DNA of 64,000 nt from the NCBI RefSeq assembly GCF_004362045.1, contig NZ_SNWX01000006.1, forward strand, positions 62,001-126,000. The letters are read 5' to 3'. This DNA is from Halanaerobium saccharolyticum (GTDB taxonomy: Bacteria > Bacillota > Halanaerobiia > Halanaerobiales > Halanaerobiaceae). Of this stretch, positions 1-64,000 are shown piece after piece. A program made the translations under genes and the position numbers. The notes under the pieces are model-generated. The model ran no database searches, had not been told where the DNA came from, and saw only the letters and a program-made list of their open reading frames with translations. Numbering within the stretch: position 1 is the first letter of the stretch; each line of letters opens with the position of its first letter.

Positions 1-320
1 AGAATGGGACAAATGCTTATTTTTTAGTTTTTGATACAGCTTTAAGTGATAATTTAACCTTTCATAGTAAATATGTCTATCAACCCTGGGAAAAATATAC
101 ATATAATGACTATATGGATAGTGATGAGTCCCGAAGCAGCTTAATTGATCTATTTATTAATTATGAATTTAAAGAAGATAAAACTATGTTTTTTGGTTAT
201 AACAGGACATTAAATAAAGACAAAGAATATGATGACCTGGATAATTTAGAGTACCAAACTGAAACAACAAATAATATTTATTACTTAGGTTTTGAAATTC
301 GCGGTTCGTTTCTTAATTAA
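1..320 (+). CDS. C-terminal part of probable outer-membrane beta-barrel protein (partial)
   Basis: Open from the left edge (reading frame from base 3) to a TAA at 318-320, so about 105 residues of a longer protein are visible. The residues alternate polar and aromatic or hydrophobic in short stretches separated by Asp/Asn/Lys-rich turns, and the protein ends in an aromatic-rich strand (YYLGFEIRGSFLN). That pattern is typical of the last strands of outer-membrane barrels, and would fit a diderm Firmicute. No family is recognised, and the barrel assignment is an inference from the pattern alone. A terminator follows directly. Confidence 0.5.
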   Translation, partial: NGTNAYFLVFDTALSDNLTFHSKYVYQPWEKYTYNDYMDSDESRSSLIDLFINYEFKEDKTMFFGYNRTLNKDKEYDDLDNLEYQTETTNNIYYLGFEIRGSFLN

Positions 321-341
321 TAAAATTTAGTAATTAAAACT

Positions 342-366
342 GCTCCCTTTAAACGGGAGCTTTTTT
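342..366 (+). terminator. Intrinsic terminator
   Basis: Six-base GC-rich stem GCTCCC (342-347) pairs with GGGAGC (355-360) across a 7-base loop and is followed by six T. It ends the barrel-protein transcript and isolates it from the ilvE promoter just downstream. Confidence 0.88.
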
Positions 367-378
367 CTTGTCTAAAGC

Positions 379-407
379 TTGACATTTTAATCATTAAACT
401 ATATAAT
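379..407 (+). promoter_or_regulatory. Consensus sigma-A promoter of ilvE
   Basis: Perfect TTGACA (379-384) and TATAAT (402-407) with a 17-base spacer. Transcription should start near 414, leaving an AT-rich leader of about 88 bases before the ilvE GTG with no evident structure. Confidence 0.85.
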
Positions 408-501
408 TTATAAGCAATAAATATTAAATAAAATGCTATCTCTATAATAAAAAAGTTTATACTTTAATTAAAATTCAAATAAATTCAAGGAGGACAAAGT
501 A

Positions 502-1383
502 GTGAGTAGAAATATTTATTTAAACGGAGAAATTGTCCCGGAAGATCAGGCAAAGGTTTCAGTTTTTGACCATGGTTATCTATATGGTGATGGTATTTTT
601 GAAGGCATCAGAGCCTACAATGGTCGTGTCTTTATGCTGGATGAACATATTAAAAGATTATATGAGTCAGCAAAGACTATTATGCTCGATATTCCTCTAA
701 GTAAAGAAGAAATGGAAACTGCAATTTTAGAGACTATCAGAGCCAATGAGTTGAGAGATGCTTACATAAGAGTGGTAGTTTCTAGAGGAGAAGGAGATCT
801 AGGGTTGGACCCCCGGAAGTGTCCAGATCCAACAATTGTAATTATTGCCAGTGCCATTCAGCTTTATCCAGAAGAACTATATGAAACAGGTTTAAAACTG
901 GTAACTGTACCAACTCGGCGCAATGGACCGGAGATGGTTAATCCAAGAATTAAATCTTTAAACTATTTAAATAACATTATGGCCAGAATTGAGGCCAATA
1001 TGCAGGATGCACCGGAAGCTATCATTTTAAATAGTGATGGTTATGTTGCAGAGTGTACAGGAGATAATATTTTTATAATTGATGAAGATACTCTCTATAC
1101 ACCACCAAAGTATGCAGGGATTCTAAAGGGAACAAAAAGAGAAGTCGTACTTGAAATAGCGGCAGATATGGGATTAGAAGTTAGAGAAGAGCTATTTACA
1201 AGACACGATATCTTTAATGCTGACGAATGTTTCCTCAGTGGAACTGCAGCTGAAGTTATTCCAGTAGTTGAAGTAGACAGCCGTAAGGTTGGAGATGGTG
1301 AGGTTGGAGACAGGACAACAGCATTAATTGCTAAATTTAGAGAAATTGCAAATTCAACCGGAAAAGAAATATATGCCGATTAA
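502..1383 (+). CDS. ilvE: Branched-chain amino acid aminotransferase
   Basis: A cytoplasmic PLP enzyme of fold type IV that transfers the amino group between glutamate and the 2-keto acids of leucine, isoleucine and valine, the last step of the block encoded downstream. At 293 residues it has the usual length of the short bacterial class. Visible signatures are YGDGIFEGIRAY (28-39), the Schiff-base lysine K151 in RIKSLNYLNN, ECTGDNIF and GTAAEVIPV, the last two forming the cofactor phosphate and substrate region. The GTG start at 502 is preceded by AAGGAGGA at 487-494. D-amino-acid aminotransferase or aminodeoxychorismate lyase share the fold, but the motifs and position favour IlvE. Confidence 0.93.
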   Translation: MSRNIYLNGEIVPEDQAKVSVFDHGYLYGDGIFEGIRAYNGRVFMLDEHIKRLYESAKTIMLDIPLSKEEMETAILETIRANELRDAYIRVVVSRGEGDLGLDPRKCPDPTIVIIASAIQLYPEELYETGLKLVTVPTRRNGPEMVNPRIKSLNYLNNIMARIEANMQDAPEAIILNSDGYVAECTGDNIFIIDEDTLYTPPKYAGILKGTKREVVLEIAADMGLEVREELFTRHDIFNADECFLSGTAAEVIPVVEVDSRKVGDGEVGDRTTALIAKFREIANSTGKEIYAD

Positions 1384-1500
1384 TTAGTAAACTGTGGCTC
1401 CACATTAAATTAATAGCTATATTTTAGATAAATAAATTTCAAAAGAAATATAATCGAGCTTTTCAATAAAGAAGCAGCTAGCAGTATAAGGAGGAATAAA

Positions 1501-3156
1501 ATGAGAAGTGATAAGATTAAAAAAGGTATCGAAAGAGCCCCTCATAGATCTTTACTCTATGCACTGGGCCTTGATGATGATGATATAAATAAACCTTTGA
1601 TAGGAATTGCCAATTCGGCAAATGATATTATTCCCGGCCATAAACATCTTGATCGAATTAGAGATGGGGTTGAACATGGAATTACAGCAGCCGGGGGAAC
1701 AGCAATGAGTTTTGGTACAATCGGTGTCTGTGATGGAATTGCTATGGGTCACAGCGGGATGCGTTATTCCCTGGCCAGTAGAGAAATCATTGCTGATTCG
1801 GTTGAGGCAGTAGTCAATGGACATCAGCTGGATGGACTGGTTTTAATACCAAACTGTGATAAGATTGTGCCGGGAATGATGATGGCAGCAGCTAGACTCG
1901 ATATTCCAGCAATTGTAATCAGTGGAGGACCGATGGATGCCGGCAGTCACTGTGGTGAGGCAATTGACCTGCACAATGTATTTGAAGCAGTTGGTTCAGT
2001 AACTTCCGGAGAAATGGAAGCAGATGAACTGGATCAGATTGCACGTTCTGCCTGTCCTGGTGTAGGCTCCTGTGCTGGTATGTTTACAGCTAATTCTATG
2101 AATTCGTTAGCAGAGGTTTTAGGACTGGCTTTACCGGGGAATGGAACTATTCCAGCAGTTAAGGCTGATCGAATCAGACTTGCCAAAGCAGCGGGAAAAG
2201 CAGTGATGAGACTGGTCGAAAATGATATTCGGCCCTCTGATATCTTAACCGAAAAATCTTTCGAGAATGCGATAACAGTTGATATGGCTTTAGGCTGTTC
2301 TACCAATACAGCTCTGCATTTGCCCGCAATTGCTCATGAGGCAGGAATAGACCTTCCTCTGGATAAATTTAACGAGATTAGTGATCAGGTACCACATATC
2401 TGTTCTTTAACTCCAGCCGGAAAAAACCATATGGAAAACTTAAACGCAGCCGGTGGGATTCATGCGGTAATTAATGAACTGGTTAAAGGTGATTTAATTA
2501 ATTTAGACACTGTCACAGTTACAGGTAAGTCCTTGAAGGAAAATTTAAAATCAATTAATTTTGTAGATCATGAGATTATTAGACCATTAGATAACCCATA
2601 CCACGATCGTGGTGGCCTGGCTATTTTAAAAGGTAATTTAGCTCCTGAGGGCTCAGTTGTAAAAAGAGCAGCAGTAGATGCTAAAATGATGGAGCACCGC
2701 GGACCGGCAAGAATTTTCAGCAGTGAAGAAGAATCGATTGCAGCCATTAATAAGGGAGACATTAATCCCGGTGATGTTGTAGTTATAAAAAACGAAGGAC
2801 CAAAAGGTGGACCTGGAATGAGAGAAATGCTTTCTCCAACTTCTGCTTTAGCAGGAATGGGACTTGATGACAGTGTAGCTTTAATCACTGATGGTCGTTT
2901 TTCAGGTGCAACCAGAGGAGCAGCAATCGGGCATGTTTCTCCAGAGGCAGCAGCAGGAGGACCAATTGCAGCCTTAAAAGAGGGAGATATTATTCACATT
3001 GACATGGATAAATTTATTCTGGAAGTAGAATTAACAGAAGAAGAATTAGCAGCCAGAATGGAAAATGTAGAGCCTTTTGTACCTGATGCCAGCGGTTATT
3101 TAAAGCGTTATGCTAAATTAGTTGGCTCAGCTTCTAAGGGAGCAGTACTTGATTAA
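1501..3156 (+). CDS. ilvD: Dihydroxy-acid dehydratase
   Basis: Removes water from 2,3-dihydroxy-isovalerate and 2,3-dihydroxy-3-methylvalerate to give the keto-acid precursors of valine and isoleucine. The length, 551 residues, is normal. Cluster-region cysteines are C77 ([13 protein letters not shown]), C119 ([10 protein letters not shown]) and C191 ([12 protein letters not shown]). Near residue 46 the protein reads [10 protein letters not shown]. The [2Fe-2S] class has a cysteine there, while the E. coli-type oxygen-labile [4Fe-4S] class has glycine, so this copy looks like the oxygen-sensitive type, which suits an anaerobe (inference). AAGGAGG at 1488-1494 sets the ATG. A 409-base gap to ilvB contains a new promoter. 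Confidence 0.95.
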
Positions 3157-3218
3157 AAGTAAAATTGCTTTAAAATTTAATAATTAACAAGTTAATTAAA
3201 GTTATTTTGCAAAAATGA

Positions 3219-3247
3219 TTGATAAAAGCACTAAAATTTAGTATAGT
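3219..3247 (+). promoter_or_regulatory. Promoter of the ilvB operon
   Basis: TTGATA (3219-3224), 17-base spacer, TATAGT (3242-3247). Transcription should start near 3254, more than 300 bases upstream of ilvB, leaving a long leader that ends in an intrinsic terminator. Confidence 0.72.
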
Positions 3248-3253
3248 AAAAAT

Positions 3254-3565
3254 ATAAATAGAATATTAAATGAAGTTATGAGTATAGTAAGTAGTAGAGA
3301 AGGGTCGGCTTCATTTAAGAATTTTATAAATTGAGAAGAGTAAAAAGTAGTTTTTTTCGTTAGCTTCTGGCTAATACACTGCAGAACAGTTGGGAATTCA
3401 TTTAACTAGCCTATTAAATAGGAAGTTTGTTGAATTTTCAGACGATAATTCTCAATTTAGGTTCTTAGATAACTTTCTGCCCTGGATAATTGTATTCAGG
3501 GCTATTTTTGTATCTATTTATATTTCTAACGTTTTATTTTCCAAAATCACAGCGGAGGTGAATCT
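3254..3565 (+). promoter_or_regulatory. Structured attenuator-like leader of the ilvB operon
   Basis: The leader can form a perfect 10-bp stem TTAAATGAAG (3266-3275) with CTTCATTTAA (3309-3318), a 5-bp hairpin TTAGC/GCTAA (3360-3364/3370-3374), a short CCTATT/AATAGG hairpin near 3410-3422, and then the terminator at 3479-3510. This is the layout of a transcription attenuator controlling ilvBNC-leuA. I found no canonical T-box AGGGTGGNACCGCG element and no leader peptide rich in Leu/Ile/Val codons. The short ORF from the ATG at 3278 has only isolated such codons. The sensing mechanism is therefore unknown. Confidence 0.55.
3479..3510 (+). terminator. Intrinsic terminator inside the ilvB leader
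   Basis: A 10-bp stem (3479-3488 with 3493-3502, one G-T pair, four-base loop) is followed by TATTTTT. It ends about 55 bases before the ilvB ATG and so should stop transcription unless an alternative fold prevents it. Confidence 0.8.
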
Positions 3566-5236
3566 ATGCCAAAATTAAATGGTGGAGAAATAATTATTGA
3601 ATCATTAAAAAAAGAAAATGTTGATGTTGTTTTTGGCTATCCAGGAGGAGCTGTAATCAATCTGTATGATGCTCTGTATAATTCAAATATGAAGCATTAT
3701 TTAGGAAGACACGAGCAGGGGGTTATTCATGCAGCAGATGGTTATGCCCGCAGCAGCGGCAAAGTTGGAGTTTGTATTGCTACTTCTGGTCCTGGTGGAA
3801 CCAACCTGGTTACCGGACTTGCCAATGCTCAGATGGATTCTATTCCTTTAGTTGCTTTTACAGGACAGGTTTCGAGTTCTTTGATTGGTAAAGATGCTTT
3901 TCAGGAAGCTGATATTACGGGTATTTCTTTGCCAGTTACCAAGCATAATTTTCTGGTTACAGATATTAAAGATCTGGCAAGAACTATTAAAGAAGCATTC
4001 TATATTGCTCGCACAGGTAGACCGGGACCGGTGCTTATTGATCTGGCAAAGGATGTAACTCAGGCAGTTGCAGAATTTGATTATCCGGAGCGGGTTAATC
4101 TGCCTGGCTATAAGCCTACATTTGAAGGCCATAAACTGCAGATTAACAAAGCGGCAAAAGCAATTAATGACGCCAAAAAACCACTTTTATATGTCGGTGG
4201 TGGAGCCGTAATCTCAGGTGCTCAGGCCGAAATTAGACAAATGGTAGAAAAAGCAAAAATACCAATAACCACAACTTTAATGGCTTTAGGAATTTATCCT
4301 GAAGATCAGGATCTGGCTTTAGAAATGTTAGGAATGCATGGAACTCAATATGCCAATAAGGCTACACTTGAGACTGATCTTTTAATTGCAGTTGGAGCTC
4401 GTTTTGATGATCGGGTTACCGGAAAACTGGAGGAATTTGCCTCTCAGGCAGATATTATTCAGATTGATATTGATCCTGCAGAAATAGGTAAAAATCTTGA
4501 TGTTGAGGTTCCTATTGTGGGAGATGTTAAAAGAGTTCTTAAAGAGCTTCTTCCTTATATAGAAGAGAAAGAAAATGGAGCCTGGCAGCAGAGAATAAAA
4601 GAGCTGAAAGAAAAATATCCTCTTAAATATGAAGATGATGATTCAGAAACAATTAAACCTCAGTATATTATGGAAGAAATTGATAAATACACAAAAGGTG
4701 ATGCCACAATAGTAACTGAAGTTGGTCAGCATCAGATGTGGGCTGCACAGTTCCATAAATATAAAAAACCGCGCCAGTTTATTACTTCAGGTGGTTTAGG
4801 AACAATGGGGTATGGACTGCCGGCAGCAATTGGAGCTCAGATTGGGCAGCCTGAGGAAAAGGTTGTGCTGATAGCTGGAGATGGCAGTATACAGATGAAT
4901 ATTCAAGAACTGGGAACAGCTCAGGCCTATAACATCCCTATTAAAATTATTATCTTTAATAATAAATATTTAGGAATGGTCAGGCAGTGGCAGGAATTCT
5001 TCTTTGATAAAAGATATTCTTCAACTAAGATTCCAGCACCAGATTTTGTTAAAATGGGAGATGCTTATGGGATCTGGTCTAAAAGTGTGGATAAGAAATC
5101 TGAACTTGATGCGGCACTTAAAGAAGCAATGGAACATGACGGACCAGCTATTCTTGATTTACACATTCCAGAAGAAGAAAATGTTTATCCAATGGTACCA
5201 GCAGGTGCCGGCTTAAAAGATATGATAGGAGGATAA
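3566..5236 (+). CDS. ilvB: Acetolactate synthase, large catalytic subunit
   Basis: Thiamine-diphosphate enzyme that condenses two pyruvates to 2-acetolactate (valine, leucine) or pyruvate with 2-ketobutyrate to 2-aceto-2-hydroxybutyrate (isoleucine). At 556 residues it is full length. The N-terminal domain has VFGYPGGAV and the cofactor-activating glutamate E50 in GRHEQGV. The C-terminal ThDP/Mg motif runs from GDGSIQMN to the paired Asn IIIFNN, and an FAD-type central domain lies between. AGCGGAGGTG precedes the ATG. The regulatory subunit ilvN begins 3 bases after the stop, so the two subunits are probably made together. Control by the upstream leader is likely. Confidence 0.95.
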   Translation: MPKLNGGEIIIESLKKENVDVVFGYPGGAVINLYDALYNSNMKHYLGRHEQGVIHAADGYARSSGKVGVCIATSGPGGTNLVTGLANAQMDSIPLVAFTGQVSSSLIGKDAFQEADITGISLPVTKHNFLVTDIKDLARTIKEAFYIARTGRPGPVLIDLAKDVTQAVAEFDYPERVNLPGYKPTFEGHKLQINKAAKAINDAKKPLLYVGGGAVISGAQAEIRQMVEKAKIPITTTLMALGIYPEDQDLALEMLGMHGTQYANKATLETDLLIAVGARFDDRVTGKLEEFASQADIIQIDIDPAEIGKNLDVEVPIVGDVKRVLKELLPYIEEKENGAWQQRIKELKEKYPLKYEDDDSETIKPQYIMEEIDKYTKGDATIVTEVGQHQMWAAQFHKYKKPRQFITSGGLGTMGYGLPAAIGAQIGQPEEKVVLIAGDGSIQMNIQELGTAQAYNIPIKIIIFNNKYLGMVRQWQEFFFDKRYSSTKIPAPDFVKMGDAYGIWSKSVDKKSELDAALKEAMEHDGPAILDLHIPEEENVYPMVPAGAGLKDMIGG

Positions 5237-5239
5237 TTT

Positions 5240-5725
5240 ATGACACATATTTTATCAGTTTCCGTACTTAACAAGCCCGGTGTTTTAACCAGAATTGCCG
5301 GACTCTTTAGTCGGCGGAATTTTAATATTGAGAGTTTAAATGTTGGTAAAACTGAAAATCCAGAAATTTCCCGGATGACAATTGTAGTTAATGGTGATGA
5401 AAAAGTATTAGAGCAGGTTACCAAACAGCTGCACAAACTGATTAATGTTTTAAAAATAACTGAGCTGGATAAAAATTCAATTGTGGAAAGAGACTTAATT
5501 TTAATTAGAGTTAAGTGTACCCGCAAACAGCGTTCAGAGATTATTCAGATTGCTGATACATTTAGAGCTCAGATTGTTGATGTGGCTCCTGATAGTTTAA
5601 TGATTGAAGCTACAGGGACCGAAGATAAGCTGGAAGCTCTAACAGAACTATTGAGGGATTTCGGTATTGCAGAATTTGTAAGGACAGGAACAGTGGCCTT
5701 AAGTAGAGGTCAGGCAGCGAAATAA
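5240..5725 (+). CDS. ilvN: Acetolactate synthase, small regulatory subunit
   Basis: The 161-residue partner of IlvB that stimulates the catalytic subunit and carries valine feedback inhibition. The N-terminal ACT domain is clear (residues 3-75, with LNKPGVLTRIAGLFSRRNFN), and the C-terminal ALS_ss domain follows (about 85-155). Length and order match the IlvH/IlvN family. The start ATG is 3 bases after ilvB, with AGGAGG within the ilvB end (GATAGGAGGATAATTT). Confidence 0.94.
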   Translation: MTHILSVSVLNKPGVLTRIAGLFSRRNFNIESLNVGKTENPEISRMTIVVNGDEKVLEQVTKQLHKLINVLKITELDKNSIVERDLILIRVKCTRKQRSEIIQIADTFRAQIVDVAPDSLMIEATGTEDKLEALTELLRDFGIAEFVRTGTVALSRGQAAK

Positions 5726-5756
5726 AAATATAAGAACATAAAAGGAGAAGATAAGA

Positions 5757-6743
5757 ATGGAAATATATTATGATAAAGATGCAGATTTAAAGTACTTAGA
5801 AGATAAGGTAGTTGCGGTAATTGGATATGGCAGTCAGGGACATGCTCAGGCTCAGAACTTAAAGGACAGCGGTCTTAATGTTGTAGTTGGGTTAAGAAAA
5901 GAAAGCTCCAGCTGGCCGATAGCAGAAGAAGATGGTTTTGAAGTACTGACAACTGCAGATGCAGCAGCTAAAGCAGATTTGATTCAGATTTTAATTCCAG
6001 ATATCAAGCAGGCTTCAGTCTTTAAAAATGATATTGAACCAAATTTAGAAGATGGAAATGCCTTAGTATTTTCACATGGTTTAAATATTCACTATGATCA
6101 GATTGTACCTCAAAAAAATGTTGATGTCTTTATGGTAGCACCCAAGTCACCCGGACATTTAGTGCGCAGACTCTATGAAGATGGTAAGGGTGTTCCCGGC
6201 TTACTGGCCGTATATCAGGATTATACAGGTAAAGCATATGACTTAGGTTTAGCCTATGCTAAAGGAATTGGCTGTACTCATGCCGGAGTTATCGAGACTA
6301 CCTTTAAAGAAGAAACTGAAACTGATCTTTTTGGTGAGCAGGCTGTTTTATGTGGAGGAACAACCGCATTAGTTAAGGCAGGATTTGAAACTCTAGTTGA
6401 AGCAGGTTATCAGCCTGAAATTGCTTATTTTGAAGTTTTAAATGAGTTAAAATTAATTGTTGATCTGATGTTTGAAGGCGGAATTTCTACAATGCGTGAT
6501 TCTATTTCTGATACAGCTCAGTACGGAGATTTAGTTTCCGGTCCCAGAATAATTGATGAGCATGTAAAAGAAAATATGCAGGCAGTTCTGGAAGATATTC
6601 AGACAGGTAAATTTACAAGAGAGTGGATTTTAGAAAATCAGGCAAATCGACCTGTATTTAATTCTTTAACCGAAAAAGACGAGAATTCTCAGATAGAAGA
6701 AGTTGGACGTAAATTAAGAAAGATGATGTCCTGGATTGAGTAA
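5757..6743 (+). CDS. ilvC: Ketol-acid reductoisomerase (class I)
   Basis: Isomerises and reduces 2-acetolactate and 2-aceto-2-hydroxybutyrate to the dihydroxy acids used by IlvD. The N-terminal Rossmann motif [11 protein letters not shown] is at residues 23-33. The loop after beta-2 reads LRKESSSW, serine-rich as in NADPH-using enzymes (inference). The knotted helical C-terminal domain holds the metal and substrate acidic residues ([18 protein letters not shown]). At 328 residues it is the short class I form. It follows ilvN by 31 bases with AAAGGAGAAG before the ATG and is co-transcribed. Confidence 0.95.
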
Positions 6744-6774
6744 TTATCCGGACAGACTAAAGGTGGTGAAATAA

Positions 6775-8295
6775 ATGGCAAGTGTTAAAATATTTGATAC
6801 AACCCTGAGAGATGGTGAACAGTCACCGGGTGTAACGTTAATTCCCGAGGAAAAACTGGCGATTGCCAAACAGCTGGCCAAAATGAAGGTTAATGTTATT
6901 GAGGCCGGATTTCCAATTTCTTCAGATGGTGATTTTAATGCAGTCAAGATGGTCGCTGAAAATGTAAAGGGAGTTGAAGTTGCTGCTCTGGCAAGATGCC
7001 GCAAGGGCGATATTGATCGAGCCTGGGAAGCAGTTAGAGATGCAGAAAACCCACGTATCCATGTTTTTATTGCGTCTTCTCCAATTCATTTAGAATATAA
7101 ACTTCAGATGACAGAAGATGAGGTTTTAAATAATGCCGTTGAAGCAGTTAAATATGCAGCTCAGTATACTGATAATATAGAGTTTTCTGCAGAAGACGCT
7201 TCCCGAAGTGATATTGATTTTCTGGCCCGACTTTTTGAAGCAGTAATTGAAGCCGGTGCTGCAGTAATTAATATTCCAGATACAGTTGGTTATTCTGTAC
7301 CTTCCGAATTTGGTCAGATGATCAAAGATGTGAGAGAGAAGACTCCTAATATTAAACAGGCAGAAATTAGTGTCCACTGCCATAATGATTTAGGTCTGGC
7401 AGTTGCCAATTCTCTGGCAGCAATCGAAAATGGTGCTACTCAGGTTGAGGTGTCCGTTAATGGTATTGGCGAAAGAGCTGGTAATGCAGCTTTAGAAGAA
7501 ATTGTAATGGCTCTTTACACCAGACAGGACTATTATGATCTGGATGTGACTCAGGATACAACTCAGATTGCCCGTTTATCCAAATTAGTTGCTAATTCTA
7601 CCGGTATTTCTCTGCAGGCTAATAAGGCAATTGTGGGAGCTAATGCTTTTGCTCATGAGGCAGGGATTCACCAGGATGGTGTGATTAAAGAAAGAACTAC
7701 CTATGAGATCATGGATGCTAAAACGATCGGTCTTGATCACAACAAATTGGTTTTAGGAAAACATTCTGGCCGTCATGCACTTAAAGACTTTCTGGAGAAA
7801 TATGATTATGAGCTTGACGAAGAGAGTTTTGAAAGTTTCTTTAAACGGTTCAAAGACCTGGCAGATAAAAAGAAAAATATTAGTAATGCTGATATTATTG
7901 CTCTGCTGGACAATGAATTATATGATTATGAAAAGATCTATGAGCTGGAATACATTTCAGTTTTAACCGGTAAAGGATTACTGCCAACAGCTACTGTGAG
8001 ATTGAAAAAAGAAGGAGAAATTATTCAGTCTGCAGCCTGTAACGGTGATGGCCCTGTTGATGCTATTTTCCAGACCATCAATGAACTGACCGATATGGAG
8101 GATATTAAGTTAATTTCCTATAAAATTGATGCAGTTACAGAAGGTAAAGATGCCCTGGGAGAGGCCTTTATTGCCGCTGAAATTGAGGGCAAAATATTCA
8201 CCGGTCATTCTTCTCAGACTGATATTACTGAGGCCAGTGCAGCAGCATATATTGAAGCAATTAATAAATATCTTGTATATATCAATAATAAATAA
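6775..8295 (+). CDS. leuA: 2-Isopropylmalate synthase
   Basis: Condenses 2-ketoisovalerate with acetyl-CoA, the committed step to leucine. The 506-residue protein has the HMGL-like TIM barrel at the N-terminus (FDTTLRDGEQSPG from residue 7, metal ligand D8), the metal-binding H201 and H203 in SVHCHNDLG, and NGIGERAGNA. The C-terminal LeuA regulatory domain (about 370-500, NGDGPVDAIF) binds leucine in this family. The start has GGTGG upstream. It follows ilvC by 31 bases, so transcription passes from the valine branch point straight to leucine synthesis. Confidence 0.94.
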   Translation: MASVKIFDTTLRDGEQSPGVTLIPEEKLAIAKQLAKMKVNVIEAGFPISSDGDFNAVKMVAENVKGVEVAALARCRKGDIDRAWEAVRDAENPRIHVFIASSPIHLEYKLQMTEDEVLNNAVEAVKYAAQYTDNIEFSAEDASRSDIDFLARLFEAVIEAGAAVINIPDTVGYSVPSEFGQMIKDVREKTPNIKQAEISVHCHNDLGLAVANSLAAIENGATQVEVSVNGIGERAGNAALEEIVMALYTRQDYYDLDVTQDTTQIARLSKLVANSTGISLQANKAIVGANAFAHEAGIHQDGVIKERTTYEIMDAKTIGLDHNKLVLGKHSGRHALKDFLEKYDYELDEESFESFFKRFKDLADKKKNISNADIIALLDNELYDYEKIYELEYISVLTGKGLLPTATVRLKKEGEIIQSAACNGDGPVDAIFQTINELTDMEDIKLISYKIDAVTEGKDALGEAFIAAEIEGKIFTGHSSQTDITEASAAAYIEAINKYLVYINNK

Positions 8296-8302
8296 ATTAA
8301 TT

Positions 8303-8326
8303 ACAGCCTGAGCTTGCTCGGGCTGT
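8303..8326 (+). terminator. Hairpin between leuA and leuC, weak terminator or processing site
   Basis: An 11-bp stem (8303-8313 with 8316-8326, one G-T pair) has a minimal loop, but only TTCTAAAAATATTTT follows, without a clean T-run. It may terminate part of the transcripts or protect RNA ends. leuC has no obvious promoter in the remaining 60 bases, so read-through is likely. Confidence 0.45.
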
Positions 8327-8388
8327 TCTAAAAATATTTTCAAACATCTATAATATTATAAGGATTTTAAGAGGAGTGATTTAATTAA

Positions 8389-9654
8389 ATGGGAATGACA
8401 ATGATAGAAAAAATTCTTGCTGCTCATTCGGATCAGGATGCGTTAAAACCTGGAGATATAGTAAATGCCAGAGTCGATATGGTTTTAGGTAATGATATTA
8501 CAACTCCGGTAGCAGTTGAAGAATTTAATAAAATTGGTGTTGATAAGGTTTTTGATAAGGAAAAAATTGCAATTGTACCTGATCATTTTGCCCCAAATAA
8601 AGATATTAAGGCAGCAGAACAGGTAAATATGATTAGAAAATTTGCCAGGAAACATGAGATTACAAACTTTTTTGAAGTAGGACAAATGGGTATTGAACAT
8701 GTTATTTTACCGGAAAAAGGTTTAACCCTGCCGGGTGAAATTATTATTGGTGCTGATTCTCACACCTGTACTTATGGTGCCTTAGGTGCACTGGGAACTG
8801 GAGTTGGAAGTACTGATATGGCAGCAGCGATGGCAACAGGTAAAGCCTGGTTTAAAGTACCTCCGACAATTAAATTTGTTTATAAAGGGAAACTTAAACC
8901 TCATGTCAGCGGTAAGGATTTAATCCTCTACACAATTGGTCAGATTGGTGTTGATGGAGCCCTATATAAAGCCATGGAATTTACAGGAGAAGCGATTGAC
9001 AACCTGTCTATGGAAGGTCGAATGACAATGTCCAATATGGCAATTGAAGCTGGCGGGAAAGCCGGTCTGATTGCAGCAGACGAAAAGACTGAAGAATATC
9101 TCAAAGGAAGAACTCAGAGAGATTATACTGTTCGTAATGCAGATTCTGATGCAGAATATGAGCAGGTTATAGAAATTGATGTCAGTCAGATTGAACCTCA
9201 GGTTGCTTTTCCAAGTTTACCTGAAAATACTAAAGGTCTTGATGAAATCGAGGAGAAGATTGAAATTCAGCAGTCAGTAATCGGTTCCTGTACTAATGGC
9301 CGGATTGAAGATTTAAGAGTAGCTGCTGAGATTTTAAAAGGTCAGAAAGTTAACGAAAATGTACGCTGTCTTGTCTTCCCTGGATCACAGGCGGTTTATA
9401 AACAGGCAATGAACGAAGGCTTATTTGATATCTTTATTGATGCAGGAGTAGCTGTTTCTACACCTACCTGTGGACCCTGTTTAGGTGGACATATGGGTGT
9501 TTTAGCTGAAGGCGAAAAAGCCATTTCTACCACCAATCGTAATTTTGTTGGTCGGATGGGATCTACCGGAAGTGAAGTATATCTTGCAAGTCCAGCTGTA
9601 GCAGCAGCATCAGCAATCAAAGGTTATATTGCTGGTCCAGAGGAGGTTAAATAA
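8389..9654 (+). CDS. leuC: 3-Isopropylmalate dehydratase, large subunit
   Basis: With LeuD, isomerises 2- to 3-isopropylmalate through a [4Fe-4S] cluster. Cluster ligands are C301 (GSCTNGR), C361 and C364 ([11 protein letters not shown]), and the active-site [18 protein letters not shown] is at 121-138. At 421 residues it belongs to the shorter archaeal/clostridial LeuC2-like class rather than the roughly 466-residue E. coli type. Three in-frame ATGs lie close together (8389, 8395, 8401). GAGGAGTG at 8371-8378 fits the first. The stop overlaps the leuD start as TAATG, indicating coupled translation. Confidence 0.92.
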
Positions 9655-10145
9655 TGGTGTTTAAAGGTAAAGTATTTAAATATGGAGATAATGTTGATAC
9701 AGATGTAATTATTCCGGCCCGCTATCTAAACTCGGCAGATCCAGAAAATTTAGCGGCCCACTGTATGGAAGATATTGACGAAGATTTTGCAGATGAGGTA
9801 AGTGAAGGCGATATTATTGTTGGAGGTAAGAACTTTGGCTCCGGTTCATCCCGGGAACATGCTCCTTTAGCAATTAAATATGCCGGAGTTTCCTGTGTGG
9901 TAGCAGAGAGCTTTGCCCGAATTTTCTACCGCAACTCAATTAATATTGGTCTGCCAATCCTGGAATGTCCGGCAGCTGTTCAGGCGACAGAAACCGGTGA
10001 TCAGTTAGAGGTAAATATTGATCAGGGTCAGGTTAAAAATCTGCGGACAGGTAAAACTTATCAGGCAGTAGCATTTCCGCCTTTTATGCAGGAGATTATT
10101 AAAGACGGCGGTCTGATTGAACATGTCAAAAAGGAGCTGGTATAG
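9654..10145 (+). CDS. leuD: 3-Isopropylmalate dehydratase, small subunit
   Basis: The 163-residue swivelling subunit that completes the LeuC active site. [10 protein letters not shown], the substrate-contacting signature of the family, follows FGK-type residues near position 60-75, and [17 protein letters not shown] lies in the N-terminal half. The length fits the short LeuD partner of LeuC2-type large subunits. It overlaps leuC by one base, and its TAG is immediately followed by the leuB ATG, so the three genes are translated as a tight series. Confidence 0.93.
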
Positions 10146-11213
10146 ATGAGTAATATAGCATATATACCGGGAGATGGAATTGGAGAAGAAGTTACCCGTC
10201 AGGGAATCAAGGTTTTAGAATACTTAGATGGTACTTATAATCTGGGTCTTAAATTTGAAAAATTTGATCTGGGTGCGGAAAGATATTTAAAGACCGGTGA
10301 TATTCTACCTGATGATGTTTTAAATAAACTGGAAACATTTGATTCAATCTATCTGGGAGCTGTTGGTGACCCGAGAGTGGAGCCTGGAGTTCTGGAAAAA
10401 GGAATTTTGCTCAAGCTCCGTTTTTACTTTGATCAGTATGTAAATTTGCGCCCGATTAAATTGTATAAAGAAGAATTTTCTCCGCTAAAGGGTAAGGGAA
10501 TTAAAGATATTGATTTTACAGTAGTTAGAGAAAATACCGAAGGAATTTATGCCGGTATTGGTGGTTTTCTTAAGAAAGATACCCCGGATGAAGTTGCAAC
10601 TCAGGAGATGATTTCTACCCGTAAAGGTGTAGATAGAATTATAAAATATGCTTTTGAATATGCTCAGGAGTTTGGAAGAGAACCTAAATTAACCGTTTGT
10701 GATAAAAGCAATGTTTTAACCTACGCTCATAATCTCTGGCAGCGCTCATTTAAAGAAATGGGTAAAAATTATCCTGAGGTAGAGCAGAATCACTTTTTAG
10801 TTGATGCAATTACAATGAAGATGGTCCGCAATCCTGAGATCTTTGATGTAATTGTTACCTGCAATATTTTTGGTGATATTATTACTGATCTTGGGGCAGA
10901 AATTCAGGGTGGAATGGGAATGGCTGTTTCCGGTAATATTAATCCGGACAGTATCTCAATGTTTGAACCTGTTCACGGAAGTGCCCCTGATATTGCCGGT
11001 CAGAACATAGCTAATCCGCTGGCAGCTGTTTTAGCAGCTGGAATGATGCTCAGAGAACTCGGCTATGGTAATCTGACACCAAAGGTGGAAGCTGCTGTTA
11101 AGGATGCTTTAGAGAAGGATATGGTAACTGCTGATCAGGGTGGAGATTTAAGTACAGATGAAGTTGGGGATTATCTGGTTCAAAATCTCAAAAGCAAAGA
11201 GGAAGGTGAGTAG
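10146..11213 (+). CDS. leuB: 3-Isopropylmalate dehydrogenase
   Basis: Oxidatively decarboxylates 3-isopropylmalate to 2-ketoisocaproate using NAD. The 355-residue beta-decarboxylating dehydrogenase shows the N-terminal YIPGDGIGEEV, the substrate arginine motif VRENTEGIYAG, the metal-site TCNIFGDIITDLGAEIQGG and the NAD-binding EPVHGSAPDIAGQNIANP. The substrate-loop region (LRFYFDQYVNLRPIK) differs from classic LeuB and recalls the tartrate/homoisocitrate branch of the same family, but its place between leuD and cimA makes LeuB the best call. Its ATG abuts the leuD stop. Confidence 0.85.
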   Translation: MSNIAYIPGDGIGEEVTRQGIKVLEYLDGTYNLGLKFEKFDLGAERYLKTGDILPDDVLNKLETFDSIYLGAVGDPRVEPGVLEKGILLKLRFYFDQYVNLRPIKLYKEEFSPLKGKGIKDIDFTVVRENTEGIYAGIGGFLKKDTPDEVATQEMISTRKGVDRIIKYAFEYAQEFGREPKLTVCDKSNVLTYAHNLWQRSFKEMGKNYPEVEQNHFLVDAITMKMVRNPEIFDVIVTCNIFGDIITDLGAEIQGGMGMAVSGNINPDSISMFEPVHGSAPDIAGQNIANPLAAVLAAGMMLRELGYGNLTPKVEAAVKDALEKDMVTADQGGDLSTDEVGDYLVQNLKSKEEGE

Positions 11214-11222
11214 TGATGACTA

Positions 11223-12797
11223 GTGGGATTAACACTTTATGATACGACTTTAAGAGATGGTTCTCAGGGAGAAGGAATTTCTTTATCACTTGATGATAAA
11301 TTGAGAATTACCAGACAGTTAGATCGTTTCGGCATTGATTTTATCGAAGGAGGCTGGCCGGGTTCCAATCCTAAAGATGAGGCCTATTTTAGAGAAGTTC
11401 AGAATATGAACCTTGAGCATGCCGAAATTACAGCTTTCAGTTCAACCAGGAGAGCCAACATTAAGGCTGTAGAAGATCCAAATATTTTAAAGCTGGTTGA
11501 GGCAGGGGTTGATTATGTAACAATTTTTGCTAAAAGCTGGGATCTTCATGTTACAGATGCTCTGCAGATTCCTCTGGCAGAAAATATTGAGATGATCAAA
11601 GATACAGTTTCATTCTTAAAATCAAAAGGGCTAAATGTCTTTTTTGATGCTGAACATTTCTTTGATGGTTATGTAAATAATCCTGAATATGCTCTAAAAA
11701 CTATAAAAGCAGCAGCTGAAGCTGGAGCTGAGCTTCTGATTTTATGTGATACTAATGGGGGAATGCTTCCCTCACAGATGACTAAAATTATGCAGGAAGT
11801 AAAAGCAGAGATTGAGACTCCTCTTGGTATTCATGCTCATAATGATAGTAATCTGGCTGTTGCTAATTCACTTGCTGCCTACGAAGAAGGTGCTGTCCAG
11901 GTTCAGGGGACAGTCGGGGGTCTAGGTGAACGCTGTGGTAATGCTGATTTATGCAGTGTGATTCCAGCCTTACAGTTAAAGTACGGAGAAAATGTAGTTT
12001 CAGATCAACAGCTTAAGCAGCTTAAACCTCTATATTTCTTTGTTACCGAAACTGCAAATCTGATTCCGATTAATAATAAGCCATATGTCGGGAAAAGTGC
12101 CTTTACTCATAAGGGTGGAATTCACGTCAGTGCTGTCCGTAAAAATCCGCATACTTATGAGCATATTGAACCCGAACTGGTTGGTAATGAGCGGCGGGTG
12201 CTGGTATCAGAGCTGGCAGGAAAGTCCAACCTGCGCTATAAATTAAAAGAAATTGGTTTTAATTTAGATGATTTTTCTAATCAGATGATCAAAAAATTAA
12301 TTAAAAAAGTTAAGGTTCTGGAAAATGAAGGTTATCAATTTGAGGGAGCAGAAGCTTCACTGATACTTTTAGCTTTTAGAGAGTTTAAAGATTACAGATC
12401 TTTCTTTGAAATTGAAGATTTTAGGACTAACAGTGTTAATCGAGGTAATCAGACCTATTCCGAGGCTGTTGTTAAAATGACAGTCAGCGGAGAAAAGGTC
12501 CACATTGCGGCAGATGGTGATGGTCCTGTTAATGCTTTAGATAACTGTTTTCGGAAGGCTCTAGTTTCATTTTATCCCGAAATAACCGAAACTAAGTTAA
12601 TTGATTATAAGGTTCGTGTTTTAAATGGAAATGACGGGACAGCAGCCAAGGTAAGGGTTTTAATTGAAACTGCTGATCTGGAGAAATCATGGACCACCGT
12701 AGGGGTTTCGACAAACATTATTCAGGCATCCTGGGATGCTCTACTGGATAGTATTGAATACTGGCTCTTAATTGAAGATGGGATAAGTATTAATTAA
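11223..12797 (+). CDS. cimA: (R)-citramalate synthase
   Basis: Condenses pyruvate and acetyl-CoA to citramalate, giving 2-ketobutyrate after LeuC/D/B action and so a threonine-independent route to isoleucine. The 524-residue HMGL-like protein has YDTTLRDGSQGEG (6-18, metal D7), H204 and H206 in GIHAHNDSN, QGTVGGLGERCGNADL and a C-terminal LeuA-type regulatory domain (DGDGPVNALDN). The CimA-specific SQGEGIS replaces the EQSPG of leuA in this window. The only sensible start is GTG 11223, because the ATG at 11216 is out of frame. It ends the operon. Confidence 0.91.
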   Translation: MGLTLYDTTLRDGSQGEGISLSLDDKLRITRQLDRFGIDFIEGGWPGSNPKDEAYFREVQNMNLEHAEITAFSSTRRANIKAVEDPNILKLVEAGVDYVTIFAKSWDLHVTDALQIPLAENIEMIKDTVSFLKSKGLNVFFDAEHFFDGYVNNPEYALKTIKAAAEAGAELLILCDTNGGMLPSQMTKIMQEVKAEIETPLGIHAHNDSNLAVANSLAAYEEGAVQVQGTVGGLGERCGNADLCSVIPALQLKYGENVVSDQQLKQLKPLYFFVTETANLIPINNKPYVGKSAFTHKGGIHVSAVRKNPHTYEHIEPELVGNERRVLVSELAGKSNLRYKLKEIGFNLDDFSNQMIKKLIKKVKVLENEGYQFEGAEASLILLAFREFKDYRSFFEIEDFRTNSVNRGNQTYSEAVVKMTVSGEKVHIAADGDGPVNALDNCFRKALVSFYPEITETKLIDYKVRVLNGNDGTAAKVRVLIETADLEKSWTTVGVSTNIIQASWDALLDSIEYWLLIEDGISIN

Positions 12798-12839
12798 TGG
12801 CAAATATTATTTTAATAAAAAAATAATTATTTAAAGATT

Positions 12840-12874
12840 AACAGCTGTGGGATGATTTCTGCAGCTGTTTTTTT
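12840..12874 (+). terminator. Terminator of the ilv-leu-cimA block
   Basis: AACAGCTG (12840-12847) pairs with CAGCTGTT (12862-12869), followed by an unbroken T-run to 12874. It cleanly separates amino acid genes from the pilus operon. Confidence 0.87.
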
Positions 12875-13002
12875 ATGCGATAAATTATCATTATTAATAG
12901 TTTTGTGTTTTGATTCACTAATAAAATAGATATTATTATACATTTATTTACAATAATATAGTTATTATTTTATAAAAAAAGAAAAAAATTACAAAATTAT
13001 GC

Positions 13003-13029
13003 AGGAATATCTCTGAGGGCCGCGAATAT
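13003..13029 (+). promoter_or_regulatory. Sigma-H-like promoter of the pilus operon
   Basis: AGGAATA (13003-13009) and GCGAATAT (13022-13029), spaced by 12 bases, match the known sigma-H consensus (-35 RNAGGAWWW, -10 RNNGAATWW). The sequence stands out in an otherwise nearly pure A/T gap (12875-13121), about 90 bases before the first gene. In several Firmicutes sigma-H drives competence/pilus genes, so the fit is biologically sensible. The remaining gap shows nothing else. Confidence 0.68.
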
Positions 13030-13121
13030 AGAAACTAATCAATAAATTTTAATAATTATAAATATTTTAAAAACTAAACTAAGATTGAAAATAATTAAAT
13101 TTAGAGAAAGAGAGTGTTTTT

Positions 13122-14786
13122 ATGCAGAATTTTTGTGAATATTTAAATAATAAATATCATTTTTCTCCAGCTGTCTGGACAAAACTGAAGTTTTTTGCTA
13201 AAAATAAAAAAACAAAATTAGTAATTGATTATCTTAAAAAAGAGAAAATTATTACTGAAACAAAATTACTACAGGCCATGTCCTCTTATTTTGAACTTGA
13301 ACTGTTTTGTAATTCAAAAATTAAACTTGCTAAAAATAATGCTCTGGCGCTGAAGTTATCTCAGGTAAAAAAAGATCAGATTTTGATAATCAATCAGAGT
13401 TCAAAACTTATTTCTTTTGGCAGCATTTATCCACCTGATTTATTTTTAGAGGAAAAACTAAAATTTAAATTTAAAAGCAGAATAAAATTTTATTTGATGT
13501 CAGAAAATGAATTTAAAGAAGCAGAAAATTTTATTTACAGCAGTTATTTTCAGGTTAACCAGCAGGAGCTTTTAGAAGATTTAGGAGATTTCAAAAAAAT
13601 AGACAGTCGCGATATAGATAGTTTAAAAAATATAGTTGAAGATGCTCCGGTTGTAAAACTTCTAAATAAAATTTTAACTGAGGCAATTTCTTTAAATGCC
13701 AGTGATATCCATCTTGAACAGAAGGAAAATCAGTTTAAGGTGAGATATAGAATAGATGGTATCTTAAAAAGTTATTATAATTTACCTGCCGAAATAGCTG
13801 CAGCTGTTATTTCCCGGATTAAAATTATTTCGGCAATGGATATTACTGTCCGCCACTTACCACAGGATGGGAAAATGGAGTTTAAGTTTCAGGAAACAGA
13901 TTATGATATAAGAACTTCTGTGGTCCCGACAGTCTATGGAGAAAAAGCTGTATTGAGACTGCTCTTAAGAAATGAAAAATTATTGACAGTTAAAGAATTA
14001 AATTTTAACAGCTGCAATTATGAGAGATTCAAAAAAATATTTAGTTTCAATTCTGGTATTATTCTACTTTCAGGTCCTACTGGAAGTGGGAAAACAACTA
14101 CCTTATTTTCAATTTTAAATCAGCTGGCCACAGAAAGCAATAATATTATTACAGTCGAAAATCCGGTTGAATATAAACTGGAACTTTTAAATCAGATAGA
14201 AATTAATGAAGCCCAGGGGTTAAATTTTCCAATGATTTTAAGGTCAATTTTAAGACAGGACCCTGACATTATTATGATTGGAGAAATTAGAGATCAAGAA
14301 ACTGCAGAAATTGCAGTCAGAGCTGCAGTTACAGGACATCTGGTTTTAAGTACTATTCATACTATTGACAGCATTTCTGCAGTTAGCAGGCTGATTGAGA
14401 TGGGAATACCATCTTATTTAATCAGCAGCACACTTAATGCTGTCGTAGCTCAAAGGCTGCTCAGAAAGCTCTGTTCTGAGTGCAGTCAAAAAACTAAACT
14501 CAGTCAGCAGGATAAAAAAATTTTTCATCAGGAAAAAATTGACTATATCTATCAGGCTGCTGGCTGCAGTAACTGTGATGATGGTTATAAGGGTCGAACA
14601 CCGGCAGCAGAAATTTTATTGATCAATGATCAGTTGAGAAAACTAATTAGTCAGCGGGCAGATTATTCTCTACTTAAAAAAGAGGCACTGGCCTCAGGAA
14701 TGCTGACCCTTACAAATTCTGCTCTTCAGAAAATGAAAAAAGGAATTACAACCAGAGAAGAAGTTATGAGAGTAATTGAGTTTTGA
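13122..14786 (+). CDS. Type IV pilus / type II secretion assembly ATPase (PilB/GspE family)
   Basis: Cytoplasmic hexameric motor that powers extension of the pilus or pseudopilus. The 554-residue protein has an N-terminal MshEN-like domain (about 1-150), Walker A GPTGSGKTTTL near residue 322, the Asp box and Walker B IIMIGEIRD near 384, and the His box TGHLVLSTIHT. A tetracysteine zinc element (CSECS...GCSNCDDGYKGR) near 450-485 is typical of GspE/PilB and absent from retraction ATPases. It is the first gene of the operon behind a sigma-H-like promoter. ComGA is a possible equivalent, but ComGA lacks the long N-terminal domain. Confidence 0.88.
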   Translation: MQNFCEYLNNKYHFSPAVWTKLKFFAKNKKTKLVIDYLKKEKIITETKLLQAMSSYFELELFCNSKIKLAKNNALALKLSQVKKDQILIINQSSKLISFGSIYPPDLFLEEKLKFKFKSRIKFYLMSENEFKEAENFIYSSYFQVNQQELLEDLGDFKKIDSRDIDSLKNIVEDAPVVKLLNKILTEAISLNASDIHLEQKENQFKVRYRIDGILKSYYNLPAEIAAAVISRIKIISAMDITVRHLPQDGKMEFKFQETDYDIRTSVVPTVYGEKAVLRLLLRNEKLLTVKELNFNSCNYERFKKIFSFNSGIILLSGPTGSGKTTTLFSILNQLATESNNIITVENPVEYKLELLNQIEINEAQGLNFPMILRSILRQDPDIIMIGEIRDQETAEIAVRAAVTGHLVLSTIHTIDSISAVSRLIEMGIPSYLISSTLNAVVAQRLLRKLCSECSQKTKLSQQDKKIFHQEKIDYIYQAAGCSNCDDGYKGRTPAAEILLINDQLRKLISQRADYSLLKKEALASGMLTLTNSALQKMKKGITTREEVMRVIEF

Positions 14787-14809
14787 TTTACTAACTGGAG
14801 GAGATAACA

Positions 14810-15844
14810 ATTTTATTTAGAAAAAGTTTCGATTTGAAATTTTTTGCATCCCAGCTGGGGATAATGCTTAAATCGGGTTTGAATTTAAACCGTTCCCTAA
14901 TTATTATTTCCAGACAAACTAGAAACAGGGAAGAGAAAGAAATATACAGTGGATTACTAAAAAATATAGAATCTGGTTTAAGCCTGGCTGAAGCCTTAAA
15001 AGAAGAAGATGTTTTTACTGATCTCTTTACTGCAGTAGTTAAAGCTGGTGAAGAAAGCGGCACTCTGGTCGAAGTTTTAGCAAGTCTGGAAATATATTAT
15101 GGCAGTAAAGAGGATATAAAAAAAGAAATAAAAAAAGCATCATTTTATCCTTTAACAGTTATTAGTACCATATTTCTGGCAGCAGCCTTTATTTTTAAAT
15201 TCACTTTGCCGGTATTTATAGATCTATTTGCCGAATTTAATGGAGAACTGCCGCTGATTACCAGGATATTTTTGAAGCTGAGTTTAATCTTTAATAATTA
15301 CTTCATTTTAATTATAGTTTTCATAATATTATTAATTATATTACTATTTTCAGTTTTTAAGAGTAATAAACGAAATGACTTAAAAAGTAGATTTTTATTA
15401 AAAGTTCCACTAATTTCAGTTATCTATCGGGATTTAATCTTGGCTCAGATGGCAACTTACCTATCTCTGCTGCTAAAAAGCGGGTTAAAATTAATTTCTG
15501 CTCTGGAACTTTTAAAAAATATTATAAGTGATCATCAATATCAAAATTTTATTAAAAAAACAGCTTTAAATATTTCAAAAGGGGCTTCTTTAACAGAATG
15601 TTTTGATGATAGTAGATATATCCCAAACCTTTTTTACTATCTTATAATGACTGGAGAAGAGACAGCCCGGATGGAGACCATGTTGGAGAGAGCAGGTGAT
15701 TATTATTCGAAAAAATTAAAAAATGAAATTGCTAAAATGCTGCAGTATTTAGAGCCTTTTTTAATAACATTAACTGCAATTTTTGTTGCTTTACTTGCTG
15801 CAGCAGTAATGATGCCCATGTTTCAGATTTATTTAATTATTTAA
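14810..15844 (+). CDS. Inner-membrane platform protein (PilC/GspF/ComGB family), probable ATT start
   Basis: Polytopic membrane protein that couples the ATPase to pilin insertion. It shows two T2SSF helical domains (about residues 10-130 and 215-330), each followed by hydrophobic segments (VISTIFLAAAFIFKF; ILIIVFIILLIILLF; FLITLTAIFVALLAAAVMMP). At 344 residues it is ComGB-sized. The first standard start in frame is TTG 14834, but that has no ribosome site. GGAGGAG at 14797-14803 lies 6-8 bases before the in-frame ATT 14810, giving the family-like start MLFRKSFDLKFFASQL. An in-frame stop at 14792 rules out an earlier start. I prefer ATT. Confidence 0.8.
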   Translation: MLFRKSFDLKFFASQLGIMLKSGLNLNRSLIIISRQTRNREEKEIYSGLLKNIESGLSLAEALKEEDVFTDLFTAVVKAGEESGTLVEVLASLEIYYGSKEDIKKEIKKASFYPLTVISTIFLAAAFIFKFTLPVFIDLFAEFNGELPLITRIFLKLSLIFNNYFILIIVFIILLIILLFSVFKSNKRNDLKSRFLLKVPLISVIYRDLILAQMATYLSLLLKSGLKLISALELLKNIISDHQYQNFIKKTALNISKGASLTECFDDSRYIPNLFYYLIMTGEETARMETMLERAGDYYSKKLKNEIAKMLQYLEPFLITLTAIFVALLAAAVMMPMFQIYLII

Positions 15845-15941
15845 AACTTTTAATTGGATTAAAATAATAGAATCAGCTTGAGTTTTATATAATTAATTCA
15901 ATTTAAAGTAAATGGAAAACAAAACAGAAAGGAATTTATTA

Positions 15942-16385
15942 ATGAGAAAAGATGCTAAAAAATGTAGTGAAAACTTTGTCAACCATGAGCTTGGTTTTAC
16001 CCTGATAGAACTTTTAATTGTAATTGTAGTTCTGGGTATTTTAATGTCAATGGCAGTTCCAGCGTTAAGCGGAGTTAAAAATAAGGCTGATACAGCTGTT
16101 GCTAAAGCTGATTTACACAATATTATGCAGAGCCTGGAAATGTACTATCTGGACCACGGAGAATATCCAGGTCAGAGTACTAAAGGTGATTTGAGCTCAA
16201 TTAGTGGAGAATTAGAGGAGCTGAGTATTAAAAATGAGCCAGCAGATTACAGTTATCAGACTGATACTGATACAGGGGCAGAAAAATATATAATAATTTA
16301 TGAGGCTGACTCTGATGAATTCTATTATATTTCTACTGATCAATCAGCCTTAACTGGTCCGGAAACCACAGAACCCACATTATAG
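15942..16385 (+). CDS. Type IV major pilin / GspG-like prepilin
   Basis: Secreted filament subunit. The class III signal is plain: an 18-residue charged leader ending G18, cleavage before F19, then FTLIELLIVIVVLGILMSM with glutamate at mature position +5. The C-terminal half is acidic (DSDEFYYISTDQSALTGPETT), and DLHNIMQSLEMYYLDHGEYPG is typical of GspG-like pseudopilins. AGAAAGGA at 15926-15933 supports ATG 15942 rather than 15912. The 147-residue preprotein is the longest-leader pilin here and likely the main subunit. It needs a prepilin peptidase, which is not encoded in this window. Confidence 0.88.
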   Translation: MRKDAKKCSENFVNHELGFTLIELLIVIVVLGILMSMAVPALSGVKNKADTAVAKADLHNIMQSLEMYYLDHGEYPGQSTKGDLSSISGELEELSIKNEPADYSYQTDTDTGAEKYIIIYEADSDEFYYISTDQSALTGPETTEPTL

Positions 16386-16389
16386 ATTA

Positions 16390-16872
16390 ATGAAAAATAA
16401 CAGGGGTTTTACTTTAATTGAGGTTTTACTTGTTATTACAATTATGGGAATTTTATTTACAGTCAGCTATCGCCCACAGTTAAAAAATAATTTTCAAATT
16501 GAGCAGGAAATTGAATGCCTGGCAGCAGACCTGCGGTGGGCCAGAAATAAAGCAATTCTGGATAGTCAAACCTATATCTTTCGCATCTATACAGTTAAAG
16601 AAAACAGCGGCGACAATAAAATCCCCTATTATTTTTATATTAAAGAAGCTGGACAAAAAATTATTAAGAGAAAAGGTTACTATTCTTCCAGTTTAATTCT
16701 CTATAAAACATTAAGCTTTAAGATTGTAGATGATGAATACTATGAGTGGATTAGATTTAATAATACGGCAACGGCAAGGGGAGGAACAGTAGCTCTAGCA
16801 GAGGCACAGGTGGGAGCAAAAAAATATTCAATTACAGTCAATCAATTAGGGAGGGTTAGAATTGAAAAATAA
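16390..16872 (+). CDS. Minor pseudopilin, GspH/FimT-like
   Basis: A 160-residue prepilin with a six-residue leader, cleavage at G6/F7 and FTLIEVLLVITIMGILFTV with +5 Glu. The body has the GspH-type features of an early arginine-rich helix (CLAADLRWARNKAI) and a beta-rich C-terminus ending YSITVNQLGRVRIEK. It starts 4 bases after the preceding stop without its own clear ribosome site, so it is probably translationally coupled. It overlaps the next gene by 11 bases. A role in the pilus initiation tip is inferred from family and order. Confidence 0.8.
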   Translation: MKNNRGFTLIEVLLVITIMGILFTVSYRPQLKNNFQIEQEIECLAADLRWARNKAILDSQTYIFRIYTVKENSGDNKIPYYFYIKEAGQKIIKRKGYYSSSLILYKTLSFKIVDDEYYEWIRFNNTATARGGTVALAEAQVGAKKYSITVNQLGRVRIEK

Positions 16873-17272
16873 TGCAGGATTTTCTCTACTGGAAGTTATT
16901 ATTACAATCTCATTAGCAGGAGCTGTTCTGGCAGTAATGAGTAGGACCATAAAAACTGGACTGGAAGTTCATACTTTTTTGGCAGATAAAAATGCAGCAG
17001 TTAATTGGACCGAGTCTGTTCTGGAGGCCTATAAAAATAGAAATATGCTTGACGAAGGTGTCGAAGATAGTGGGGATGATTTTATAAGAAATCTGGAATT
17101 ACTGGAAAGAGAATCTTTGCCCAGAGACTATGAGATGACAAGGGTTGAAGTGATTCCATATGAGAAAGAAGGGATTCGCTATGACGGCTTATACCAACTA
17201 AAGGTGGAAGTAGATTTTAAATGCAGGGATAAGGAGCATCATAATGAAATGCTTGCTTTACTGCAGAGGTAA
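16862..17272 (+). CDS. Minor pseudopilin, GspI/PilV-like
   Basis: A 136-residue prepilin starting at TTG 16862 (GGGAGGG at about 16849-16855). The leader is MKNNAG, then FSLLEVIITISLAGAVLAVM with the +5 glutamate. After the transmembrane helix the sequence is highly charged. The position between GspH-like and GspJ-like genes, and the short body, match the GspI slot of an initiation complex. Confidence 0.75.
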   Translation: MKNNAGFSLLEVIITISLAGAVLAVMSRTIKTGLEVHTFLADKNAAVNWTESVLEAYKNRNMLDEGVEDSGDDFIRNLELLERESLPRDYEMTRVEVIPYEKEGIRYDGLYQLKVEVDFKCRDKEHHNEMLALLQR

Positions 17273-17753
17273 ATTAAACTCGGAAAAGGGATTTACCCTG
17301 CTGGAAATGCTTTTGGTGATAACTATTTCTTCTCTGCTGGCTGTAATTTTTCTGCAGTTAATTTTAACTCTCTATCAAAATAACAACTTTTTTAACCTAC
17401 AGAATGCCTGGCAGCTTGATGCCTACCTTGCAGTTGATTTTATAACAGCACAAATTAAAAATTCAAAAAAAGTTGAAGTTATCAGCAGAGAGGAAATAAA
17501 TATTTTTACTTATTATGATCAGGATTATCAGTGGTTAAAATTTTCTCTGTATCAGAGTGGAGGAAGTAATGCTCTGGGTCGTTCGATTGGTAGTTCAGAT
17601 CTGGCAAACAAAGATTTCGGAAGAAATCTATCTCTGCTCGATAAAATTGAAAATCTAAGTTTTAAAATTGTGGAACCAGGGCTGCTGAAAATAACTATTT
17701 ATCTAGTCGAGGACCAAAAAAAGTTAACTGTAAGTAGATTGGTTAAAATTTAG
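17244..17753 (+). CDS. Minor pseudopilin, GspJ/ComGF-like
   Basis: A 169-residue prepilin with leader ending KG (G16), then FTLLEMLLVITISSLLAVIF with +5 Glu. FLQLILTLYQNNNFFNLQNAW then leads to DFITAQIKNSKKVEVI, resembling GspJ. It overlaps the previous gene by 29 bases, with GGATAAGGAG inside that gene as ribosome site. Cysteines C3 and C7 lie in the leader and would be removed on processing. Confidence 0.75.
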   Translation: MKCLLYCRGKLNSEKGFTLLEMLLVITISSLLAVIFLQLILTLYQNNNFFNLQNAWQLDAYLAVDFITAQIKNSKKVEVISREEINIFTYYDQDYQWLKFSLYQSGGSNALGRSIGSSDLANKDFGRNLSLLDKIENLSFKIVEPGLLKITIYLVEDQKKLTVSRLVKI

Positions 17754-17786
17754 GCTATTCAAATAATAAAAAAGCAGGTAAAAATA

Positions 17787-18170
17787 ATGAATATAGAAAA
17801 AAATAGTGGCTATGTTTTATTTATAAATTTAATCTTAATTACTCTAATTGGCTTATTTATTCCGCTTTTGATTCAGCAGCAGAAACTTAATTATAGAATA
17901 TTAAATAATAGAATTACTGCTGCTCAAAATAAAGAGGCGGTTGAGTCAGCACTGCAGTATCAACTATATTTTTTAAGAAAAGATAATTTGTTGTTGAATG
18001 AAGAGCTAAATTTTAGTCAAAAAAGAAAAGTAAAGATTGAAGGGAAGGAGGATGATAATTTTATTTATTTAACTGCTGAGTTAGATTCTGAAATTTCGTA
18101 TAAGGCTGAAATGAAACTGAAAAAAGATAGTTTAAAAATAGTTAATAAAATAATATACAGGAGTGAGTAA
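17787..18170 (+). CDS. GspK/PilX-like minor pilin without Glu5
   Basis: A 127-residue protein with a short N-terminus MNIEKNSG, then YVLFINLILITLIGLFIPLLI as one hydrophobic helix. If processed after G8, the +5 residue is Ile, not Glu. Absence of Glu5 is the known mark of the GspK/PilX-type tip subunit. The rest is a short charged domain (KLNYRILNNRITAAQNKEAVESAL resembles GspK starts) and is much smaller than proteobacterial GspK. The assignment rests on order and this feature. Confidence 0.6.
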   Translation: MNIEKNSGYVLFINLILITLIGLFIPLLIQQQKLNYRILNNRITAAQNKEAVESALQYQLYFLRKDNLLLNEELNFSQKRKVKIEGKEDDNFIYLTAELDSEISYKAEMKLKKDSLKIVNKIIYRSE

Positions 18171-18171
18171 A

Positions 18172-18915
18172 ATGTTTAATAATTATTATTCTATAACAAT
18201 CCCTTATGAAAACAAACTGAGAAACCTTGTAGTTAGAGAAAAGGATAATCAAATTAATTTTGTAGATGGAATTAATGAACTCTCTTCTATCGGAAAAATA
18301 AAGAAGTTTAATTTTAACTGCCAGTATGTTGTGCTGCTGCCGGCTGCTTCTTTATTCTATCACTCGGTGGCCCTGGAAGAAAAGAATCCTTATCGGATTA
18401 GTGAGGATAATATTTTAAGTAAATTTGCTGAAGTTAAAGAGAATTTTGAAGAAGAGTTTTACTATGATTATTTAGAAATTGTATCTGAGCAGACTCAGGA
18501 GAGAGAAATTAAATTTTTTGCAGCTGATAAAGAAATTCTGGATCCGCTGACAGAAGATATGGAAAAATACAAAAATAATTACCTGGTTTCTGCTTTACCT
18601 GTAGCTGTTTTTTCTGTAATTAATAAACTTGTAGCTGCTAAAAACTATCTTCTCTATTATAAGATCAATAATTGCTATACACTGCTGACAGCTGTAGATA
18701 AAAAACTTGATTTACTGCAGTCCTCAATTGGAGAGGAACAGCTAGCACAGGAATTGGAAAAAAGCCAAAAATACTATCTGAACAATAAAGGAATTGAGCT
18801 GGAAGTGCTGGAAGGAAAAAGTGACTTGCTTAAGCTGGGTGAAATGATAGAATTAAAAGCTGATGATTTTGTTTTCTTAACTTCGATGCTCTGGAGTATC
18901 AGTAGATGTCAGTGA
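18172..18915 (+). CDS. PilM/GspL-like cytoplasmic alignment protein
   Basis: A 247-residue soluble protein with no membrane helix. AGGAGTGA at 18159-18166 sets ATG 18172, not the GTG at 18163. The N-terminal half resembles the beta-rich PilM/GspL cytoplasmic fold, but PilM-type actin ATPase motifs are not obvious and it is shorter than PilM (about 350). Identity is inferred mostly from the order PilM-N-O-P-Q. It ends overlapping the next gene by 10 bases. Confidence 0.55.
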   Translation: MFNNYYSITIPYENKLRNLVVREKDNQINFVDGINELSSIGKIKKFNFNCQYVVLLPAASLFYHSVALEEKNPYRISEDNILSKFAEVKENFEEEFYYDYLEIVSEQTQEREIKFFAADKEILDPLTEDMEKYKNNYLVSALPVAVFSVINKLVAAKNYLLYYKINNCYTLLTAVDKKLDLLQSSIGEEQLAQELEKSQKYYLNNKGIELEVLEGKSDLLKLGEMIELKADDFVFLTSMLWSISRCQ

Positions 18916-19370
18916 TTTTTAAAGAAAAACACTATGATCATTTATTGATTTTAGTTAATAATCTTTTAATTATAATCTTATTGTTGGTTATTTTGCTAAC
19001 TGCCTTTAATTTTCTGATCGAAAATAAAGTTGAGTTTTTAAAATCTGATTGGGTACTGTTAAAAGAAGAAGCAACAAAATATAGATCTTTAATAGATAAT
19101 TCAGCATTACTGCAGAAGGAAACTGAAGGAAAAACAAATAAGTATAATTTTTTAATTTCTCTTGCCAATTATGCAGATAACTTAAGCTATAATTCGCTGC
19201 AGTTAAAAAATGATGTGCTTTATTTAAAGGCAGTTACAAACCAGCAGAAAAAAATTTTTGCTTTGATTGAAGCATTAGAAAAAGATCATAAATTTATTGA
19301 GGTAGACTTAATTAATATTAATCAAAGAGATAGTTACTATTTTGAGCTTGAAATACTGATGGAGCAGTAA
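18906..19370 (+). CDS. PilN-like inner-membrane protein
   Basis: A 154-residue bitopic protein with a short cytoplasmic N-terminus (MSVIFKEKHYDHLL), one strong transmembrane helix (LVNNLLIIILLLVILLTAF, about 15-35), then a coiled-coil-prone segment and a ferredoxin-like periplasmic domain ending in beta strands (YYFELEILMEQ). This is the PilN plan. It sits between the PilM-like and PilO-like genes. Confidence 0.6.
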   Translation: MSVIFKEKHYDHLLILVNNLLIIILLLVILLTAFNFLIENKVEFLKSDWVLLKEEATKYRSLIDNSALLQKETEGKTNKYNFLISLANYADNLSYNSLQLKNDVLYLKAVTNQQKKIFALIEALEKDHKFIEVDLININQRDSYYFELEILMEQ

Positions 19371-19383
19371 TGAGGTGGAAAAA

Positions 19384-19851
19384 ATGACTATTAAACAAAC
19401 AAAATTATTTAAAATTTCTTTAATCTTTTTACTGCTCTTTCTATTAATAGTTCAGGGGCTAAAAAGTAAAGAAATACTAAAAGAAAAAGAGCTGCTGCAG
19501 CTTGAAATTTTAGAACAGCAGAGACAGAATTATAATTTAAAAAATAAATATTCTACCAGGATTAGTACTAATAATTCCAGAGGTAAAAATAAGTTATTAA
19601 ATATCAAAGAACAAACTGCTGTGATTTTAGCTGAGGCAACAGCATATAATTTAGTACTTATCGACTTCAGTAGTACAGAAACTGAATTAAATTTAAATCT
19701 TAAAGGTAACTTTCACTCAATTTTAAACTTTATCTTTTATTTAGAAAACAGTGTTGAAGATTTAAAAATTATAGAGTTTAAAATCAAAAAAAATCAGGAT
19801 ACACTTTTCTTCTATGTCAGGCTAAAAAGTGAGCTGGTGGACAATGATTGA
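19384..19851 (+). CDS. PilO-like inner-membrane protein
   Basis: A 155-residue bitopic protein whose transmembrane helix LFKISLIFLLLFLLIVQGL is followed by a coiled coil (KEKELLQLEILEQQRQNYNL) and a periplasmic domain with FHSILNFIFYLENSVEDLKI, closely recalling PilO/GspM ferredoxin-like folds. AGGTGG just before supports ATG 19384 over the GTG at 19375. It is expected to pair with the PilN-like protein. Confidence 0.62.
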   Translation: MTIKQTKLFKISLIFLLLFLLIVQGLKSKEILKEKELLQLEILEQQRQNYNLKNKYSTRISTNNSRGKNKLLNIKEQTAVILAEATAYNLVLIDFSSTETELNLNLKGNFHSILNFIFYLENSVEDLKIIEFKIKKNQDTLFFYVRLKSELVDND

Positions 19852-20602
19852 AAAAGAAAAAAAGAAAAAACTGCTATTAGTTTTTCTGCTGGTAGTTATG
19901 TGCTTAATTTTATTTTCCAGCTATATTAAAACTACAGAAATAGAATTGAGCTCAATTTTTGGTCAAAACAATGAATCAAAGCAAAAAGAACTGCTTTTTG
20001 AAACTGATAATGAAATAAAAAAAGAAGTGATAGAACCAAAAAGGGATATCAGTAAGAATAAAAATGATTTAACTGTTAAGCCGGAGAAAAAAAATAAAAT
20101 AGAAACTATTGCTTTAACTAAAGAAATCAAAGATCCTTTTAAAAATGATCAAAGTGTTAATGATTTAGCTGAAGAAAAAAATGAAAACAGGAGCGGAAAC
20201 ACAATAAATAAGACAGAAGAATTAGTATTTTTAGAAAAAAATATGATTGCAGATAATTTGAGTTCTTCAACTCAAATTAAAGAAAAAATGACTGAGTCAA
20301 AAAAGGAAATTCCAGAAAAATCATCTCTGCCAGCTGCTGCAAACAAAGAAAAAATTATGAGAGCAGACAGACGGAGACTTAGTAATATTCAACTTCCCTT
20401 TAGACTGATTGGTATTATTAAAAATAGTACTAATTCTTCTGCTCTTTTTCTATATGAGGGACAGACGCTCTTAAAAAGAGAAAACGAAAGCATTGATGTT
20501 TTTAAGATAGAAAAGATTAAGAATAATAACTTGACTATAAGCTATCAAAAAGAGGAAAGGATAATCTACCTCTGGAAGGAGAAAAATAATGAAAATTATT
20601 AA
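19844..20602 (+). CDS. PilP/GspC-like protein linking platform and secretin
   Basis: A 252-residue protein with a single N-terminal transmembrane helix (LLLVFLLVVMCLILFSSYI), a long Lys/Glu-rich linker and a C-terminal beta domain (LPFRLIGIIKNSTNSSALF to EERIIYLW) like the homology region of PilP/GspC that binds the secretin N0 domain. KDPFKND in the linker resembles the PilP DPF motif. ATG 19844 is preferred to GTG 19829 because CTGGTGG precedes it. It overlaps the secretin gene by 14 bases. Confidence 0.65.
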   Translation: MIEKEKKKKLLLVFLLVVMCLILFSSYIKTTEIELSSIFGQNNESKQKELLFETDNEIKKEVIEPKRDISKNKNDLTVKPEKKNKIETIALTKEIKDPFKNDQSVNDLAEEKNENRSGNTINKTEELVFLEKNMIADNLSSSTQIKEKMTESKKEIPEKSSLPAAANKEKIMRADRRRLSNIQLPFRLIGIIKNSTNSSALFLYEGQTLLKRENESIDVFKIEKIKNNNLTISYQKEERIIYLWKEKNNENY

Positions 20603-21914
20603 GCAGTTTTTGCAGATATCAATTTTAGTTATAATTTTTCTTTTGCTATCTGCTTTTGTTAGAGCTGAAACTGCAGCTAAAAACGAATTAATTTCAATCA
20701 ACTTAAGAGATGTAGAATTGGAAACAGCCCTGATTATGCTGGCTAATACAGCTGATAAAAATCTCATTTGTGATAGTGCAGTTACAGGAAAAATTACTGT
20801 TATTTTTAATGATATAGTTTTTCGAAACGCACTAGATTTAATAACTGATAGTTTTAATTTAGATTACACCTTTGAGAATGAAATAATCTATGTTTCCACA
20901 GAGGAAAAACTGGCAGCTAAAAATAAAAAAATTATCAGTAAAAACTATAAACTGAAATATTTAAGTTCTGAAGCAGCTGCAAAAATTCTATATAATAACT
21001 TTAAAGAAATAAAAATCATTGATTTAAATAGTGAAGGCTTAATTATAAGTGGCAGCAAAAAAGATTTAAGAAAAATTGATAAAATAATAGTTCAAATTGA
21101 CCAGCCCCAGAAACAGGTGATGATTAAAGCAAGAGTTGAAGAAATTAGCAGAAGCAAAATTAAAGAATTGGGAATAAACCCCAACCAGCTCTCAGAGTTA
21201 AAAATAATAAAAAATGATTCTGGTAAAATAGAAAAATTAAGCCCCGGCTGGCCGGATACACTTAAAGCCTTAAATGAAAAAGGGTTATCTAATATTCTGG
21301 CAAATCCAAGTTTAATGACCCTGGACAGGAAAAAAGCAAAACTTGTAATTGGTGATCAAATTCCGGTTAAATTAGAAAGAATTGAAGCAGAGCAGACGGT
21401 TTCTACAATCAGTTATATTGAAGCGGGTATTGTGTTAGAATTTTTACCCAGGATTTTAAATGAAAATCAGATACTTCTGGAAATTAAACCTTCTGTTAAC
21501 AGTCTTGGACAGGTGCTGGCAGATGGTTTGCCGGCAGTAAATTCTCGCAGTGCTGAAACTACAGTCATTCTGGAAAACGGAGAAACCCTGGCAATTGGCG
21601 GTTTAATTAAAAAAGATGAACTAAAAACTATTAAAGAAGTTCCAATTCTGGCTGATCTGCCGCTGCTGGGTAAATTATTTTCAGCAGCAGAGAATACTGA
21701 GATAGAAACTGAGCTGATTATTTTTATCACCCCCGAAATTATAAAGAGTAATAAACAAATAAAACAGCAAAAGAAGTTAACAGATTCTCAGAGTGATAAA
21801 AATAAAAAAATCGAACTCAAAAAAGAGGAGATTGGAGGGGAAAAGAAGAATAAAAATAATAGAGAGTTTAAATCATTAACTGAGCAGGAATTAAAAGAAA
21901 TTTTAGAGAAATAG
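20589..21914 (+). CDS. Secretin (PilQ/GspD family), compact
   Basis: The outer-membrane channel for the pilus or secreted substrate, which implies that the host has an outer membrane. The signal peptide MKIIKQFLQISILVIIFLLL ends near ...VRAE. The N0/STN domain (INLRDVELETALIMLA to IIYVST, about 32-110), an N1 domain (about 115-180) and the secretin core follow, with ANPSLMTLDRKKAKLVIGDQ, IEAGIVLEFLPRI and the C-terminal VPILADLPLLGKLFS ... ELIIFITPEI. Only 441 residues, shorter than most. A Lys/Glu-rich tail of about 50 residues follows the core. No pilotin gene is evident. It is the last gene of the operon. Confidence 0.85.
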   Translation: MKIIKQFLQISILVIIFLLLSAFVRAETAAKNELISINLRDVELETALIMLANTADKNLICDSAVTGKITVIFNDIVFRNALDLITDSFNLDYTFENEIIYVSTEEKLAAKNKKIISKNYKLKYLSSEAAAKILYNNFKEIKIIDLNSEGLIISGSKKDLRKIDKIIVQIDQPQKQVMIKARVEEISRSKIKELGINPNQLSELKIIKNDSGKIEKLSPGWPDTLKALNEKGLSNILANPSLMTLDRKKAKLVIGDQIPVKLERIEAEQTVSTISYIEAGIVLEFLPRILNENQILLEIKPSVNSLGQVLADGLPAVNSRSAETTVILENGETLAIGGLIKKDELKTIKEVPILADLPLLGKLFSAAENTEIETELIIFITPEIIKSNKQIKQQKKLTDSQSDKNKKIELKKEEIGGEKKNKNNREFKSLTEQELKEILEK

Positions 21915-21943
21915 CAGGATATTTAAAGTTTATAGAGAATTTT

Positions 21944-21972
21944 AATTCAGGGGAAACCCTGAATTTTCTTTT
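21944..21972 (+). terminator. Terminator of the pilus operon
   Basis: AATTCAGGG (21944-21952) pairs perfectly with CCCTGAATT (21957-21965) around a GAAA loop, followed by TTTTCTTTT. The 29-base gap before aroKB starts right after it. Confidence 0.9.
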
Positions 21973-22000
21973 AGCAGTGAGTATTTGAGGAGGCAAATTA

Positions 22001-23602
22001 GTGAAAATTGTATTAACAGGATTTATGACTGCAGGAAAGACCACAGTTGGTAAAATTATTGCTGATAAAAAAAATTTAAGTTTTTATGATAGTGATAATT
22101 TAATTGAAGCAAGAGAAAAAATGAGCATTCAAGATATTTTTGCGGTTAAAGGAGAAGAGTATTTTCGGGAAATTGAAAAGGAAGTCATTGCGGAACTTTT
22201 AGATTCAGATGAGGATCTAGTTTTGGCTCCAGGTGGTGGTGCAGTTTTAAATGATGAGCTGAGAAAACTAATGCTGGAAAAAGCCGAAAATTTTTGTCTT
22301 GATGTCAGTCCGGAAGAGGTTTTAAGAAGAAATGAAAAAGAAGATATAATCAGACCTCTGCTGGAGGTGGATAATCCTCTGGCTAAAATAAATTCTCTTA
22401 TCGAAGAAAGAAAAAAATATTATCAAAATATTCCAGTTCATTTTGATAGTGATCAGTATTCAGCTGCTGAAATTGCTGATTTGATTTTAGCTGAACTTCC
22501 GGATCAAAAATTGAAAATTGAAATTAAAGCTCAGGATTCTAATTATCCGGTGCTAATTGATAAATCTTTCAAAAAAAGTAGTTTTAATAAAATTTTAGAG
22601 AAAATAAAGGGCCGTAAAGTTTTTTTGCTGGCAGATCGAGTTGTCATGAAAAACCATGCAGAACCTATAATTTCTTTAATTAAAGATAATTCTGAATTGG
22701 TTAGTTTAGAGCTGGAAGCTGGTGAGCAGATTAAGGATCTTAAATATCTTGAAAAAGCCTATAACATTCTTTATGAGAATAATTTTACCCGATCTGACTA
22801 TGTAATTGCCTTTGGCGGTGGTACAATTGGTGATCTGGGAGGCTTAATTGCTTCAACTTATTTAAGAGGACTGAAACTTATCCAGATGCCGACAACTTTA
22901 ATTTCACAATTGGACAGCAGTGTGGGTGGAAAAACAGCAGTTAATTTTAGAGATACTAAAAATTTGATTGGTACTTTTTATCAGGCAGAAATTGTATATT
23001 ATCAGCTCCAGTGGCTGGATACTTTAGAAATGAGAGAAATCAAATCCGGACTGGGAGAAGTTATTAAATATGCAATTTTAGGTGGCAGCCCTCTCTTTGA
23101 AATTTTAAAAGAAAATAAAGAAAAGATACTTAACTTAGATAAAGATATTCTGCTGCAGATATCCAAAATTTCTCTGCAGATGAAAGATTATTATGTAAGT
23201 GAAGATGTTAAAGATAAAGGATTAAGAAAAAAATTAAATTTAGGCCACAGTTTTGGACATGCAGTAGAGGGGGCAGAAAAATTCAAATATAAACATGGTG
23301 AGGCAGTTGTAATGGGAATTGCTTTTACAGCTTTTTTATCTCATACAATTGGAGATCTAAACCAGAAAGATTTTGAGCAGATTATTGATCTGATTGAAGA
23401 TTTTGAATATCAGCTTTTTCCTTCAGAAGACATTGAAGCAGCAGAACTTGCTTCTTATATAGCTCATGATAAAAAAATAAGTGATAATAAGATGTGGTGG
23501 GTTTTAATTAATGCTCCTGGTAATACGTATTTAAGTGATAGATTTGATCATAAAAATATTCAAAAATATATGGAGGAATACTTATGCAAAAAGTGGCTGT
23601 AA
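22001..23602 (+). CDS. aroKB: Fused shikimate kinase / 3-dehydroquinate synthase
   Basis: Bifunctional shikimate-pathway enzyme. Residues 1-165 are shikimate kinase: Walker A GFMTAGKTTVG (7-17), DSDNLIEA, APGGGAVL and the lid IIRPLLE. Residues 170-533 are dehydroquinate synthase: the NAD/metal core GGGTIGDLGG, LIQMPTTLISQLDSSVGGK, KYAILGG and LNLGHSFGHAVE with the zinc histidines. The two are usually separate genes in Firmicutes, so this is a real fusion; no stop or frame change lies between them. GTG 22001 follows GAGGAGG. It overlaps aroQ by 19 bases. Confidence 0.93.
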   Translation: MKIVLTGFMTAGKTTVGKIIADKKNLSFYDSDNLIEAREKMSIQDIFAVKGEEYFREIEKEVIAELLDSDEDLVLAPGGGAVLNDELRKLMLEKAENFCLDVSPEEVLRRNEKEDIIRPLLEVDNPLAKINSLIEERKKYYQNIPVHFDSDQYSAAEIADLILAELPDQKLKIEIKAQDSNYPVLIDKSFKKSSFNKILEKIKGRKVFLLADRVVMKNHAEPIISLIKDNSELVSLELEAGEQIKDLKYLEKAYNILYENNFTRSDYVIAFGGGTIGDLGGLIASTYLRGLKLIQMPTTLISQLDSSVGGKTAVNFRDTKNLIGTFYQAEIVYYQLQWLDTLEMREIKSGLGEVIKYAILGGSPLFEILKENKEKILNLDKDILLQISKISLQMKDYYVSEDVKDKGLRKKLNLGHSFGHAVEGAEKFKYKHGEAVVMGIAFTAFLSHTIGDLNQKDFEQIIDLIEDFEYQLFPSEDIEAAELASYIAHDKKISDNKMWWVLINAPGNTYLSDRFDHKNIQKYMEEYLCKKWL

Positions 23603-24030
23603 TTCATGGACCTAATTTGAATATGCTTGGATTAAGAGAACCAGAAATTTATGGAACAACTAACTTAGAAATGTTGAATAATGATTTAAGAAAAAAGGCA
23701 GATGAATTAAATATAAATATAGAAATAATGCAGAGTAATCATGAAGGAGAAATTGTTGATTTTTTACATCAGAACTACGAAAATCTAGCAGGAATAGTGA
23801 TTAATCCTGGTGGGTTGACTCATACAAGTGTGGTTTTAAGAGATGCATTAGCTTCTGTACGGCTGCCGGTTATTGAAGTACATATCAGCAACATTCATCG
23901 TCGGGAAGAATTTAGAAAAAAATCAATTACAGCTGAAGCAGCAGTTGGACAGATTACAGGTCTTGGAGTTTATGGTTATCTTTTAGCCTTAGAGGGCTTA
24001 AAAGATCTGTTTAGAAAGGAGAAATATTAA
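23584..24030 (+). CDS. aroQ: 3-Dehydroquinate dehydratase, type II
   Basis: Dehydrates 3-dehydroquinate to 3-dehydroshikimate in the step after AroB. The 148-residue protein carries the type II signatures: HGPNLNMLGLREPEIYG with the catalytic Tyr and Arg at the N-terminus, QSNHEGEIVDFLH, INPGGLTHTSVVLRDAL and EVHISNIHRREEFR with the active-site His. GGAGGAATA lies inside the aroKB end. Its last base overlaps the next ATG. Confidence 0.95.
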   Translation: MQKVAVIHGPNLNMLGLREPEIYGTTNLEMLNNDLRKKADELNINIEIMQSNHEGEIVDFLHQNYENLAGIVINPGGLTHTSVVLRDALASVRLPVIEVHISNIHRREEFRKKSITAEAAVGQITGLGVYGYLLALEGLKDLFRKEKY

Positions 24031-25097
24031 TGGAAAAAAGAATTAATAGACTTAGAGAAATATTAAAAGAAAAGAATATTGAATCTTTTTTAGTCACCAA
24101 AAAGGAAAATGTACGCTATTTAAGTCAGTTTACCGGGACAGCTGGTAAACTTTTAATAACCCAGAGTGACAGCGTTTTCATTACTGATTTTCGCTATCTT
24201 GAACAGGCAGCAAAACAGACAGATGGTTGTGTGATTGAGGAAATTAGCAGTAATTTTATTGATGGTTTTGCTGAACTATTAAAAAGGAAAAACATAAGAA
24301 ATTTAAGTTTTGAAAGTCAGGATCTGAATGTTAAAACCTACCACAAATTTAAAGAAAAATTAGATTTAGATTCTCTGAATCCAGTTGAATCTATGGTTGA
24401 AAAGTTAAGAATGATCAAAGATCAAAATGAGATTAATAAAATTAAAAAAGCGGTAGAAATTGCTGATCTAGGGTTTCAATTTCTGCTTGATTTTATCGAG
24501 CCAGGTAAAACTGAAAGAGAAATTTCGCTGGAACTTGAATTTTTTATGAAAAGAAAAGGTGGAGAGGCAAATGCCTTTGATTTTATTACAGCTTCTGGAA
24601 GAAGAGGTGCTCTTCCTCACGGTGTTGCCTCAACTAAAAAAATTGAAAAGGGTGATCTGGTAACAATTGATTTTGGCACGGTTTTTCAGGGATATCATTC
24701 TGATATCACCAGAACAATTGCAGTAGGTGAACCTTCGCAAAAATTAAAAGAAATTTATGAAATTGTTTTAAATGCACAAAAAAAAGTTATTGCAGAAATT
24801 AAAGCCGGTATGAGCTGTGTTGAAGCAGATAAAATTGCCAGAGACTTAATTGCAGAAGCGGGTTATGGAGATAACTTTGGTCATGGTCTGGGTCATGGTA
24901 TTGGGCTTGAGATTCATGAGGGACCCAGAGTTTCCTATACCTCCGAAGATAGTTTAAAATCAGGGATGGTTGTTACCGATGAACCGGGCATTTATGTTTC
25001 TGGACTCGGGGGAGTTCGAATTGAAGATGACCTTTTAATTACCGAAGAGGGATGTCAAGTTTTAAATACTGCTCCTAAAGAACTAATAATCTTATAA
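24030..25097 (+). CDS. pepQ: M24 metallopeptidase, Xaa-Pro aminopeptidase/dipeptidase
   Basis: Cytoplasmic dimetal peptidase that cleaves N-terminal residues before proline. The 355-residue protein has a creatinase-like N-terminal domain (1-125) and a pita-bread catalytic domain with the five metal ligands in DFGTVFQGYHSDITRT (two Asp), FGHGLGHGIGLEIHE (His), TDEPGIY (Glu) and GVRIEDD (Glu). This gene next to efp is a common Firmicutes arrangement. The choice between aminopeptidase P and prolidase cannot be made from motifs. Confidence 0.88.
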   Translation: MEKRINRLREILKEKNIESFLVTKKENVRYLSQFTGTAGKLLITQSDSVFITDFRYLEQAAKQTDGCVIEEISSNFIDGFAELLKRKNIRNLSFESQDLNVKTYHKFKEKLDLDSLNPVESMVEKLRMIKDQNEINKIKKAVEIADLGFQFLLDFIEPGKTEREISLELEFFMKRKGGEANAFDFITASGRRGALPHGVASTKKIEKGDLVTIDFGTVFQGYHSDITRTIAVGEPSQKLKEIYEIVLNAQKKVIAEIKAGMSCVEADKIARDLIAEAGYGDNFGHGLGHGIGLEIHEGPRVSYTSEDSLKSGMVVTDEPGIYVSGLGGVRIEDDLLITEEGCQVLNTAPKELIIL

Positions 25098-25171
25098 TTA
25101 GATTTCTAAAAAAGATTTTTAAACTTTCATTCTCTCTGCTTGTGTCTCTTATAGGCTGATAGGCTGATAAT

Positions 25172-25200
25172 TTGTTTAAAATGTTGATTTCTGCTATAAT
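25172..25200 (+). promoter_or_regulatory. Promoter of efp
   Basis: TTGTTT (25172-25177), 17-base spacer and TATAAT (25195-25200) with an extended -10 TG at 25192-25193. An 8-base direct repeat AGGCTGAT x2 lies just upstream (about 25153-25168), of unknown role. Confidence 0.7.
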
Positions 25201-25235
25201 TGAACTGCAGTAATAAAATAGTGGAGGTGCTTAAA

Positions 25236-25799
25236 ATGATTTCAACAAATGATTTTAATACAGGTTTAACAATAGAGCTGGATGGAGATGTATATCAGGT
25301 AATTGAGTTTCAGCATTCAAAATCCGGCAGAGGAAGTGCATTTGTTAGAACAAAATTACGCAATGTTGAAGAAGGCTACACAATCAACAAAACTTTTAAG
25401 GCAGGAGAAAAGGTAGAAACTGCCCATGTTGAAAAAAAGAAAATGCAGTTTTTATACTGGGATGGCAGTGATTATATATTTATGGACAATGATACATATG
25501 AACAATTCCATCTAAGTGAAGAACAGCTTGGTGATAAGGTTAAATATTTAAAAGAAAATATGGAACTTGACATTGCAGTTTATCAGGGACGTCCGATTGA
25601 TATAGAACTCCCAACTTTTGTTGAATTGAAAGTTGAGGATACTCAACCAAATATTCGCGGAAATACTGTCTCTGGTGGTAGTAAACCGGCGACTATGGAA
25701 ACGGGGCTTGTAGTTCAGGTTCCTTTATTTATTGAAGAAGGCGATATACTTAAAATAGACAGCAGAAGTAACGAATATGTAGAAAGAGTAAGCAGTTAA
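25236..25799 (+). CDS. efp: Translation elongation factor P, with Arg at the loop tip
   Basis: Binds the ribosome between P and E sites and relieves stalling at polyproline. The 187-residue protein has the three OB/KOW domains and the C-terminal family signature [24 protein letters not shown] sets ATG 25236 rather than TTG 25200. The tip loop of domain I reads KSGRGSAF, aligning R32 with the lysine that is modified in E. coli and B. subtilis (KPGKG). Arg-type EF-P is known with rhamnosylation in some proteobacteria. No modifying enzyme is encoded nearby, so the state of R32 is unknown. Confidence 0.94.
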
Positions 25800-25845
25800 A
25801 TACTGACTTTTAATTGAGATCATACATTAGGAGGGAGTTGACTAG

Positions 25846-26973
25846 ATGAACTATTTAATCATTGGAGCTTGTGCAGCAGGTGTTTCTGCAGCAAAAGAAA
25901 TCTTAAAAAACAGAAAACCCGATGATCAGATTTCTATTTTTACTGATGAAAATTATCCATTTTATTATCGTCCCCGCCTGATAGAATGTTTATCAGGGGA
26001 AGTTGAGGTAGAAGATATTATTATAAATGATCAACAGTGGTTTGAAGATAATAATATTGATTTACATCTTGATGAAAAAATTATTAAAATTGATGCTGAA
26101 AACAAAAAAATTATGAGTGAAAATGATCAATATAATTATGATAAATTATTGCTGGCAAATGGTTCTCACTGCTTTGTACCTCCGTTTTCTGGTGTAGAAC
26201 TGGAAAATATCTTTACTTTGAGGACAGCAGCTGATTTAAAGACAATTAATCGAGCTGCTGAAAAAGCAAAAAAAGCTGTAGTTGTAGGTGGTGGACTATT
26301 GGGACTGGAGATTGCCTATAACTTTGCCAAAGCTGGTCTGGACACAACTGTTTTAGAGGTGGCACCTTATCTGCTGCCAATGCAGCTTGATAAAAAGGGT
26401 GGAGACTTACTGGAGCAAAAACTTAAGCAGAATAATGTTAAAGTAATTACAGATGCCAGCACTAATGGCTTTGAAGGACAGAAAAATGTAGAAAGAGTTG
26501 TTTTAGAGGATCAGACTATTGAAGCAGATCTTGTTTTAATATCAACTGGAGTACGCTGTAATAATGGCCTGGCTGAAAATCTTCAAATTGATCAGAATAG
26601 AGGCATTATAGTAGACAGTAAAATGCAGACCTCAAATCCTGATATTTATGCTGCAGGTGATGTAGCAGAATTTGATAATAATGTTTATGGGATCTGGCCA
26701 CCTGCTTTAGCTCAGGGTAGAATTGCGGGAAAAGTTATGAGTGGGGAAGAAGCTGAATTTAAAGGTTATGTACCTTCTCATAAACTAAAAGTTGCCGGTA
26801 TTAATGTTGTTTCTCTGGGAGAGTTAAATAAGGATGGAGAATACGAAGAAGAAATACTGGTGGAGAATGATACTTATGTTAAAGTTATTAAAGATAATGG
26901 AGAAAAAATTGGAGCTTTAATTGTTGGTCAGTATTCAGAGCAAAATCAAATTTTGGCTGATGTTAAAAGATGA
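25846..26973 (+). CDS. FAD/NAD(P)-dependent oxidoreductase (pyridine nucleotide-disulphide family)
   Basis: A 375-residue flavoprotein with the N-terminal FAD motif GACAAGVSAAKEI (7-19), a second NAD(P) Rossmann motif VVVGGGLLGLEIAYNFAKAG near 145-165, and the FAD-binding PDIYAAGDVAEF near 265. Length and layout resemble rubredoxin/NADH oxidase-type reductases (NirB N-terminal and NADH:rubredoxin oxidoreductase group). No redox-active CXXC is present. A role in oxygen or peroxide protection through rubredoxin would suit an anaerobe, but the electron partner is not encoded here. Confidence 0.78.
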   Translation: MNYLIIGACAAGVSAAKEILKNRKPDDQISIFTDENYPFYYRPRLIECLSGEVEVEDIIINDQQWFEDNNIDLHLDEKIIKIDAENKKIMSENDQYNYDKLLLANGSHCFVPPFSGVELENIFTLRTAADLKTINRAAEKAKKAVVVGGGLLGLEIAYNFAKAGLDTTVLEVAPYLLPMQLDKKGGDLLEQKLKQNNVKVITDASTNGFEGQKNVERVVLEDQTIEADLVLISTGVRCNNGLAENLQIDQNRGIIVDSKMQTSNPDIYAAGDVAEFDNNVYGIWPPALAQGRIAGKVMSGEEAEFKGYVPSHKLKVAGINVVSLGELNKDGEYEEEILVENDTYVKVIKDNGEKIGALIVGQYSEQNQILADVKR

Positions 26974-27004
26974 TTTTTTAACTAAACAAAAAGGAGGGTG
27001 AATT

Positions 27005-27457
27005 ATGAGTGAAGAAAAAATTAAAGATATTGAAGAGGAGAAAGTGGAAGTAGAAAAAGAAGAAGAAAATGATGAGGGAAGCATTAAAATTGCGGATGAA
27101 GTCGTAGGTATTATTACCGGACTGGCTGCAACCGAAATTGATGGGGTCGCCGGAATGAGCGGCGGAATTGCCGGCGGAATTGCTGATATGCTTGGTAGAA
27201 AAAGCTTAAGTAAAGGTGTTAAAGTTGAAGTTAGCGATGAAACTGCAACAGTTGATGTTTATGTGATTATTAATTATGGTAATTCAATACCAGATGTAGC
27301 CTGGAAAATTCAGGATAATGTTAAACAGGCAATTGAAGGAATGACTGGTTTAAATGTTAAGGCTGTTAATGTTCATGTCCAGGGAGTTAATTTTCCGGAA
27401 GAGGAAAAAGAAGAACCCGAAAAAAATGAAGTAGAGGAAGTAGAAGACAAAGAATAA
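27005..27457 (+). CDS. Asp23/Gls24 family envelope stress protein
   Basis: A 150-residue soluble protein with the Asp23 core (about 25-135): IADEVVGIITGLAATEIDGVAG near the start and NVKAVNVHVQGVNFP at the end. Very acidic tails flank the core. Asp23 proteins are held at the membrane by AmaP, encoded next, and are linked to cell-envelope stress. AGGAGGGTG precedes the ATG. A glycine-rich stretch (GMSGGIAGGIADMLG) is typical of the family. Confidence 0.88.
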   Translation: MSEEKIKDIEEEKVEVEKEEENDEGSIKIADEVVGIITGLAATEIDGVAGMSGGIAGGIADMLGRKSLSKGVKVEVSDETATVDVYVIINYGNSIPDVAWKIQDNVKQAIEGMTGLNVKAVNVHVQGVNFPEEEKEEPEKNEVEEVEDKE

Positions 27458-27490
27458 ATTATTCTTTGAAAAATGATTGGAGGTTAAGCT

Positions 27491-28030
27491 ATGAAGATTA
27501 TACAAAATATATGTTCCTTTTTAATTGCTTTAATTCTTATCGTTTTAACAATAACTCTTTCTCTATATAGTTTTGGACTTTTATCAGCGAACTTTATTCC
27601 TGATCTAATTTCCAGTAGCTATAACAGCTGGCAGGCAGCAGTTGTGTATTTAGTATTTTTGTTGATGGCTCTTTTTGTAATCTATCCGTATTTTACAGAT
27701 AGAAAATTTAAATCAACAAGACTGCTGAGTTCAGAATCCGGTGATATTACAATTACAATTTCTGCTCTTTCAAATTTAATTAAAGATAGAATTAGAGAAA
27801 AAGAAAAATTTGATGATATAAAAGTTAAATTAGAAGAGCAGGAAGAAGGACTAAAAATTGTTTTAAGTGGTAAGCTAACAGTACCGGGTGATTTACCTGC
27901 TATTAGTGAGAATATACAGCATGATCTTAAAAGCTATATAAAACAAACTACTGGGATTCAGGTGGCAAAGGTTCAGATCAGGATTGATGATGTTAAAAAA
28001 GAAAATAAACTGCCCGAAAATGTAGAATGA
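27491..28030 (+). CDS. amaP: AmaP-like membrane anchor of Asp23
   Basis: A 179-residue protein with two N-terminal transmembrane helices (FLIALILIVLTITLSLYSF; AAVVYLVFLLMALFVIYPYF) and a C-terminal cytoplasmic Asp23-like domain (DITITISALSNLIKDRIREK to VAKVQIRIDDV). This is the layout of AmaP (alkaline-shock membrane anchor). It follows asp23 by 33 bases with GGAGGTT before the ATG. Confidence 0.8.
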   Translation: MKIIQNICSFLIALILIVLTITLSLYSFGLLSANFIPDLISSSYNSWQAAVVYLVFLLMALFVIYPYFTDRKFKSTRLLSSESGDITITISALSNLIKDRIREKEKFDDIKVKLEEQEEGLKIVLSGKLTVPGDLPAISENIQHDLKSYIKQTTGIQVAKVQIRIDDVKKENKLPENVE

Positions 28031-28043
28031 GGTGGTCTATAAA

Positions 28044-28280
28044 ATGGATAAAAATCAATTTAAGGAAGAGTTATCTCAATTTATATACCTGAATCGCAGA
28101 AAAATTTGCGGAGCATTAATTGGTCTAATTATAGGGGTTTTAATCCTGACTGTTGGGTTTTTTAAAACTTTACTGCTCTGCTTAACTACTTTGGTCGGGT
28201 ATTATTTTGGGGCTCGCTGGCGTTTTGAAGAAGATTTAAAAGATTTTATAATAAGAATCATTCCAGATAGATTTAAATAG
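28044..28280 (+). CDS. DUF2273 small membrane protein
   Basis: A 78-residue protein with one long hydrophobic segment (ICGALIGLIIGVLILTVGFFKTLLLCLTTLVGYYFG, probably two helices). It is the usual third member of the asp23-amaP-DUF2273 set. GAGGTGG before ATG 28044 favours that start over the GTG at 28032. The exact role is unknown. Confidence 0.82.
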   Translation: MDKNQFKEELSQFIYLNRRKICGALIGLIIGVLILTVGFFKTLLLCLTTLVGYYFGARWRFEEDLKDFIIRIIPDRFK

Positions 28281-28304
28281 AGTTAGAAATGAGGTATTTT
28301 CTTT

Positions 28305-28706
28305 ATGCAAAAAGTTTCGAGACACAAACAGAGAGTCTGGGTGCTGCAGATACTTTATGGTCTGGACATCCGAAAAAAGCTTGATCTTGAAAATTCAAAA
28401 AAAAGCTACAGCAATTTTATTGCCGAAAAAGGTGTACTGGAAGAAAATTTATATGCAGAAGAACTTTTAGAAGGTATAATTATGGAGTTGGAACTGCTTG
28501 ATGCACAAATTGATCAATATGCAATTAACTGGAATATTGAAAGAATGCCTGCAATTGACAGAAATATTTTAAGAATTGCTGCTTATGAGATTCAACATGA
28601 TATTCCTGTCAAAGTTGCGATCAATGAAGCAGTAAAAATTGCCAAAAAGTATGCAGATGACAGTTCACCATCATTTATCAATGGAATACTATCTAAATTT
28701 GCTTAA
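28305..28706 (+). CDS. nusB: Transcription antitermination factor NusB
   Basis: A 133-residue all-helical RNA-binding protein that, with NusE, binds boxA in rRNA leaders. NusB marks are the N-terminal basic helix ([18 protein letters not shown]) and the C-terminal [13 protein letters not shown] ... [29 protein letters not shown]. The location after asp23/amaP is common in Firmicutes. A terminator follows immediately. Confidence 0.93.
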
Positions 28707-28734
28707 AAGGGGGCTTATAGCCTTCTTTTTTTTT
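28707..28734 (+). terminator. Terminator of the asp23-nusB operon
   Basis: AAGGGGGC pairs with GCCTTCTT (two G-T pairs) across a TTATA loop, followed by an eight-to-nine T run. Confidence 0.8.
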
Positions 28735-28755
28735 AAAAACTTAGGACCAAACTCA

Positions 28756-28794
28756 GGTACCAGGTCCATTAAAACGATTTCGGTATCTGGTACC
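28756..28794. repeat. Inverted repeat built on GGTACCAG / CTGGTACC
   Basis: Perfect 8-bp arms at 28756-28763 and 28787-28794, each containing the palindrome GGTACC. A third partial copy, GGACC/GGTCC, is interleaved. It lies between the nusB terminator and the aminotransferase. It could be an operator, a REP-like element or part of a leader hairpin; there is no T-run, so it is not a terminator. Confidence 0.5.
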
Positions 28795-28820
28795 AATAAA
28801 TATATTAATGGGGTGTGAAG

Positions 28821-30023
28821 ATGAAATATTCAGCAAGAATTGCCAAAATTGAGGAGTCAAAAACAATTGCGGTTAGTACTAAAGCAAATAAGCTAACTGC
28901 AGCAGGGGAAGATGTGGTTAGCTTTGGAGCTGGAGAACCAGATTTTCCTACACCAAATTTTATTAAAAAAGCTGCTGTAGAGGCTATGGATAAGGGGTAT
29001 ACCGGATATACATCTGCTTCCGGTTTACCAGAATTAAAGGAAGCAGCTGTTAACAAATTTGCTTCGGATTATTCATATAAATATTCTACTGAGGAAGTTA
29101 TTGTAGGTAATGGTGGGAAACAAATACTTTTTAATGGATTATCAGCTATTTTGGAAGCGGGAGATGAAGTCTTAATTCCAAAACCTTACTGGGTCTCATA
29201 TCCTGAGTTAGTTAAACTTGCAGGAGGTACTCCTGTATTTATAGAGACAAAGGCGGAAAATAAATTTAAACTTCAGGTATCCGAAATGGAAAAAAATTTA
29301 AACGAAAAAACTAAAGCAATTATTATTAATTCTCCTTCTAATCCAGATGGACATTTTTATACTTCATCAGAATTAATAGAATTACTTGATTTAGCAGTTA
29401 AAAAAGATTTATTTATTATCAGTGATGAGATATATGATAAATTACTTTATGATGGCAGAGAATTTAAATCTATGATTGAACTGTTCCCGGAATACAAGGA
29501 TAGATTATTAATTGTTAATGGGATGTCTAAATCATATTCGATGACCGGCTGGCGGGTTGGATTTGGTTTTGCCAATGAAAAGTGGATCAGTTCAATGGCC
29601 AAAATTCAGAGTCATACAACCTCTAATGTTAATACAATTGCTCAATATGCAAGTGCAAAAGCTCTGGCCAATGATGATTTAGAAATAATTATAGATGAGC
29701 GCAGAGATATTTACCAGCAAAGAAGGAATTTAACTGCGGAGCTGCTGGCAGAAATTGAGGATTTAGAAGCTATTAGACCTGCAGGAGCTTTTTATTTTTT
29801 TATTGATATTTCAAAACTTATAGAAAAAAAATATAAGGGAAAGAAGATTGAGGGTTCACTTTCATTTTGTGATTTACTTTTAAAAGAAAACAAGGTGGCC
29901 GTGGTCCCCGGTATAGCTTTTGGTATGGATAACTTTATCCGGATTTCTTATGCTTTAGGAGAAGATCGAATCAGAGAAGGTATTAAAAGAATAGCAGATT
30001 TTGTTAGTATAATTAAAGCTTAG
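28821..30023 (+). CDS. Class I/II aminotransferase (aspartate aminotransferase-like)
   Basis: A 400-residue fold type I PLP enzyme of the bacterial AAT 1-beta type. Visible signatures are SFGAGEPDFPTP (substrate entry), YTGYTSASGLPELKEA, the Schiff-base lysine in NGMSKSYSMTGWRVGFG, ISDEIYDKLLYD (Asp and Tyr contacting PLP) and FIRISYALGE with the substrate carboxylate Arg. The normally conserved SPSNPTG reads SPSNPDG here. ATG 28821 fits the GGGGTG ribosome site better than GTG 28815. It may use aspartate, or keto acids of the neighbouring pathways; specificity is not readable. Confidence 0.85.
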   Translation: MKYSARIAKIEESKTIAVSTKANKLTAAGEDVVSFGAGEPDFPTPNFIKKAAVEAMDKGYTGYTSASGLPELKEAAVNKFASDYSYKYSTEEVIVGNGGKQILFNGLSAILEAGDEVLIPKPYWVSYPELVKLAGGTPVFIETKAENKFKLQVSEMEKNLNEKTKAIIINSPSNPDGHFYTSSELIELLDLAVKKDLFIISDEIYDKLLYDGREFKSMIELFPEYKDRLLIVNGMSKSYSMTGWRVGFGFANEKWISSMAKIQSHTTSNVNTIAQYASAKALANDDLEIIIDERRDIYQQRRNLTAELLAEIEDLEAIRPAGAFYFFIDISKLIEKKYKGKKIEGSLSFCDLLLKENKVAVVPGIAFGMDNFIRISYALGEDRIREGIKRIADFVSIIKA

Positions 30024-30051
30024 TTTTAATTTGTTATTTAAAAATTTGCTC

Positions 30052-30070
30052 TGCAGGCAGCTCGCAGGCA
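30052..30070. repeat. 19-bp direct repeat, copy 1
   Basis: TGCAGGCAGCTCGCAGGCA, exactly repeated at 30316-30334. Each copy also contains a shorter internal repeat GCAGGCA x2. The pair brackets the tRNA-Leu fragment at the prophage left boundary. Confidence 0.85.
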
Positions 30071-30100
30071 ATTAGAGTTAGAGTCTAAATTATAGTAAAT

Positions 30101-30124
30101 AAAAAAGAGCCCTTAAAAAGGCTC
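30101..30124 (-). terminator. Leftward terminator behind the tRNA-Leu fragment
   Basis: On the minus strand GAGCC (30124-30120) pairs with GGCTC (30111-30107) and is followed by six T. It is placed 20 bases after the CCA end, as expected for the terminator of the original leftward tRNA-Leu gene. Confidence 0.78.
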
Positions 30125-30144
30125 CTATCACTGCTATATTAAAA

Positions 30145-30204
30145 TGGTGCGAAAGGAGGGATTCGAACCCTCACGGTCGTAAGACCACTAGACCCTGAAT
30201 CTAA
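30145..30204 (-). tRNA. tRNA-Leu(CAG), 3' part only (truncated by integration)
   Basis: Reading leftward, the segment has the 3' strand of the anticodon stem, loop TTCAGGG with anticodon CAG (complement of 30195-30197), a long variable arm GGTC-TTAC-GACC typical of class II tRNAs, the T arm GAGGG-TTCGAAT-CCCTC, acceptor strand CTTTCGC, discriminator A and encoded CCA at 30147-30145. The 5' half (acceptor GCGAAAG, D arm) is missing. Bases beyond 30204 are unrelated. This is the usual scar left when a tyrosine-integrase element enters at an anticodon stem-loop and rebuilds the intact tRNA at its other end. Confidence 0.85.
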
Positions 30205-30240
30205 ATTAGCGGGGTTTCATACAAAACTATAGATATTTCA

Positions 30241-30277
30241 AACCTCTGTTAGTTCCATTATAGCAGGGGTTTTATTT
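30241..30277 (+). terminator. Rightward hairpin terminator near the left attachment region
   Basis: AACCTCTG (30241-30248) pairs with CAGGGGTT (30264-30271; one T-G pair), followed by TTATTTTTT. Its stem overlaps no gene. It may stop host transcription entering the prophage. Confidence 0.65.
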
Positions 30278-30315
30278 TTTATATATTCTTAAATTGTCAG
30301 CAAACATTTATTTTA

Positions 30316-30334
30316 TGCAGGCAGCTCGCAGGCA
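30316..30334. repeat. 19-bp direct repeat, copy 2
   Basis: Exact copy of TGCAGGCAGCTCGCAGGCA at 30052-30070. It lies between the tRNA-Leu fragment and the second tRNA-like fragment. The gap 30205-30357 otherwise holds only the hairpin at 30241-30277. Confidence 0.85.
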
Positions 30335-30357
30335 GAGATTTTATCTAAATGCAAAAG

Positions 30358-30383
30358 TGGTGGCCAGGTGGGGACTCAAACCA
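30358..30383 (-). pseudogene. Second tRNA 3'-end fragment next to the integrase, candidate att core
   Basis: On the minus strand the 25 bases after TTT read as the T loop (GGTTTGAGTC), T stem, acceptor strand CCTGGCC, discriminator A and CCA of a tRNA different from the tRNA-Leu at 30145. The 5' strand of the T stem is already lost (mismatched to CCCCA). The fragment begins 4-5 bases after the integrase stop, exactly where a phage attP core often lies. The tRNA species cannot be named from this piece. Confidence 0.65.
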
Positions 30384-30387
30384 AAAA

Positions 30388-31521
30388 TTAAAAAATATCG
30401 TCTAATTTATTCACTGCTGAATTTTTACTTTTATCAGAAACATGGGTGTAAATATCAGCTGTAGTGGACCTTAAAGTGTGACCTAAAAGTTTTTGAATGG
30501 TTTGTATATCCTGTCCATTTTCTTTTAATATTGAAGCAAATGAGTGCCTTAGGCTGTGGAATGTATATTGATCCATATCTGCAGCCCTTGCATATCTTTT
30601 AAAAGCATGACTAATAGAGTCTGGATCTGGAGGAGTGCCATCTTTTCTGGCAAATACTAAGTTATTTTTATTATAATTCTTTAACATTAGCTCAGTTTTG
30701 ATTTGAACCTGCTCTTTTTTTATGTTTCTTAAAAGATTATATACTTTTTTTGAGAAGGGAACACTTCTAACCAGGTTGTTTTTAGTAGTTTCTTGAATAA
30801 AAGTCTGGCCGCTGGTCCTAAGTAAAGATTGCTTTACAAGTATTGTTCTGCTATCAAACTCAATCAAATCCCATTGTAAACCTAATATTTCTCCTCTTCT
30901 TAAACCAGTTCTAGCTGCAAATTCAAATAATCTTCTATAATACTTATTATCCACTGTCTTTAAAAATCCTTCTAATTTTTTTGAATTCATATATTTAGCT
31001 TCTTTAGTTACTTTTTTAGGCGGATCTACAAGTTCGGCTGGATTTATCTTAATCATTTTCCATTTTAAAGCGTTACTAAAAGCTTTGTGCATGATTGAAT
31101 GATGGTATCTAACAAATCTATTAGAAAGACTTTCTCCCGTTGTCAAATTCCCCTTTTTAAGTTTATGATCATAGTAATTTTCTAATAATATTGGTTTATC
31201 TATTAACTCTCCCAGAGTATATTCACCAAGAATAGGGAGTATATGTCTTTCAATTACATGTTTATAATTTTCATGAGTAGAAGGTTTTAATCTTTTTCTA
31301 TGATTTTCTAACCAATCTAAAAGAAAATCTTCAAGCTTTATTTTTCTTCCTTCAAAAACACCGCTTTTTATTTCTCTTTCCATTTTATTCATAATTTCTT
31401 TAGCTTTATCTTTCTTAGCATTAACAGTTTTATAAATAAAATTTCTTTCACCATCTGGATCAGATTCCAACTCTATGACAATTTGATATTTTTTCTTACC
31501 TCTTTTCCTTAAATGAGACAT
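30388..31521 (-). CDS. int: Phage tyrosine recombinase (integrase)
   Basis: Catalyses site-specific integration and excision. The 377-residue protein has an arm-binding N-terminal domain (1-55), a SAM-like core-binding domain (about 60-160, DFLLDWLENHRKRLKPSTHENY) and the catalytic domain with R208 (ARTGLRRGEILGLQW), H322-x-x-R325 (FHSLRHSFAS), H348 (LLGH) and nucleophile Y358. It is complete and apparently active. AAGGAGG precedes the ATG on the minus strand. Transcribed leftward toward the tRNA fragments, it marks the left end of the prophage. Confidence 0.95.
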   Translation of the reverse strand: MSHLRKRGKKKYQIVIELESDPDGERNFIYKTVNAKKDKAKEIMNKMEREIKSGVFEGRKIKLEDFLLDWLENHRKRLKPSTHENYKHVIERHILPILGEYTLGELIDKPILLENYYDHKLKKGNLTTGESLSNRFVRYHHSIMHKAFSNALKWKMIKINPAELVDPPKKVTKEAKYMNSKKLEGFLKTVDNKYYRRLFEFAARTGLRRGEILGLQWDLIEFDSRTILVKQSLLRTSGQTFIQETTKNNLVRSVPFSKKVYNLLRNIKKEQVQIKTELMLKNYNKNNLVFARKDGTPPDPDSISHAFKRYARAADMDQYTFHSLRHSFASILKENGQDIQTIQKLLGHTLRSTTADIYTHVSDKSKNSAVNKLDDIF

Positions 31522-31604
31522 AACAAATCCTCCTTATCTGTTGTTATATTTTCACCACTGCTTTAATTATGTGATTATTTATATACATTTGTTCGCTTAA
31601 TGTG

Positions 31605-31628
31605 TAAAAAGAGAAGCCCCGAAGGGCT
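31605..31628 (-). terminator. Terminator of the leftward lysogeny genes
   Basis: On the minus strand AGCCC-TTCG-GGGCT (31628-31615) is followed by TCTCTTTTT. The UUCG tetraloop makes it very stable. It separates the repressor-side transcript from int. Confidence 0.88.
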
Positions 31629-31636
31629 AAGTTATT

Positions 31637-32500
31637 TTAATTAAAAGTAACTCTATATGATTTCTCAATAATTTTATTTTTTTGATTTTTATTTTGCAAA
31701 GATTTTCTCTCAATAACATTTTCTCCAGTAATTAACCTATTGTTTTTTCCATATTTATCAATTACATTATCTGGTTGCTCAAAGGGATAAAAGCCAATAT
31801 CTACAAGTAAATTACCATCGACAAATTCAGATATATCTATTTCTTTTTTGAGCTTTCCATCTTTAACTTTAAAATCTCCGCTAGTCATAGAAGCTATTTT
31901 TAAATCAAGTCTTTTCTTCATTTCTTCATCTTCAGTCATTTCCCAAGTTATATCATCTAAATTTTCTACTGTAACATTATAAGTAATTAAAGCACCGTCA
32001 ATTAAATTTGTATTTCCTTCGATTATCAATTTATTATTTTGAGCATAAATATTTGGATCTATAAAAACTTCAATTTCTTTTTTCTCTTCATTATCTCCAA
32101 AAATTTTATGCAATGTAGATTCTTTGTTAGAACCCTCACTTTTTTGAGTTTGCTCTATTTTTGTATTAGATTGTTTTGGTTGATCAGTAGGACTATTCTC
32201 TACATCTTCCCCAAAAACAAGACCTAAACCTGCTAATATTACAATCACTGCTGCAAAACTCATAAAAGACTTTAAACATCCACCTGATTTGTTAGAAGAG
32301 TTTAATAAATTAGGATCGGAATCCTTCCCCATATCCTCAAAATCTAAATCCTCATCATCTTCAGTATTTGCATCTGGCTTATCAATTTTTTTATCTGGTT
32401 CAGTAACTTCTTCAGCACTATCTTTATTTAATTCCGCACCACAGCCGCTACAAAACTTATCATTTTCATTAACTTCACTTCCGCATTGTGAACAATAAAT
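31637..32500 (-). CDS. Zinc-ribbon membrane protein of the lysogeny module, probable ATT start
   Basis: Starts with a two-knuckle zinc ribbon (YCSQCGSEV ... FCSGCGAEL), followed by an acidic linker, one transmembrane helix (FMSFAAVIVILAGLGLVFG, near residue 90), a Ser/Gln/Lys spacer and an extracytoplasmic beta-rich domain of about 150 residues (GALITYNVTVENLDDITWEM). The longest frame begins at GTG 32509, but that codon lies inside AGAGGTGAT, an excellent ribosome site. The in-frame ATT at 32500 is 6-8 bases downstream and gives the typical start MYCSQCG (287 residues). Expressed with the repressor side, it may be a lysogenic conversion or exclusion protein; function unknown. Confidence 0.7.
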   Translation of the reverse strand: MYCSQCGSEVNENDKFCSGCGAELNKDSAEEVTEPDKKIDKPDANTEDDEDLDFEDMGKDSDPNLLNSSNKSGGCLKSFMSFAAVIVILAGLGLVFGEDVENSPTDQPKQSNTKIEQTQKSEGSNKESTLHKIFGDNEEKKEIEVFIDPNIYAQNNKLIIEGNTNLIDGALITYNVTVENLDDITWEMTEDEEMKKRLDLKIASMTSGDFKVKDGKLKKEIDISEFVDGNLLVDIGFYPFEQPDNVIDKYGKNNRLITGENVIERKSLQNKNQKNKIIEKSYRVTFN

Positions 32501-32558
32501 AACAATCACCTCTTATTTGTTGTATTTTATCGACATTTGTCGAATGTATGTTCGTTTT

Positions 32559-32891
32559 TTAACCAAAAAAATTATTAACCTTCTTTTTTGCAAACTGATC
32601 AGCTTTGTTTTCCATTTCAGTATGTTGCATATCAACACCAACTATGTAACTAACTTCAGGCAGATCATAAAGTATATGCTCTATTTCATGCAAATATACC
32701 TCCTTTTGAAGTTCTAAAGTTATGTTCTTGTTGATTATAACATAATAATTATTAAAAGGCGAAAAATAGACAAAGCCATATATTCGAGGGCTTAAAGATA
32801 AAAATTCTTGATATATATTATTTTCTCTAGCCCATTCCTGATAATCAATGTATGTACGCTGCAGGGCGGTGCGAACTTTTTTATCTGTCAT
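32559..32891 (-). CDS. ImmA/IrrE-type metallopeptidase
   Basis: A 110-residue protein with zinc motif H68-E-I-E-H72 inside KEVYLHEIEHILYDLPE. In ICEBs1-type elements ImmA cleaves the neighbouring XRE repressor to induce excision, and the gene here directly follows (downstream, same strand) a CI-like repressor. It is shorter than many ImmA proteins but keeps the metal helix and a following acidic segment (MENKADQFAK). It probably senses the inducing signal for this prophage (inference). Confidence 0.8.
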   Translation of the reverse strand: MTDKKVRTALQRTYIDYQEWARENNIYQEFLSLSPRIYGFVYFSPFNNYYVIINKNITLELQKEVYLHEIEHILYDLPEVSYIVGVDMQHTEMENKADQFAKKKVNNFFG

Positions 32892-32904
32892 TCTAGCACC
32901 TCAT

Positions 32905-33312
32905 TTAATTATTTTTTCTTTCATTCTCATTTATAGCATTCATAATCCTAATCATTTGCTTGATATCTTCATCAGTCATATCTTTGCTTTGCTTAAATAA
33001 AAGTTTAAGAGAATCTCTTTTAGATATTTGCTCCCATATTTCTTTTAACTCTGGATCATTTGATAAAGCATTCTCAATTTTTTTATCTTGTTCTTCATTA
33101 TCTAAATAACCAGCAACTTTGAGTAATTTTTTATATGAAACACCAAGAGGCCCTGACAATTTTTTTAATGTATCAGGAGAAGGTTCTCTTAAACCTCTTT
33201 CAATTCTAGAAATATGAGAGTTGCTAACTCCTGATTTATTTTCTAAATATGTTAAAGTCATATTATTTTTATTCCTTAATTTTTTAATGAAATCACCGAT
33301 ATTACTTGTCAT
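32905..33312 (-). CDS. CI-like XRE-family repressor
   Basis: A 135-residue DNA-binding protein with a clear HTH_3 domain (residues 6-60, MTLTYLENKSGVSNSHISRIERG) and a short helical C-terminal region without an S24 LexA-like peptidase, so induction by self-cleavage is unlikely and ImmA cleavage is the natural alternative. AGGAGG precedes the ATG. It is transcribed leftward from an operator-rich divergent promoter region shared with the Cro-like gene. Confidence 0.86.
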   Translation of the reverse strand: MTSNIGDFIKKLRNKNNMTLTYLENKSGVSNSHISRIERGLREPSPDTLKKLSGPLGVSYKKLLKVAGYLDNEEQDKKIENALSNDPELKEIWEQISKRDSLKLLFKQSKDMTDEDIKQMIRIMNAINENERKNN

Positions 33313-33331
33313 TTATCTGCCTCCTAGCATA

Positions 33332-33449
33332 ATTTTATAAAACTTATTGCCTACTGTCAACAAATAAATATTACCTATTGGCAGATTTTTTCTTAAAATC
33401 TCTTGACAACTGGCAGAAAGTAATCTATAATAATAATTGCCAGCAGTCA
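33332..33449. promoter_or_regulatory. Divergent lysogeny control region: two promoters and four operators
   Basis: Rightward promoter: TTGACA (33403-33408), 17 bases, TATAAT (33426-33431). Leftward promoter (minus strand): TTGACA (33360-33355), 17 bases, TAAAAT (33337-33332). Four related 12-14-bp dyads match TGCCAGCTGGCA: 33347-33360, 33372-33383, 33404-33415 and 33438-33449. The first overlaps the leftward -35, the third the rightward -35, and the fourth sits near the rightward start site. This is the architecture of a CI/Cro switch; a fifth perfect site is at 33678-33689. Confidence 0.82.
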
Positions 33450-33466
33450 GAAAGGAGGTAATTTTA

Positions 33467-33712
33467 ATGGCTAGAATACATCTTAAAAAAGAAGTTTTAG
33501 AAAAATACATGGAAGAAAACAATTTTTCGGAGCAAGATTTAGCAACTGAGCTAGACTTAGATTACACAACTGTTTACCGAGTTTTAAGGGGCCAAAGGAA
33601 TGTTGGACCAAAATTTGTTGCTAAAGTATTAACTAATACCGGGTTTGAGTTTGAGGATATTTTTTTTACTAATGATTTGCCAGCTGGCAGAAAAAATAAT
33701 CATTCTGCATAA
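33467..33712 (+). CDS. Cro-like HTH regulator
   Basis: An 81-residue protein almost entirely made of an HTH domain (LEKYMEENNFSEQDLATELDLDYTTVYRVLRGQRNVGPKFVAKVL). It is the first rightward gene of the switch and so probably represses the CI side in the lytic state. AAAGGAGGT at 33451-33459 selects ATG 33467. The C-terminal coding sequence contains the perfect operator TGCCAGCTGGCA (codons for LPAGR). Confidence 0.8.
   Translation: MARIHLKKEVLEKYMEENNFSEQDLATELDLDYTTVYRVLRGQRNVGPKFVAKVLTNTGFEFEDIFFTNDLPAGRKNNHSA
33678..33689. promoter_or_regulatory. Fifth, perfectly palindromic operator inside the Cro-like gene
   Basis: TGCCAGCTGGCA is the exact dyad of which the four intergenic sites are variants. 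Its distance from the promoters (about 250 bases) would allow looping between repressor multimers. Confidence 0.7.
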
Positions 33713-33728
33713 AAAAAGGAGGCCAATA

Positions 33729-34502
33729 ATGGGAAAAGTTATTAATATAAACAATCATGATTTAAAAGTCAAAAGATTTAATGATGAAAGAATTATCACT
33801 TTTAGGGAAATTGATACAGTGCACGAAAGAGTTAGCGGAACTGCCGGTAGAAACTTTAGAGATAATAAAGAATATTTTATTGAAGGTGAAGATTACTTTG
33901 AATTAAAAGGAACTGATGCATATAATTTTGCGACGACGTATAACATCGGCACAAATCCTTCGAAGGTTAGAAACCTAATTTTAATAACTGAATCTGGATA
34001 TTTGTTAATAGTGAAAACTCTCCAGGATGATCTAGCCTGGGAAGTACAGCGGAAATTAATTAAAAATTATTTCAGAGCTAAAGAGATTGTGCAGCAGCCT
34101 AAAAATGAATTTGATTTAATGAGAAGAATGATTGATCAGATTGAATCAGCTAAAAAAGAAGCTAGTGAAGCTAAAGAACTTGCCGAAAATATTAAAGATA
34201 CTATTATCCAGACTGATGAAGACTGGAGAAGATGGGTAAATAAACAAGTTAATAAAATTGGATATGAGAGAGGTGGAGAGTACCAAAAAGTAAGAAGAAT
34301 GAGTTATGCAATGTTGGAAAATAGAGGTCATTGCAGATTGGAGGTGAGGCTTAATAACTTAAAAGAAAGGCTAAGAGAAGCCGGTGCTACAGAAACCAGA
34401 ATCAATGATGCCAATAAATTGGATGTAATCGGAGACGATCCAAGGCTTAGAGAAATTTATAAAACTATAATAAAAGAAATGTCTATTAAATATTCAGCTT
34501 AA
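33729..34502 (+). CDS. Phage antirepressor (ORF6N plus ORF6C domains)
   Basis: A 257-residue protein. Its N-terminal DNA-binding ORF6N/Bro-like domain (about 10-105: VKRFNDERIITFREIDTVHERV to ESGYLLIVKTLQDDLAWEVQ) is followed by a coiled coil (140-170) and a C-terminal ORF6C-type domain (WRRWVNKQVNKIGYERGGEY). Such proteins counter lysogenic repressors or regulate early genes. AAAGGAGG at 33715-33722 sets ATG 33729. Confidence 0.82.
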   Translation: MGKVININNHDLKVKRFNDERIITFREIDTVHERVSGTAGRNFRDNKEYFIEGEDYFELKGTDAYNFATTYNIGTNPSKVRNLILITESGYLLIVKTLQDDLAWEVQRKLIKNYFRAKEIVQQPKNEFDLMRRMIDQIESAKKEASEAKELAENIKDTIIQTDEDWRRWVNKQVNKIGYERGGEYQKVRRMSYAMLENRGHCRLEVRLNNLKERLREAGATETRINDANKLDVIGDDPRLREIYKTIIKEMSIKYSA

Positions 34503-34515
34503 GGAGGTAAAAGGT

Positions 34516-34845
34516 TTGGGAATGCTAGAACAGATTGCAAATGACTTAGAAACATTAAAGGAAAAGTTAGAAAGTATTCCGGCTTCAGGTGTGGGGCCTT
34601 CACCGGAAATGGAGAGCAAATTTAAAGATAAGGAGGGATTGAAAGACTTTGAAGCAGCGGAGTATTTAGGAATTAGCAAATCTTCAATTTTGAGACATAA
34701 AGAACAACTGCCTCATGCTTATCTCGGCAGAAGATTAATATTTCCTAAATCAGCTTTGAAGGAGTGGCTAAAAGAGAAATCAATGGAGAATGTTGAAAAG
34801 GATATTATTGAAAAGGAAGATTATATACTTAAGAAGTTATCTTAA
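34516..34845 (+). CDS. Excisionase-like winged-HTH protein
   Basis: A 109-residue protein with an N-terminal helical region (1-40) and a helix_turn_helix_17/excisionase-type domain (DFEAAEYLGISKSSILRHKEQLPHAYLGRRLIFPKSALKEWLKEKS). Start TTG 34516 lies 7 bases after AAGGAGGT, whereas ATG 34522 would be too far. It could be the recombination directionality factor for the integrase or an early regulator. The 72-base gap after it holds nothing recognisable. Confidence 0.62.
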   Translation: MGMLEQIANDLETLKEKLESIPASGVGPSPEMESKFKDKEGLKDFEAAEYLGISKSSILRHKEQLPHAYLGRRLIFPKSALKEWLKEKSMENVEKDIIEKEDYILKKLS

Positions 34846-34917
34846 CTTAATTATATCGCTGGCATTAATTTTAATTAATTAAATTTTGTGAATAAAAAAC
34901 TACAAAGGAGGAAAATT

Positions 34918-35445
34918 ATGAGGACTTTAGGAGATGCTATTAAAGACGCGGTGGCTGCGAAAGGTTTAACTCAAGAGCAGGTTTCTAGACAGGTAGGTAT
35001 TGATAGGACAACACTTTCTAAGTACATGAATAATCATGTTGATGTACCAAATGATATTAAAAGAAGCCTTGTTAGTTATCTAAGTGACCCAGTATTAAGA
35101 ATAAAGTTTTACGGAACTACTTCTTCAAATATTGTTTTTGATAAAGCACATTTAGAATTTTATAAGTCAGGTCTTAAAGCTATTGAGGAATTTAAAGAGG
35201 CAATCGAGAGTATAGAAGAAGTTTTAAATTTTGCTTATAACATCAATTCTGAAGAAGAATTAACTGATGATCAGATGGAAAAGTTTGAGAAAATGCTGGA
35301 TGAAATCGAGGATGCTAATCACGCTTGTGACATGGTTGATATAACTGCAGCTGAACTTGGAGCTGATTTAGATGCTAGAAATCGAAGGTGTTATAAGAAG
35401 TATAGAACCAGAGGATACTTAGAAGAGTGTGAATATAATGGGTAG
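34918..35445 (+). CDS. XRE-family HTH protein with helical C-terminal domain
   Basis: A 175-residue protein with an N-terminal HTH_3 domain (IKDAVAAKGLTQEQVSRQVGIDRTTLSKYMNNH) followed by an acidic helical region (AIEEFKEAIESIEEVLNFAYN). AAAGGAGG selects ATG 34918 over GTG 34888. It is likely a further early regulator. The C-terminal CRKY-type residues overlap the next small gene. Confidence 0.7.
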   Translation: MRTLGDAIKDAVAAKGLTQEQVSRQVGIDRTTLSKYMNNHVDVPNDIKRSLVSYLSDPVLRIKFYGTTSSNIVFDKAHLEFYKSGLKAIEEFKEAIESIEEVLNFAYNINSEEELTDDQMEKFEKMLDEIEDANHACDMVDITAAELGADLDARNRRCYKKYRTRGYLEECEYNG

Positions 35446-35614
35446 TTACAATAAAACAAAAGAAGAAAAAAACTATACACTTTGTAGAGATTGTACAGAA
35501 AACCCAGATTCTTGCAGTAATGATCCACTTGAATGTAGAAAAGATGAAAATGCTCAACTGTATTTTGAACTTTATGAAGAAACTTTTACTAAAATTAGGA
35601 GGGGGAGCAATTAA
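35438..35614 (+). CDS. Small Cys-containing phage protein, unknown
   Basis: A 58-residue hypothetical protein with CRDC and a following CSNDPLECRK, four cysteines that could bind a metal. It overlaps the XRE gene by 8 bases and its TAA overlaps the next start. No function can be assigned. Confidence 0.6.
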   Translation: MGSYNKTKEEKNYTLCRDCTENPDSCSNDPLECRKDENAQLYFELYEETFTKIRRGSN

Positions 35615-35771
35615 ATTTACATTTAAGCTGAAACCACATGAAGTTGGTAGTTTAATGAGAATTGTAGCAGTTCAAATTAATGATAATGAGGAAGTGATCA
35701 GCGAGACTGATGTCGGGTATATAGAAGGGAAATATGCAGATAGGATTTCATTTAAGGAGATGACTGACTGA
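35610..35771 (+). CDS. Small phage protein with probable ATT start
   Basis: A 53-residue hypothetical protein. The only well-placed start is ATT 35610, 6 bases after AGGAGG at 35598-35603, giving MKFTFKLKPHEVGSLMRIV. The ATT overlaps the previous gene's stop (AATTAA), as in coupled translation. A longer frame from 35520 would run inside the previous gene without a ribosome site. Beta-rich; function unknown. Confidence 0.6.
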   Translation: MKFTFKLKPHEVGSLMRIVAVQINDNEEVISETDVGYIEGKYADRISFKEMTD

Positions 35772-35784
35772 GGAGGAAAAACAA

Positions 35785-35979
35785 TTGAAAATAGATATTA
35801 GTGTATCTGAGGAAATGACTATTAAGAGTTCATTACAGATGAGACTGGCTAAACTGAAATCAAGAAAACATAAAGATGATTATGTAAAAAAAGAAATTAA
35901 GAAAATTGAATTGTTATTGCAGAAACTAGACAGAGAAGATGAAAAAGAAGCTAAGCGAATTATGAAAATGGAGGGATAA
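35785..35979 (+). CDS. Small basic helical phage protein, unknown
   Basis: A 64-residue, Lys-rich protein starting at TTG 35785 behind GAGGAGG. One long predicted helix with heptad-like spacing (LQMRLAKLKSRKHKDDYVKKEIKKIELLLQKL). No family recognised. Confidence 0.6.
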   Translation: MKIDISVSEEMTIKSSLQMRLAKLKSRKHKDDYVKKEIKKIELLLQKLDREDEKEAKRIMKMEG

Positions 35980-35980
35980 C

Positions 35981-36217
35981 ATGGGAACAGTTAGAGAATG
36001 GCAGTTATTCATTATGGGTTTGTTGTGGGGATTGATACTGTTTAGATTTGCACCGAGTTTTTTTAAAGATTTAAGAAAAATGTGGTTAGAAATCAGAACA
36101 AATGAAAAAAACCCAGCTGATGGCACAGCTGAGCGAAATAAGAAAAATATTACTAAATATAGTATAACAAATTCTTGCACAGATTTCCACTCTCAGAACT
36201 TGGAAAAGTGGTCATAA
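35981..36217 (+). CDS. Small membrane protein, unknown
   Basis: A 78-residue protein with one transmembrane helix near the start (LFIMGLLWGLILFRFAPSFF) and a charged C-terminus. It starts 1 base after the previous stop, and its own TAA overlaps the following ATG (TAATG). Confidence 0.6.
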   Translation: MGTVREWQLFIMGLLWGLILFRFAPSFFKDLRKMWLEIRTNEKNPADGTAERNKKNITKYSITNSCTDFHSQNLEKWS

Positions 36218-36339
36218 TGCTAAATTCACTTGTCTGGCTCAAAGAAAATGTGGAGGATAATCAGGAATTAAGAGATTATGTTGACTGGATTAACTGGAAA
36301 AGAAAAAAGGAGGATAAAAATGAAAATCAAAAAAATTAA
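36217..36339 (+). CDS. 40-residue phage protein, unknown
   Basis: Short frame starting in the TAATG overlap, rich in Trp (LVWLKENVEDN, YVDWINWKRKK) and ending inside the ATPase gene. The Trp/Lys composition and start-stop coupling suggest it is real, but nothing identifies it. Its 3' end carries the AAAGGAGG site of the next gene. Confidence 0.5.
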   Translation: MLNSLVWLKENVEDNQELRDYVDWINWKRKKEDKNENQKN

Positions 36340-37966
36340 AATAAGCAATTACATTGGAATAGAAGAGTTTGATTGGGACCCATCACCAGGCATTAATATT
36401 ATCGAAGGCCCGAAAGGAACTGGCAAATCTAGTATTACTGAATCAATTGAGAGAGTTTTTTCTAATAATCAAAGAAGAACAGAAGTTATCAGACACGGAG
36501 AAGATGAAGCTTTATTATTTGTTGCCACTGATGAAGGTTTAGAAATTGATCGCAGACTTAGAAATGATAAAAGTGATTATCTTAAATTACAAGGCGACAT
36601 GATTTCAAAATCTACAGAAGGCCAGCTGAGGAAGTTTTTGTCGGGAGATATATTTAGGCCACTTGATTTTATAGATTTAAAAATTTCAGAGCAGACAGAA
36701 ATTATACTCAGTATGATAAAAATGGATTATTCTGCAGATGAAATCAATGGCTGGTTTGGTGAAGATGTTTTGAGCAACATTAACACCTCTAAACATCTGT
36801 TACAAATTCTTAAAGATATTGAGAATAAATATTATAAAGAGCGCCAGGAAGTCAATAGGCAAATCAAATCGCTCGAAGCTCAGGTGAAAGGGATTGAAAG
36901 AGAATTGCCGCCAAATTATGACGGTGAAAAGTGGCAGAATGAAAAGGTTCAGGAATACTATGATAAAGTTTCAAAAGCCAGAGATATTAATCAGAAAATA
37001 GATAAAGCTGAATCAATTCGAGAAAACTTTGAAGATAGGATTGCTAAAATTAAGGCAGAAGGCCAGTCAGAGCGGAACGATATTCGGGAAGAGTATAGAA
37101 ATAAGAAAGAGGAAATTAAGGAGTTAATCGAACTTAAGAAAAATAAGATTGAGCAGAAAAAGAAAGAAATTGTCGAGGTTGATAATCAGCTAAAGACAGA
37201 TAATGAATTGGTTGACGATTGGCTGCAGAAGGAAATTGAGATATTGAAAGCTAAAGCAAAGCAAGAAAAAGAAGAAAATGAGGAGAATGCTTCTAATAGA
37301 AAACATGAAATAAACGAAACAATTCAATATCAAAGAGAAAAAATATCAGCTAAAAAATCAGAGCTTAACGGTTTAGATAATCAGTTAGAATTAGAGCTTA
37401 AGTCAGTGGATCAGGAAACTGCACAGAAAATTGAAAATCAAAAAAACAGCTTAGGCTCAGCTAAAGATTTTCTAGATAAAAAAGAAAAGATTGATATTAA
37501 ACCACTACAGGATAAAGCTGACGAAGTCGCTGAAATGAGAGAATACTTGAACGAGTGGAACAGAATGGTTGACATTAGAGATGGGAAACTTGCTAAGAAA
37601 AAAGACTACAGCGATCATCTTACTAATTTGATTGAGATAGCAAGAGAAAAGCCTGGAGAACTGTTAAAACAACATGAACTGCCACTGGAAGGTATTAGCG
37701 TAGATGAAGAAGGATTAATCAGAATTGATGGAATTTTACTTGATGGTCTATCGGATGGAGAAAAGATAGAAGTAGCATTCAAGATTGCTTTGCAGCGTAT
37801 GGGAAGATTGAAAGTTATGTGTTTAGATGGTTTTAATAATTTAAATCAATCAGAGCAGCAAAAAATATTAAGTATGTGTGAAGAAAATGATATTCAGGCT
37901 TTTGTAACAATTACCAAAGATACTGAAGATGGAAAACGAAAAATAAGGAGTGGGAATAATGAGTAA
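36320..37966 (+). CDS. SMC/Rad50-like phage recombination ATPase
   Basis: A 548-residue protein of the AAA_23/RecF-SMC type. Walker A GPKGTGKS (30-37) follows MKIKKIKISNYIGIEEFDWD. Long coiled coils (about 170-400, Lys/Glu-rich heptads) form the arm. A signature-like LSDGEKI and a Walker B MCLDGFNNL close the C-terminal half. The residue after the Walker B Asp is Gly rather than the usual Glu, so hydrolysis may be slow or rely on another acid. Start ATG 36320 follows AAAGGAGG. It sits with a candidate annealing protein and a nuclease, so a role in phage DNA end processing is likely. Confidence 0.8.
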   Translation: MKIKKIKISNYIGIEEFDWDPSPGINIIEGPKGTGKSSITESIERVFSNNQRRTEVIRHGEDEALLFVATDEGLEIDRRLRNDKSDYLKLQGDMISKSTEGQLRKFLSGDIFRPLDFIDLKISEQTEIILSMIKMDYSADEINGWFGEDVLSNINTSKHLLQILKDIENKYYKERQEVNRQIKSLEAQVKGIERELPPNYDGEKWQNEKVQEYYDKVSKARDINQKIDKAESIRENFEDRIAKIKAEGQSERNDIREEYRNKKEEIKELIELKKNKIEQKKKEIVEVDNQLKTDNELVDDWLQKEIEILKAKAKQEKEENEENASNRKHEINETIQYQREKISAKKSELNGLDNQLELELKSVDQETAQKIENQKNSLGSAKDFLDKKEKIDIKPLQDKADEVAEMREYLNEWNRMVDIRDGKLAKKKDYSDHLTNLIEIAREKPGELLKQHELPLEGISVDEEGLIRIDGILLDGLSDGEKIEVAFKIALQRMGRLKVMCLDGFNNLNQSEQQKILSMCEENDIQAFVTITKDTEDGKRKIRSGNNE

Positions 37967-38816
37967 AAACGAAATGAGTTTACAAAATCAAGGAAAGCAG
38001 TCAGCAGTTCAAGGAATGGCATCATCAAGACAGGCGCAGGAAGTACAGGCAGCTATGGTTGTTGCAAAAAGATTCCCTCGCGACGAGGAGCAAGCTATGA
38101 ACAAAATCATAAATGCTTGCACTCGGCAGAGTCTGGCAGAACAGGCAACTTATGAATATCCTCGTGGCGGAACAAAAGTTAAAGGGCCATCTATTAGGCT
38201 TGCAGAAACCATGGCTCGCAGTTGGGGTAATTTGGACTATGGAATTATTGAGTTAGAGCAAAAAAACGGCTCTTCAGAAATGATGGCTTATTGTTGGGAT
38301 TTAGAGACCAATACCAGAGAAACTAGAATATTTACTGTTAAGCATGTCCGTGACACAAAATACGGGAAAAAAGAACTTGAATCAGCTCGAGATATTTACG
38401 AAATGACAGCAAACATGGGCGCTAGAAGAATGAGAGCCTGCATTCTAGGAGTTATACCAAAGCACGTTGCAGAGGAAGCTGTTGACCAAGCTGAGAAAAC
38501 TCTTGCTAATAAGAACGGTCAGTCATTGGAGCAAAGAATTGAAAAAATGGTTAACGCTTTTGCGGAGCTTGGAGTTAATCAAGAAATGTTAGAAGAAAAA
38601 ATTGGTTGCAAGGCAGCCGCATTTACTCAAAATGATGTTTTAAAGCTCGGTAGAATATACAGAAGTATTGAAGATGAAATGGCAGGAGTTGAAGATTTCT
38701 TTGATTTCGGTCCGGAAGAGAAGTCGCCTTATGATCAGGATGAAAAAGAACCAGAGGATGACTTTGCAAAAGATGTTGAGGATACTATTAAGGAGAGTGA
38801 AAAAAATAATGCTTAA
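37959..38816 (+). CDS. Conserved phage protein of the recombination cassette, candidate single-strand annealing protein
   Basis: A 285-residue soluble protein. The conserved-looking core is FPRDEEQAMNKIINAC, YEYPRGGTKVKGPSIRLAE, WGNLDYGI, YCWDLETNTRETR and YEMTANMGARRMRACILGVIP. I recognise this as a recurrent phage protein, usually of undefined function, found beside ATPases and RecE-like nucleases. Annealing activity is inferred from that slot only. Acidic C-terminal tail as in many SSB-interacting proteins. ATG 37959 is preferred to GTG 37950. Confidence 0.6.
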   Translation: MSKNEMSLQNQGKQSAVQGMASSRQAQEVQAAMVVAKRFPRDEEQAMNKIINACTRQSLAEQATYEYPRGGTKVKGPSIRLAETMARSWGNLDYGIIELEQKNGSSEMMAYCWDLETNTRETRIFTVKHVRDTKYGKKELESARDIYEMTANMGARRMRACILGVIPKHVAEEAVDQAEKTLANKNGQSLEQRIEKMVNAFAELGVNQEMLEEKIGCKAAAFTQNDVLKLGRIYRSIEDEMAGVEDFFDFGPEEKSPYDQDEKEPEDDFAKDVEDTIKESEKNNA

Positions 38817-39606
38817 ATTAACTGATGAAAATTATCATTCAAAAAAAGCAAATTCTGAATATATGTCAGTCTCAACTTTCAAATCATTTCTGCCCTGGTA
38901 CTCATATGGTTGCGAGGCTAAGGCTGTAGCAAAAATAAATGGAGAATGGGAAGAAGAACCTAGTTCAGCAATGCTCATGGGCTCATATATTCACGCTTGG
39001 GCCGAAGGTAAGCTTGACAGTTTTATGGCTAACACTCCCGAATTATTCAAGCAGAACGGTGGGTTGTATGCCAAATATAAACATGCTGACAAGATGATCG
39101 AGACTATCAAAGATGATGATTACATGATGAAGGTGCTGCAGGGCGGCAAGGAAGAAATAATTACTGGGGAGCTCTTCGGAGTTCCCTGGAAAGCAAAAGT
39201 TGATGTCTTGAATGATGAATTTCAGACCTTCACAGATTTGAAAACTACCCGAGAAATTGGCAGAGATTATTATAATGAACACGCTCAGGAATATCAAAAT
39301 TTCATTAATTACTGGGGTTATGATATTCAAATGGCAGTCTATGCAGAACTGATTAAGCAGCAGAGGGAGCTTGATAGTTATTACATGCCTCATATTGCAG
39401 TAGTGGATAAGCAGGACCCGCCAGATAAGGCTGTAATCTATTTTGGGACTGATTGGATACAGGATAAGCTGGAAGAACTTGAAATAGTCGCTGAAAGAGT
39501 TGTAGACGTCTGGGCAGGAAAGAAAGAACCACACAGATGTGGAAAATGTGATTACTGTAGATCGACAAAAAAGATTACTGAATCAATATACTGGAAAGAT
39601 TTTTAG
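38809..39606 (+). CDS. PD-(D/E)XK exonuclease, RecE/lambda-exo-like
   Basis: A 265-residue nuclease. The active-site elements are a conserved Glu in ITGELFGVPWKAKVD (Asp), the TDLKTT beta strand (D-x-K) near residue 145, and YDIQMAVYAEL with the helix Gln/Tyr typical of RecB/Cas4-type nucleases. The C-terminal CGKCDYC lies near the end and could bind zinc. It probably resects phage ends to feed the preceding candidate annealing protein. ATG 38809 follows AAGGAGAG and overlaps that gene by 8 bases. Confidence 0.8.
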   Translation: MLKLTDENYHSKKANSEYMSVSTFKSFLPWYSYGCEAKAVAKINGEWEEEPSSAMLMGSYIHAWAEGKLDSFMANTPELFKQNGGLYAKYKHADKMIETIKDDDYMMKVLQGGKEEIITGELFGVPWKAKVDVLNDEFQTFTDLKTTREIGRDYYNEHAQEYQNFINYWGYDIQMAVYAELIKQQRELDSYYMPHIAVVDKQDPPDKAVIYFGTDWIQDKLEELEIVAERVVDVWAGKKEPHRCGKCDYCRSTKKITESIYWKDF

Positions 39607-39617
39607 TAGGTGATTAA

Positions 39618-39782
39618 ATGCCATGGGAAGTTACCCTTAGTGTTAGAAGCTCAGAATGCCCTTTTTATGAGGAGGATAAACCATTCAATTACAGGTGCGG
39701 CAATAAGAAAAATGAAACAAGTTGGAGAATTATAAACGGGATATGCCAAAAAGAATTTTGCCCGGGTAAGGTAGGTGATTAG
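39618..39782 (+). CDS. 54-residue four-cysteine phage protein
   Basis: Small frame behind AGTAGGTG with cysteines at about 14, 27, 43 and 48 (SECPFY, YRCGN, GICQKEFCPG), which could form one zinc site. Its TAG is directly followed by the ATG of the replication gene. Unknown function. Confidence 0.6.
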   Translation: MPWEVTLSVRSSECPFYEEDKPFNYRCGNKKNETSWRIINGICQKEFCPGKVGD

Positions 39783-40670
39783 ATGGCAAGGCCAAAAAAG
39801 CAAACTGTAGATTACTTCCCTCACATAATTAAGCAAGGAAAAACAATGACCATATTAGAAAGTAAGTTCGGGAATGATGGTTATGCTTTCTGGTTTAAAT
39901 TGTTAGAAATATTAGGATCTACTGAAGGACATAGTTATCGTTACGAAAACCCCACTGATATAGAGTTTTTATGTGCAAAAACCAATGTCAGTCGGGAAAA
40001 GGCAGAAGAAATACTAAATTTGTTAGCTGACTTAGATGCAATTGATAAAAAATGCTGGGAAAATAATATCATTTGGTCCGATAACTTTATTGAAAATGTG
40101 GCAGATGTGTACAGTAAAAGAAGTTGTGGAGTACCCCAAAAACCTGTTTTCGATACCGATAACCCGAATGATAAAGAGTTTTCGAATCAGAAACCCGAAA
40201 GCAAAGAGGTTTCCGGTGACGAAAACCCACAAAGTAAACTAAAGGAAACTAAACTAAAGGAAAGTAAAGATAGTTCGTCGGAAAAATCCGACACAGAGTC
40301 TGACGAATTTTCTCTAAACAAAAAAGATAATGGCCGTTATGATTACCCAAAAGATTATGAGAGATTATATTCGCTTTATCCTTATAGCCGGGGTAATAAA
40401 AAAGCTGGCTGGAGAAAGTGGGCAGCTACCAGGCGAAAAGGTGTTGAACAAGATGATTTGATTGAAGCGGCTAAAAATTATGCAGCAAATTGCAAAAAAG
40501 ATGGCACCGAAGAAAAATGGGTGATGCACATTAAGACATTTTTGGGTAGAGATGAACACTGGAAAGAATATTTAGGAGGTCAAGACTATGGAGGGGAACA
40601 TAAAGAATCTGGTGGAGAAGAAGAAAAAGGAAGTAAATCAAAAGAAGAATTCGCAGCAATGTTCAACTGA
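39783..40670 (+). CDS. Phage replication initiator (DUF4373/Lin1244-like N-terminal domain)
   Basis: A 295-residue protein. The N-terminal domain MARPKKQTVDYFPHI ... FGNDGYAFWFKLLEILG ... FIENVADVYSKR is the Lin1244/Lin1753 type found in phage replisome organisers. The middle (about 120-185) is a low-complexity Lys/Glu/Ser linker whose DNA contains iteron-like repeats. The C-terminal domain (YERLYSLYPYSRGNKKAGWRKW to HIKTFLGRDEHWKEYLG) is DnaD-like in character. It should bind the origin and hand over to the DnaC-like protein encoded next. Confidence 0.8.
   Translation: MARPKKQTVDYFPHIIKQGKTMTILESKFGNDGYAFWFKLLEILGSTEGHSYRYENPTDIEFLCAKTNVSREKAEEILNLLADLDAIDKKCWENNIIWSDNFIENVADVYSKRSCGVPQKPVFDTDNPNDKEFSNQKPESKEVSGDENPQSKLKETKLKESKDSSSEKSDTESDEFSLNKKDNGRYDYPKDYERLYSLYPYSRGNKKAGWRKWAATRRKGVEQDDLIEAAKNYAANCKKDGTEEKWVMHIKTFLGRDEHWKEYLGGQDYGGEHKESGGEEEKGSKSKEEFAAMFN
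40235..40307. other. Candidate phage replication origin inside the initiator gene
   Basis: The 14-mer TAAACTAAAGGAAA occurs at 40235-40248 and exactly again at 40250-40263 (15-base period). It is followed by hairpin GTCGGA-AAAA-TCCGAC (40277-40292), nested in a larger imperfect dyad TTCGTCGGA (40274-40282) / TCTGACGAA (40299-40307). Iterons plus a dyad in the linker of an initiator gene is the lambda O arrangement. The repeats also encode low-complexity KETKLKES, so selection on protein could explain them. Confidence 0.5.
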
Positions 40671-41349
40671 TAAGTCTAATTTAATAAGCAAAGAAAGGCA
40701 GACTGAGTTAATTTGTGAGTCAATGCTTAAGAAATTTAAAGTCCCTAAGCGTTTTAGAAATAAAGGTTTCGATAATTATGACACCGATCAGGGAGATGAA
40801 AAAGCTTTTAAGGCAGTAAAAAATTATGCAGATAATTTTGAAGAGCATTTCCAAAAAGGTCATTGGTTAATTTTAACTGGAGGTTATGGTTTAGGAAAGA
40901 CTCATTTAGCAATAGCAACAGCCAAAGACTGCTTAAATTATTTCGCTGCCAAGGAAGCTGAAAGGTCCAGGAGTACAATTTATAGCGGAATGGGGAAGGT
41001 GATGTTCATTTCTAGCTCAGAAATGATACAGGCAATCAGAGACAGTTATGATTCTAAAGTAAAAAATGAGCAAGAGTTAATGAATAAATATAAAAATACT
41101 CCATTTTTGATAATAGATGATCTTGGCACTGAAAAATCTTCTGAATGGCAGCGAGAGAAAATGTATATAGTTTTAAACCACAGATATAATGAGCTGCTGC
41201 CAACTATAATCACAACTAATTTAGATGCAGGTGATTTATTTAGTCATGTTTCTGAAAGAGTTGTCGAGAGAATGATTGAAGCAGCTGGCAATGGTAAATA
41301 CTTATTAAACTTTGAGGGAGAAAGTTATAGGAGGTTAAAAAATGGATAA
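40588..41349 (+). CDS. DnaC/DnaI-like helicase-loader ATPase
   Basis: A 253-residue AAA+ protein. The N-terminal 60 charged residues contact helicase in this family. Walker A GGYGLGKTHLAIA, Walker B FLIIDDLGTE and a sensor region TTNLDAGDLFSHVSERVVERM are visible. AGGAGGT at 40574-40580 selects ATG 40588, so the gene overlaps the initiator by 83 bases, an unusually long overlap in another frame. It loads the host or phage helicase at the origin. Confidence 0.87.
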   Translation: MEGNIKNLVEKKKKEVNQKKNSQQCSTDKSNLISKERQTELICESMLKKFKVPKRFRNKGFDNYDTDQGDEKAFKAVKNYADNFEEHFQKGHWLILTGGYGLGKTHLAIATAKDCLNYFAAKEAERSRSTIYSGMGKVMFISSSEMIQAIRDSYDSKVKNEQELMNKYKNTPFLIIDDLGTEKSSEWQREKMYIVLNHRYNELLPTIITTNLDAGDLFSHVSERVVERMIEAAGNGKYLLNFEGESYRRLKNG

Positions 41350-41704
41350 AATGAAAGAATTATTTGAGAAGATGGTTAACATAACTTATCAGGCAAGGGC
41401 CCAGGGTGAAATTGGAATGGTGACAGGTGATCGTATAGATAAGGTGGTTAAGGAGTATGAAGAATACTGTAACCGGGAAGAAAGGGAAAAATTAGTTTTG
41501 GAGGCTAAAGATATATTAGATGAAGTTCATAAAGATTTAAGCACTAAAAATCTCGAAACTGTAAATAACCTTATTGATATAGGCGATAAAATCAATAAAT
41601 TTGAAGGCCCGGCAATAAAAGATGCAGACAGAATAATCAAAGATTATGGTGGCATGGAGAAGCTATTAAAGTATAGTGGAGCAGATTTGTATAAGAAAGG
41701 GTGA
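41342..41704 (+). CDS. Helical phage protein, unknown
   Basis: A 120-residue, acidic, all-helical hypothetical protein overlapping the loader gene by 8 bases. No cysteines or membrane segments and no recognised motif. Confidence 0.6.
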   Translation: MDKMKELFEKMVNITYQARAQGEIGMVTGDRIDKVVKEYEEYCNREEREKLVLEAKDILDEVHKDLSTKNLETVNNLIDIGDKINKFEGPAIKDADRIIKDYGGMEKLLKYSGADLYKKG

Positions 41705-41708
41705 TTGA

Positions 41709-41894
41709 ATGGAAGATAACAAAATAAAAGTTAATTTAAGTTTAGGTCATTCTGAATTGTATGAGAGGTATTGTATTAATTGCAAGTATGATTTCAAAAA
41801 TTCAAGAGTAAATATTAAATATTTAGATAGCTGTCCAAAATGCGGGGAGCCAGTAATGCCACCATTAAATTTAATCAAGGAAAGCATTTTTTAG
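41709..41894 (+). CDS. Small zinc-ribbon phage protein
   Basis: A 61-residue protein with C18-x2-C21 (YCINCKYDF) and C39-x2-C42 (SCPKCGEPV), a four-cysteine zinc ribbon. Starts 4 bases after the previous stop. Likely a nucleic-acid or protein-binding accessory of the early region; function unknown. Confidence 0.65.
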   Translation: MEDNKIKVNLSLGHSELYERYCINCKYDFKNSRVNIKYLDSCPKCGEPVMPPLNLIKESIF

Positions 41895-41903
41895 GAGGTC
41901 AAA

Positions 41904-42155
41904 ATGCAAGAAATTAAAGTTACATTAGGTAATCTTTATTTAAAAGAAGAGGTCGAGAAAGGTAATTTAAAAAAATTTGATTATGATTATGTTAAAGTTA
42001 GAAGAACTGAAATTATATATATTAAAGAATATAAAACTATTGATGGTTACACTAATGGAATAGAAAGCAAATTACCAAAAGAATTATTAACGGAAGAAGT
42101 AGCTAAATCATGTGTTAAAAGTTATTTAGAAAATAAACTTAAGGAGCTAGAATAA
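41904..42155 (+). CDS. Small phage protein, unknown
   Basis: An 83-residue protein behind AGGAGG. Beta-rich first half (VRRTEIIYIKEYKTIDG) and helical end. Its TAA overlaps the next ATG as TAATG. Not recognised. Confidence 0.58.
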   Translation: MQEIKVTLGNLYLKEEVEKGNLKKFDYDYVKVRRTEIIYIKEYKTIDGYTNGIESKLPKELLTEEVAKSCVKSYLENKLKELE

Positions 42156-42285
42156 TGGACTTAAAAGAAAAGCTAATGGAAGATCATCCGCAGTTAAGTG
42201 AATATCAAATAGATCAGATCATTGAGGATGCCGAAAGGAAGGTGGATGCTGATGAGAATAATCGGGGCGAAAACAGTCAAAACTA
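42154..42285 (+). CDS. 43-residue acidic helical phage protein
   Basis: Begins in the TAATG overlap. The sequence (LKEKLMEDHPQLSEYQIDQII) is charged and helical, and the body reads as a small protein-binding domain. It ends inside the following zinc-binding gene and carries that gene's ribosome site. Unknown. Confidence 0.5.
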
Positions 42286-42533
42286 GAAAAGTACACAATT
42301 GTGTAGGTTGCGAAAGGAATATTCCAGCGGGCACAAAGATGAATGTTGTTACTTATACGGATGGTGATATATTTCATGCTTATTGGTGCCCTGTCTGTCA
42401 GCATATTTTAGATGAAACACTAATTGAAGATGAATTTATTCCAGAGGGTGAGGTAAGAAACGGAAATCGAGAATACTGGGAAAAAATTAGACGGGAGGTT
42501 GAAGATGGCAAAGGAAAAGAAATTTGCCCTTGA
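42252..42533 (+). CDS. Zinc-binding phage protein, unknown
   Basis: A 93-residue protein with CVGC (residues about 18-21) and CPVCQHIL (about 47-50), forming one zinc site around YTDGDIFHAYW. This resembles the small phage zinc ribbons that follow replication genes. ATG 42252 is chosen because AGGAAGGTGG precedes it. Confidence 0.62.
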   Translation: MRIIGAKTVKTRKVHNCVGCERNIPAGTKMNVVTYTDGDIFHAYWCPVCQHILDETLIEDEFIPEGEVRNGNREYWEKIRREVEDGKGKEICP

Positions 42534-42642
42534 TGTTCCAGAAACTAGAATAGATGAAGAAAAACTGACTAAATATATTAGACAAATAGTCAGGGAAGAG
42601 GTTGAAAAGTATTTTGAAAGGAAGGTGCCAGACTTTGAGTGA
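42505..42642 (+). CDS. 45-residue charged phage protein
   Basis: Short frame overlapping the previous gene by 29 bases, with GGGAGG upstream. Composition is Lys/Glu-rich and helical (LTKYIRQIVREEVEKYFERK), suggesting a coiled-coil or dimerising peptide. It overlaps the next gene by 8 bases. Unknown. Confidence 0.5.
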   Translation: MAKEKKFALDVPETRIDEEKLTKYIRQIVREEVEKYFERKVPDFE

Positions 42643-42766
42643 GTTAGTCGCATTTTTTATTGGTGGATTTGCAGGAATGATGATATTAGGTGTTTTTGCA
42701 GTAGACAGTTATCAGAAAGGTTATGAGGATGGCATGAAAGATGGATTAGATAAGGATAGATTTTAA
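42635..42766 (+). CDS. 43-residue membrane peptide
   Basis: TTG start with GGAAGG upstream. One transmembrane helix (LVAFFIGGFAGMMILGVFAV) then a soluble tail (YQKGYEDGMKDGLDKDRF). First of three consecutive tiny membrane genes. Confidence 0.5.
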   Translation: MSELVAFFIGGFAGMMILGVFAVDSYQKGYEDGMKDGLDKDRF

Positions 42767-42778
42767 AAAGGAGGATAC

Positions 42779-42997
42779 ATGGGGAACTTAATAATTGGTT
42801 TTCTTATTGGGATTGCTTTAACTTATATTATTCTTGATCAGCAAATTAGCGAGCAAAGAAAATTGATAGAAAAATTAATTAAAGATTCAGTTCGGGAAAA
42901 GCAAAAAACAAAGCATTATCGCACTTCTTTGAGATTAGAGAGACAAATATATTCTGAAAGTTTAGCTAAACAAATTAAGGAGGTTAGTGATGGATAA
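42779..42997 (+). CDS. Small membrane protein with coiled-coil tail
   Basis: A 72-residue protein behind AAGGAGG with one N-terminal transmembrane helix (LIIGFLIGIALTYIILDQ) and a basic helical tail. N-out/C-in orientation is expected from the positive tail. Unknown function. Confidence 0.58.
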   Translation: MGNLIIGFLIGIALTYIILDQQISEQRKLIEKLIKDSVREKQKTKHYRTSLRLERQIYSESLAKQIKEVSDG

Positions 42998-43055
42998 CAT
43001 TTTTGGTTGGATTTTAGTATTAGGGGCATTTATTTTGATGGCTATGACAAGGTAA
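42990..43055 (+). CDS. 21-residue hydrophobic peptide (possible)
   Basis: MDNIFGWILVLGAFILMAMTR with AAGGAGG at 42978-42984, 6-8 bases before the ATG. The stop is followed by the next gene's ribosome site. A single membrane helix. Its reality rests on the strong ribosome site and tight packing only. Confidence 0.38.
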   Translation: MDNIFGWILVLGAFILMAMTR

Positions 43056-43069
43056 TTAAGGGGGATAAA

Positions 43070-43477
43070 ATGAATATTAAAGAATGCAAAGCTGGAATGA
43101 CAGTCAGAGCTAAGAAAAATATATCGGCGAGTGTTAGTAAAGGGGATGAAGTAAAGATAATTTATGCTCAGGAATATCCACCTTTTATTGACATAGATAA
43201 TGGTGAAGTGATTGTTCCGGAGCGTTCACCTGAGCACTTTGAAAAAATTGATGATGAAATTAGCATGGTAAATGAATTGGTTGATGATTTTATTGAAAGC
43301 AATCCTGATTTTAAGGAGATAACAGAAGAAATACAAATGGTTGCAAAGAAAAAAGAAAAAGAATTACTGGAGGATGATTATAGCAAAGAAGAAGTTAGGA
43401 AAAAAGTTGTTGAAGAAATTGCAAGACTGACGATGCTAAATTTCGGCAAGATAATTAAATCTTTAGGAGGCAAATAA
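43070..43477 (+). CDS. Phage protein with SH3-like N-terminus, unknown
   Basis: A 135-residue protein starting at ATG 43070 behind GGGGGAT. The first 60 residues (CKAGMTVRAKKNISASVSKGDEVKIIYAQ) have the pattern of a small beta-barrel. The rest is helical and charged. Its TAA overlaps the dCTP deaminase ATG (TAATG). Confidence 0.58.
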   Translation: MNIKECKAGMTVRAKKNISASVSKGDEVKIIYAQEYPPFIDIDNGEVIVPERSPEHFEKIDDEISMVNELVDDFIESNPDFKEITEEIQMVAKKKEKELLEDDYSKEEVRKKVVEEIARLTMLNFGKIIKSLGGK

Positions 43478-44103
43478 TGATTTTACCAGATAACATGATC
43501 AGACCGTTAAGAGATAATATAGAACCATTTGTGGAGGATAATTTACAGCCGGCATCTTTGGATATAACTTTAGGAGATAAGTTTTTAGTTGAGAAATTCA
43601 AAGGTAGAGTAATGGACCCGACTGTGGATAAAATGGAATATAGACCCGTAGCCGTTGAAGAAAAGCTGCTTAAACCGGGTGAATTTGTTTTAGGTGCTAC
43701 TCAAGAGTTTATTCATGTGCCCGATAATTTGACCGCAATGCTTGCCGGAAAATCTACTATTGCCAGATGGGGGATAAGGGTACATATAACGGCCGGGTGG
43801 ATTGATCCGGGCTACAGAGGTAAAGTTACTCTTGAGATAGTTAATGATTCAAGCAACATTATCCAGCTGCATCCAGGCATGTTGATCGGGCAGTTAGTAT
43901 TTTTAGAAATGAAAAAGAAACCAGATCAGGTTTATAGAGGTAAATACCAGGACTCTATGGATGTAGTTGGGGCCCGGAAAGAGAAGAAGAAATTTAAAAA
44001 GACAATCATTACAATGCATGATAATCAAAGTGCAGCAAATGATGGGGGATTTGACAGAGATGTCGGAAGTGACTGCGATTCCGGGTTATGCCCGGTTAGA
44101 TAG
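43477..44103 (+). CDS. dcd: dCTP deaminase-like protein
   Basis: Trimeric nucleotide enzyme of the dUTPase/Dcd fold, converting dCTP to dUTP (or directly toward dUMP) for phage thymidylate supply. Family motifs are PASLDITLGDKFLV, AGKSTIARWGIRVHITAGWIDPGY and the catalytic glutamate in KVTLEIVND. The core ends near residue 170. The last 35 or so residues (MHDNQSAANDGGFDRDVGSD and CDSGLCPVR) form an unusual Asp/Gly/Cys tail not expected in Dcd. A small-gene run follows. Confidence 0.85.
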   Translation: MILPDNMIRPLRDNIEPFVEDNLQPASLDITLGDKFLVEKFKGRVMDPTVDKMEYRPVAVEEKLLKPGEFVLGATQEFIHVPDNLTAMLAGKSTIARWGIRVHITAGWIDPGYRGKVTLEIVNDSSNIIQLHPGMLIGQLVFLEMKKKPDQVYRGKYQDSMDVVGARKEKKKFKKTIITMHDNQSAANDGGFDRDVGSDCDSGLCPVR

Positions 44104-44112
44104 GAGGGTAAA

Positions 44113-44259
44113 ATGCTAGAAGGTATTGGAGAGGCTTTTGAATTTTATATCAAAGCACTAATAGTAGTCGGTGTATTATTTGTACCAATGGGGCTATGGA
44201 AATGGATAGAAGTTATTATTTGGTTGGTTGATAATATAAGTATTCAGATTGGAGGGTGA
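44113..44259 (+). CDS. 48-residue membrane protein
   Basis: AGGAGGG precedes ATG 44113. Two hydrophobic stretches (ALIVVGVLFVPMGLW; IEVIIWLVDNIS) probably make a helical hairpin. Unknown. Confidence 0.5.
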   Translation: MLEGIGEAFEFYIKALIVVGVLFVPMGLWKWIEVIIWLVDNISIQIGG

Positions 44260-44260
44260 A

Positions 44261-44407
44261 GTGGATAACTTAAAACCGGAATTCAACTATAATGGTGGTA
44301 ATCAAAAAGGCGAAAAGTTGGAAATATATTATGAAGGTAATGAAATTAAGATTGAAGTTTTAGAAAAATTAGGAGAATTTGTTGAATGGTTTGAAGGGAG
44401 GAAATAA
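44261..44407 (+). CDS. 48-residue acidic phage protein
   Basis: GTG start with GGAGGG upstream. Soluble (EIYYEGNEIKIEVLEKLGEF). Ends in TAATG with the next gene. Not recognised. Confidence 0.48.
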   Translation: MDNLKPEFNYNGGNQKGEKLEIYYEGNEIKIEVLEKLGEFVEWFEGRK

Positions 44408-44541
44408 TGGCTAAAGAAACGATGGGTGTCACTTATCAGGAAAAAGGTAGGAAAGTTAAAGAGACAATAGATATTAGCAATATGAGTGCTGATGAAATGT
44501 TCGAGGAAGTCAAGCGGATAACTGGGGAGGGTGATAATTGA
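44407..44541 (+). CDS. 44-residue phage protein
   Basis: Begins in TAATG behind GGGAGG. Contains VTYQEKGRKVKETIDISNMS followed by a short helix. Ends in a TGATG overlap with the next gene. Unknown. Confidence 0.48.
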   Translation: MAKETMGVTYQEKGRKVKETIDISNMSADEMFEEVKRITGEGDN

Positions 44542-44798
44542 TGAATAAATTTAAGGAATTTTTAAATGATTCTATTCTTAAAGATCTATTTATTCATTAT
44601 CTTCAAAATGAATTTGAATTTAAAATCACTGCTATTGGTGCTCATGATATTGCACATTTATACTCAAGAGAGCCGAATACTTATGAGACTAGGGAAAAAA
44701 TTAGAAACGATTTTAGATACGGTCTTGCTATGAAGTACGGCCGAAATTACAAAAGAATGATAGAAAATGAAATAAAAAATCTTTTTGGAGTGATGTAA
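44541..44798 (+). CDS. 85-residue helical phage protein, unknown
   Basis: ATG 44541 overlaps the previous TGA, with GGGGAGGG upstream. Helical with an IGAHDIAHLYSREP segment containing two His residues. No known family. Confidence 0.55.
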   Translation: MNKFKEFLNDSILKDLFIHYLQNEFEFKITAIGAHDIAHLYSREPNTYETREKIRNDFRYGLAMKYGRNYKRMIENEIKNLFGVM

Positions 44799-44800
44799 TT

Positions 44801-45031
44801 ATGGCCATTTATACCAGTGTCGAAGAAGGTGTTGCTGATTTAATCCCTTTGTCAAACAAGATGGTAAAAAGCCCGTGGTATTTAAAAAAAGAAGAGATGG
44901 AAGCCTTGAAAAAATGGCTCGATTCAATAGTTAAAGAAAAGGGGAAAAGAACTACTTTTGTTTATGACAGAAAGTATATAGAAATTATGATGTGTTATGA
45001 ATCATTTATGGGACCAGCTAGAATGGACTGA
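44801..45031 (+). CDS. 76-residue phage protein, unknown
   Basis: Helical protein with YLKKEEMEALKKWLDSIVKE. No clear ribosome site other than GGAGTG in the previous gene end. Overlaps the next gene by 35 bases. Unknown. Confidence 0.5.
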   Translation: MAIYTSVEEGVADLIPLSNKMVKSPWYLKKEEMEALKKWLDSIVKEKGKRTTFVYDRKYIEIMMCYESFMGPARMD

Positions 45032-45221
45032 TAAAACTAATATCAAGTTTATAGCTCACCATTTTAGTAATTCGGAGCATGAAGTTAAAGCTGCTATAAA
45101 CGAACTAATAAGACATGGATATATATTTGCTTATAAAGTTGAAGAAAATAGAGTCAGATTTGATTTGTTCAGATCTAAATTCAGAGCTAAAAATAAAAAA
45201 TATGTTGAGGATTTATTATAG
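44997..45221 (+). CDS. 74-residue winged-helix-like phage protein
   Basis: The pattern FIAHHFSNSEHEVKAAINELIRHGYIFAYKVEENRVRFDLF (helix, helix, two strands) reads like a small winged helix, so it may bind DNA. It starts inside the previous gene. Weak evidence; no family match known. Confidence 0.5.
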   Translation: MNHLWDQLEWTDKTNIKFIAHHFSNSEHEVKAAINELIRHGYIFAYKVEENRVRFDLFRSKFRAKNKKYVEDLL

Positions 45222-45234
45222 GAGATGATAAAAA

Positions 45235-45462
45235 ATGATATTAAATAAGATGGAACCTAGTTTAAAAATTGAGGGAGTTTGTGATTGTGGCACCAAATTA
45301 TTTTTATGCACAGCACTTTCTGATTTCAAAGATAATAATGATAAATGTATTATCAAATGTTCTGATTGTAATAAAGAATTTGATATTACTAATATACCAA
45401 TTATCAAAGTTAATAATTCAAAAAGTGGCATAGAAGTTGAGGGGATGACCAGAAAGGGGTAA
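45235..45462 (+). CDS. Small zinc-ribbon phage protein (paired with the radical SAM gene)
   Basis: A 75-residue protein with C-x-C (VCDCGTKLFLC) and C-x2-C (KCSDCNKEFDI), plausibly one zinc site. Its spacing and EFDI ending resemble the N-terminal zinc ribbon of the next, radical SAM, gene, so the two may be related or interact. AGGAGAT precedes the ATG. Confidence 0.6.
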   Translation: MILNKMEPSLKIEGVCDCGTKLFLCTALSDFKDNNDKCIIKCSDCNKEFDITNIPIIKVNNSKSGIEVEGMTRKG

Positions 45463-45465
45463 GTT

Positions 45466-46332
45466 ATGGATGAAAAAAATATAAGTGTATATTTTAAAGG
45501 AATTAAACTAAAGGGATTTAAGGTGGAGCCATTTACAGAAAAAGATATCGGCCTTGATCGAAAGGAGGAAGATTATTTATTTCATTGCCCGAATTGCAAT
45601 ACTAAAATTAATTTTACCCTGGTTGGAGAATATACTCAGGGCGAAATCGAAGAGCTAACCTGTAAAATTTGTAATAAATTTTATAAGGGTAAAGAGCTCG
45701 AAAAAAATTTAAAACTGCTTTATTCAGGTTTAAGTAAAGACAGAAGCCCCAGTTGTTGGGAATGGGAGGATGATGAAATGAAAAGTGCTAGAGTAATAAT
45801 TACATTTGATTGCGATAAAAATTGCTCGTATTGTGTTAATAATTATAAGAGTGTGATTGATCAGGCTGTCGAAAAAGATGATTTAGATTTTGTCAAAAAT
45901 TATGGAGAAATAATAATCACCGGTGGAGAACCAATGCTTTATCCGCAGGAAACATTAGACTTGATCAAAGAAATAGAAAAAATAAATCCTGATATTAAGA
46001 TTTATCTTTATACAGCAAAGTGGCACCCGCTGCTTCAAACTATATTGCATCATGTTGACGGTTTAACATACAGTTTGCATAAAAATGCTAGCATGTCAGA
46101 TGCTTTTGGTTTTAATACATTTCAAAGACATGTAGAGTATATGCACTCTGATAATGAAAATAAATCTTTTAGAGTGTTTATTCATAAAGATATAAAAGAA
46201 AGTTTTACTTTAATACCTAAAGTTTGGGATAGAATTAAAATCGAAGGCACTCAAGAAGAGGGAGAATGTGAATATTTAGAAGATGATTTAATAATTTTGA
46301 AAGAAGGTGTTTTAAGTGGAAGAAAATTTTAA
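45466..46332 (+). CDS. Phage radical SAM protein with N-terminal zinc ribbon
   Basis: A 288-residue protein. Residues 35-80 form a zinc ribbon (HCPNCNTKI ... CKICNKFY). From about residue 105 the radical SAM core has the cluster motif C-x3-C-x2-C in FDCDKNCSYCVNNY, the SAM-binding GGEP in EIIITGGEPMLYPQE, and YLYTAKWHPLL and GLTYSLHKNAS strands. It would use a [4Fe-4S] cluster and SAM to make a 5'-deoxyadenosyl radical, feasible in an anaerobic host. The core is compact (about 184 residues) and could also be made alone from ATG 45778, which has GGGAGGATG upstream. The substrate is unknown. QueE, NrdG and viperin-like proteins share features, but none fits clearly. Confidence 0.75.
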   Translation: MDEKNISVYFKGIKLKGFKVEPFTEKDIGLDRKEEDYLFHCPNCNTKINFTLVGEYTQGEIEELTCKICNKFYKGKELEKNLKLLYSGLSKDRSPSCWEWEDDEMKSARVIITFDCDKNCSYCVNNYKSVIDQAVEKDDLDFVKNYGEIIITGGEPMLYPQETLDLIKEIEKINPDIKIYLYTAKWHPLLQTILHHVDGLTYSLHKNASMSDAFGFNTFQRHVEYMHSDNENKSFRVFIHKDIKESFTLIPKVWDRIKIEGTQEEGECEYLEDDLIILKEGVLSGRKF

Positions 46333-46636
46333 ATTAATAATTGATGACATTAGAGAGGTATTGCAAACTTCAAGTAGCGATTTAACTTTACCACCTGGAA
46401 AAGAAAACGAACCTATAGAACGAGCATTAAGCGAGCTATCAAGAATTGAAAATTTTGTCGATAAAGTTTTAGATGAGCATTTAGAAATGGACAAAGAATT
46501 TGAGGGTATAGCTGAAATGATTGAATATAGACCAGAAGAAGCACCGAAGGAAGTTTTAAACGAACTGCTAGATGACATTAAAGATATAGCAGATACTAAT
46601 TATGGGAAATGGAGGAATGTAGAAGATGCTCAATAG
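46316..46636 (+). CDS. 106-residue acidic helical phage protein, unknown
   Basis: GTG 46316 with GAAGGTG upstream, overlapping the radical SAM gene by 17 bases. Strongly acidic, helical (LSELSRIENFVDKVLDEHLE) and soluble. Overlaps ssb by 11 bases. It may be a partner of either neighbour. Confidence 0.55.
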   Translation: MEENFKLIIDDIREVLQTSSSDLTLPPGKENEPIERALSELSRIENFVDKVLDEHLEMDKEFEGIAEMIEYRPEEAPKEVLNELLDDIKDIADTNYGKWRNVEDAQ

Positions 46637-46976
46637 AATAGTTTTAATTGGCCGGTTAACTCGAGATCCAGAACTTCGCTATACCAGCAATGGAACCCCG
46701 GTCTGTAATTTTACACTGGCAGTAGAAAGAAATTATACAAACCGAGATGGAGACAGAGATGTTGATTTTATAAACATCGTCACCTGGAGAGGTTTGGCTG
46801 AAAATTGTGCCAGGCACCTGGGAAAAGGTAGACTTGTTGGAGTGGACGGGTCCTTGCAGATTAAGAAGTCAGAGAATGATGGAAGGACCTACATCAATCA
46901 AGAAGTCAATGCGGATAATGTGAGATTCCTGGACTTTGCTAGAGATAATAACGGAGGGGATGCAGCCAATGCCTAA
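46626..46976 (+). CDS. ssb: Single-stranded DNA-binding protein
   Basis: A 116-residue OB-fold protein: MLNRIVLIGRLTRDPELRYT, FTLAVERNY, VDFINIVTWRGLAENCARHL and GSLQIKKSENDGRTYINQEV are standard SSB motifs. The C-terminus lacks the usual long linker and DDDIPF-type tip, ending DNNGGDAANA, so it may not recruit the host SSB-interacting proteins. It coats phage replication or recombination intermediates. Confidence 0.93.
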   Translation: MLNRIVLIGRLTRDPELRYTSNGTPVCNFTLAVERNYTNRDGDRDVDFINIVTWRGLAENCARHLGKGRLVGVDGSLQIKKSENDGRTYINQEVNADNVRFLDFARDNNGGDAANA

Positions 46977-47457
46977 ATTTTTAAGCAGACAGGATCAGAA
47001 AATTGCAGAGATATTGACTCATTTTAAAGCTTTTTATGAAAGCAAAATTGATGATTATGAAGAAAATGAAAAGATTGATAAGTCAACTAAATTTATGAGA
47101 ACTATCAAAATGGCAAGGACCTACACTGGCAAAGTAGTCGACATGCTGCAGGATAGAATTACTAAAGACCAGCAAAATAATATTGATGAAATGGTCAGTC
47201 AGACTAAATTATCGCTTGATTATACTGATCAGGCCCGAAAGAAAAAGAAGAAAATGAGAAAGACTGATGATATTACCGCAATAGAAACAGATGATCTTTA
47301 CGATATCATTAATTTTACTCTCTATAGTAACTGCAGAGGGTGCGACTTAGAGCCAGAGGATAAGCACAACTGCGATTTAAAAGAGTTGTTGATGAAATAT
47401 GATATACCAGTAGTGCAGTCGGGAGAAATGGAAGAGAGGTGTCCTTTTGAGCAATGA
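46969..47457 (+). CDS. Phage protein with C-terminal cysteines, unknown
   Basis: A 162-residue protein starting at ATG 46969 (GGAGGGG about 10 bases upstream). Helical N-terminal two thirds, then NFTLYSNCRGCDLEPEDKHN followed by C-D-L-K and a final CPFEQ, a cysteine arrangement seen in a recurrent unnamed phage family (possibly DUF5651; uncertain). Overlaps ssb by 8 bases and the next gene by 4. Confidence 0.55.
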   Translation: MPKFLSRQDQKIAEILTHFKAFYESKIDDYEENEKIDKSTKFMRTIKMARTYTGKVVDMLQDRITKDQQNNIDEMVSQTKLSLDYTDQARKKKKKMRKTDDITAIETDDLYDIINFTLYSNCRGCDLEPEDKHNCDLKELLMKYDIPVVQSGEMEERCPFEQ

Positions 47458-47900
47458 CTAGAGTGTTTATAAATTCAGAGGAAGATGCCAAAAAGATGGG
47501 GATACCTAAGGGAGAATGGGAACTAATCAAAATGGAAAGAAAGGAGCAAAATAAATCAACCAGGAAGAATAAATATAATAATAAAAAGCCACTTGTAGAT
47601 GGAATAAAGTTTGATAGTAAGAAAGAGGCTAGGTTTTATGAAAATCTAAAGCTTTTAAAAGCAGCTGGGGAAGTGAAAGAGTTTGAGCTGCAGCCTAAAT
47701 TTGTTCTCCTGGAGAAAAATAAGGACCGGGTGACTGGCCGGGGAATTAAATATATAGCTGATTTTAAGATAACTTATTCAGACGGATCAGTTGAGGTAGT
47801 GGATGTCAAGGGACATAAGACTCAGGTGTATAAGCTGAAAAAGAAGCTACTGCTTGCTAAGTATCCGGATATTAATTTTAGAGAGGTTGTGAATGTATAG
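47454..47900 (+). CDS. DUF1064 phage nuclease-like protein
   Basis: A 148-residue protein. The DUF1064 signature is clear: VDGIKFDSKKEARFYENLKLL, LQPKFVLL, IKYIADFKITYSDGS and VEVVDVKGHKTQVYKLKKKLL. The fold is PD-(D/E)XK with Glu (KKEARF), Asp (IADF) and D-x-K (VDVKG), so it may act as a Holliday-junction or branched-DNA endonuclease (inference from fold and place in the early cluster). Confidence 0.82.
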   Translation: MTRVFINSEEDAKKMGIPKGEWELIKMERKEQNKSTRKNKYNNKKPLVDGIKFDSKKEARFYENLKLLKAAGEVKEFELQPKFVLLEKNKDRVTGRGIKYIADFKITYSDGSVEVVDVKGHKTQVYKLKKKLLLAKYPDINFREVVNV

Positions 47901-48097
47901 TGTTAGAAATAATAACTTTTATCACAATTATAGTAATACCTGGAATAGCTCTTAATTTCTTAGCCGGTCTTTGTATTTATTGGCTCAAAAATGATAAAGA
48001 TGATTTTGAAACTAAAGCTAAATTTATAGGAATAATTTACACTGCTTTGGTATTCAATATTTTGATTTGGAATGGGATAAAATTATGGGCCAATTAA
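47900..48097 (+). CDS. Small two-helix membrane protein
   Basis: 65 residues from GTG 47900 (overlapping the previous TAG). Two transmembrane helices (IITFITIIVIPGIALNFLAGL; FIGIIYTALVFNILIWNGI) with a charged loop. Unknown; its site far from lysis genes makes a holin unlikely. Confidence 0.5.
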   Translation: MLEIITFITIIVIPGIALNFLAGLCIYWLKNDKDDFETKAKFIGIIYTALVFNILIWNGIKLWAN

Positions 48098-48441
48098 ATT
48101 TATTCAAAAGCAAAGAATTTAACATTAATCAAATTAAAGCTGAACCTATTTTCAAAAGAGAAAAATTCGCTGATTATAAAATTAATATTTTAGATGCAGT
48201 TAATGAGTCCGAAATTAAGAACTGGATTGAAAATCACAATGATCATAAAGAATTGAAAAACAGAATAATTAACAATCCTAATAAAGCTCATATCAGGATT
48301 AAACATGATGGAGAGGGGAATGTTAAAGAAATTTATTTGAAGGATTACGGCGGTGGGGATTTGTGCTGCATGAATTATAAAAATAAAAGTAGTTGGCCGA
48401 GATTACTTGAAATGATTAAGGGAGCTGATAAAGATGTCTGA
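48085..48441 (+). CDS. Phage protein, unknown
   Basis: A 118-residue protein. I prefer ATG 48085 (MGQLNLFKSKEFN) to ATG 48067. It has a charged helical middle and a beta C-terminus with a CCMNYKNKS segment. Overlaps the membrane-protein gene by 13 bases and the next gene by 8. Not recognised. Confidence 0.52.
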   Translation: MGQLNLFKSKEFNINQIKAEPIFKREKFADYKINILDAVNESEIKNWIENHNDHKELKNRIINNPNKAHIRIKHDGEGNVKEIYLKDYGGGDLCCMNYKNKSSWPRLLEMIKGADKDV

Positions 48442-48679
48442 TTTAAAAGTTTATTGCACAAAAGATTGGTATTTTAGTTATTTGCTTACCGGCAGAGTTA
48501 TAGCTTGTAGTCCAGGTACTAGAAATAATTTGTTGCTTGAAGATAGAGAGAAGCACAAAGATCTAAATGTGAGGTTATCAATTGATAAGAGAAGCCATGA
48601 AATAAGCGAAATTAATGAAGAATGGATGGGGAAAGAATTAAAGCCTGAAGGTAATTGGTACGACATCATAAAAAGATAA
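48434..48679 (+). CDS. 81-residue phage protein, unknown
   Basis: Small soluble protein with beta-like first half (VYCTKDWYFSYLLTGRVIAC) and charged helical end. Overlaps the preceding gene by 8 bases. No family recognised. Confidence 0.5.
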   Translation: MSDLKVYCTKDWYFSYLLTGRVIACSPGTRNNLLLEDREKHKDLNVRLSIDKRSHEISEINEEWMGKELKPEGNWYDIIKR

Positions 48680-48694
48680 TTGGAGCTGATCAGG

Positions 48695-48874
48695 ATGACA
48701 ATGGGAGAGCAGATAGAGAAAAAACAGCCTCAAATATATAATTTTCTGATTGATTGCTTTGATTTGAGTCTGAGAAAGACAGAGAGAGTAGAGCCGGTTG
48801 AATTTGCAGAGGATGACCCAGTGTTTGCAAGCTATAAATACATGATGGAAGCTAAAAGTGGGGTGAAGATGTAG
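48695..48874 (+). CDS. 59-residue helical phage protein
   Basis: Starts at ATG 48695 (GGAG at about 48683). Helical (YNFLIDCFDLSLRKTERV). It ends in a one-base overlap with the following GTG. Unknown. Confidence 0.5.
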   Translation: MTMGEQIEKKQPQIYNFLIDCFDLSLRKTERVEPVEFAEDDPVFASYKYMMEAKSGVKM

Positions 48875-49359
48875 TGGAGAACTATTGTTCAAGAGTGATT
48901 TTTGATTTTGTTAATTACCGGGAATATAAAAGCAGGTGTGAATACATTCAATTTGAAGCTGAAATAGATGGTAATTTTTTAGAAGATTTAGCCGGGAAGG
49001 GGCAGGGGATAGATTATTCAAGACCTAGAGTGCAATCTTCAAATCATTATGATCCGACAGCTCAGCCAGTTATGGAGTCTGTTGAAAAAGAGCAAGAGCT
49101 CAAAGAAGAGTACAAAAGAAAAATTAAACTTGTAAAAAGAGTGGAAAAAGCTTATAAGGGTTTAGATCCAATAGAGCAGCTGCTTATGGATATTAAGTAT
49201 AAAACAGGCCGTATTGTTGAAGACAGCGAAGTTTATACTCACCCTAATTTCCCTTACGGTAGAACAAAATATTATGAGATTAAGGATGAAGCAATGGAAA
49301 AGGCAGCAAGAATTGTTGGATTTATAAAGAAAAAGAGAGAAAAAGTTGCAAATAATTAA
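48874..49359 (+). CDS. ArpU/RinA-like late transcription regulator
   Basis: A 161-residue protein with GTG start. Its C-terminal half (VKRVEKAYKGLDPIEQLLMD ... YGRTKYYEIKDEAMEKAARIV) is a sigma-70 region-4-like helix-turn-helix seen in ArpU-family proteins, which switch on packaging and lysis genes. It is the last gene before the non-coding control stretch and the terminase genes, exactly the ArpU position. Confidence 0.78.
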   Translation: MENYCSRVIFDFVNYREYKSRCEYIQFEAEIDGNFLEDLAGKGQGIDYSRPRVQSSNHYDPTAQPVMESVEKEQELKEEYKRKIKLVKRVEKAYKGLDPIEQLLMDIKYKTGRIVEDSEVYTHPNFPYGRTKYYEIKDEAMEKAARIVGFIKKKREKVANN

Positions 49360-49490
49360 AAAAGAACAGCTTGCGAACTGTTTGTGAACTAATGGCGAAC
49401 ACGAAGGCACAAAAAGTGTGCTATTATGAACATAATAAGCAATTATGTGAATTTAGGTAAACATTCACTATAATTTTCCTTTCTATTGAG

Positions 49491-49517
49491 GCCCCGGAAT
49501 ATATTTCTGGGGCTTTT
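49491..49517 (+). terminator. Terminator after the ArpU-like gene
   Basis: GCCCC (49491-49495) pairs with GGGGC (49509-49513); G-T, G-C, A-T and A-T extend the stem to nine pairs. TTTTATAATT follows. Confidence 0.82.
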
Positions 49518-49602
49518 ATAATTCATTAATCGACATATACTGATTTAATATACTGGATTAGAAATAGGGGTAGCCATAGCCCCTAAAATCCTCCTTATTT
49601 TT

Positions 49603-49640
49603 CCTCGGCTATGATAATTGATATCTAGTCGAGGTTTTTG
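49603..49640 (+). terminator. Second strong terminator before the late genes
   Basis: CCTCGGCTA (49603-49611) pairs with TAGTCGAGG (49626-49634), extended inward by GATA/TATC after one bulged base, and is followed by TTTTT. It lies 36 bases before the next ATG and would block late gene reading unless bypassed. Confidence 0.8.
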
Positions 49641-49675
49641 TTACCTCCATTATTAACCTAGAGGGTGGCTAATTA

Positions 49676-49912
49676 ATGCTGCCCTCTAAAACAAAGGGGT
49701 TGTTAAATGTGTTTGATCCACCAGATCGTATAGAACAATATCTTAGAATTAATTTTCCTGAACATGTGAACGGATATAAGCAAGGTTGGTTGAAAGTGGA
49801 AAGAGTTGATCTAGAAAAAGATGGTCAAAATTTCTTTGTCAGTGAATGCTTTCACCTCTACACTAGAGAAGATAAATACAGCGAATGGGAATTATTTGGA
49901 ACTGTAATTTAG
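49676..49912 (+). CDS. 78-residue phage protein, unknown, with occluded ribosome site
   Basis: Begins MLPSKTKGLLNVFDPPDRIE with GAGGGTGG at 49661-49668. That site can pair with CCCTCT at 49681-49686, just inside the gene, forming AGAGGG/CCCTCT around the start codon. Soluble, mixed alpha/beta; no family recognised. Followed by a G-quadruplex-like tract. Confidence 0.55.
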   Translation: MLPSKTKGLLNVFDPPDRIEQYLRINFPEHVNGYKQGWLKVERVDLEKDGQNFFVSECFHLYTREDKYSEWELFGTVI

Positions 49913-49917
49913 TGAGA

Positions 49918-49947
49918 GGGGAGAGGGGGACTATAGGGGGAGTGGGG
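49918..49947 (+). other. G-quadruplex-forming motif upstream of terminase
   Basis: Four G-tracts, GGGG (49918-49921), GGGGG (49925-49929), GGGGG (49936-49940) and GGGG (49944-49947), with loops of 3, 6 and 3 bases, in an otherwise A/T-rich stretch. It sits on the coding strand between the 78-residue gene and the small terminase gene. Possible roles are a packaging-site signal, transcription pause or RNA structure. The rest of the gap to 50030 is A/T-rich without signals. Confidence 0.7.
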
Positions 49948-50030
49948 AGAGCAGGTTAGTTATATATTTATTTAAAAGTAATAGAGAATAATTATTATTT
50001 AAATTTATAAAGTAATAGGAGGTGTTGTCA

Positions 50031-50591
50031 GTGAAAACTTTGAGATGTATTGGTTTGAAAAATGATGGAAGCAGATGTACCAGAGAAAAAGAATTTGATG
50101 ATGATCAAGCTCCAAAAGAATGGAGATGCTGGCAGCATCCAATAGAAAAAAATAAAGATTCTAGTTTAACAGAAAAACAGAAAGCTTTTGCTGATGAATA
50201 TATTATCTCAATAAATGCAACTGATGCAGCAATAAAAGCCGGTTATAGTGAAAATAGTGCTTATTCAATTGGAAACGAAAACCTGAAAAAACCTGAGATT
50301 AAAAATTATATAGAAAAAAGGCTCGAAGAAAAAGAAGAGGCCAGGGTAGCCACCCAGGATGAAGTTCTTGAGTACCTGACCAAAGTAATGAGAGGGGAAG
50401 TTGAAGAAGAGACAGTGGTAACTGAGAATATTGGTGACTACATGAGTGAAGCTAGAGTTGTCTCAAAGAAGGTTGGCCCTAAAGATAGAAATAAAGCAGC
50501 TGAGCTTTTAGGTAAAAGATACTCACTTTTCAAAGATAACATAGACATAGATCTGCAAGGTGGAATTCAAATAATAGATGATATTGAGTAG
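50031..50591 (+). CDS. terS: Terminase small subunit with N-terminal zinc finger
   Basis: A 186-residue DNA-recognition subunit of the packaging motor. Residues 60-150 are Terminase_2-like (LTEKQKAFADEYIISINATDAAIKAGYS, then AYSIGNENLKKPEIKNYI). In front, C-x8-C (RCIGLKNDGSRC) and CWQH form a CCCH-type finger similar to those seen in some phage proteins. AGGAGGT at 50017-50023 selects GTG 50031 rather than 50022. The pac/cos site is likely near this gene. Confidence 0.85.
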   Translation: MKTLRCIGLKNDGSRCTREKEFDDDQAPKEWRCWQHPIEKNKDSSLTEKQKAFADEYIISINATDAAIKAGYSENSAYSIGNENLKKPEIKNYIEKRLEEKEEARVATQDEVLEYLTKVMRGEVEEETVVTENIGDYMSEARVVSKKVGPKDRNKAAELLGKRYSLFKDNIDIDLQGGIQIIDDIE

Positions 50592-50598
50592 TGATAAT

Positions 50599-51864
50599 AT
50601 GCAAAAGCAAACTAAACTTAGTGATCATGTTATACCGAAGTTTCATGATTTTTGGAAAGCTACCAAAAAAGATAAATATTTATATTATGTTTTAAAGGGT
50701 GGGAGATCATCTGCTAAATCGTCTCATATTGCTCTCAATAGAATCGTGGCCACAATTAAGAATCCGGTAAATGGTCTTGCTATTAGAAAACACGCTAAAT
50801 ATATGAGAGAGTCAATTTTTACTGAGTTTAAATGGGCTGCAAGGTTATTGAATGTTGATCATTATTTTAAATTTCAAGTAAGTCCAATGCAAATCATTTA
50901 CAGGCCCAGAGGAAATAAAATATTATTTGCAGGTGCTGACGATCCAACAAGAATTAAATCTCTTTCTACTGAAGAATATCCATACACTTGGCTTTGGATT
51001 GAAGAGTTAGCCGAATTTAAAACAGAAGATGAAATAGCAACCATAGAAGACTCTATAGTCAGAGAAGAAACAGGCTTTGATTATAAAGTCTTTTATTCTT
51101 ATAACCCACCAAAAAGAAAGACTAATTGGTGCAATAAAAAGTTTAATAGTGTTACTTTGCCGGAAATTTATTATGTTCACCATTCAGATTATAGAGACAA
51201 CCCTTTTATAGCAAAGCAAACTTTGCAAAAAATAAATATTTTAAAAGAAGAAAACGATAGAAAGTATAGGCATACCTGGTTAGGTGAACCGATAGGGTCT
51301 GGGGTTGTTCCTTTTGAAAACCTTGAATTCAGAAAGATAAGCGATGAAGAAATAAAAAGGTTTGATAATCACAAACAGGGTATTGACTGGGGTTATGGAG
51401 CGGACCCAACTACTTTTGTTCGCTGGCATTATGACAGCAAAAGGAAAATTATTTATGCAATTGATGAAAAATATCAAATAAAACTAAAAATCGAAGACTT
51501 GGCAAATTGGATGATAAATAAAAAGTATCATAATCATATGAGTATTGCAGATAGTGCTGAACCCAGAAGTATTGCTCAATTAAAAGATTATGGGATAAAA
51601 GTAAAGGGTGCTGAAAAAGGACCAGGGTCTGTTGAACATGGTGAAAAATGGTTAGATGAATTAAATGCGATTGTTATTGATCCTAAAAGAACCCCTAATA
51701 TAGCAAGAGAATTTGAAAATATAGATTACCAGGTTGATAGAGATGGAAATATCAAAAATAAATTAATAGATAAAGATAATCATACTATTGACCCTACAAG
51801 ATATGCTCATGAAGACGATATGATAGTTACCGGAAAAGGTATTTATTCAGCTTATTCAAGTTAA
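50599..51864 (+). CDS. terL: Terminase large subunit
   Basis: Packaging ATPase and nuclease of about 421 residues (Terminase_3/PBSX-type). Walker A GGRSSAKSSH is near residue 40 and Walker B-like YTWLWIEELAEF near 135. The nuclease domain starts near 255 with GIDWGYGADPTTFVRW and contains SIADSAEPRSIAQLK and the C-terminal HTIDPTRYAHEDDMI. ATG 50599 is chosen; ATG 50578 inside terS is possible but poorly placed. Confidence 0.92.
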   Translation: MQKQTKLSDHVIPKFHDFWKATKKDKYLYYVLKGGRSSAKSSHIALNRIVATIKNPVNGLAIRKHAKYMRESIFTEFKWAARLLNVDHYFKFQVSPMQIIYRPRGNKILFAGADDPTRIKSLSTEEYPYTWLWIEELAEFKTEDEIATIEDSIVREETGFDYKVFYSYNPPKRKTNWCNKKFNSVTLPEIYYVHHSDYRDNPFIAKQTLQKINILKEENDRKYRHTWLGEPIGSGVVPFENLEFRKISDEEIKRFDNHKQGIDWGYGADPTTFVRWHYDSKRKIIYAIDEKYQIKLKIEDLANWMINKKYHNHMSIADSAEPRSIAQLKDYGIKVKGAEKGPGSVEHGEKWLDELNAIVIDPKRTPNIAREFENIDYQVDRDGNIKNKLIDKDNHTIDPTRYAHEDDMIVTGKGIYSAYSS

Positions 51865-51879
51865 TGGAGGTGATACACT

Positions 51880-53220
51880 TTGGCAGAAAAAGGAGTTTAT
51901 AACGTATTAAGACAGGATTTCATGCACTCTCAAAATCCTAACAGTTCCAAAGGTAAATTACTGGGGCCAAATGGTGATCCACTTACTCAACAGAGACCAA
52001 ATGAAGGACCACCACTCTCTAATAAAGAAATAACAGCTCTGTATAAAAGCAATCGTATCTTTCAGAACATTGTAGATATACCAGCTGAGGATATGACAAG
52101 GGAATGGATATCAATAGAAGCCGACAAAAAGGTTAAGGAAGCTATTGAAAATAAACTGACTGAATTAAATGCTCAGCCTAAAATGCAGGATATGTGCAAA
52201 TACGAAAGGTTGAGAGGTGATGGTTTCTGCAGTATTGGAGCCAGACAGGCCGGCGAATTGGAGCTTGAAGAGGAGCTAAACCCTAAGCAGCTGATTGATA
52301 TTGATTATATTCACGCTTTTTCAGGAAATAAAATACATGACACTGATATTAATGAGGATATGTTCTCTCCGGAGTACGGAGATATTGAAAAGTTTAAGAT
52401 ATCTGGTGTTGGTGGCCAGGGAGAAAGAAAAATCCATAAATCAAGGCTATTGCATCTGCAGGTTAGAACTGTAGAGGATGAGGCAATGGGAATTCCGCTT
52501 ATACAGTCAATATTTGACCCGTTAACTATTTTTGATAATGCAGCATGGTCAGTTGGCCAGTTGCTTTATTCTTTGGTCTTTAAGGTCCTTAAATCAGATG
52601 GAGTCGATATAACAGACACTGAAACCAGGCAGAAAGTACAGAGTCAGCTCGAATTTGAGTTTAATACTCTTTCACTTGCACTAATTGGCCCAGAGGATGA
52701 GTTAGAATTTAAAAGTCCTACAGGTTCATTATCTAGTTTAAAAGATATGCTTGATTTTGTCTGGGACTATTTAGCCGGTGCTGCAAGAATGCCTAAGAGT
52801 CATATCATGGGCCAGCAGCAGGGTACAATTACGGGAGGACAGTTTGACAGCTTAAATTATTATGCAAGAATTGCTGGACTCCAGGAGAACTATTTAAGGC
52901 CGTTGATAGAACAGCTAATTAATCTGTTGTTTTGGGCTAAAGACAGCGGAGTTGGCAGTGGACGAACTGATCCAGACGGTAAATACTCAATTTCTTTCAA
53001 TCCACTTTGGAAGCTAGACAAAGAAACTGATGCTAATATTAGAAAGACAGTCGCTGAGACTGATGCAATATACATCAAAAATCAAGTTTATACAGCTGAT
53101 GAGATAAGAGAAGAGCGGACCAGTAAAAGCAGTTTGATGGAAAAGTTAGACATGTCAGATGAAGAAACAATAGAGCTGGCCCACAGAGTGAAGGAGGCAC
53201 ATGAAAATGCCACTTCCTAG
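51880..53220 (+). CDS. Portal protein (DUF1073 / Phage_portal_3 type)
   Basis: 446 residues. It forms the dodecameric DNA gate. The DUF1073 pattern is visible: NRIFQNIVDIPAEDMTREWI, RLRGDGFCSIGAR, HKSRLLHLQVRTV, DMLDFVWDYLAGAARMPKSH and the C-terminal YYARIAGLQENYLRPLIEQ. TTG 51880 lies after GGAGGTGAT. It overlaps the head gene by 20 bases. Confidence 0.86.
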   Translation: MAEKGVYNVLRQDFMHSQNPNSSKGKLLGPNGDPLTQQRPNEGPPLSNKEITALYKSNRIFQNIVDIPAEDMTREWISIEADKKVKEAIENKLTELNAQPKMQDMCKYERLRGDGFCSIGARQAGELELEEELNPKQLIDIDYIHAFSGNKIHDTDINEDMFSPEYGDIEKFKISGVGGQGERKIHKSRLLHLQVRTVEDEAMGIPLIQSIFDPLTIFDNAAWSVGQLLYSLVFKVLKSDGVDITDTETRQKVQSQLEFEFNTLSLALIGPEDELEFKSPTGSLSSLKDMLDFVWDYLAGAARMPKSHIMGQQQGTITGGQFDSLNYYARIAGLQENYLRPLIEQLINLLFWAKDSGVGSGRTDPDGKYSISFNPLWKLDKETDANIRKTVAETDAIYIKNQVYTADEIREERTSKSSLMEKLDMSDEETIELAHRVKEAHENATS

Positions 53221-53992
53221 AATACTTTTTCCAGCTAATCATGCAGTTGATTATTATGAAGACCTGCAGGATATAATCGAAAAAATGAATAATGATGTCA
53301 TGGATTTTGTTGATAGGAAAGTCACTCCATATTTACGGAGGAATGACTCTTATAAAAAAGACAGCGAAATGGATGACATAATACAAGGCCTTGAGGAGCT
53401 GAAAGAATCAGCTATTACTCGGGCCTTTTCTGATGCAACAGCAAAAAAGTTAGCTGACAAATTCTCTAAAAGAGTTAAAAATCACACCAATAACGAGGTT
53501 AAAGAACAGATCAGATCAGTTATTGGAATGGATCCTCTCAAAAGAAACCAGCAATTAGAGGATGCAGTAAAGGCTGCAGTATCTGAAAATGTTAGTTTAA
53601 TTAAATCAATTCCGGAAGAGTACCATAAACAGCTGGATACTATTGTGCTGCAGGGGGTGAGATCCGGAGAGAGTATAGACGATATCAAAGATAATATACA
53701 GGATATCTATAAAAAAACAGATAGCAGAGCTAAATTTATTGCAAGAGACCAGGCAGGTAGTATGCTGGGTGACTTTACAAAAATAAGGCACCAGGAGCTC
53801 GGACTTAAAGAGTTCATCTGGAGGGATTCAGATGATATTAGGGTCCGGGATGAACATGAAGCATTAAACGGGCATAAATTTACCTGGGAAGAAGGGGCCA
53901 ATGGTCTTTTCCCGGGCAAGGATTATAACTGTCGCTGTACTGCTGAAATTGTTGAACAAGAATTGGAGCAAATGTTTGGAAGAGCAGCATAG
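53201..53992 (+). CDS. MuF/SPP1 gp7-like minor head protein
   Basis: A 263-residue protein with a helical N-terminal region and a C-terminal phage Mu F-type domain: ARFIARDQAGSMLGDFTKIR, then FIWRDSDDIRVRDEHEALNG, FPGKDYNCRCTAEIV. Usually a few copies bind the portal and are injected or aid assembly. AAGGAGG precedes ATG 53201. Confidence 0.85.
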   Translation: MKMPLPRILFPANHAVDYYEDLQDIIEKMNNDVMDFVDRKVTPYLRRNDSYKKDSEMDDIIQGLEELKESAITRAFSDATAKKLADKFSKRVKNHTNNEVKEQIRSVIGMDPLKRNQQLEDAVKAAVSENVSLIKSIPEEYHKQLDTIVLQGVRSGESIDDIKDNIQDIYKKTDSRAKFIARDQAGSMLGDFTKIRHQELGLKEFIWRDSDDIRVRDEHEALNGHKFTWEEGANGLFPGKDYNCRCTAEIVEQELEQMFGRAA

Positions 53993-54009
53993 AAAGGGGG
54001 TGATTACAG

Positions 54010-55140
54010 ATGCCAAAGAGGTTTGATGTGATAGGAATTAACAATCTTAATAAAAATTCATCTGGCTTTCTTACTTATGACCTTGTGGCTGCACAAACTG
54101 GAGTTTTCCCTTATTTAGACCCAGAGACAGGAGATATAGTCTATGAATTAAAGCATCCTGATGATCTGTTAACTGAAGAGGTTTTAGGTCAATTAAAAAA
54201 CTTACCAGTTACTGACGATCACCCCTGGGAGCTGGTCAATCCGGACAACTCGAAAGAGCTGGTTAAAGGAATGACATCAGATACAGCTCGAATAGTTGGA
54301 GAAAAGTTAACCGGCAGAGCAACAGTATTTGATTCAGGTTTAATCGGTAAAGTTCTCAATGGCAACAAAAAGGAATGCAGCTTAGGTTTTGAGTGTGAAA
54401 TTGTTGAAGAATCAGGAACGTATCAGGGCCAGAAATACGATCGCAGACAGACCAACTTTAATTTAAACCACCTGGCAATGGTTGAAAAAGGACGTTGCGG
54501 ACCTGATTGCAGTGCCAGATTGGACTCAAAAGATTATGCCTATCAGGTCAGAAAAGACAGCGATATTTTGAATGATAAGTCAAAGAAGAAGCAAAACAAA
54601 AGGAGTGATCAGAAATTGAAAACTATTAAATTAGACGGTAAAGAGTTTGAAGTAGCTGAAGAAGTTGCAAGCAGAATTGATACTTTAAAATCTGAAAATG
54701 AAGAACTGACTAAAAATGTTGGCCAGTTAGAAGGTAAGTTAGATGGTAAAGATGATCAGGTTTCTAACCTGCAAAAGAAAGTTGATGAATTGGAGGGCAA
54801 TCAGTTATCTGATAAGAAAATTGATGAAGCCGTCAGTGAAAGACTTGAACTTCTGAAGAAAGCTGACAAGTTTTTGGATGAAGATTATGAGGTTGAAGGC
54901 AAATCTGATAAAGAAATCAAAATCGACTGCATCAAAGCTGTTAATGAAAAGTTTGACGGCGAAGATAGACCAGACGAATACATTGAAGCTCGTTTTGATG
55001 TATTAAGTGAAATGCTGGATGAAGGTCAGGGCAGCTATGGAGATAAAAATCTTAAGTTTAAGAAAAAAGACTCCAGCTCCCGCAGTGACGCTATTGAGAA
55101 AAAGCGTCAAAAAAGATTAAACATGAGAGGTGATGAATAA
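54010..55140 (+). CDS. DUF2213 prohead protease/scaffold-like protein
   Basis: A 376-residue protein. The N-terminal DUF2213 domain (1-175, with TYDLVAAQTGVFPY, PVTDDHPWELVN, KKECSLGFECEI and NHLAMVEKGRCG) resembles phage prohead proteases. The C-terminal half is a charged coiled coil (KSENEELTKNVGQLEGKLDG), suited to scaffolding. AAGGGGGTG sets the ATG. The fusion of protease-like and scaffold-like parts is common for this capsid type. Confidence 0.75.
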   Translation: MPKRFDVIGINNLNKNSSGFLTYDLVAAQTGVFPYLDPETGDIVYELKHPDDLLTEEVLGQLKNLPVTDDHPWELVNPDNSKELVKGMTSDTARIVGEKLTGRATVFDSGLIGKVLNGNKKECSLGFECEIVEESGTYQGQKYDRRQTNFNLNHLAMVEKGRCGPDCSARLDSKDYAYQVRKDSDILNDKSKKKQNKRSDQKLKTIKLDGKEFEVAEEVASRIDTLKSENEELTKNVGQLEGKLDGKDDQVSNLQKKVDELEGNQLSDKKIDEAVSERLELLKKADKFLDEDYEVEGKSDKEIKIDCIKAVNEKFDGEDRPDEYIEARFDVLSEMLDEGQGSYGDKNLKFKKKDSSSRSDAIEKKRQKRLNMRGDE

Positions 55141-55616
55141 TGGATGCTAAATTAAATGCAGGTCAATTAGCAACAGGAAGAAGCGGACACGCTGATTCAA
55201 TGGCAGGCGAAGGTGATATTCCTTTCGGTACTGCTGTTAAATATGGTACTGATCCAGAAAAACAGGTTGCTGCTTGGGATGGAAGTGCTGCAGCTGATGT
55301 CTTAGCTGGAATTGCTCAATATTCTGTAGGTGGTGACTTAGATAACTCTAAATATGCAGATGGTGACAGTGTTACTGTTGCCAGAAAAGCAGTGATGTGG
55401 GTTAAGTTATCCGATTCTGCAGCTGATGTAACTAGAGGCGATAAAGTAGCCGTCAGAGATGATGGTTTATTTGATAAAGCACCACTAACTGAAGCAACTA
55501 ATGGTGTGTATGGTGTTGAAATTGAGGATGCAGAGTTCAAATCAGCCGGATCTGCCGGTGATGTTGTCAAGGTAGAGTTTAACTTACCTTCTCAGACAAC
55601 TACTAAACAACTTTAA
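55140..55616 (+). CDS. Capsid decoration-like structural protein (DUF2190-like)
   Basis: A 158-residue beta-rich protein with LNAGQLATGRSGHADSMAGE, FGTAVKYG, ADVLAGIAQYSVGG and GDKVAVRDDGLF, which resembles trimeric decoration (head-stabilising) proteins. It starts in the last base of the DUF2213 gene (TAATG). Family assignment is tentative. Confidence 0.65.
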   Translation: MDAKLNAGQLATGRSGHADSMAGEGDIPFGTAVKYGTDPEKQVAAWDGSAAADVLAGIAQYSVGGDLDNSKYADGDSVTVARKAVMWVKLSDSAADVTRGDKVAVRDDGLFDKAPLTEATNGVYGVEIEDAEFKSAGSAGDVVKVEFNLPSQTTTKQL

Positions 55617-55633
55617 GGAGAGGTGATTAAATA

Positions 55634-56554
55634 ATGAAAGACTTAGGATCTGGCGTTACTAGACAGGACGCTTTACTAACTAATGATGACTTAGATGCAA
55701 TTGATAATACTGTATATGAAGCCAAAGAAAGAGAATTAACTGCCAGAACAATGGTGGGTTTGAAAACTGACATCCCGGAAGGTGCAGAAACCTATAGTTA
55801 CGATAAGGTAACTAAAAAAGGTGCTGCTAAAATATTTGCTTATGGTGCAGATGATGTACCTTTAGTAGATGCAGATATTGAAAGACACCACCAGGGTATT
55901 TATGGTATCGTAGTAGGATTTACTATTGACCTTCAGGAAAAGAGAGCTGCAAAGATGGCTAATAGACCAGTTGAAACTACTAAGGCTACTGCAGCTAGAA
56001 GAGCTATTTCTGAAAGAGAAAATGACTTTTTCTTCTCTGGCTCTACTGAGCATAATGCAGAAGGCCTGACTAACTTTACTGGTATTCAGACTTACACTGT
56101 TGCTCAAAATAGTGGTGCAACATCTACAAACTGGAAAGATAAAACAGGCGAAGAAATAGTTGAAGATATCAGACAAGCCAAAAAGAAAGTTAATCTAAAG
56201 CCTGGAATGGCTGCTGATACTTTAGCAATTCCAGATGATCAGTACGAGGACTTAGACAGACCATTTAATTCTGACAATCCTCAGCTAACTATCCGCAGAT
56301 ATCTTGAAAATCAAGGCTGGTTTGACAGAATTATTTCTGTACCAGAGCTTGCAGGAAAAGGAGATAGTGGCACTGACTGCTTTATGGTTTATGATAGTTC
56401 TCCAGATGTAGTTGAAATGGGGCTACCGTTAGACATCTATAGACATGCTCCATATAACAAGGAAAACCTTAGTTCGCAGGTTAACCTTGAAGAAAGAACT
56501 GCTGGGGCTATTGTTAGATATCCACTCGGAATCTGCAGAGCTGACGGAATTTAA
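55634..56554 (+). CDS. Major capsid protein (DUF2184-like)
   Basis: 306 residues. Features are GSGVTRQDALLTNDDLDAID, AKERELTARTMVGLKTDIP, a WVGF-like strand GIVVGFTIDLQE and ARRAISERENDFFFSGSTEH, with a C-terminal RTAGAIVRYPLGICRADGI. The position after the decoration gene and the HK97-like pattern support a capsid role. Expected to be the most abundant virion protein. Confidence 0.82.
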   Translation: MKDLGSGVTRQDALLTNDDLDAIDNTVYEAKERELTARTMVGLKTDIPEGAETYSYDKVTKKGAAKIFAYGADDVPLVDADIERHHQGIYGIVVGFTIDLQEKRAAKMANRPVETTKATAARRAISERENDFFFSGSTEHNAEGLTNFTGIQTYTVAQNSGATSTNWKDKTGEEIVEDIRQAKKKVNLKPGMAADTLAIPDDQYEDLDRPFNSDNPQLTIRRYLENQGWFDRIISVPELAGKGDSGTDCFMVYDSSPDVVEMGLPLDIYRHAPYNKENLSSQVNLEERTAGAIVRYPLGICRADGI

Positions 56555-56584
56555 GAATTAATAAAAAAATGAGGAGGTAATTGT

Positions 56585-56929
56585 ATGTTAACGATAATTA
56601 ACCATTTCGCTCAAATTAAACATGTTGGAAATGTATCGTTGAATATTGGCCCGAATGAAGTTGAGGATGAAGACTGGGAAGCTGTAAAGACTCATCCAAT
56701 AGTAAAAGGTTGGGTGAAAGAAGGTAAGGTAGAGGTTAAAGACGGCACAATTGAAGATTTGTCAGAAATTACTCCAGTTGATAAAGCTGTTGAGCTCGTT
56801 GAAACAACAATGGATAAAGAAAAGCTTTTAAAGTGGGCTGAGACTGATGATAGAAAGACCACTCAAAAAGCTATTGAAGATCAGATTGCTTACTTAGAAG
56901 ATGATGGTAAAGATAAAGGCGATGAGTAA
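56585..56929 (+). CDS. Phage head/connector-region protein, unknown
   Basis: A 114-residue acidic protein, first half beta-rich (FAQIKHVGNVSLNIGPNEV), second half helical (DKAVELVETTMDKEKLLKWA). Starts behind GAGGAGG. Such genes follow the capsid gene in many phages and may be head-tail linkers. Not certain. Confidence 0.52.
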   Translation: MLTIINHFAQIKHVGNVSLNIGPNEVEDEDWEAVKTHPIVKGWVKEGKVEVKDGTIEDLSEITPVDKAVELVETTMDKEKLLKWAETDDRKTTQKAIEDQIAYLEDDGKDKGDE

Positions 56930-56931
56930 TC

Positions 56932-57267
56932 ATGCCTCAAACTACTGTATCTAAGGTGAGGAGTATTGCTTCTCACCTTTCTAAGTTATCTGATCAATCT
57001 ATTGAGCTTTACATTGAGGATGCAGTTTTAGAGCTTGAAGACTGGGAATATGATGATAAATACCAGGAGAAAATGGAAAGATACATGGCTGCTCATTTTG
57101 CCACTTTAGATCATCCGAAAGCAATCAGTGAAGCAGTTAAGGGCTTAGGTTCTAAAGATTATGCTAATAAAACAGGAACCGAAGGTTTGGAAATCACCGA
57201 ATACGGTAAAGAGCTTTTAAGGATTATGAAAAAGAGCCAGGGACCAACATTCATGGTGTTTTCATAA
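56932..57267 (+). CDS. Head-tail connector protein (DUF4054-like)
   Basis: A 111-residue helical protein (VRSIASHLSKLSDQSIELYIEDAVLELE ... ERYMAAHFATLDHP) matching small connector proteins of the gp6/DUF4054 type. Its TAA overlaps the next ATG. Confidence 0.65.
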   Translation: MPQTTVSKVRSIASHLSKLSDQSIELYIEDAVLELEDWEYDDKYQEKMERYMAAHFATLDHPKAISEAVKGLGSKDYANKTGTEGLEITEYGKELLRIMKKSQGPTFMVFS

Positions 57268-57881
57268 TGGCAAAGCTAAAAATTACTGATAATAACAATA
57301 TGCCTAATTTAATTGAAGAAATTAATAAACTTAAGAATTCTAAGATTGAAGTTGGTGTATTTGGTGGCAAAGACTCTCAAATACTAATGATTGCCAGAGT
57401 GCATGAGTTCGGTGTGACAATAACACCTAAAAAAGCGAAAGCTCTTACAATACCCCTTAATGAAGAGGCGGCTGGTAAAAGTGCAAGAGACTTTGATAAT
57501 TTGTTCCTTTTGGATCCTGATGATGATGGTGATGGAATACTGGCCATGGAAGTAGGAGATGATATAAGGCCTATGTATGCTCTCGTTAAAAAGGTTGAGA
57601 TTCCAGAGAGGTCATATATCAGGGAAGGTTTCGACAAGAATGTTAGGAAAATACAAAAGCATACTGAACAAGCAATAAGGGCTGTAATAGCGGGTAGAAT
57701 GACTGCTAATAAAGCCCTTAATTTGTTGGGTGCTGAGTTTGCTTCTTTCATTCGTAAATATATGGTCGAATTAAAGTCTCCTCCTAACTCAGCAGTAACT
57801 CAAAAGAACAAAAAGGGTGCTAATAACCCGTTAATTGATTCGGGTAGGCTAAGACAGTCAATAACTTATAGAGTGAGGTGA
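57267..57881 (+). CDS. Tail-completion protein (HK97 gp10/Mu gpG-like)
   Basis: A 204-residue protein: VGVFGGKDSQILMIARVHEFGVTI and VEIPERSYIREGFDKN with a C-terminal PLIDSGRLRQSITYRVR are typical of HK97-gp10/virion morphogenesis proteins. Acts at the head-tail joint. Confidence 0.75.
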   Translation: MAKLKITDNNNMPNLIEEINKLKNSKIEVGVFGGKDSQILMIARVHEFGVTITPKKAKALTIPLNEEAAGKSARDFDNLFLLDPDDDGDGILAMEVGDDIRPMYALVKKVEIPERSYIREGFDKNVRKIQKHTEQAIRAVIAGRMTANKALNLLGAEFASFIRKYMVELKSPPNSAVTQKNKKGANNPLIDSGRLRQSITYRVR

Positions 57882-57885
57882 TAAC

Positions 57886-58263
57886 GTGGATTTTTCAGGA
57901 TTTATAAGAGATTATTTAACTCCTGTCACTTTGAAAAGAGGTGGCAAAAAGTTTGTGAATGGTGAATATGTTGATGATGGTGATGCAGATGAATATACCA
58001 CAGACATAGCAGTAATTCACTTAACACCAGAGGAGCTTAACGAATATGATGGTGGCTTTTACACTATCCAGGACTTAAAGTTATTCGTCCCGGAAGATAA
58101 CACTGGTGCTAATACTGAAACTGATGAAGAAATTTCTTTGATTCCAAAAGAGGGAGACATTATTCGCTTTCAAAACAATGATTTTGAAGTGCAAAATCCA
58201 CAAAATAACACTCACTTATCTGATTTCCATAAGTTTTTGGCTAAAAAGGTTGTGGTTAAATGA
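57886..58263 (+). CDS. Head-closure-like minor structural protein
   Basis: 125 residues from GTG 57886, beta-rich (FIRDYLTPVTLKRGGKKFVNG to FLAKKVVVK), with a central acidic loop. The order suggests a stopper/head-closure protein. Overlaps the next gene by 4 bases. Confidence 0.5.
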   Translation: MDFSGFIRDYLTPVTLKRGGKKFVNGEYVDDGDADEYTTDIAVIHLTPEELNEYDGGFYTIQDLKLFVPEDNTGANTETDEEISLIPKEGDIIRFQNNDFEVQNPQNNTHLSDFHKFLAKKVVVK

Positions 58264-58817
58264 TAGATTTATACACTTTTAGGACCAATCTGCAGCCAGA
58301 AATAAAGAGTTATTCAGGGATTCCGCAGCTTATTAGAGCTGATCAGGATGTTAAGTCCGAAGATTTAATTTATCCGAGAATAACTTATAAAATGTCTTCT
58401 CCTTACGATATAAACGGGAATGCTCAGTCAATGTTCATAAAAAAAGAAGTGGTTCAGAGTGATGATCCTAATTTTGATGAGGATATCGAATACTCTTATT
58501 ACTCAAATCCGAGAGTGACGATATCATTTAACGCTTTTGGCAAAGATGTGAGCCAATACATTTCAAAATTAATTGAGTGGTTTAGAATACCTAAACTGGG
58601 CCAGCGATTTCTTGATCAGTATGATGTGGTGATTATCAATGTAACAAATATGCAGGACAGGACCACTTATTTACAGACTGATTATGAAGATAGAAAAGGT
58701 TTTGATGTAGTTCTGCAGTTTAATGATGAAGTTAAGATAATTGAAAAGACATTCGAAGAGGTTGAACTTGAAGTAGAATTTTCTGATGATGAAGATATTT
58801 TAGACGTAAATTTATAA
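58260..58817 (+). CDS. Neck/tail terminator protein (gp12-like)
   Basis: A 185-residue protein with IDLYTFRTNLQPEIKSYSGI, PRITYKMSSPYDINGNAQ, a conserved Trp/Tyr-rich stretch YYSNPRVTISFNAFGKDVS and an acidic end. The pattern matches the neck terminator proteins found between connector and sheath genes. Confidence 0.68.
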   Translation: MIDLYTFRTNLQPEIKSYSGIPQLIRADQDVKSEDLIYPRITYKMSSPYDINGNAQSMFIKKEVVQSDDPNFDEDIEYSYYSNPRVTISFNAFGKDVSQYISKLIEWFRIPKLGQRFLDQYDVVIINVTNMQDRTTYLQTDYEDRKGFDVVLQFNDEVKIIEKTFEEVELEVEFSDDEDILDVNL

Positions 58818-58835
58818 AGAGGGAGTGATCTTTAA

Positions 58836-59861
58836 ATGGGAGATCCTGTTGTTGTAAATGTATATGATGAAACAGGAGCTGTAGCTCAAAAAGGATTCGG
58901 TACTGGTTTGGTTTTTGACCCAACTGTTACCAATCCATTAGAAATAGTTTCAGACACTGGAGAGATCCAGAACTGGACCAGTGAAGATTTAGCATACAAA
59001 AAAGTTAATGCTATGTTAAGTCAGCAGCCAAAGGTTCAGGAAGTTATGATTTACGGTGTTGATGTTGCGACAGAAACAAGCACAATCACTGATGAGCTAG
59101 ATAAATTAATAACTCAAAATAATGATTGGTACGCTTTGGCTATCGCAAGTAACACTGAAGCCGATGTTCAAGAAGCTGCTAACTGGGTAGCTTCAAAAGA
59201 AAAAATAATGTTTGGTGATTTGGGTAAAGATGCAGCTGTAGCTGATATCGAAACCTTTATGCAGGGAATAGAAAACCAGAACTTTGCTCTATTCGCTCAT
59301 GATGGTGGTGTAAATGATGAAGAGCAGTATCTTGATGCAGGTGCTTTAGGTAGAATCCTGCCAATGACTCCTGGTAGTTATACTCTTAAGTTTAAAACTA
59401 TCAATAATACTGCTAAAGCTACTTATTTGCCAGCTGATACAGCAGCATTGCAAGCTGTTAATGCAAATATTTATAAAGAATGGGGCGGCTCTTTATATGT
59501 CGCAGAAGGTGTAATGAGTAATGGTGATTTTATTGATACAACTGTTGCCAAACACTGGTTTGCTGCAAGATATAGAGAAGAAATATTCAGAGTACTAAAA
59601 ACCAGCCAGAAAGTAGGCCAGGATAATGCGGGGATCGGCTTATTTGTTGATGCAGCCAAACAGGTCAATAAAGTAGCTGCAAGAAATGGTGCCGTTGCAA
59701 AAGATGCAGACGGTAATTTCATGTCAACAGTAACTTATCCTACCAGAAAAGACTTACTGAAAAATGATTTAGCAAACAGAGTTTTAAAAGGTGTTAAATC
59801 AACAGTAACCTACTCTGGAGCTTGGCACAATGTAGAATTAGATTTCTACTTAACACTGTAA
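58836..59861 (+). CDS. Contractile tail sheath protein (DUF3383-like)
   Basis: A 341-residue protein: VVVNVYDETGAVAQKGFGTGL at the N-terminus, GAHDGG-like FALFAHDGGVNDEEQYLDAG and a C-terminal RVLKGVKSTVTYSGAWHNVE. These fit the sheath family DUF3383, common in Firmicutes myoviruses. Its presence shows a contractile tail. Confidence 0.78.
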   Translation: MGDPVVVNVYDETGAVAQKGFGTGLVFDPTVTNPLEIVSDTGEIQNWTSEDLAYKKVNAMLSQQPKVQEVMIYGVDVATETSTITDELDKLITQNNDWYALAIASNTEADVQEAANWVASKEKIMFGDLGKDAAVADIETFMQGIENQNFALFAHDGGVNDEEQYLDAGALGRILPMTPGSYTLKFKTINNTAKATYLPADTAALQAVNANIYKEWGGSLYVAEGVMSNGDFIDTTVAKHWFAARYREEIFRVLKTSQKVGQDNAGIGLFVDAAKQVNKVAARNGAVAKDADGNFMSTVTYPTRKDLLKNDLANRVLKGVKSTVTYSGAWHNVELDFYLTL

Positions 59862-59875
59862 AGGAGGTATTATAA

Positions 59876-60286
59876 ATGGTCAATTATGATCCAACCAAAG
59901 TAATTACTATTGTAGATAATTTTGTTTTGACTGGATTTGCTGAAGATGCAATGGTTGAAATTTCTAGAATGTCAGAAAAAAGGAACTCATTTGTAGGGGC
60001 CCAGGGAGAGGTAACATTCTCAAAATCTGCTGACGATAGAGCAGAAGCAACAATCACATTGAAAGAAACTAGCCCGGCAAATGAAAAACTATACAACTTG
60101 TATAAGTCAGATGAAGAATTTGGCTTCTCTACAGTTGATCAGAACTTTGATGGTGATGTTTCTGGATCCGGCAGCAGGTGCGTAATTCAAAACTTGCCTG
60201 ATAATGTGAAGTCTAATGAGCCGGGAGATAGAGAATGGGTTCTGCTTGTAGCTGACTATGAGGAAGCGTTCGAGGGGGTATTATAA
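59876..60286 (+). CDS. Tail tube protein (DUF3277-like)
   Basis: A 136-residue beta-sandwich protein (YDPTKVITIVDNFVLTGFAE; FVGAQGEVTFSKSADDRAEA). It follows the sheath by 15 bases behind AAGGAGG, the usual sheath-tube order. Confidence 0.78.
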   Translation: MVNYDPTKVITIVDNFVLTGFAEDAMVEISRMSEKRNSFVGAQGEVTFSKSADDRAEATITLKETSPANEKLYNLYKSDEEFGFSTVDQNFDGDVSGSGSRCVIQNLPDNVKSNEPGDREWVLLVADYEEAFEGVL

Positions 60287-60289
60287 ATA

Positions 60290-60781
60290 ATGGGTAAAGA
60301 AGGTAGCAAAAAAACAATTAGTGTAGGAGAAAATAAATACACTCTTCAAAATCCGGGTGTTCGCTGGTACATAAAACACCAGGATAAATGCCGGGATAGA
60401 TACGGCTCGACATCCAGAAAGAAGTATATTGCTGGTTTGCTTGATAACGTTGTTATCAATCCAGTAAAAGTAGATGATTTTGATGTTAAAGGCGAAAAAG
60501 AGAAAAAGGTAACTGTAAATGGTGATGAATATACAGTTGAGTATATTGGCAATAAAGCTATTTTAGAAATTGAAGATAATTCTAAAGATGAAGCCGGGCA
60601 GTTTTCTCAGGAAGTTTATATTGATAATCTGATGGCCGAAGCTTTAAAAGAAGATATCACCATGGATGACTTTGAAAAGCTAAGTAATGTTCAGGACTTA
60701 ATAGAAGAAATAGAAAACTATAACAGGTCTAAAGAACTGAAAGAGGTTGTAAAAAGTATAGAAACGTTTCTTGGAGCCTAA
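60290..60781 (+). CDS. Tail assembly chaperone, first frame
   Basis: A 163-residue protein with YTLQNPGVRWYIKHQDKCRD and an acidic helical second half (MDDFEKLSNVQDLIEEIENY). The position between tube and tape-measure genes is that of the G-type tail chaperone. Its end overlaps the next frame by 11 bases without a ribosome site for that frame, suggesting programmed frameshifting. Confidence 0.72.
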   Translation: MGKEGSKKTISVGENKYTLQNPGVRWYIKHQDKCRDRYGSTSRKKYIAGLLDNVVINPVKVDDFDVKGEKEKKVTVNGDEYTVEYIGNKAILEIEDNSKDEAGQFSQEVYIDNLMAEALKEDITMDDFEKLSNVQDLIEEIENYNRSKELKEVVKSIETFLGA

Positions 60782-60998
60782 GTATAGTTCTATAAACAAA
60801 AAAGGTGAGTTAATAGTAAATCATGATCGTTACAAAAGGCAGATAAAAGGACTTCTTAAAGATTACTGGGCTCTGGTTTTTAAGATGCAGTCTGAGGAAG
60901 AAGTTGCAAAATGGGATTTAGATCATTTTTTAGAAGCCAGGGCTGCTTTAGAAGTTTTCAATGAAGAGATTAAAAATAGTTCTGAAGGAGGGCGGTAG
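60771..60998 (+). CDS. Tail assembly chaperone, second frame (likely frameshift extension)
   Basis: A 75-residue helical protein (YKRQIKGLLKDYWALVFKMQ) opening in the +1 frame relative to the previous gene; that frame is open from 60762. The TTG at 60771 has no ribosome site within 15 bases. A +1 (or -2) shift around 60767-60778 (TTT CTT GGA GCC TAA) would fuse it to the first frame, as in GT-type chaperones. Independent TTG initiation by coupling is the alternative. Confidence 0.6.
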   Translation: MEPKYSSINKKGELIVNHDRYKRQIKGLLKDYWALVFKMQSEEEVAKWDLDHFLEARAALEVFNEEIKNSSEGGR

Positions 60999-61000
60999 AT

Positions 61001-63538
61001 ATGCCAGCAGGAGGAGCACAAAGGTTTTTGGGTTTTCAAGTTGGCTTTGGAATAAATGATAGGCCACTTACCCAGGCTGATAGAAGAGTTGATAGCTTTA
61101 AAAACAATGTAATAAGAACCACCGACAGAATGGGAGCTCTGGAAAGAAAAGCAGTAACTGCTGGCCGAGCAATGTCTAATGCCTTCTCTGGTGTTAAAAG
61201 AGCTATGGGGCGAGGAATTGCCCTTTTAGAGCGTTACCGATACCAGTTAGGATTGATAGCAGGTGCAGGAATTGCGGCTATAACTAAATCGGTGTTCAGT
61301 GCTGGTGATGCCAGGGAAACTGTAAATAAATTTAATGTTGTTTTTGGAGAAGTTGCTGACTCAACCAAGGAATGGGCTAATCAATACTCTAATGAAATTG
61401 GTCGTTCAAAATATGCGACAATGGACTGGCTGAACAGTTTTCAAGATGTGCTGGTACCAATGGGACTTGCCAGAGATGAAGCAGCAGGATTATCTAAAGA
61501 AATGGTTCAATTGTCAGCTGATTTAGGTTCTTTCAATAATGTTGGTACAGCAGAGGCTGCTAATGCAATGCAATCTGCTTTAATGGGAAATCATAGGGCT
61601 GTTAAAAGTCTTGGAGCTCAGCTTAATGAAGAAAATCTTAATGCTAGAGCTGCAGCAATGGGATATAAAGAAAGTTTTAGACAATTAGATAGTTTATCAA
61701 AAATGCAAATTAGGTACAAAGAAATTGTTGCTCAATCTCAAGACTCAATAGGAGATGCTATCCGAACTTCAGAGGAATGGAACAACCAGGTTCAGCGTTT
61801 TAAAGGAAATATTCGTGATGTATCAATAGCAATGGGCTTTAATTTCATACCTAGATTTACTGAGGGTCTGATAGTGATAAATAAATTCTTAGATAGAATT
61901 GAACAAAGCGAGAAGTTGACGGCAGCAGCCAGATTTTTCACGATAGGTGTTGCAATAACTGGAATAGCTGCAGCAATTGGAATGGTAAGCTCTGCTTGGC
62001 CAATGATAGGGGCAATATTTAGCATTCAGGGCTTTGGTATAGCTGGGGCGGTAATGGGCCTAGTTCTCTTACTGGAAGACTTGTGGGTTGGATTGAACGG
62101 TGGAGAGGCCGTGCTAAATCCACTTATAGACTTCACCAAAAAATATAAAACTCAGGTATTGGCAGTAGCTGGAGCGATAACGGCATTTTTTGCACCTGCG
62201 ATATATTCCTCAGCGATACCAGCAGTCTCAGCATTTACCACGAGTCTATTTTTAAAAGGTAAATTTGCCTTAACCTCTTTTGCAAGTGGAATCTGGACTG
62301 CAATAACTGCCTCATTTGCTTTTTGGAAGGCATTGATCACAAAAGCTGTTGTTGGTGTGGCAAGTTTTGCTACTTCGGTGGCTGGGGCTGCCTGGACTGC
62401 AGCAACTACCTTTGTAGGAGCTATAGGTTCGGCGATTACGGCAACATTATCATTTACAGCTGCACTATTAGCAAACCCGATTACTTGGGTGGTTATAGGA
62501 ATTGCCGCACTGGGAGCTGCACTTTATACACTGCATAAAAATTGGGATACAGTGAGTGCATTTTTAAATAGAACTTGGAATTCATTCATTGATAATCTTT
62601 CAGCTGGTGTCAGTTGGATAAAAGAGAAGTTTGTCAACCTGCTGCCTGATGTTGATATGCCTAGTCTGCCAGACATAGCTGCAGGGGTTAAAAATAAATT
62701 TAATCAGGCTGTTAACTGGGTGAAAGAAAATCCATTGAAAGCAGTTAATTTCTCAATTCCTACAGTCAATCTACCAAATATAATAAATAAAATTTATGAA
62801 TCTGGACGACAATTCATAAAAGACAAGACAGGGATTGAACTTCCTGCTTTAAAACTGCCAACATTACCTGATTTAGTTGGCGGAATAAAATCAATCTGGA
62901 ATAGCGGAAAAGATTTTGTTAATAATTTAGTTTCTTTCGATTTGCCAGGTTTAAGTATGCCAGATATACCCGATCCGATAGCCAAGATTGATGAATGGGC
63001 CAGCAGCATTAAAAGCAAATTAAGTAATATAGACTTTGGCTCTGCCCTTAAGACAGCAATTGAAAATGCTATGGATAAACTGCCAGGCTGGATGCAGGGA
63101 ATGGCAAAAAAGATAATGGACTATTTGCCTCAATCACCTGCTAAAATTGGACCATTGAGCCAGTTAGACAGGGTAGGACCAGGGCTAACTCAAACAATCG
63201 GGAAAGGTGTCGATAAGTCCAGAGAGCAGGTTACTGGACCATTGAGCAGCATGTGGAATGAGTCAATGATTGCTGAGCCTAAAACTATTGTTAGAGATTA
63301 CAGCCCGATGAAGGGTATTTCCGACAGTGGTTTTGGAAGTTCTCAAAGTGTTACAAATAATAATTATAACCAAAGCAATAAAAGTAGTAATAGTAAATCA
63401 GAAAAGAAAGTAGTAATTGAGAATCTTAATCTTGAAGGTTCAAACAATACAGTTCAGGATGCTCAAAAAATAATTAAAATAATAGAGCAGTATTTTGACG
63501 GAGAGGCAACAGCTGCGGTAGGTGATTCAGTTGGCTAG
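61001..63538 (+). CDS. Tail tape measure protein
   Basis: An 845-residue protein that sets tail length and is ejected with DNA. The N-terminal region is Phe/Arg-rich (FLGFQVGFGINDRPLTQADR). The middle has several hydrophobic helices (IAAAIGMVSSAWPMIGAIF; GAVMGLVLLLEDL; AVVGVASFATSVAGAAWTAA; ANPITWVVIGIAALGAALYT). A repeated DLPGLSMPDIPD-like proline motif lies in the C-terminal half (residues 540-660), and a Ser/Asn-rich tail (SVTNNNYNQSNKSSNSKSEK) precedes the end. GGAGGGCGG sets ATG 61001. It overlaps the next gene by 8 bases. Confidence 0.88.
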   Translation: MPAGGAQRFLGFQVGFGINDRPLTQADRRVDSFKNNVIRTTDRMGALERKAVTAGRAMSNAFSGVKRAMGRGIALLERYRYQLGLIAGAGIAAITKSVFSAGDARETVNKFNVVFGEVADSTKEWANQYSNEIGRSKYATMDWLNSFQDVLVPMGLARDEAAGLSKEMVQLSADLGSFNNVGTAEAANAMQSALMGNHRAVKSLGAQLNEENLNARAAAMGYKESFRQLDSLSKMQIRYKEIVAQSQDSIGDAIRTSEEWNNQVQRFKGNIRDVSIAMGFNFIPRFTEGLIVINKFLDRIEQSEKLTAAARFFTIGVAITGIAAAIGMVSSAWPMIGAIFSIQGFGIAGAVMGLVLLLEDLWVGLNGGEAVLNPLIDFTKKYKTQVLAVAGAITAFFAPAIYSSAIPAVSAFTTSLFLKGKFALTSFASGIWTAITASFAFWKALITKAVVGVASFATSVAGAAWTAATTFVGAIGSAITATLSFTAALLANPITWVVIGIAALGAALYTLHKNWDTVSAFLNRTWNSFIDNLSAGVSWIKEKFVNLLPDVDMPSLPDIAAGVKNKFNQAVNWVKENPLKAVNFSIPTVNLPNIINKIYESGRQFIKDKTGIELPALKLPTLPDLVGGIKSIWNSGKDFVNNLVSFDLPGLSMPDIPDPIAKIDEWASSIKSKLSNIDFGSALKTAIENAMDKLPGWMQGMAKKIMDYLPQSPAKIGPLSQLDRVGPGLTQTIGKGVDKSREQVTGPLSSMWNESMIAEPKTIVRDYSPMKGISDSGFGSSQSVTNNNYNQSNKSSNSKSEKKVVIENLNLEGSNNTVQDAQKIIKIIEQYFDGEATAAVGDSVG

Positions 63539-64000
63539 ATTATACAATGATGATTTTGATATAGAAATAGAGGTTGCTCCAGAAGAAAGTGTTAACTTAA
63601 AAAATGAAGTTACTGAAAAGCCAGTTGAGGATAAAACAGAAATAGCTGATCATATCAATCACCAACCAGTTGAAATTAATCATACATTCGTTATAGCTGG
63701 AGATGAAGCAGAAGATCAGCGAGATAGATTAGAAGAAGCAAGCCAGCATGATGAAGTCTTTAACTACATGGATGTTAAAGATTACAGATTATATGAAAAC
63801 ATGGTTATTTTAAGTATAAATTTTGATACTGATGCTCAAATATCTAATGGTTACCAGGGCAGTATTTCCTTAAAACAGGTTCAGGTAGCTGAGCAGGAGA
63901 CTATATTTGTTAATTTAGGAACTGATCCTTCAACCGGCAATGAAGTGCAGCAAAATGCTACAGAAACAGAAGAACGGTCCAATAAGACAGAAAATATAGA
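63531..64000 (+). CDS. Baseplate/tail protein following the tape measure (partial)
   Basis: TTG 63531 opens a frame running off the right edge (156 residues seen): MARLYNDDFDIEIEVAPEES, then a hydrophilic acidic region with few hydrophobics until a beta-rich part (YRLYENMVILSINFDTDAQI). Its position after the tape measure is that of a Dit-like or DUF6046-like baseplate component. The family cannot be fixed from the N-terminus. Confidence 0.55.
   Translation, partial: MARLYNDDFDIEIEVAPEESVNLKNEVTEKPVEDKTEIADHINHQPVEINHTFVIAGDEAEDQRDRLEEASQHDEVFNYMDVKDYRLYENMVILSINFDTDAQISNGYQGSISLKQVQVAEQETIFVNLGTDPSTGNEVQQNATETEERSNKTENI

Follow-up and report, generated by a model that had tools for sequence, protein, structure and literature searches.

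An attL in tRNA-Leu(CAG) and a second tRNA-like 3' end within attP at the left edge of a Halanaerobium saccharolyticum prophage

Two different tRNA-like 3' ends and two copies of a 19-bp repeat lie within 340 bp beside an integrase gene of Halanaerobium saccharolyticum, which raises the question of which fragment is the attachment site of the adjoining prophage and what the other fragment represents. We analysed a window of 64,000 nucleotides (C6:62001–126000, where C6 is contig NZ_SNWX01000006.1) from a host genome of 3.36 Mb in 79 contigs; positions without a prefix refer to the window. The three items named in the preliminary description, a 3' part of tRNA-Leu(CAG), the 3' end of a second tRNA and a 19-bp repeat at 30052 and 30316, were all present, although both fragments end one base before the positions described. 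The tRNA-Leu part spans 30145–30203 (minus strand; described as reaching 30204), and the second tail, hereafter tail X, spans 30358–30382 (25 bases, minus strand; described as 30358–30383) and ends 5 bp short of the integrase stop codon (30388–30390), which it had been said to touch.

Because the tRNA-Leu fragment inside the window has its counterpart in an intact tRNA-Leu(CAG) gene with a matching flank at the right end on C6, the prophage is estimated at ∼ 45 kb. The right-end segment C6:137210–137371 is 90% identical to the attL region and overlaps the intact gene (C6:137313–137399). No other Leu(CAG) gene occurs in the set of host tRNAs examined (53 matches); within the window itself, neither ARAGORN nor Rfam at the gathering threshold found a complete tRNA. 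The left 34 kb of the prophage (30200–64000, delimited by attL and attR) are inside the window and the rest extends to about C6:137367. Its chromosomal left neighbour is an aminotransferase class I/II gene (28815–30023, plus strand; PF00155, E = 1.7e-75), whose counterparts adjoin an intact tRNA-Leu in 8 of 11 congeners. On the other side, a fragment of a UPF0236 (PF06782) protein (C6:137507–138055) begins ∼ 110 bp away, past the 5' end of the complete tRNA-Leu, and extends towards the contig end, so that only a short ordinary chromosomal right flank is visible. In its right-hand portion, which is outside the window, the prophage also holds a diversity-generating retroelement (C6:131778–134716) that consists of an FGE-like target gene, bAvd (PF22296, E = 1.6e-33) and a reverse transcriptase (PF00078, E = 2.2e-20), with a variable/template repeat pair of 115 bp in which all 16 mismatches (16/16) fall at template adenines.

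The gene next to tail X (30388–31521, minus strand) encodes a tyrosine integrase of 377 aa (PF00589, E = 1.7e-35; PF14659, E = 5.9e-13), and about 190 bp separate its stop codon from the attL core. A sequence match to the integrase of the Tn916 family (solved chains 6emy and 6en0, E about 1e-14) covers the later part of the protein; it begins at residue 132 and thus leaves out the N-terminal domain. Tn916 is a conjugative transposon and is not known to target tRNA genes, unlike the element described here, a prophage in a tRNA gene. Pfam detected no arm-binding domain in the prophage integrase, the PF14657 cut-off being reached in three of eight integrase relatives, and the AlphaFold model (pLDDT 44.7) was too poor for fold comparison.

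The joined attP was present in two metagenomic phage contigs of IMG/VR. In UViG_3300036466_000336 (L050; hereafter attP_336), the right end of the prophage abuts its left end (12.6 kb at 95% and 1.6 kb at 99% identity), whereas UViG_3300035534_000081 (L049/L053; attP_081) encodes an integrase 85% identical to that of the prophage. The prophage-free state was found in 8 of the 11 congeners searched (G001, G002, G003, G004, G006, G007, G008 and G010), where the aminotransferase gene is followed by an intact tRNA-Leu(CAG) and neither fragment is present. Only H. salsuginis (G009) has the site filled, with a related prophage at the same tRNA; G005 had no tRNA within the 1.5 kb taken beside the aminotransferase gene, and G011 (75% complete) gave no usable match to that gene. 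A tyrosine integrase at the att site, an intact tRNA at one end with its 3' fragment at the opposite end, an empty site and a joined attP were thus all found, and the proposal that a tyrosine-integrase prophage occupies tRNA-Leu(CAG) stands. A search of the open literature for Halanaerobium prophage integration, with most subscription journals outside its coverage, listed no paper on this genus as judged by title or abstract, and matches of the attL region to a collection of cultured phages were confined to the tRNA part among the 20 of 131 records listed.

In H. salsuginis, the DNA matches that of the window from the CCA end of the tRNA (30145) for 1.47 kb at 97.8% identity, compared with 72% for the adjoining host DNA. 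The right end of its prophage matches over ∼ 1 kb at 93%, and between the ends mere patches align in the stretches that were compared. The two prophages are therefore close in the integrase and both ends (93–98%) with little in common in between in these stretches, as if the attP–int segment had been swapped as a single unit in the circular form.

These comparisons bear directly on the suggestion of two tandem integrations, by which tail X would be attL for another element, situated between the first attL and the integrase gene. The crowding of two tRNA tails and two repeat copies at one boundary speaks for such an arrangement. However, both tails and both of the repeats that we interpret below as arm-type sites occur together in one joined attP, and they travel as a unit into another species, H. 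salsuginis. The check proposed for the right end came out only in part: the intact tRNA-Leu(CAG) and a matching repeat are there, but the host has no second intact tRNA of the tail X type at up to three mismatches. At up to two mismatches, tail X is absent from the empty-site congeners, and in no relative were two elements or two attL sites found apart from each other. We consider a tandem integration very improbable and reject it because the joined attP carries both fragments. Judged from these alignments, attL is the tRNA-Leu fragment, which marks the left junction of a prophage integrated in tRNA-Leu(CAG), and tail X is phage cargo inside attP and not attL; the earlier proposal that either fragment could be the real attL holds for the first of them alone.

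Alignment of attL, attR and attP also narrows the site of exchange. Over 30145–30387, attL and attP_336 differ at a single position, 30181 (A in attL, G in attP), and the A is also found in the chromosome of G002. The tRNA part of attL differs from the intact right-end tRNA at 30181 and 30200, the match stopping at 30203, and attR and attP begin to differ at the position of 30200. If 30181 represents the host allele, the exchange would fall within 30182–30199, over the 7-base anticodon loop (30193–30199); the interval would widen to 30145–30199 should the A at 30181 have arisen by mutation afterwards. The loop is bounded by TAGA and TCTA in both attP sequences.

The 19-bp repeat, TGCAGGCAGCTCGCAGGCA, is found at 30052–30070 and 30316–30334 and once more, without mismatch, at C6:137222–137240, outside the window; no other copy was found in the genome at up to two mismatches. 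It consists of two heptamers with an 11-bp period, GCAGGCA-N4-GCAGGCA. At up to two mismatches, this pattern has 2 matches in the window compared with 0.18 expected, and in 14 genomes of the family it occurs eight times, always at the tRNA-Leu locus, with no occurrence of the reversed control pattern. In attP, as in attP of the lambda type, the repeats lie on either side of the core: they have the same orientation and flank the anticodon loop at 120 and 117 bp in attP_336 and at 121 and 119 bp in attP_081, where one spacer is TTAT in place of GCTC and the heptamers are kept. Given this symmetric layout, the 11-bp-period repeats of related integrases and the likeness to known arm-type sites (both described below), the copies at 30316–30334 (117 bp from the anticodon loop) and C6:137222–137240 look like the P' and P arm-type sites, respectively, with integrase binding predicted from their arrangement. 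Seven IMG/VR stretches matched a pattern of arm plus TGGTGG; five of them (L101–L105) were set aside as lacking a related integrase, save for a weak C-terminal match in L105. An exact 19-mer in L052, in a sequence with no detectable similarity to the prophage, is probably due to chance.

The copy at 30052–30070 is on the chromosomal side of attL, in a flank that resembles the phage's own P arm. This flank (flank F; F0 in the present chromosome), with the repeat in the same place, was found in the empty sites of G007, G008 and G010 and, in a decayed state, in H. salsuginis, and was absent from the empty sites of G001, G002, G003, G004 and G006. At attR, the phage version of F is 100% identical over the 125 bp common to the prophage's own attR, the right end in H. 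salsuginis and attP_336. F0 is 79% identical to its counterpart in G008 and 75% identical to that in G007, the nearest relative by the aminotransferase gene, whereas the order is reversed for the neighbouring gene (76% in G008, 87% in G007) and for the other flank of the tRNA (47% and 67%, respectively); flank F thus does not follow the species. The variable arm of the empty-site tRNA-Leu(CAG) in G007 is near the attP_081 allele and unlike that of other congeners, which suggests that the 3' half of this tRNA-Leu is of phage origin.

One could regard the 19-bp repeat not as an integrase site but as a regulatory or small-RNA element of the host, located in the 3' flank of tRNA-Leu and taken up by the phage together with its tRNA copy. 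Flank F does adjoin tRNA-Leu in all five places where it was seen on a chromosome (G007, G008, G010, the attL described here and, decayed, H. salsuginis), and four of these five flanks have kept both heptamers. We find this quite unlikely, as the second copy of the repeat is on the integrase side of attP in a different context, five other empty sites do without F, F does not track the species, and integrases of the same clade have analogous repeats that differ in motif and are placed about as far from tRNAs of other kinds. It is possible that flank F as such is host DNA captured by the phage. The simplest account is that phage P arms were left in host chromosomes by prophage loss through recombination between homologous flanks, so the 30052 copy may be the scar of an earlier lysogeny. 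The idea of an older scar beside the element accordingly fails for the second tRNA fragment, which is no scar in this chromosome, but may apply to the left flank with its P-arm-like repeat, which is shared with three empty-site congeners.

Tail X itself was scored with a matrix built from 38 host tRNA 3' ends, with 76 kb of sequence (both strands) and 20 Markov-simulated sequences as background. It scored 25.2 bits, while the non-tRNA 25-mer that came next had 5.0 bits and the top simulated one 15.3; a score so far above chance identifies it as a real tRNA-like tail. At least 6 of its 25 bases differ from every one of the 41 distinct host tRNAs examined, and no match was found elsewhere in the genome at up to three mismatches. 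With the exception of the same two prophages, there was none in 59 genomes of the class (up to two mismatches) or in 398 genomes of the phylum (up to one mismatch to a degenerate pattern). Given this lack of a match at these limits in its own genome, the class and the phylum, we reject a copy of a host tRNA. H. salsuginis and the joined attP both carry tail X in the same surroundings. In attP_081, a tail at the same place keeps 20 of the 25 bases and scores 11.9 bits, and none of the 28 other integrase loci (L108–L135) has a tail at that place.

Tail X, which lies beyond the P' arm, most likely represents the decaying remnant of a tRNA that the integrase lineage targeted earlier, and this agrees with the use of many different tRNAs by the integrase clade. 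No donor tRNA came to light in the searches above, and the retention of 20 bases at the same place in attP_081 would also fit a working part of attP, such as an excisionase site or an additional contact for the integrase, whose likeness to a tRNA end is incidental. We judge this to be rather unlikely: tail X scores as real tRNA ends do, attP_081 has lost part of the very positions that are tRNA-like (25.2 versus 11.9 bits) and the other 28 loci dispense with any such tail.

Relatives of the integrase were sought in the class, where 28 of 59 genomes gave matches at E ≤ 1e-40 and 30 of the 37 matched loci were taken. For the analysis of repeats, we used 28 loci, without L107 (a copy of the same lineage) and the near duplicates L132 and L133 and with L049 added, and recorded direct repeats of at least 8 bases with a period of exactly 11 bp between −20 and +250 of the integrase stop. 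Such a repeat was found in 18 of the 28 loci (two of the 18 being this lineage), while other periods from 6 to 30 were each seen in 0 to 2 loci and control stretches had no period-11 repeat inside the integrase gene (0/28) or 600–870 bp downstream (0/24); the remaining 10 relatives had no clear repeat under this filter. Among L108–L135, an intact tRNA is located within 500 bp of the integrase stop in 19 of 28 loci and a tRNA tail in 4 more, with neither in 5, including L110, for which 186 bp were available. The tRNAs beside these integrases comprise Sec, Trp, Leu, Pro, Lys, Ser, Val, Arg and Thr, and in the 12 loci with both a repeat and a tRNA the gap between repeat and anticodon is 90–136 bp. 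In an independent element in G029, the integrase gene adjoins a tRNA-Lys(CTT) gene whose 3' fragment is found at a distance of about 54.7 kb, and the arms are located at 111 and 116 bp from the tRNA-Lys loop; a search for such a distant second copy in three other genomes found just the integrase-adjacent one.

Comparable layouts have been described. In cluster K mycobacteriophages (e.g. CrimD and Pixie), pairs of ∼ 11-bp putative arm-type sites flank a tRNA or tmRNA core, in direct orientation in some phages, and related integrases differ in arm motif (PMC3203893). The Halanaerobium prophage likewise has a tRNA core between repeat pairs with a period of ∼ 11 bp and arm motifs that vary among related integrases but, unlike cluster K with its core 5' of the integrase gene, has the core downstream of the integrase stop and a second tRNA tail beside the gene. 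Putative arm-type sites are also present beside the core in tRNA-Lys phages, on both of its sides (PMC10865867). The prophages of Oenococcus oeni in tRNA-Leu and other tRNAs have putative direct-repeat arm sites on both sides of the core (PMC8074189), similar to the tRNA core with direct repeats on either side seen here, although their 10-bp motif occurs in uneven numbers (e.g. 2 and 4) as opposed to one heptamer pair per side. The attachment site of the Halanaerobium prophage is thus well resolved but ordinary and of a known kind.

Taken together, attL, attR, the joined attP, the empty attB of relatives, a short crossover interval and the symmetric repeats can all be read directly from the sequences. 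In the proposed mechanism, the tyrosine integrase would act at the anticodon loop, where it recombines the attP of the phage with tRNA-Leu(CAG), its N-terminal domain presumably binding the P' (30316) and P (C6:137222) arms at about 117–121 bp on either side of the crossover. The replacement 3' half of the tRNA and the terminator would come from the phage, which restores an intact gene at the right end and leaves the former 3' half at 30145–30203. The 30052 copy would be a P-arm-like chromosomal sequence, perhaps from an earlier lysogeny, and tail X, inside attP and outside the arm–core–arm unit, a likely relic of an earlier target. We assign a probability of roughly 0.85 to this account as a whole: the attL of a ∼ 45 kb prophage, recombination at the anticodon loop, repeats as arms, a P-arm-like copy at 30052 and tail X as a relic.

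A broader picture can be offered tentatively, and we would not yet favour it over its negation. The integrase clade of Halanaerobiia may keep its attP geometry, an 11-bp-period repeat about 90–136 bp from the anticodon, through changes of both tRNA target and arm motif, in which case tail X would be the fossil of one such switch. Repeated lysogeny at tRNA-Leu may have left P arms in several Halanaerobium species; if so, attB there would carry half an attP and might be an altered target.

A tRNA fragment at the edge of a prophage need not mark an integration event in that chromosome, since a phage can carry one within its own attP. The ends of the Halanaerobium prophage are now fixed, giving a full set of attB, attP, attL and attR for an integrase clade that is common in Halanaerobiia, and this set makes arm-site specificity and the switching of tRNA targets testable in that clade.
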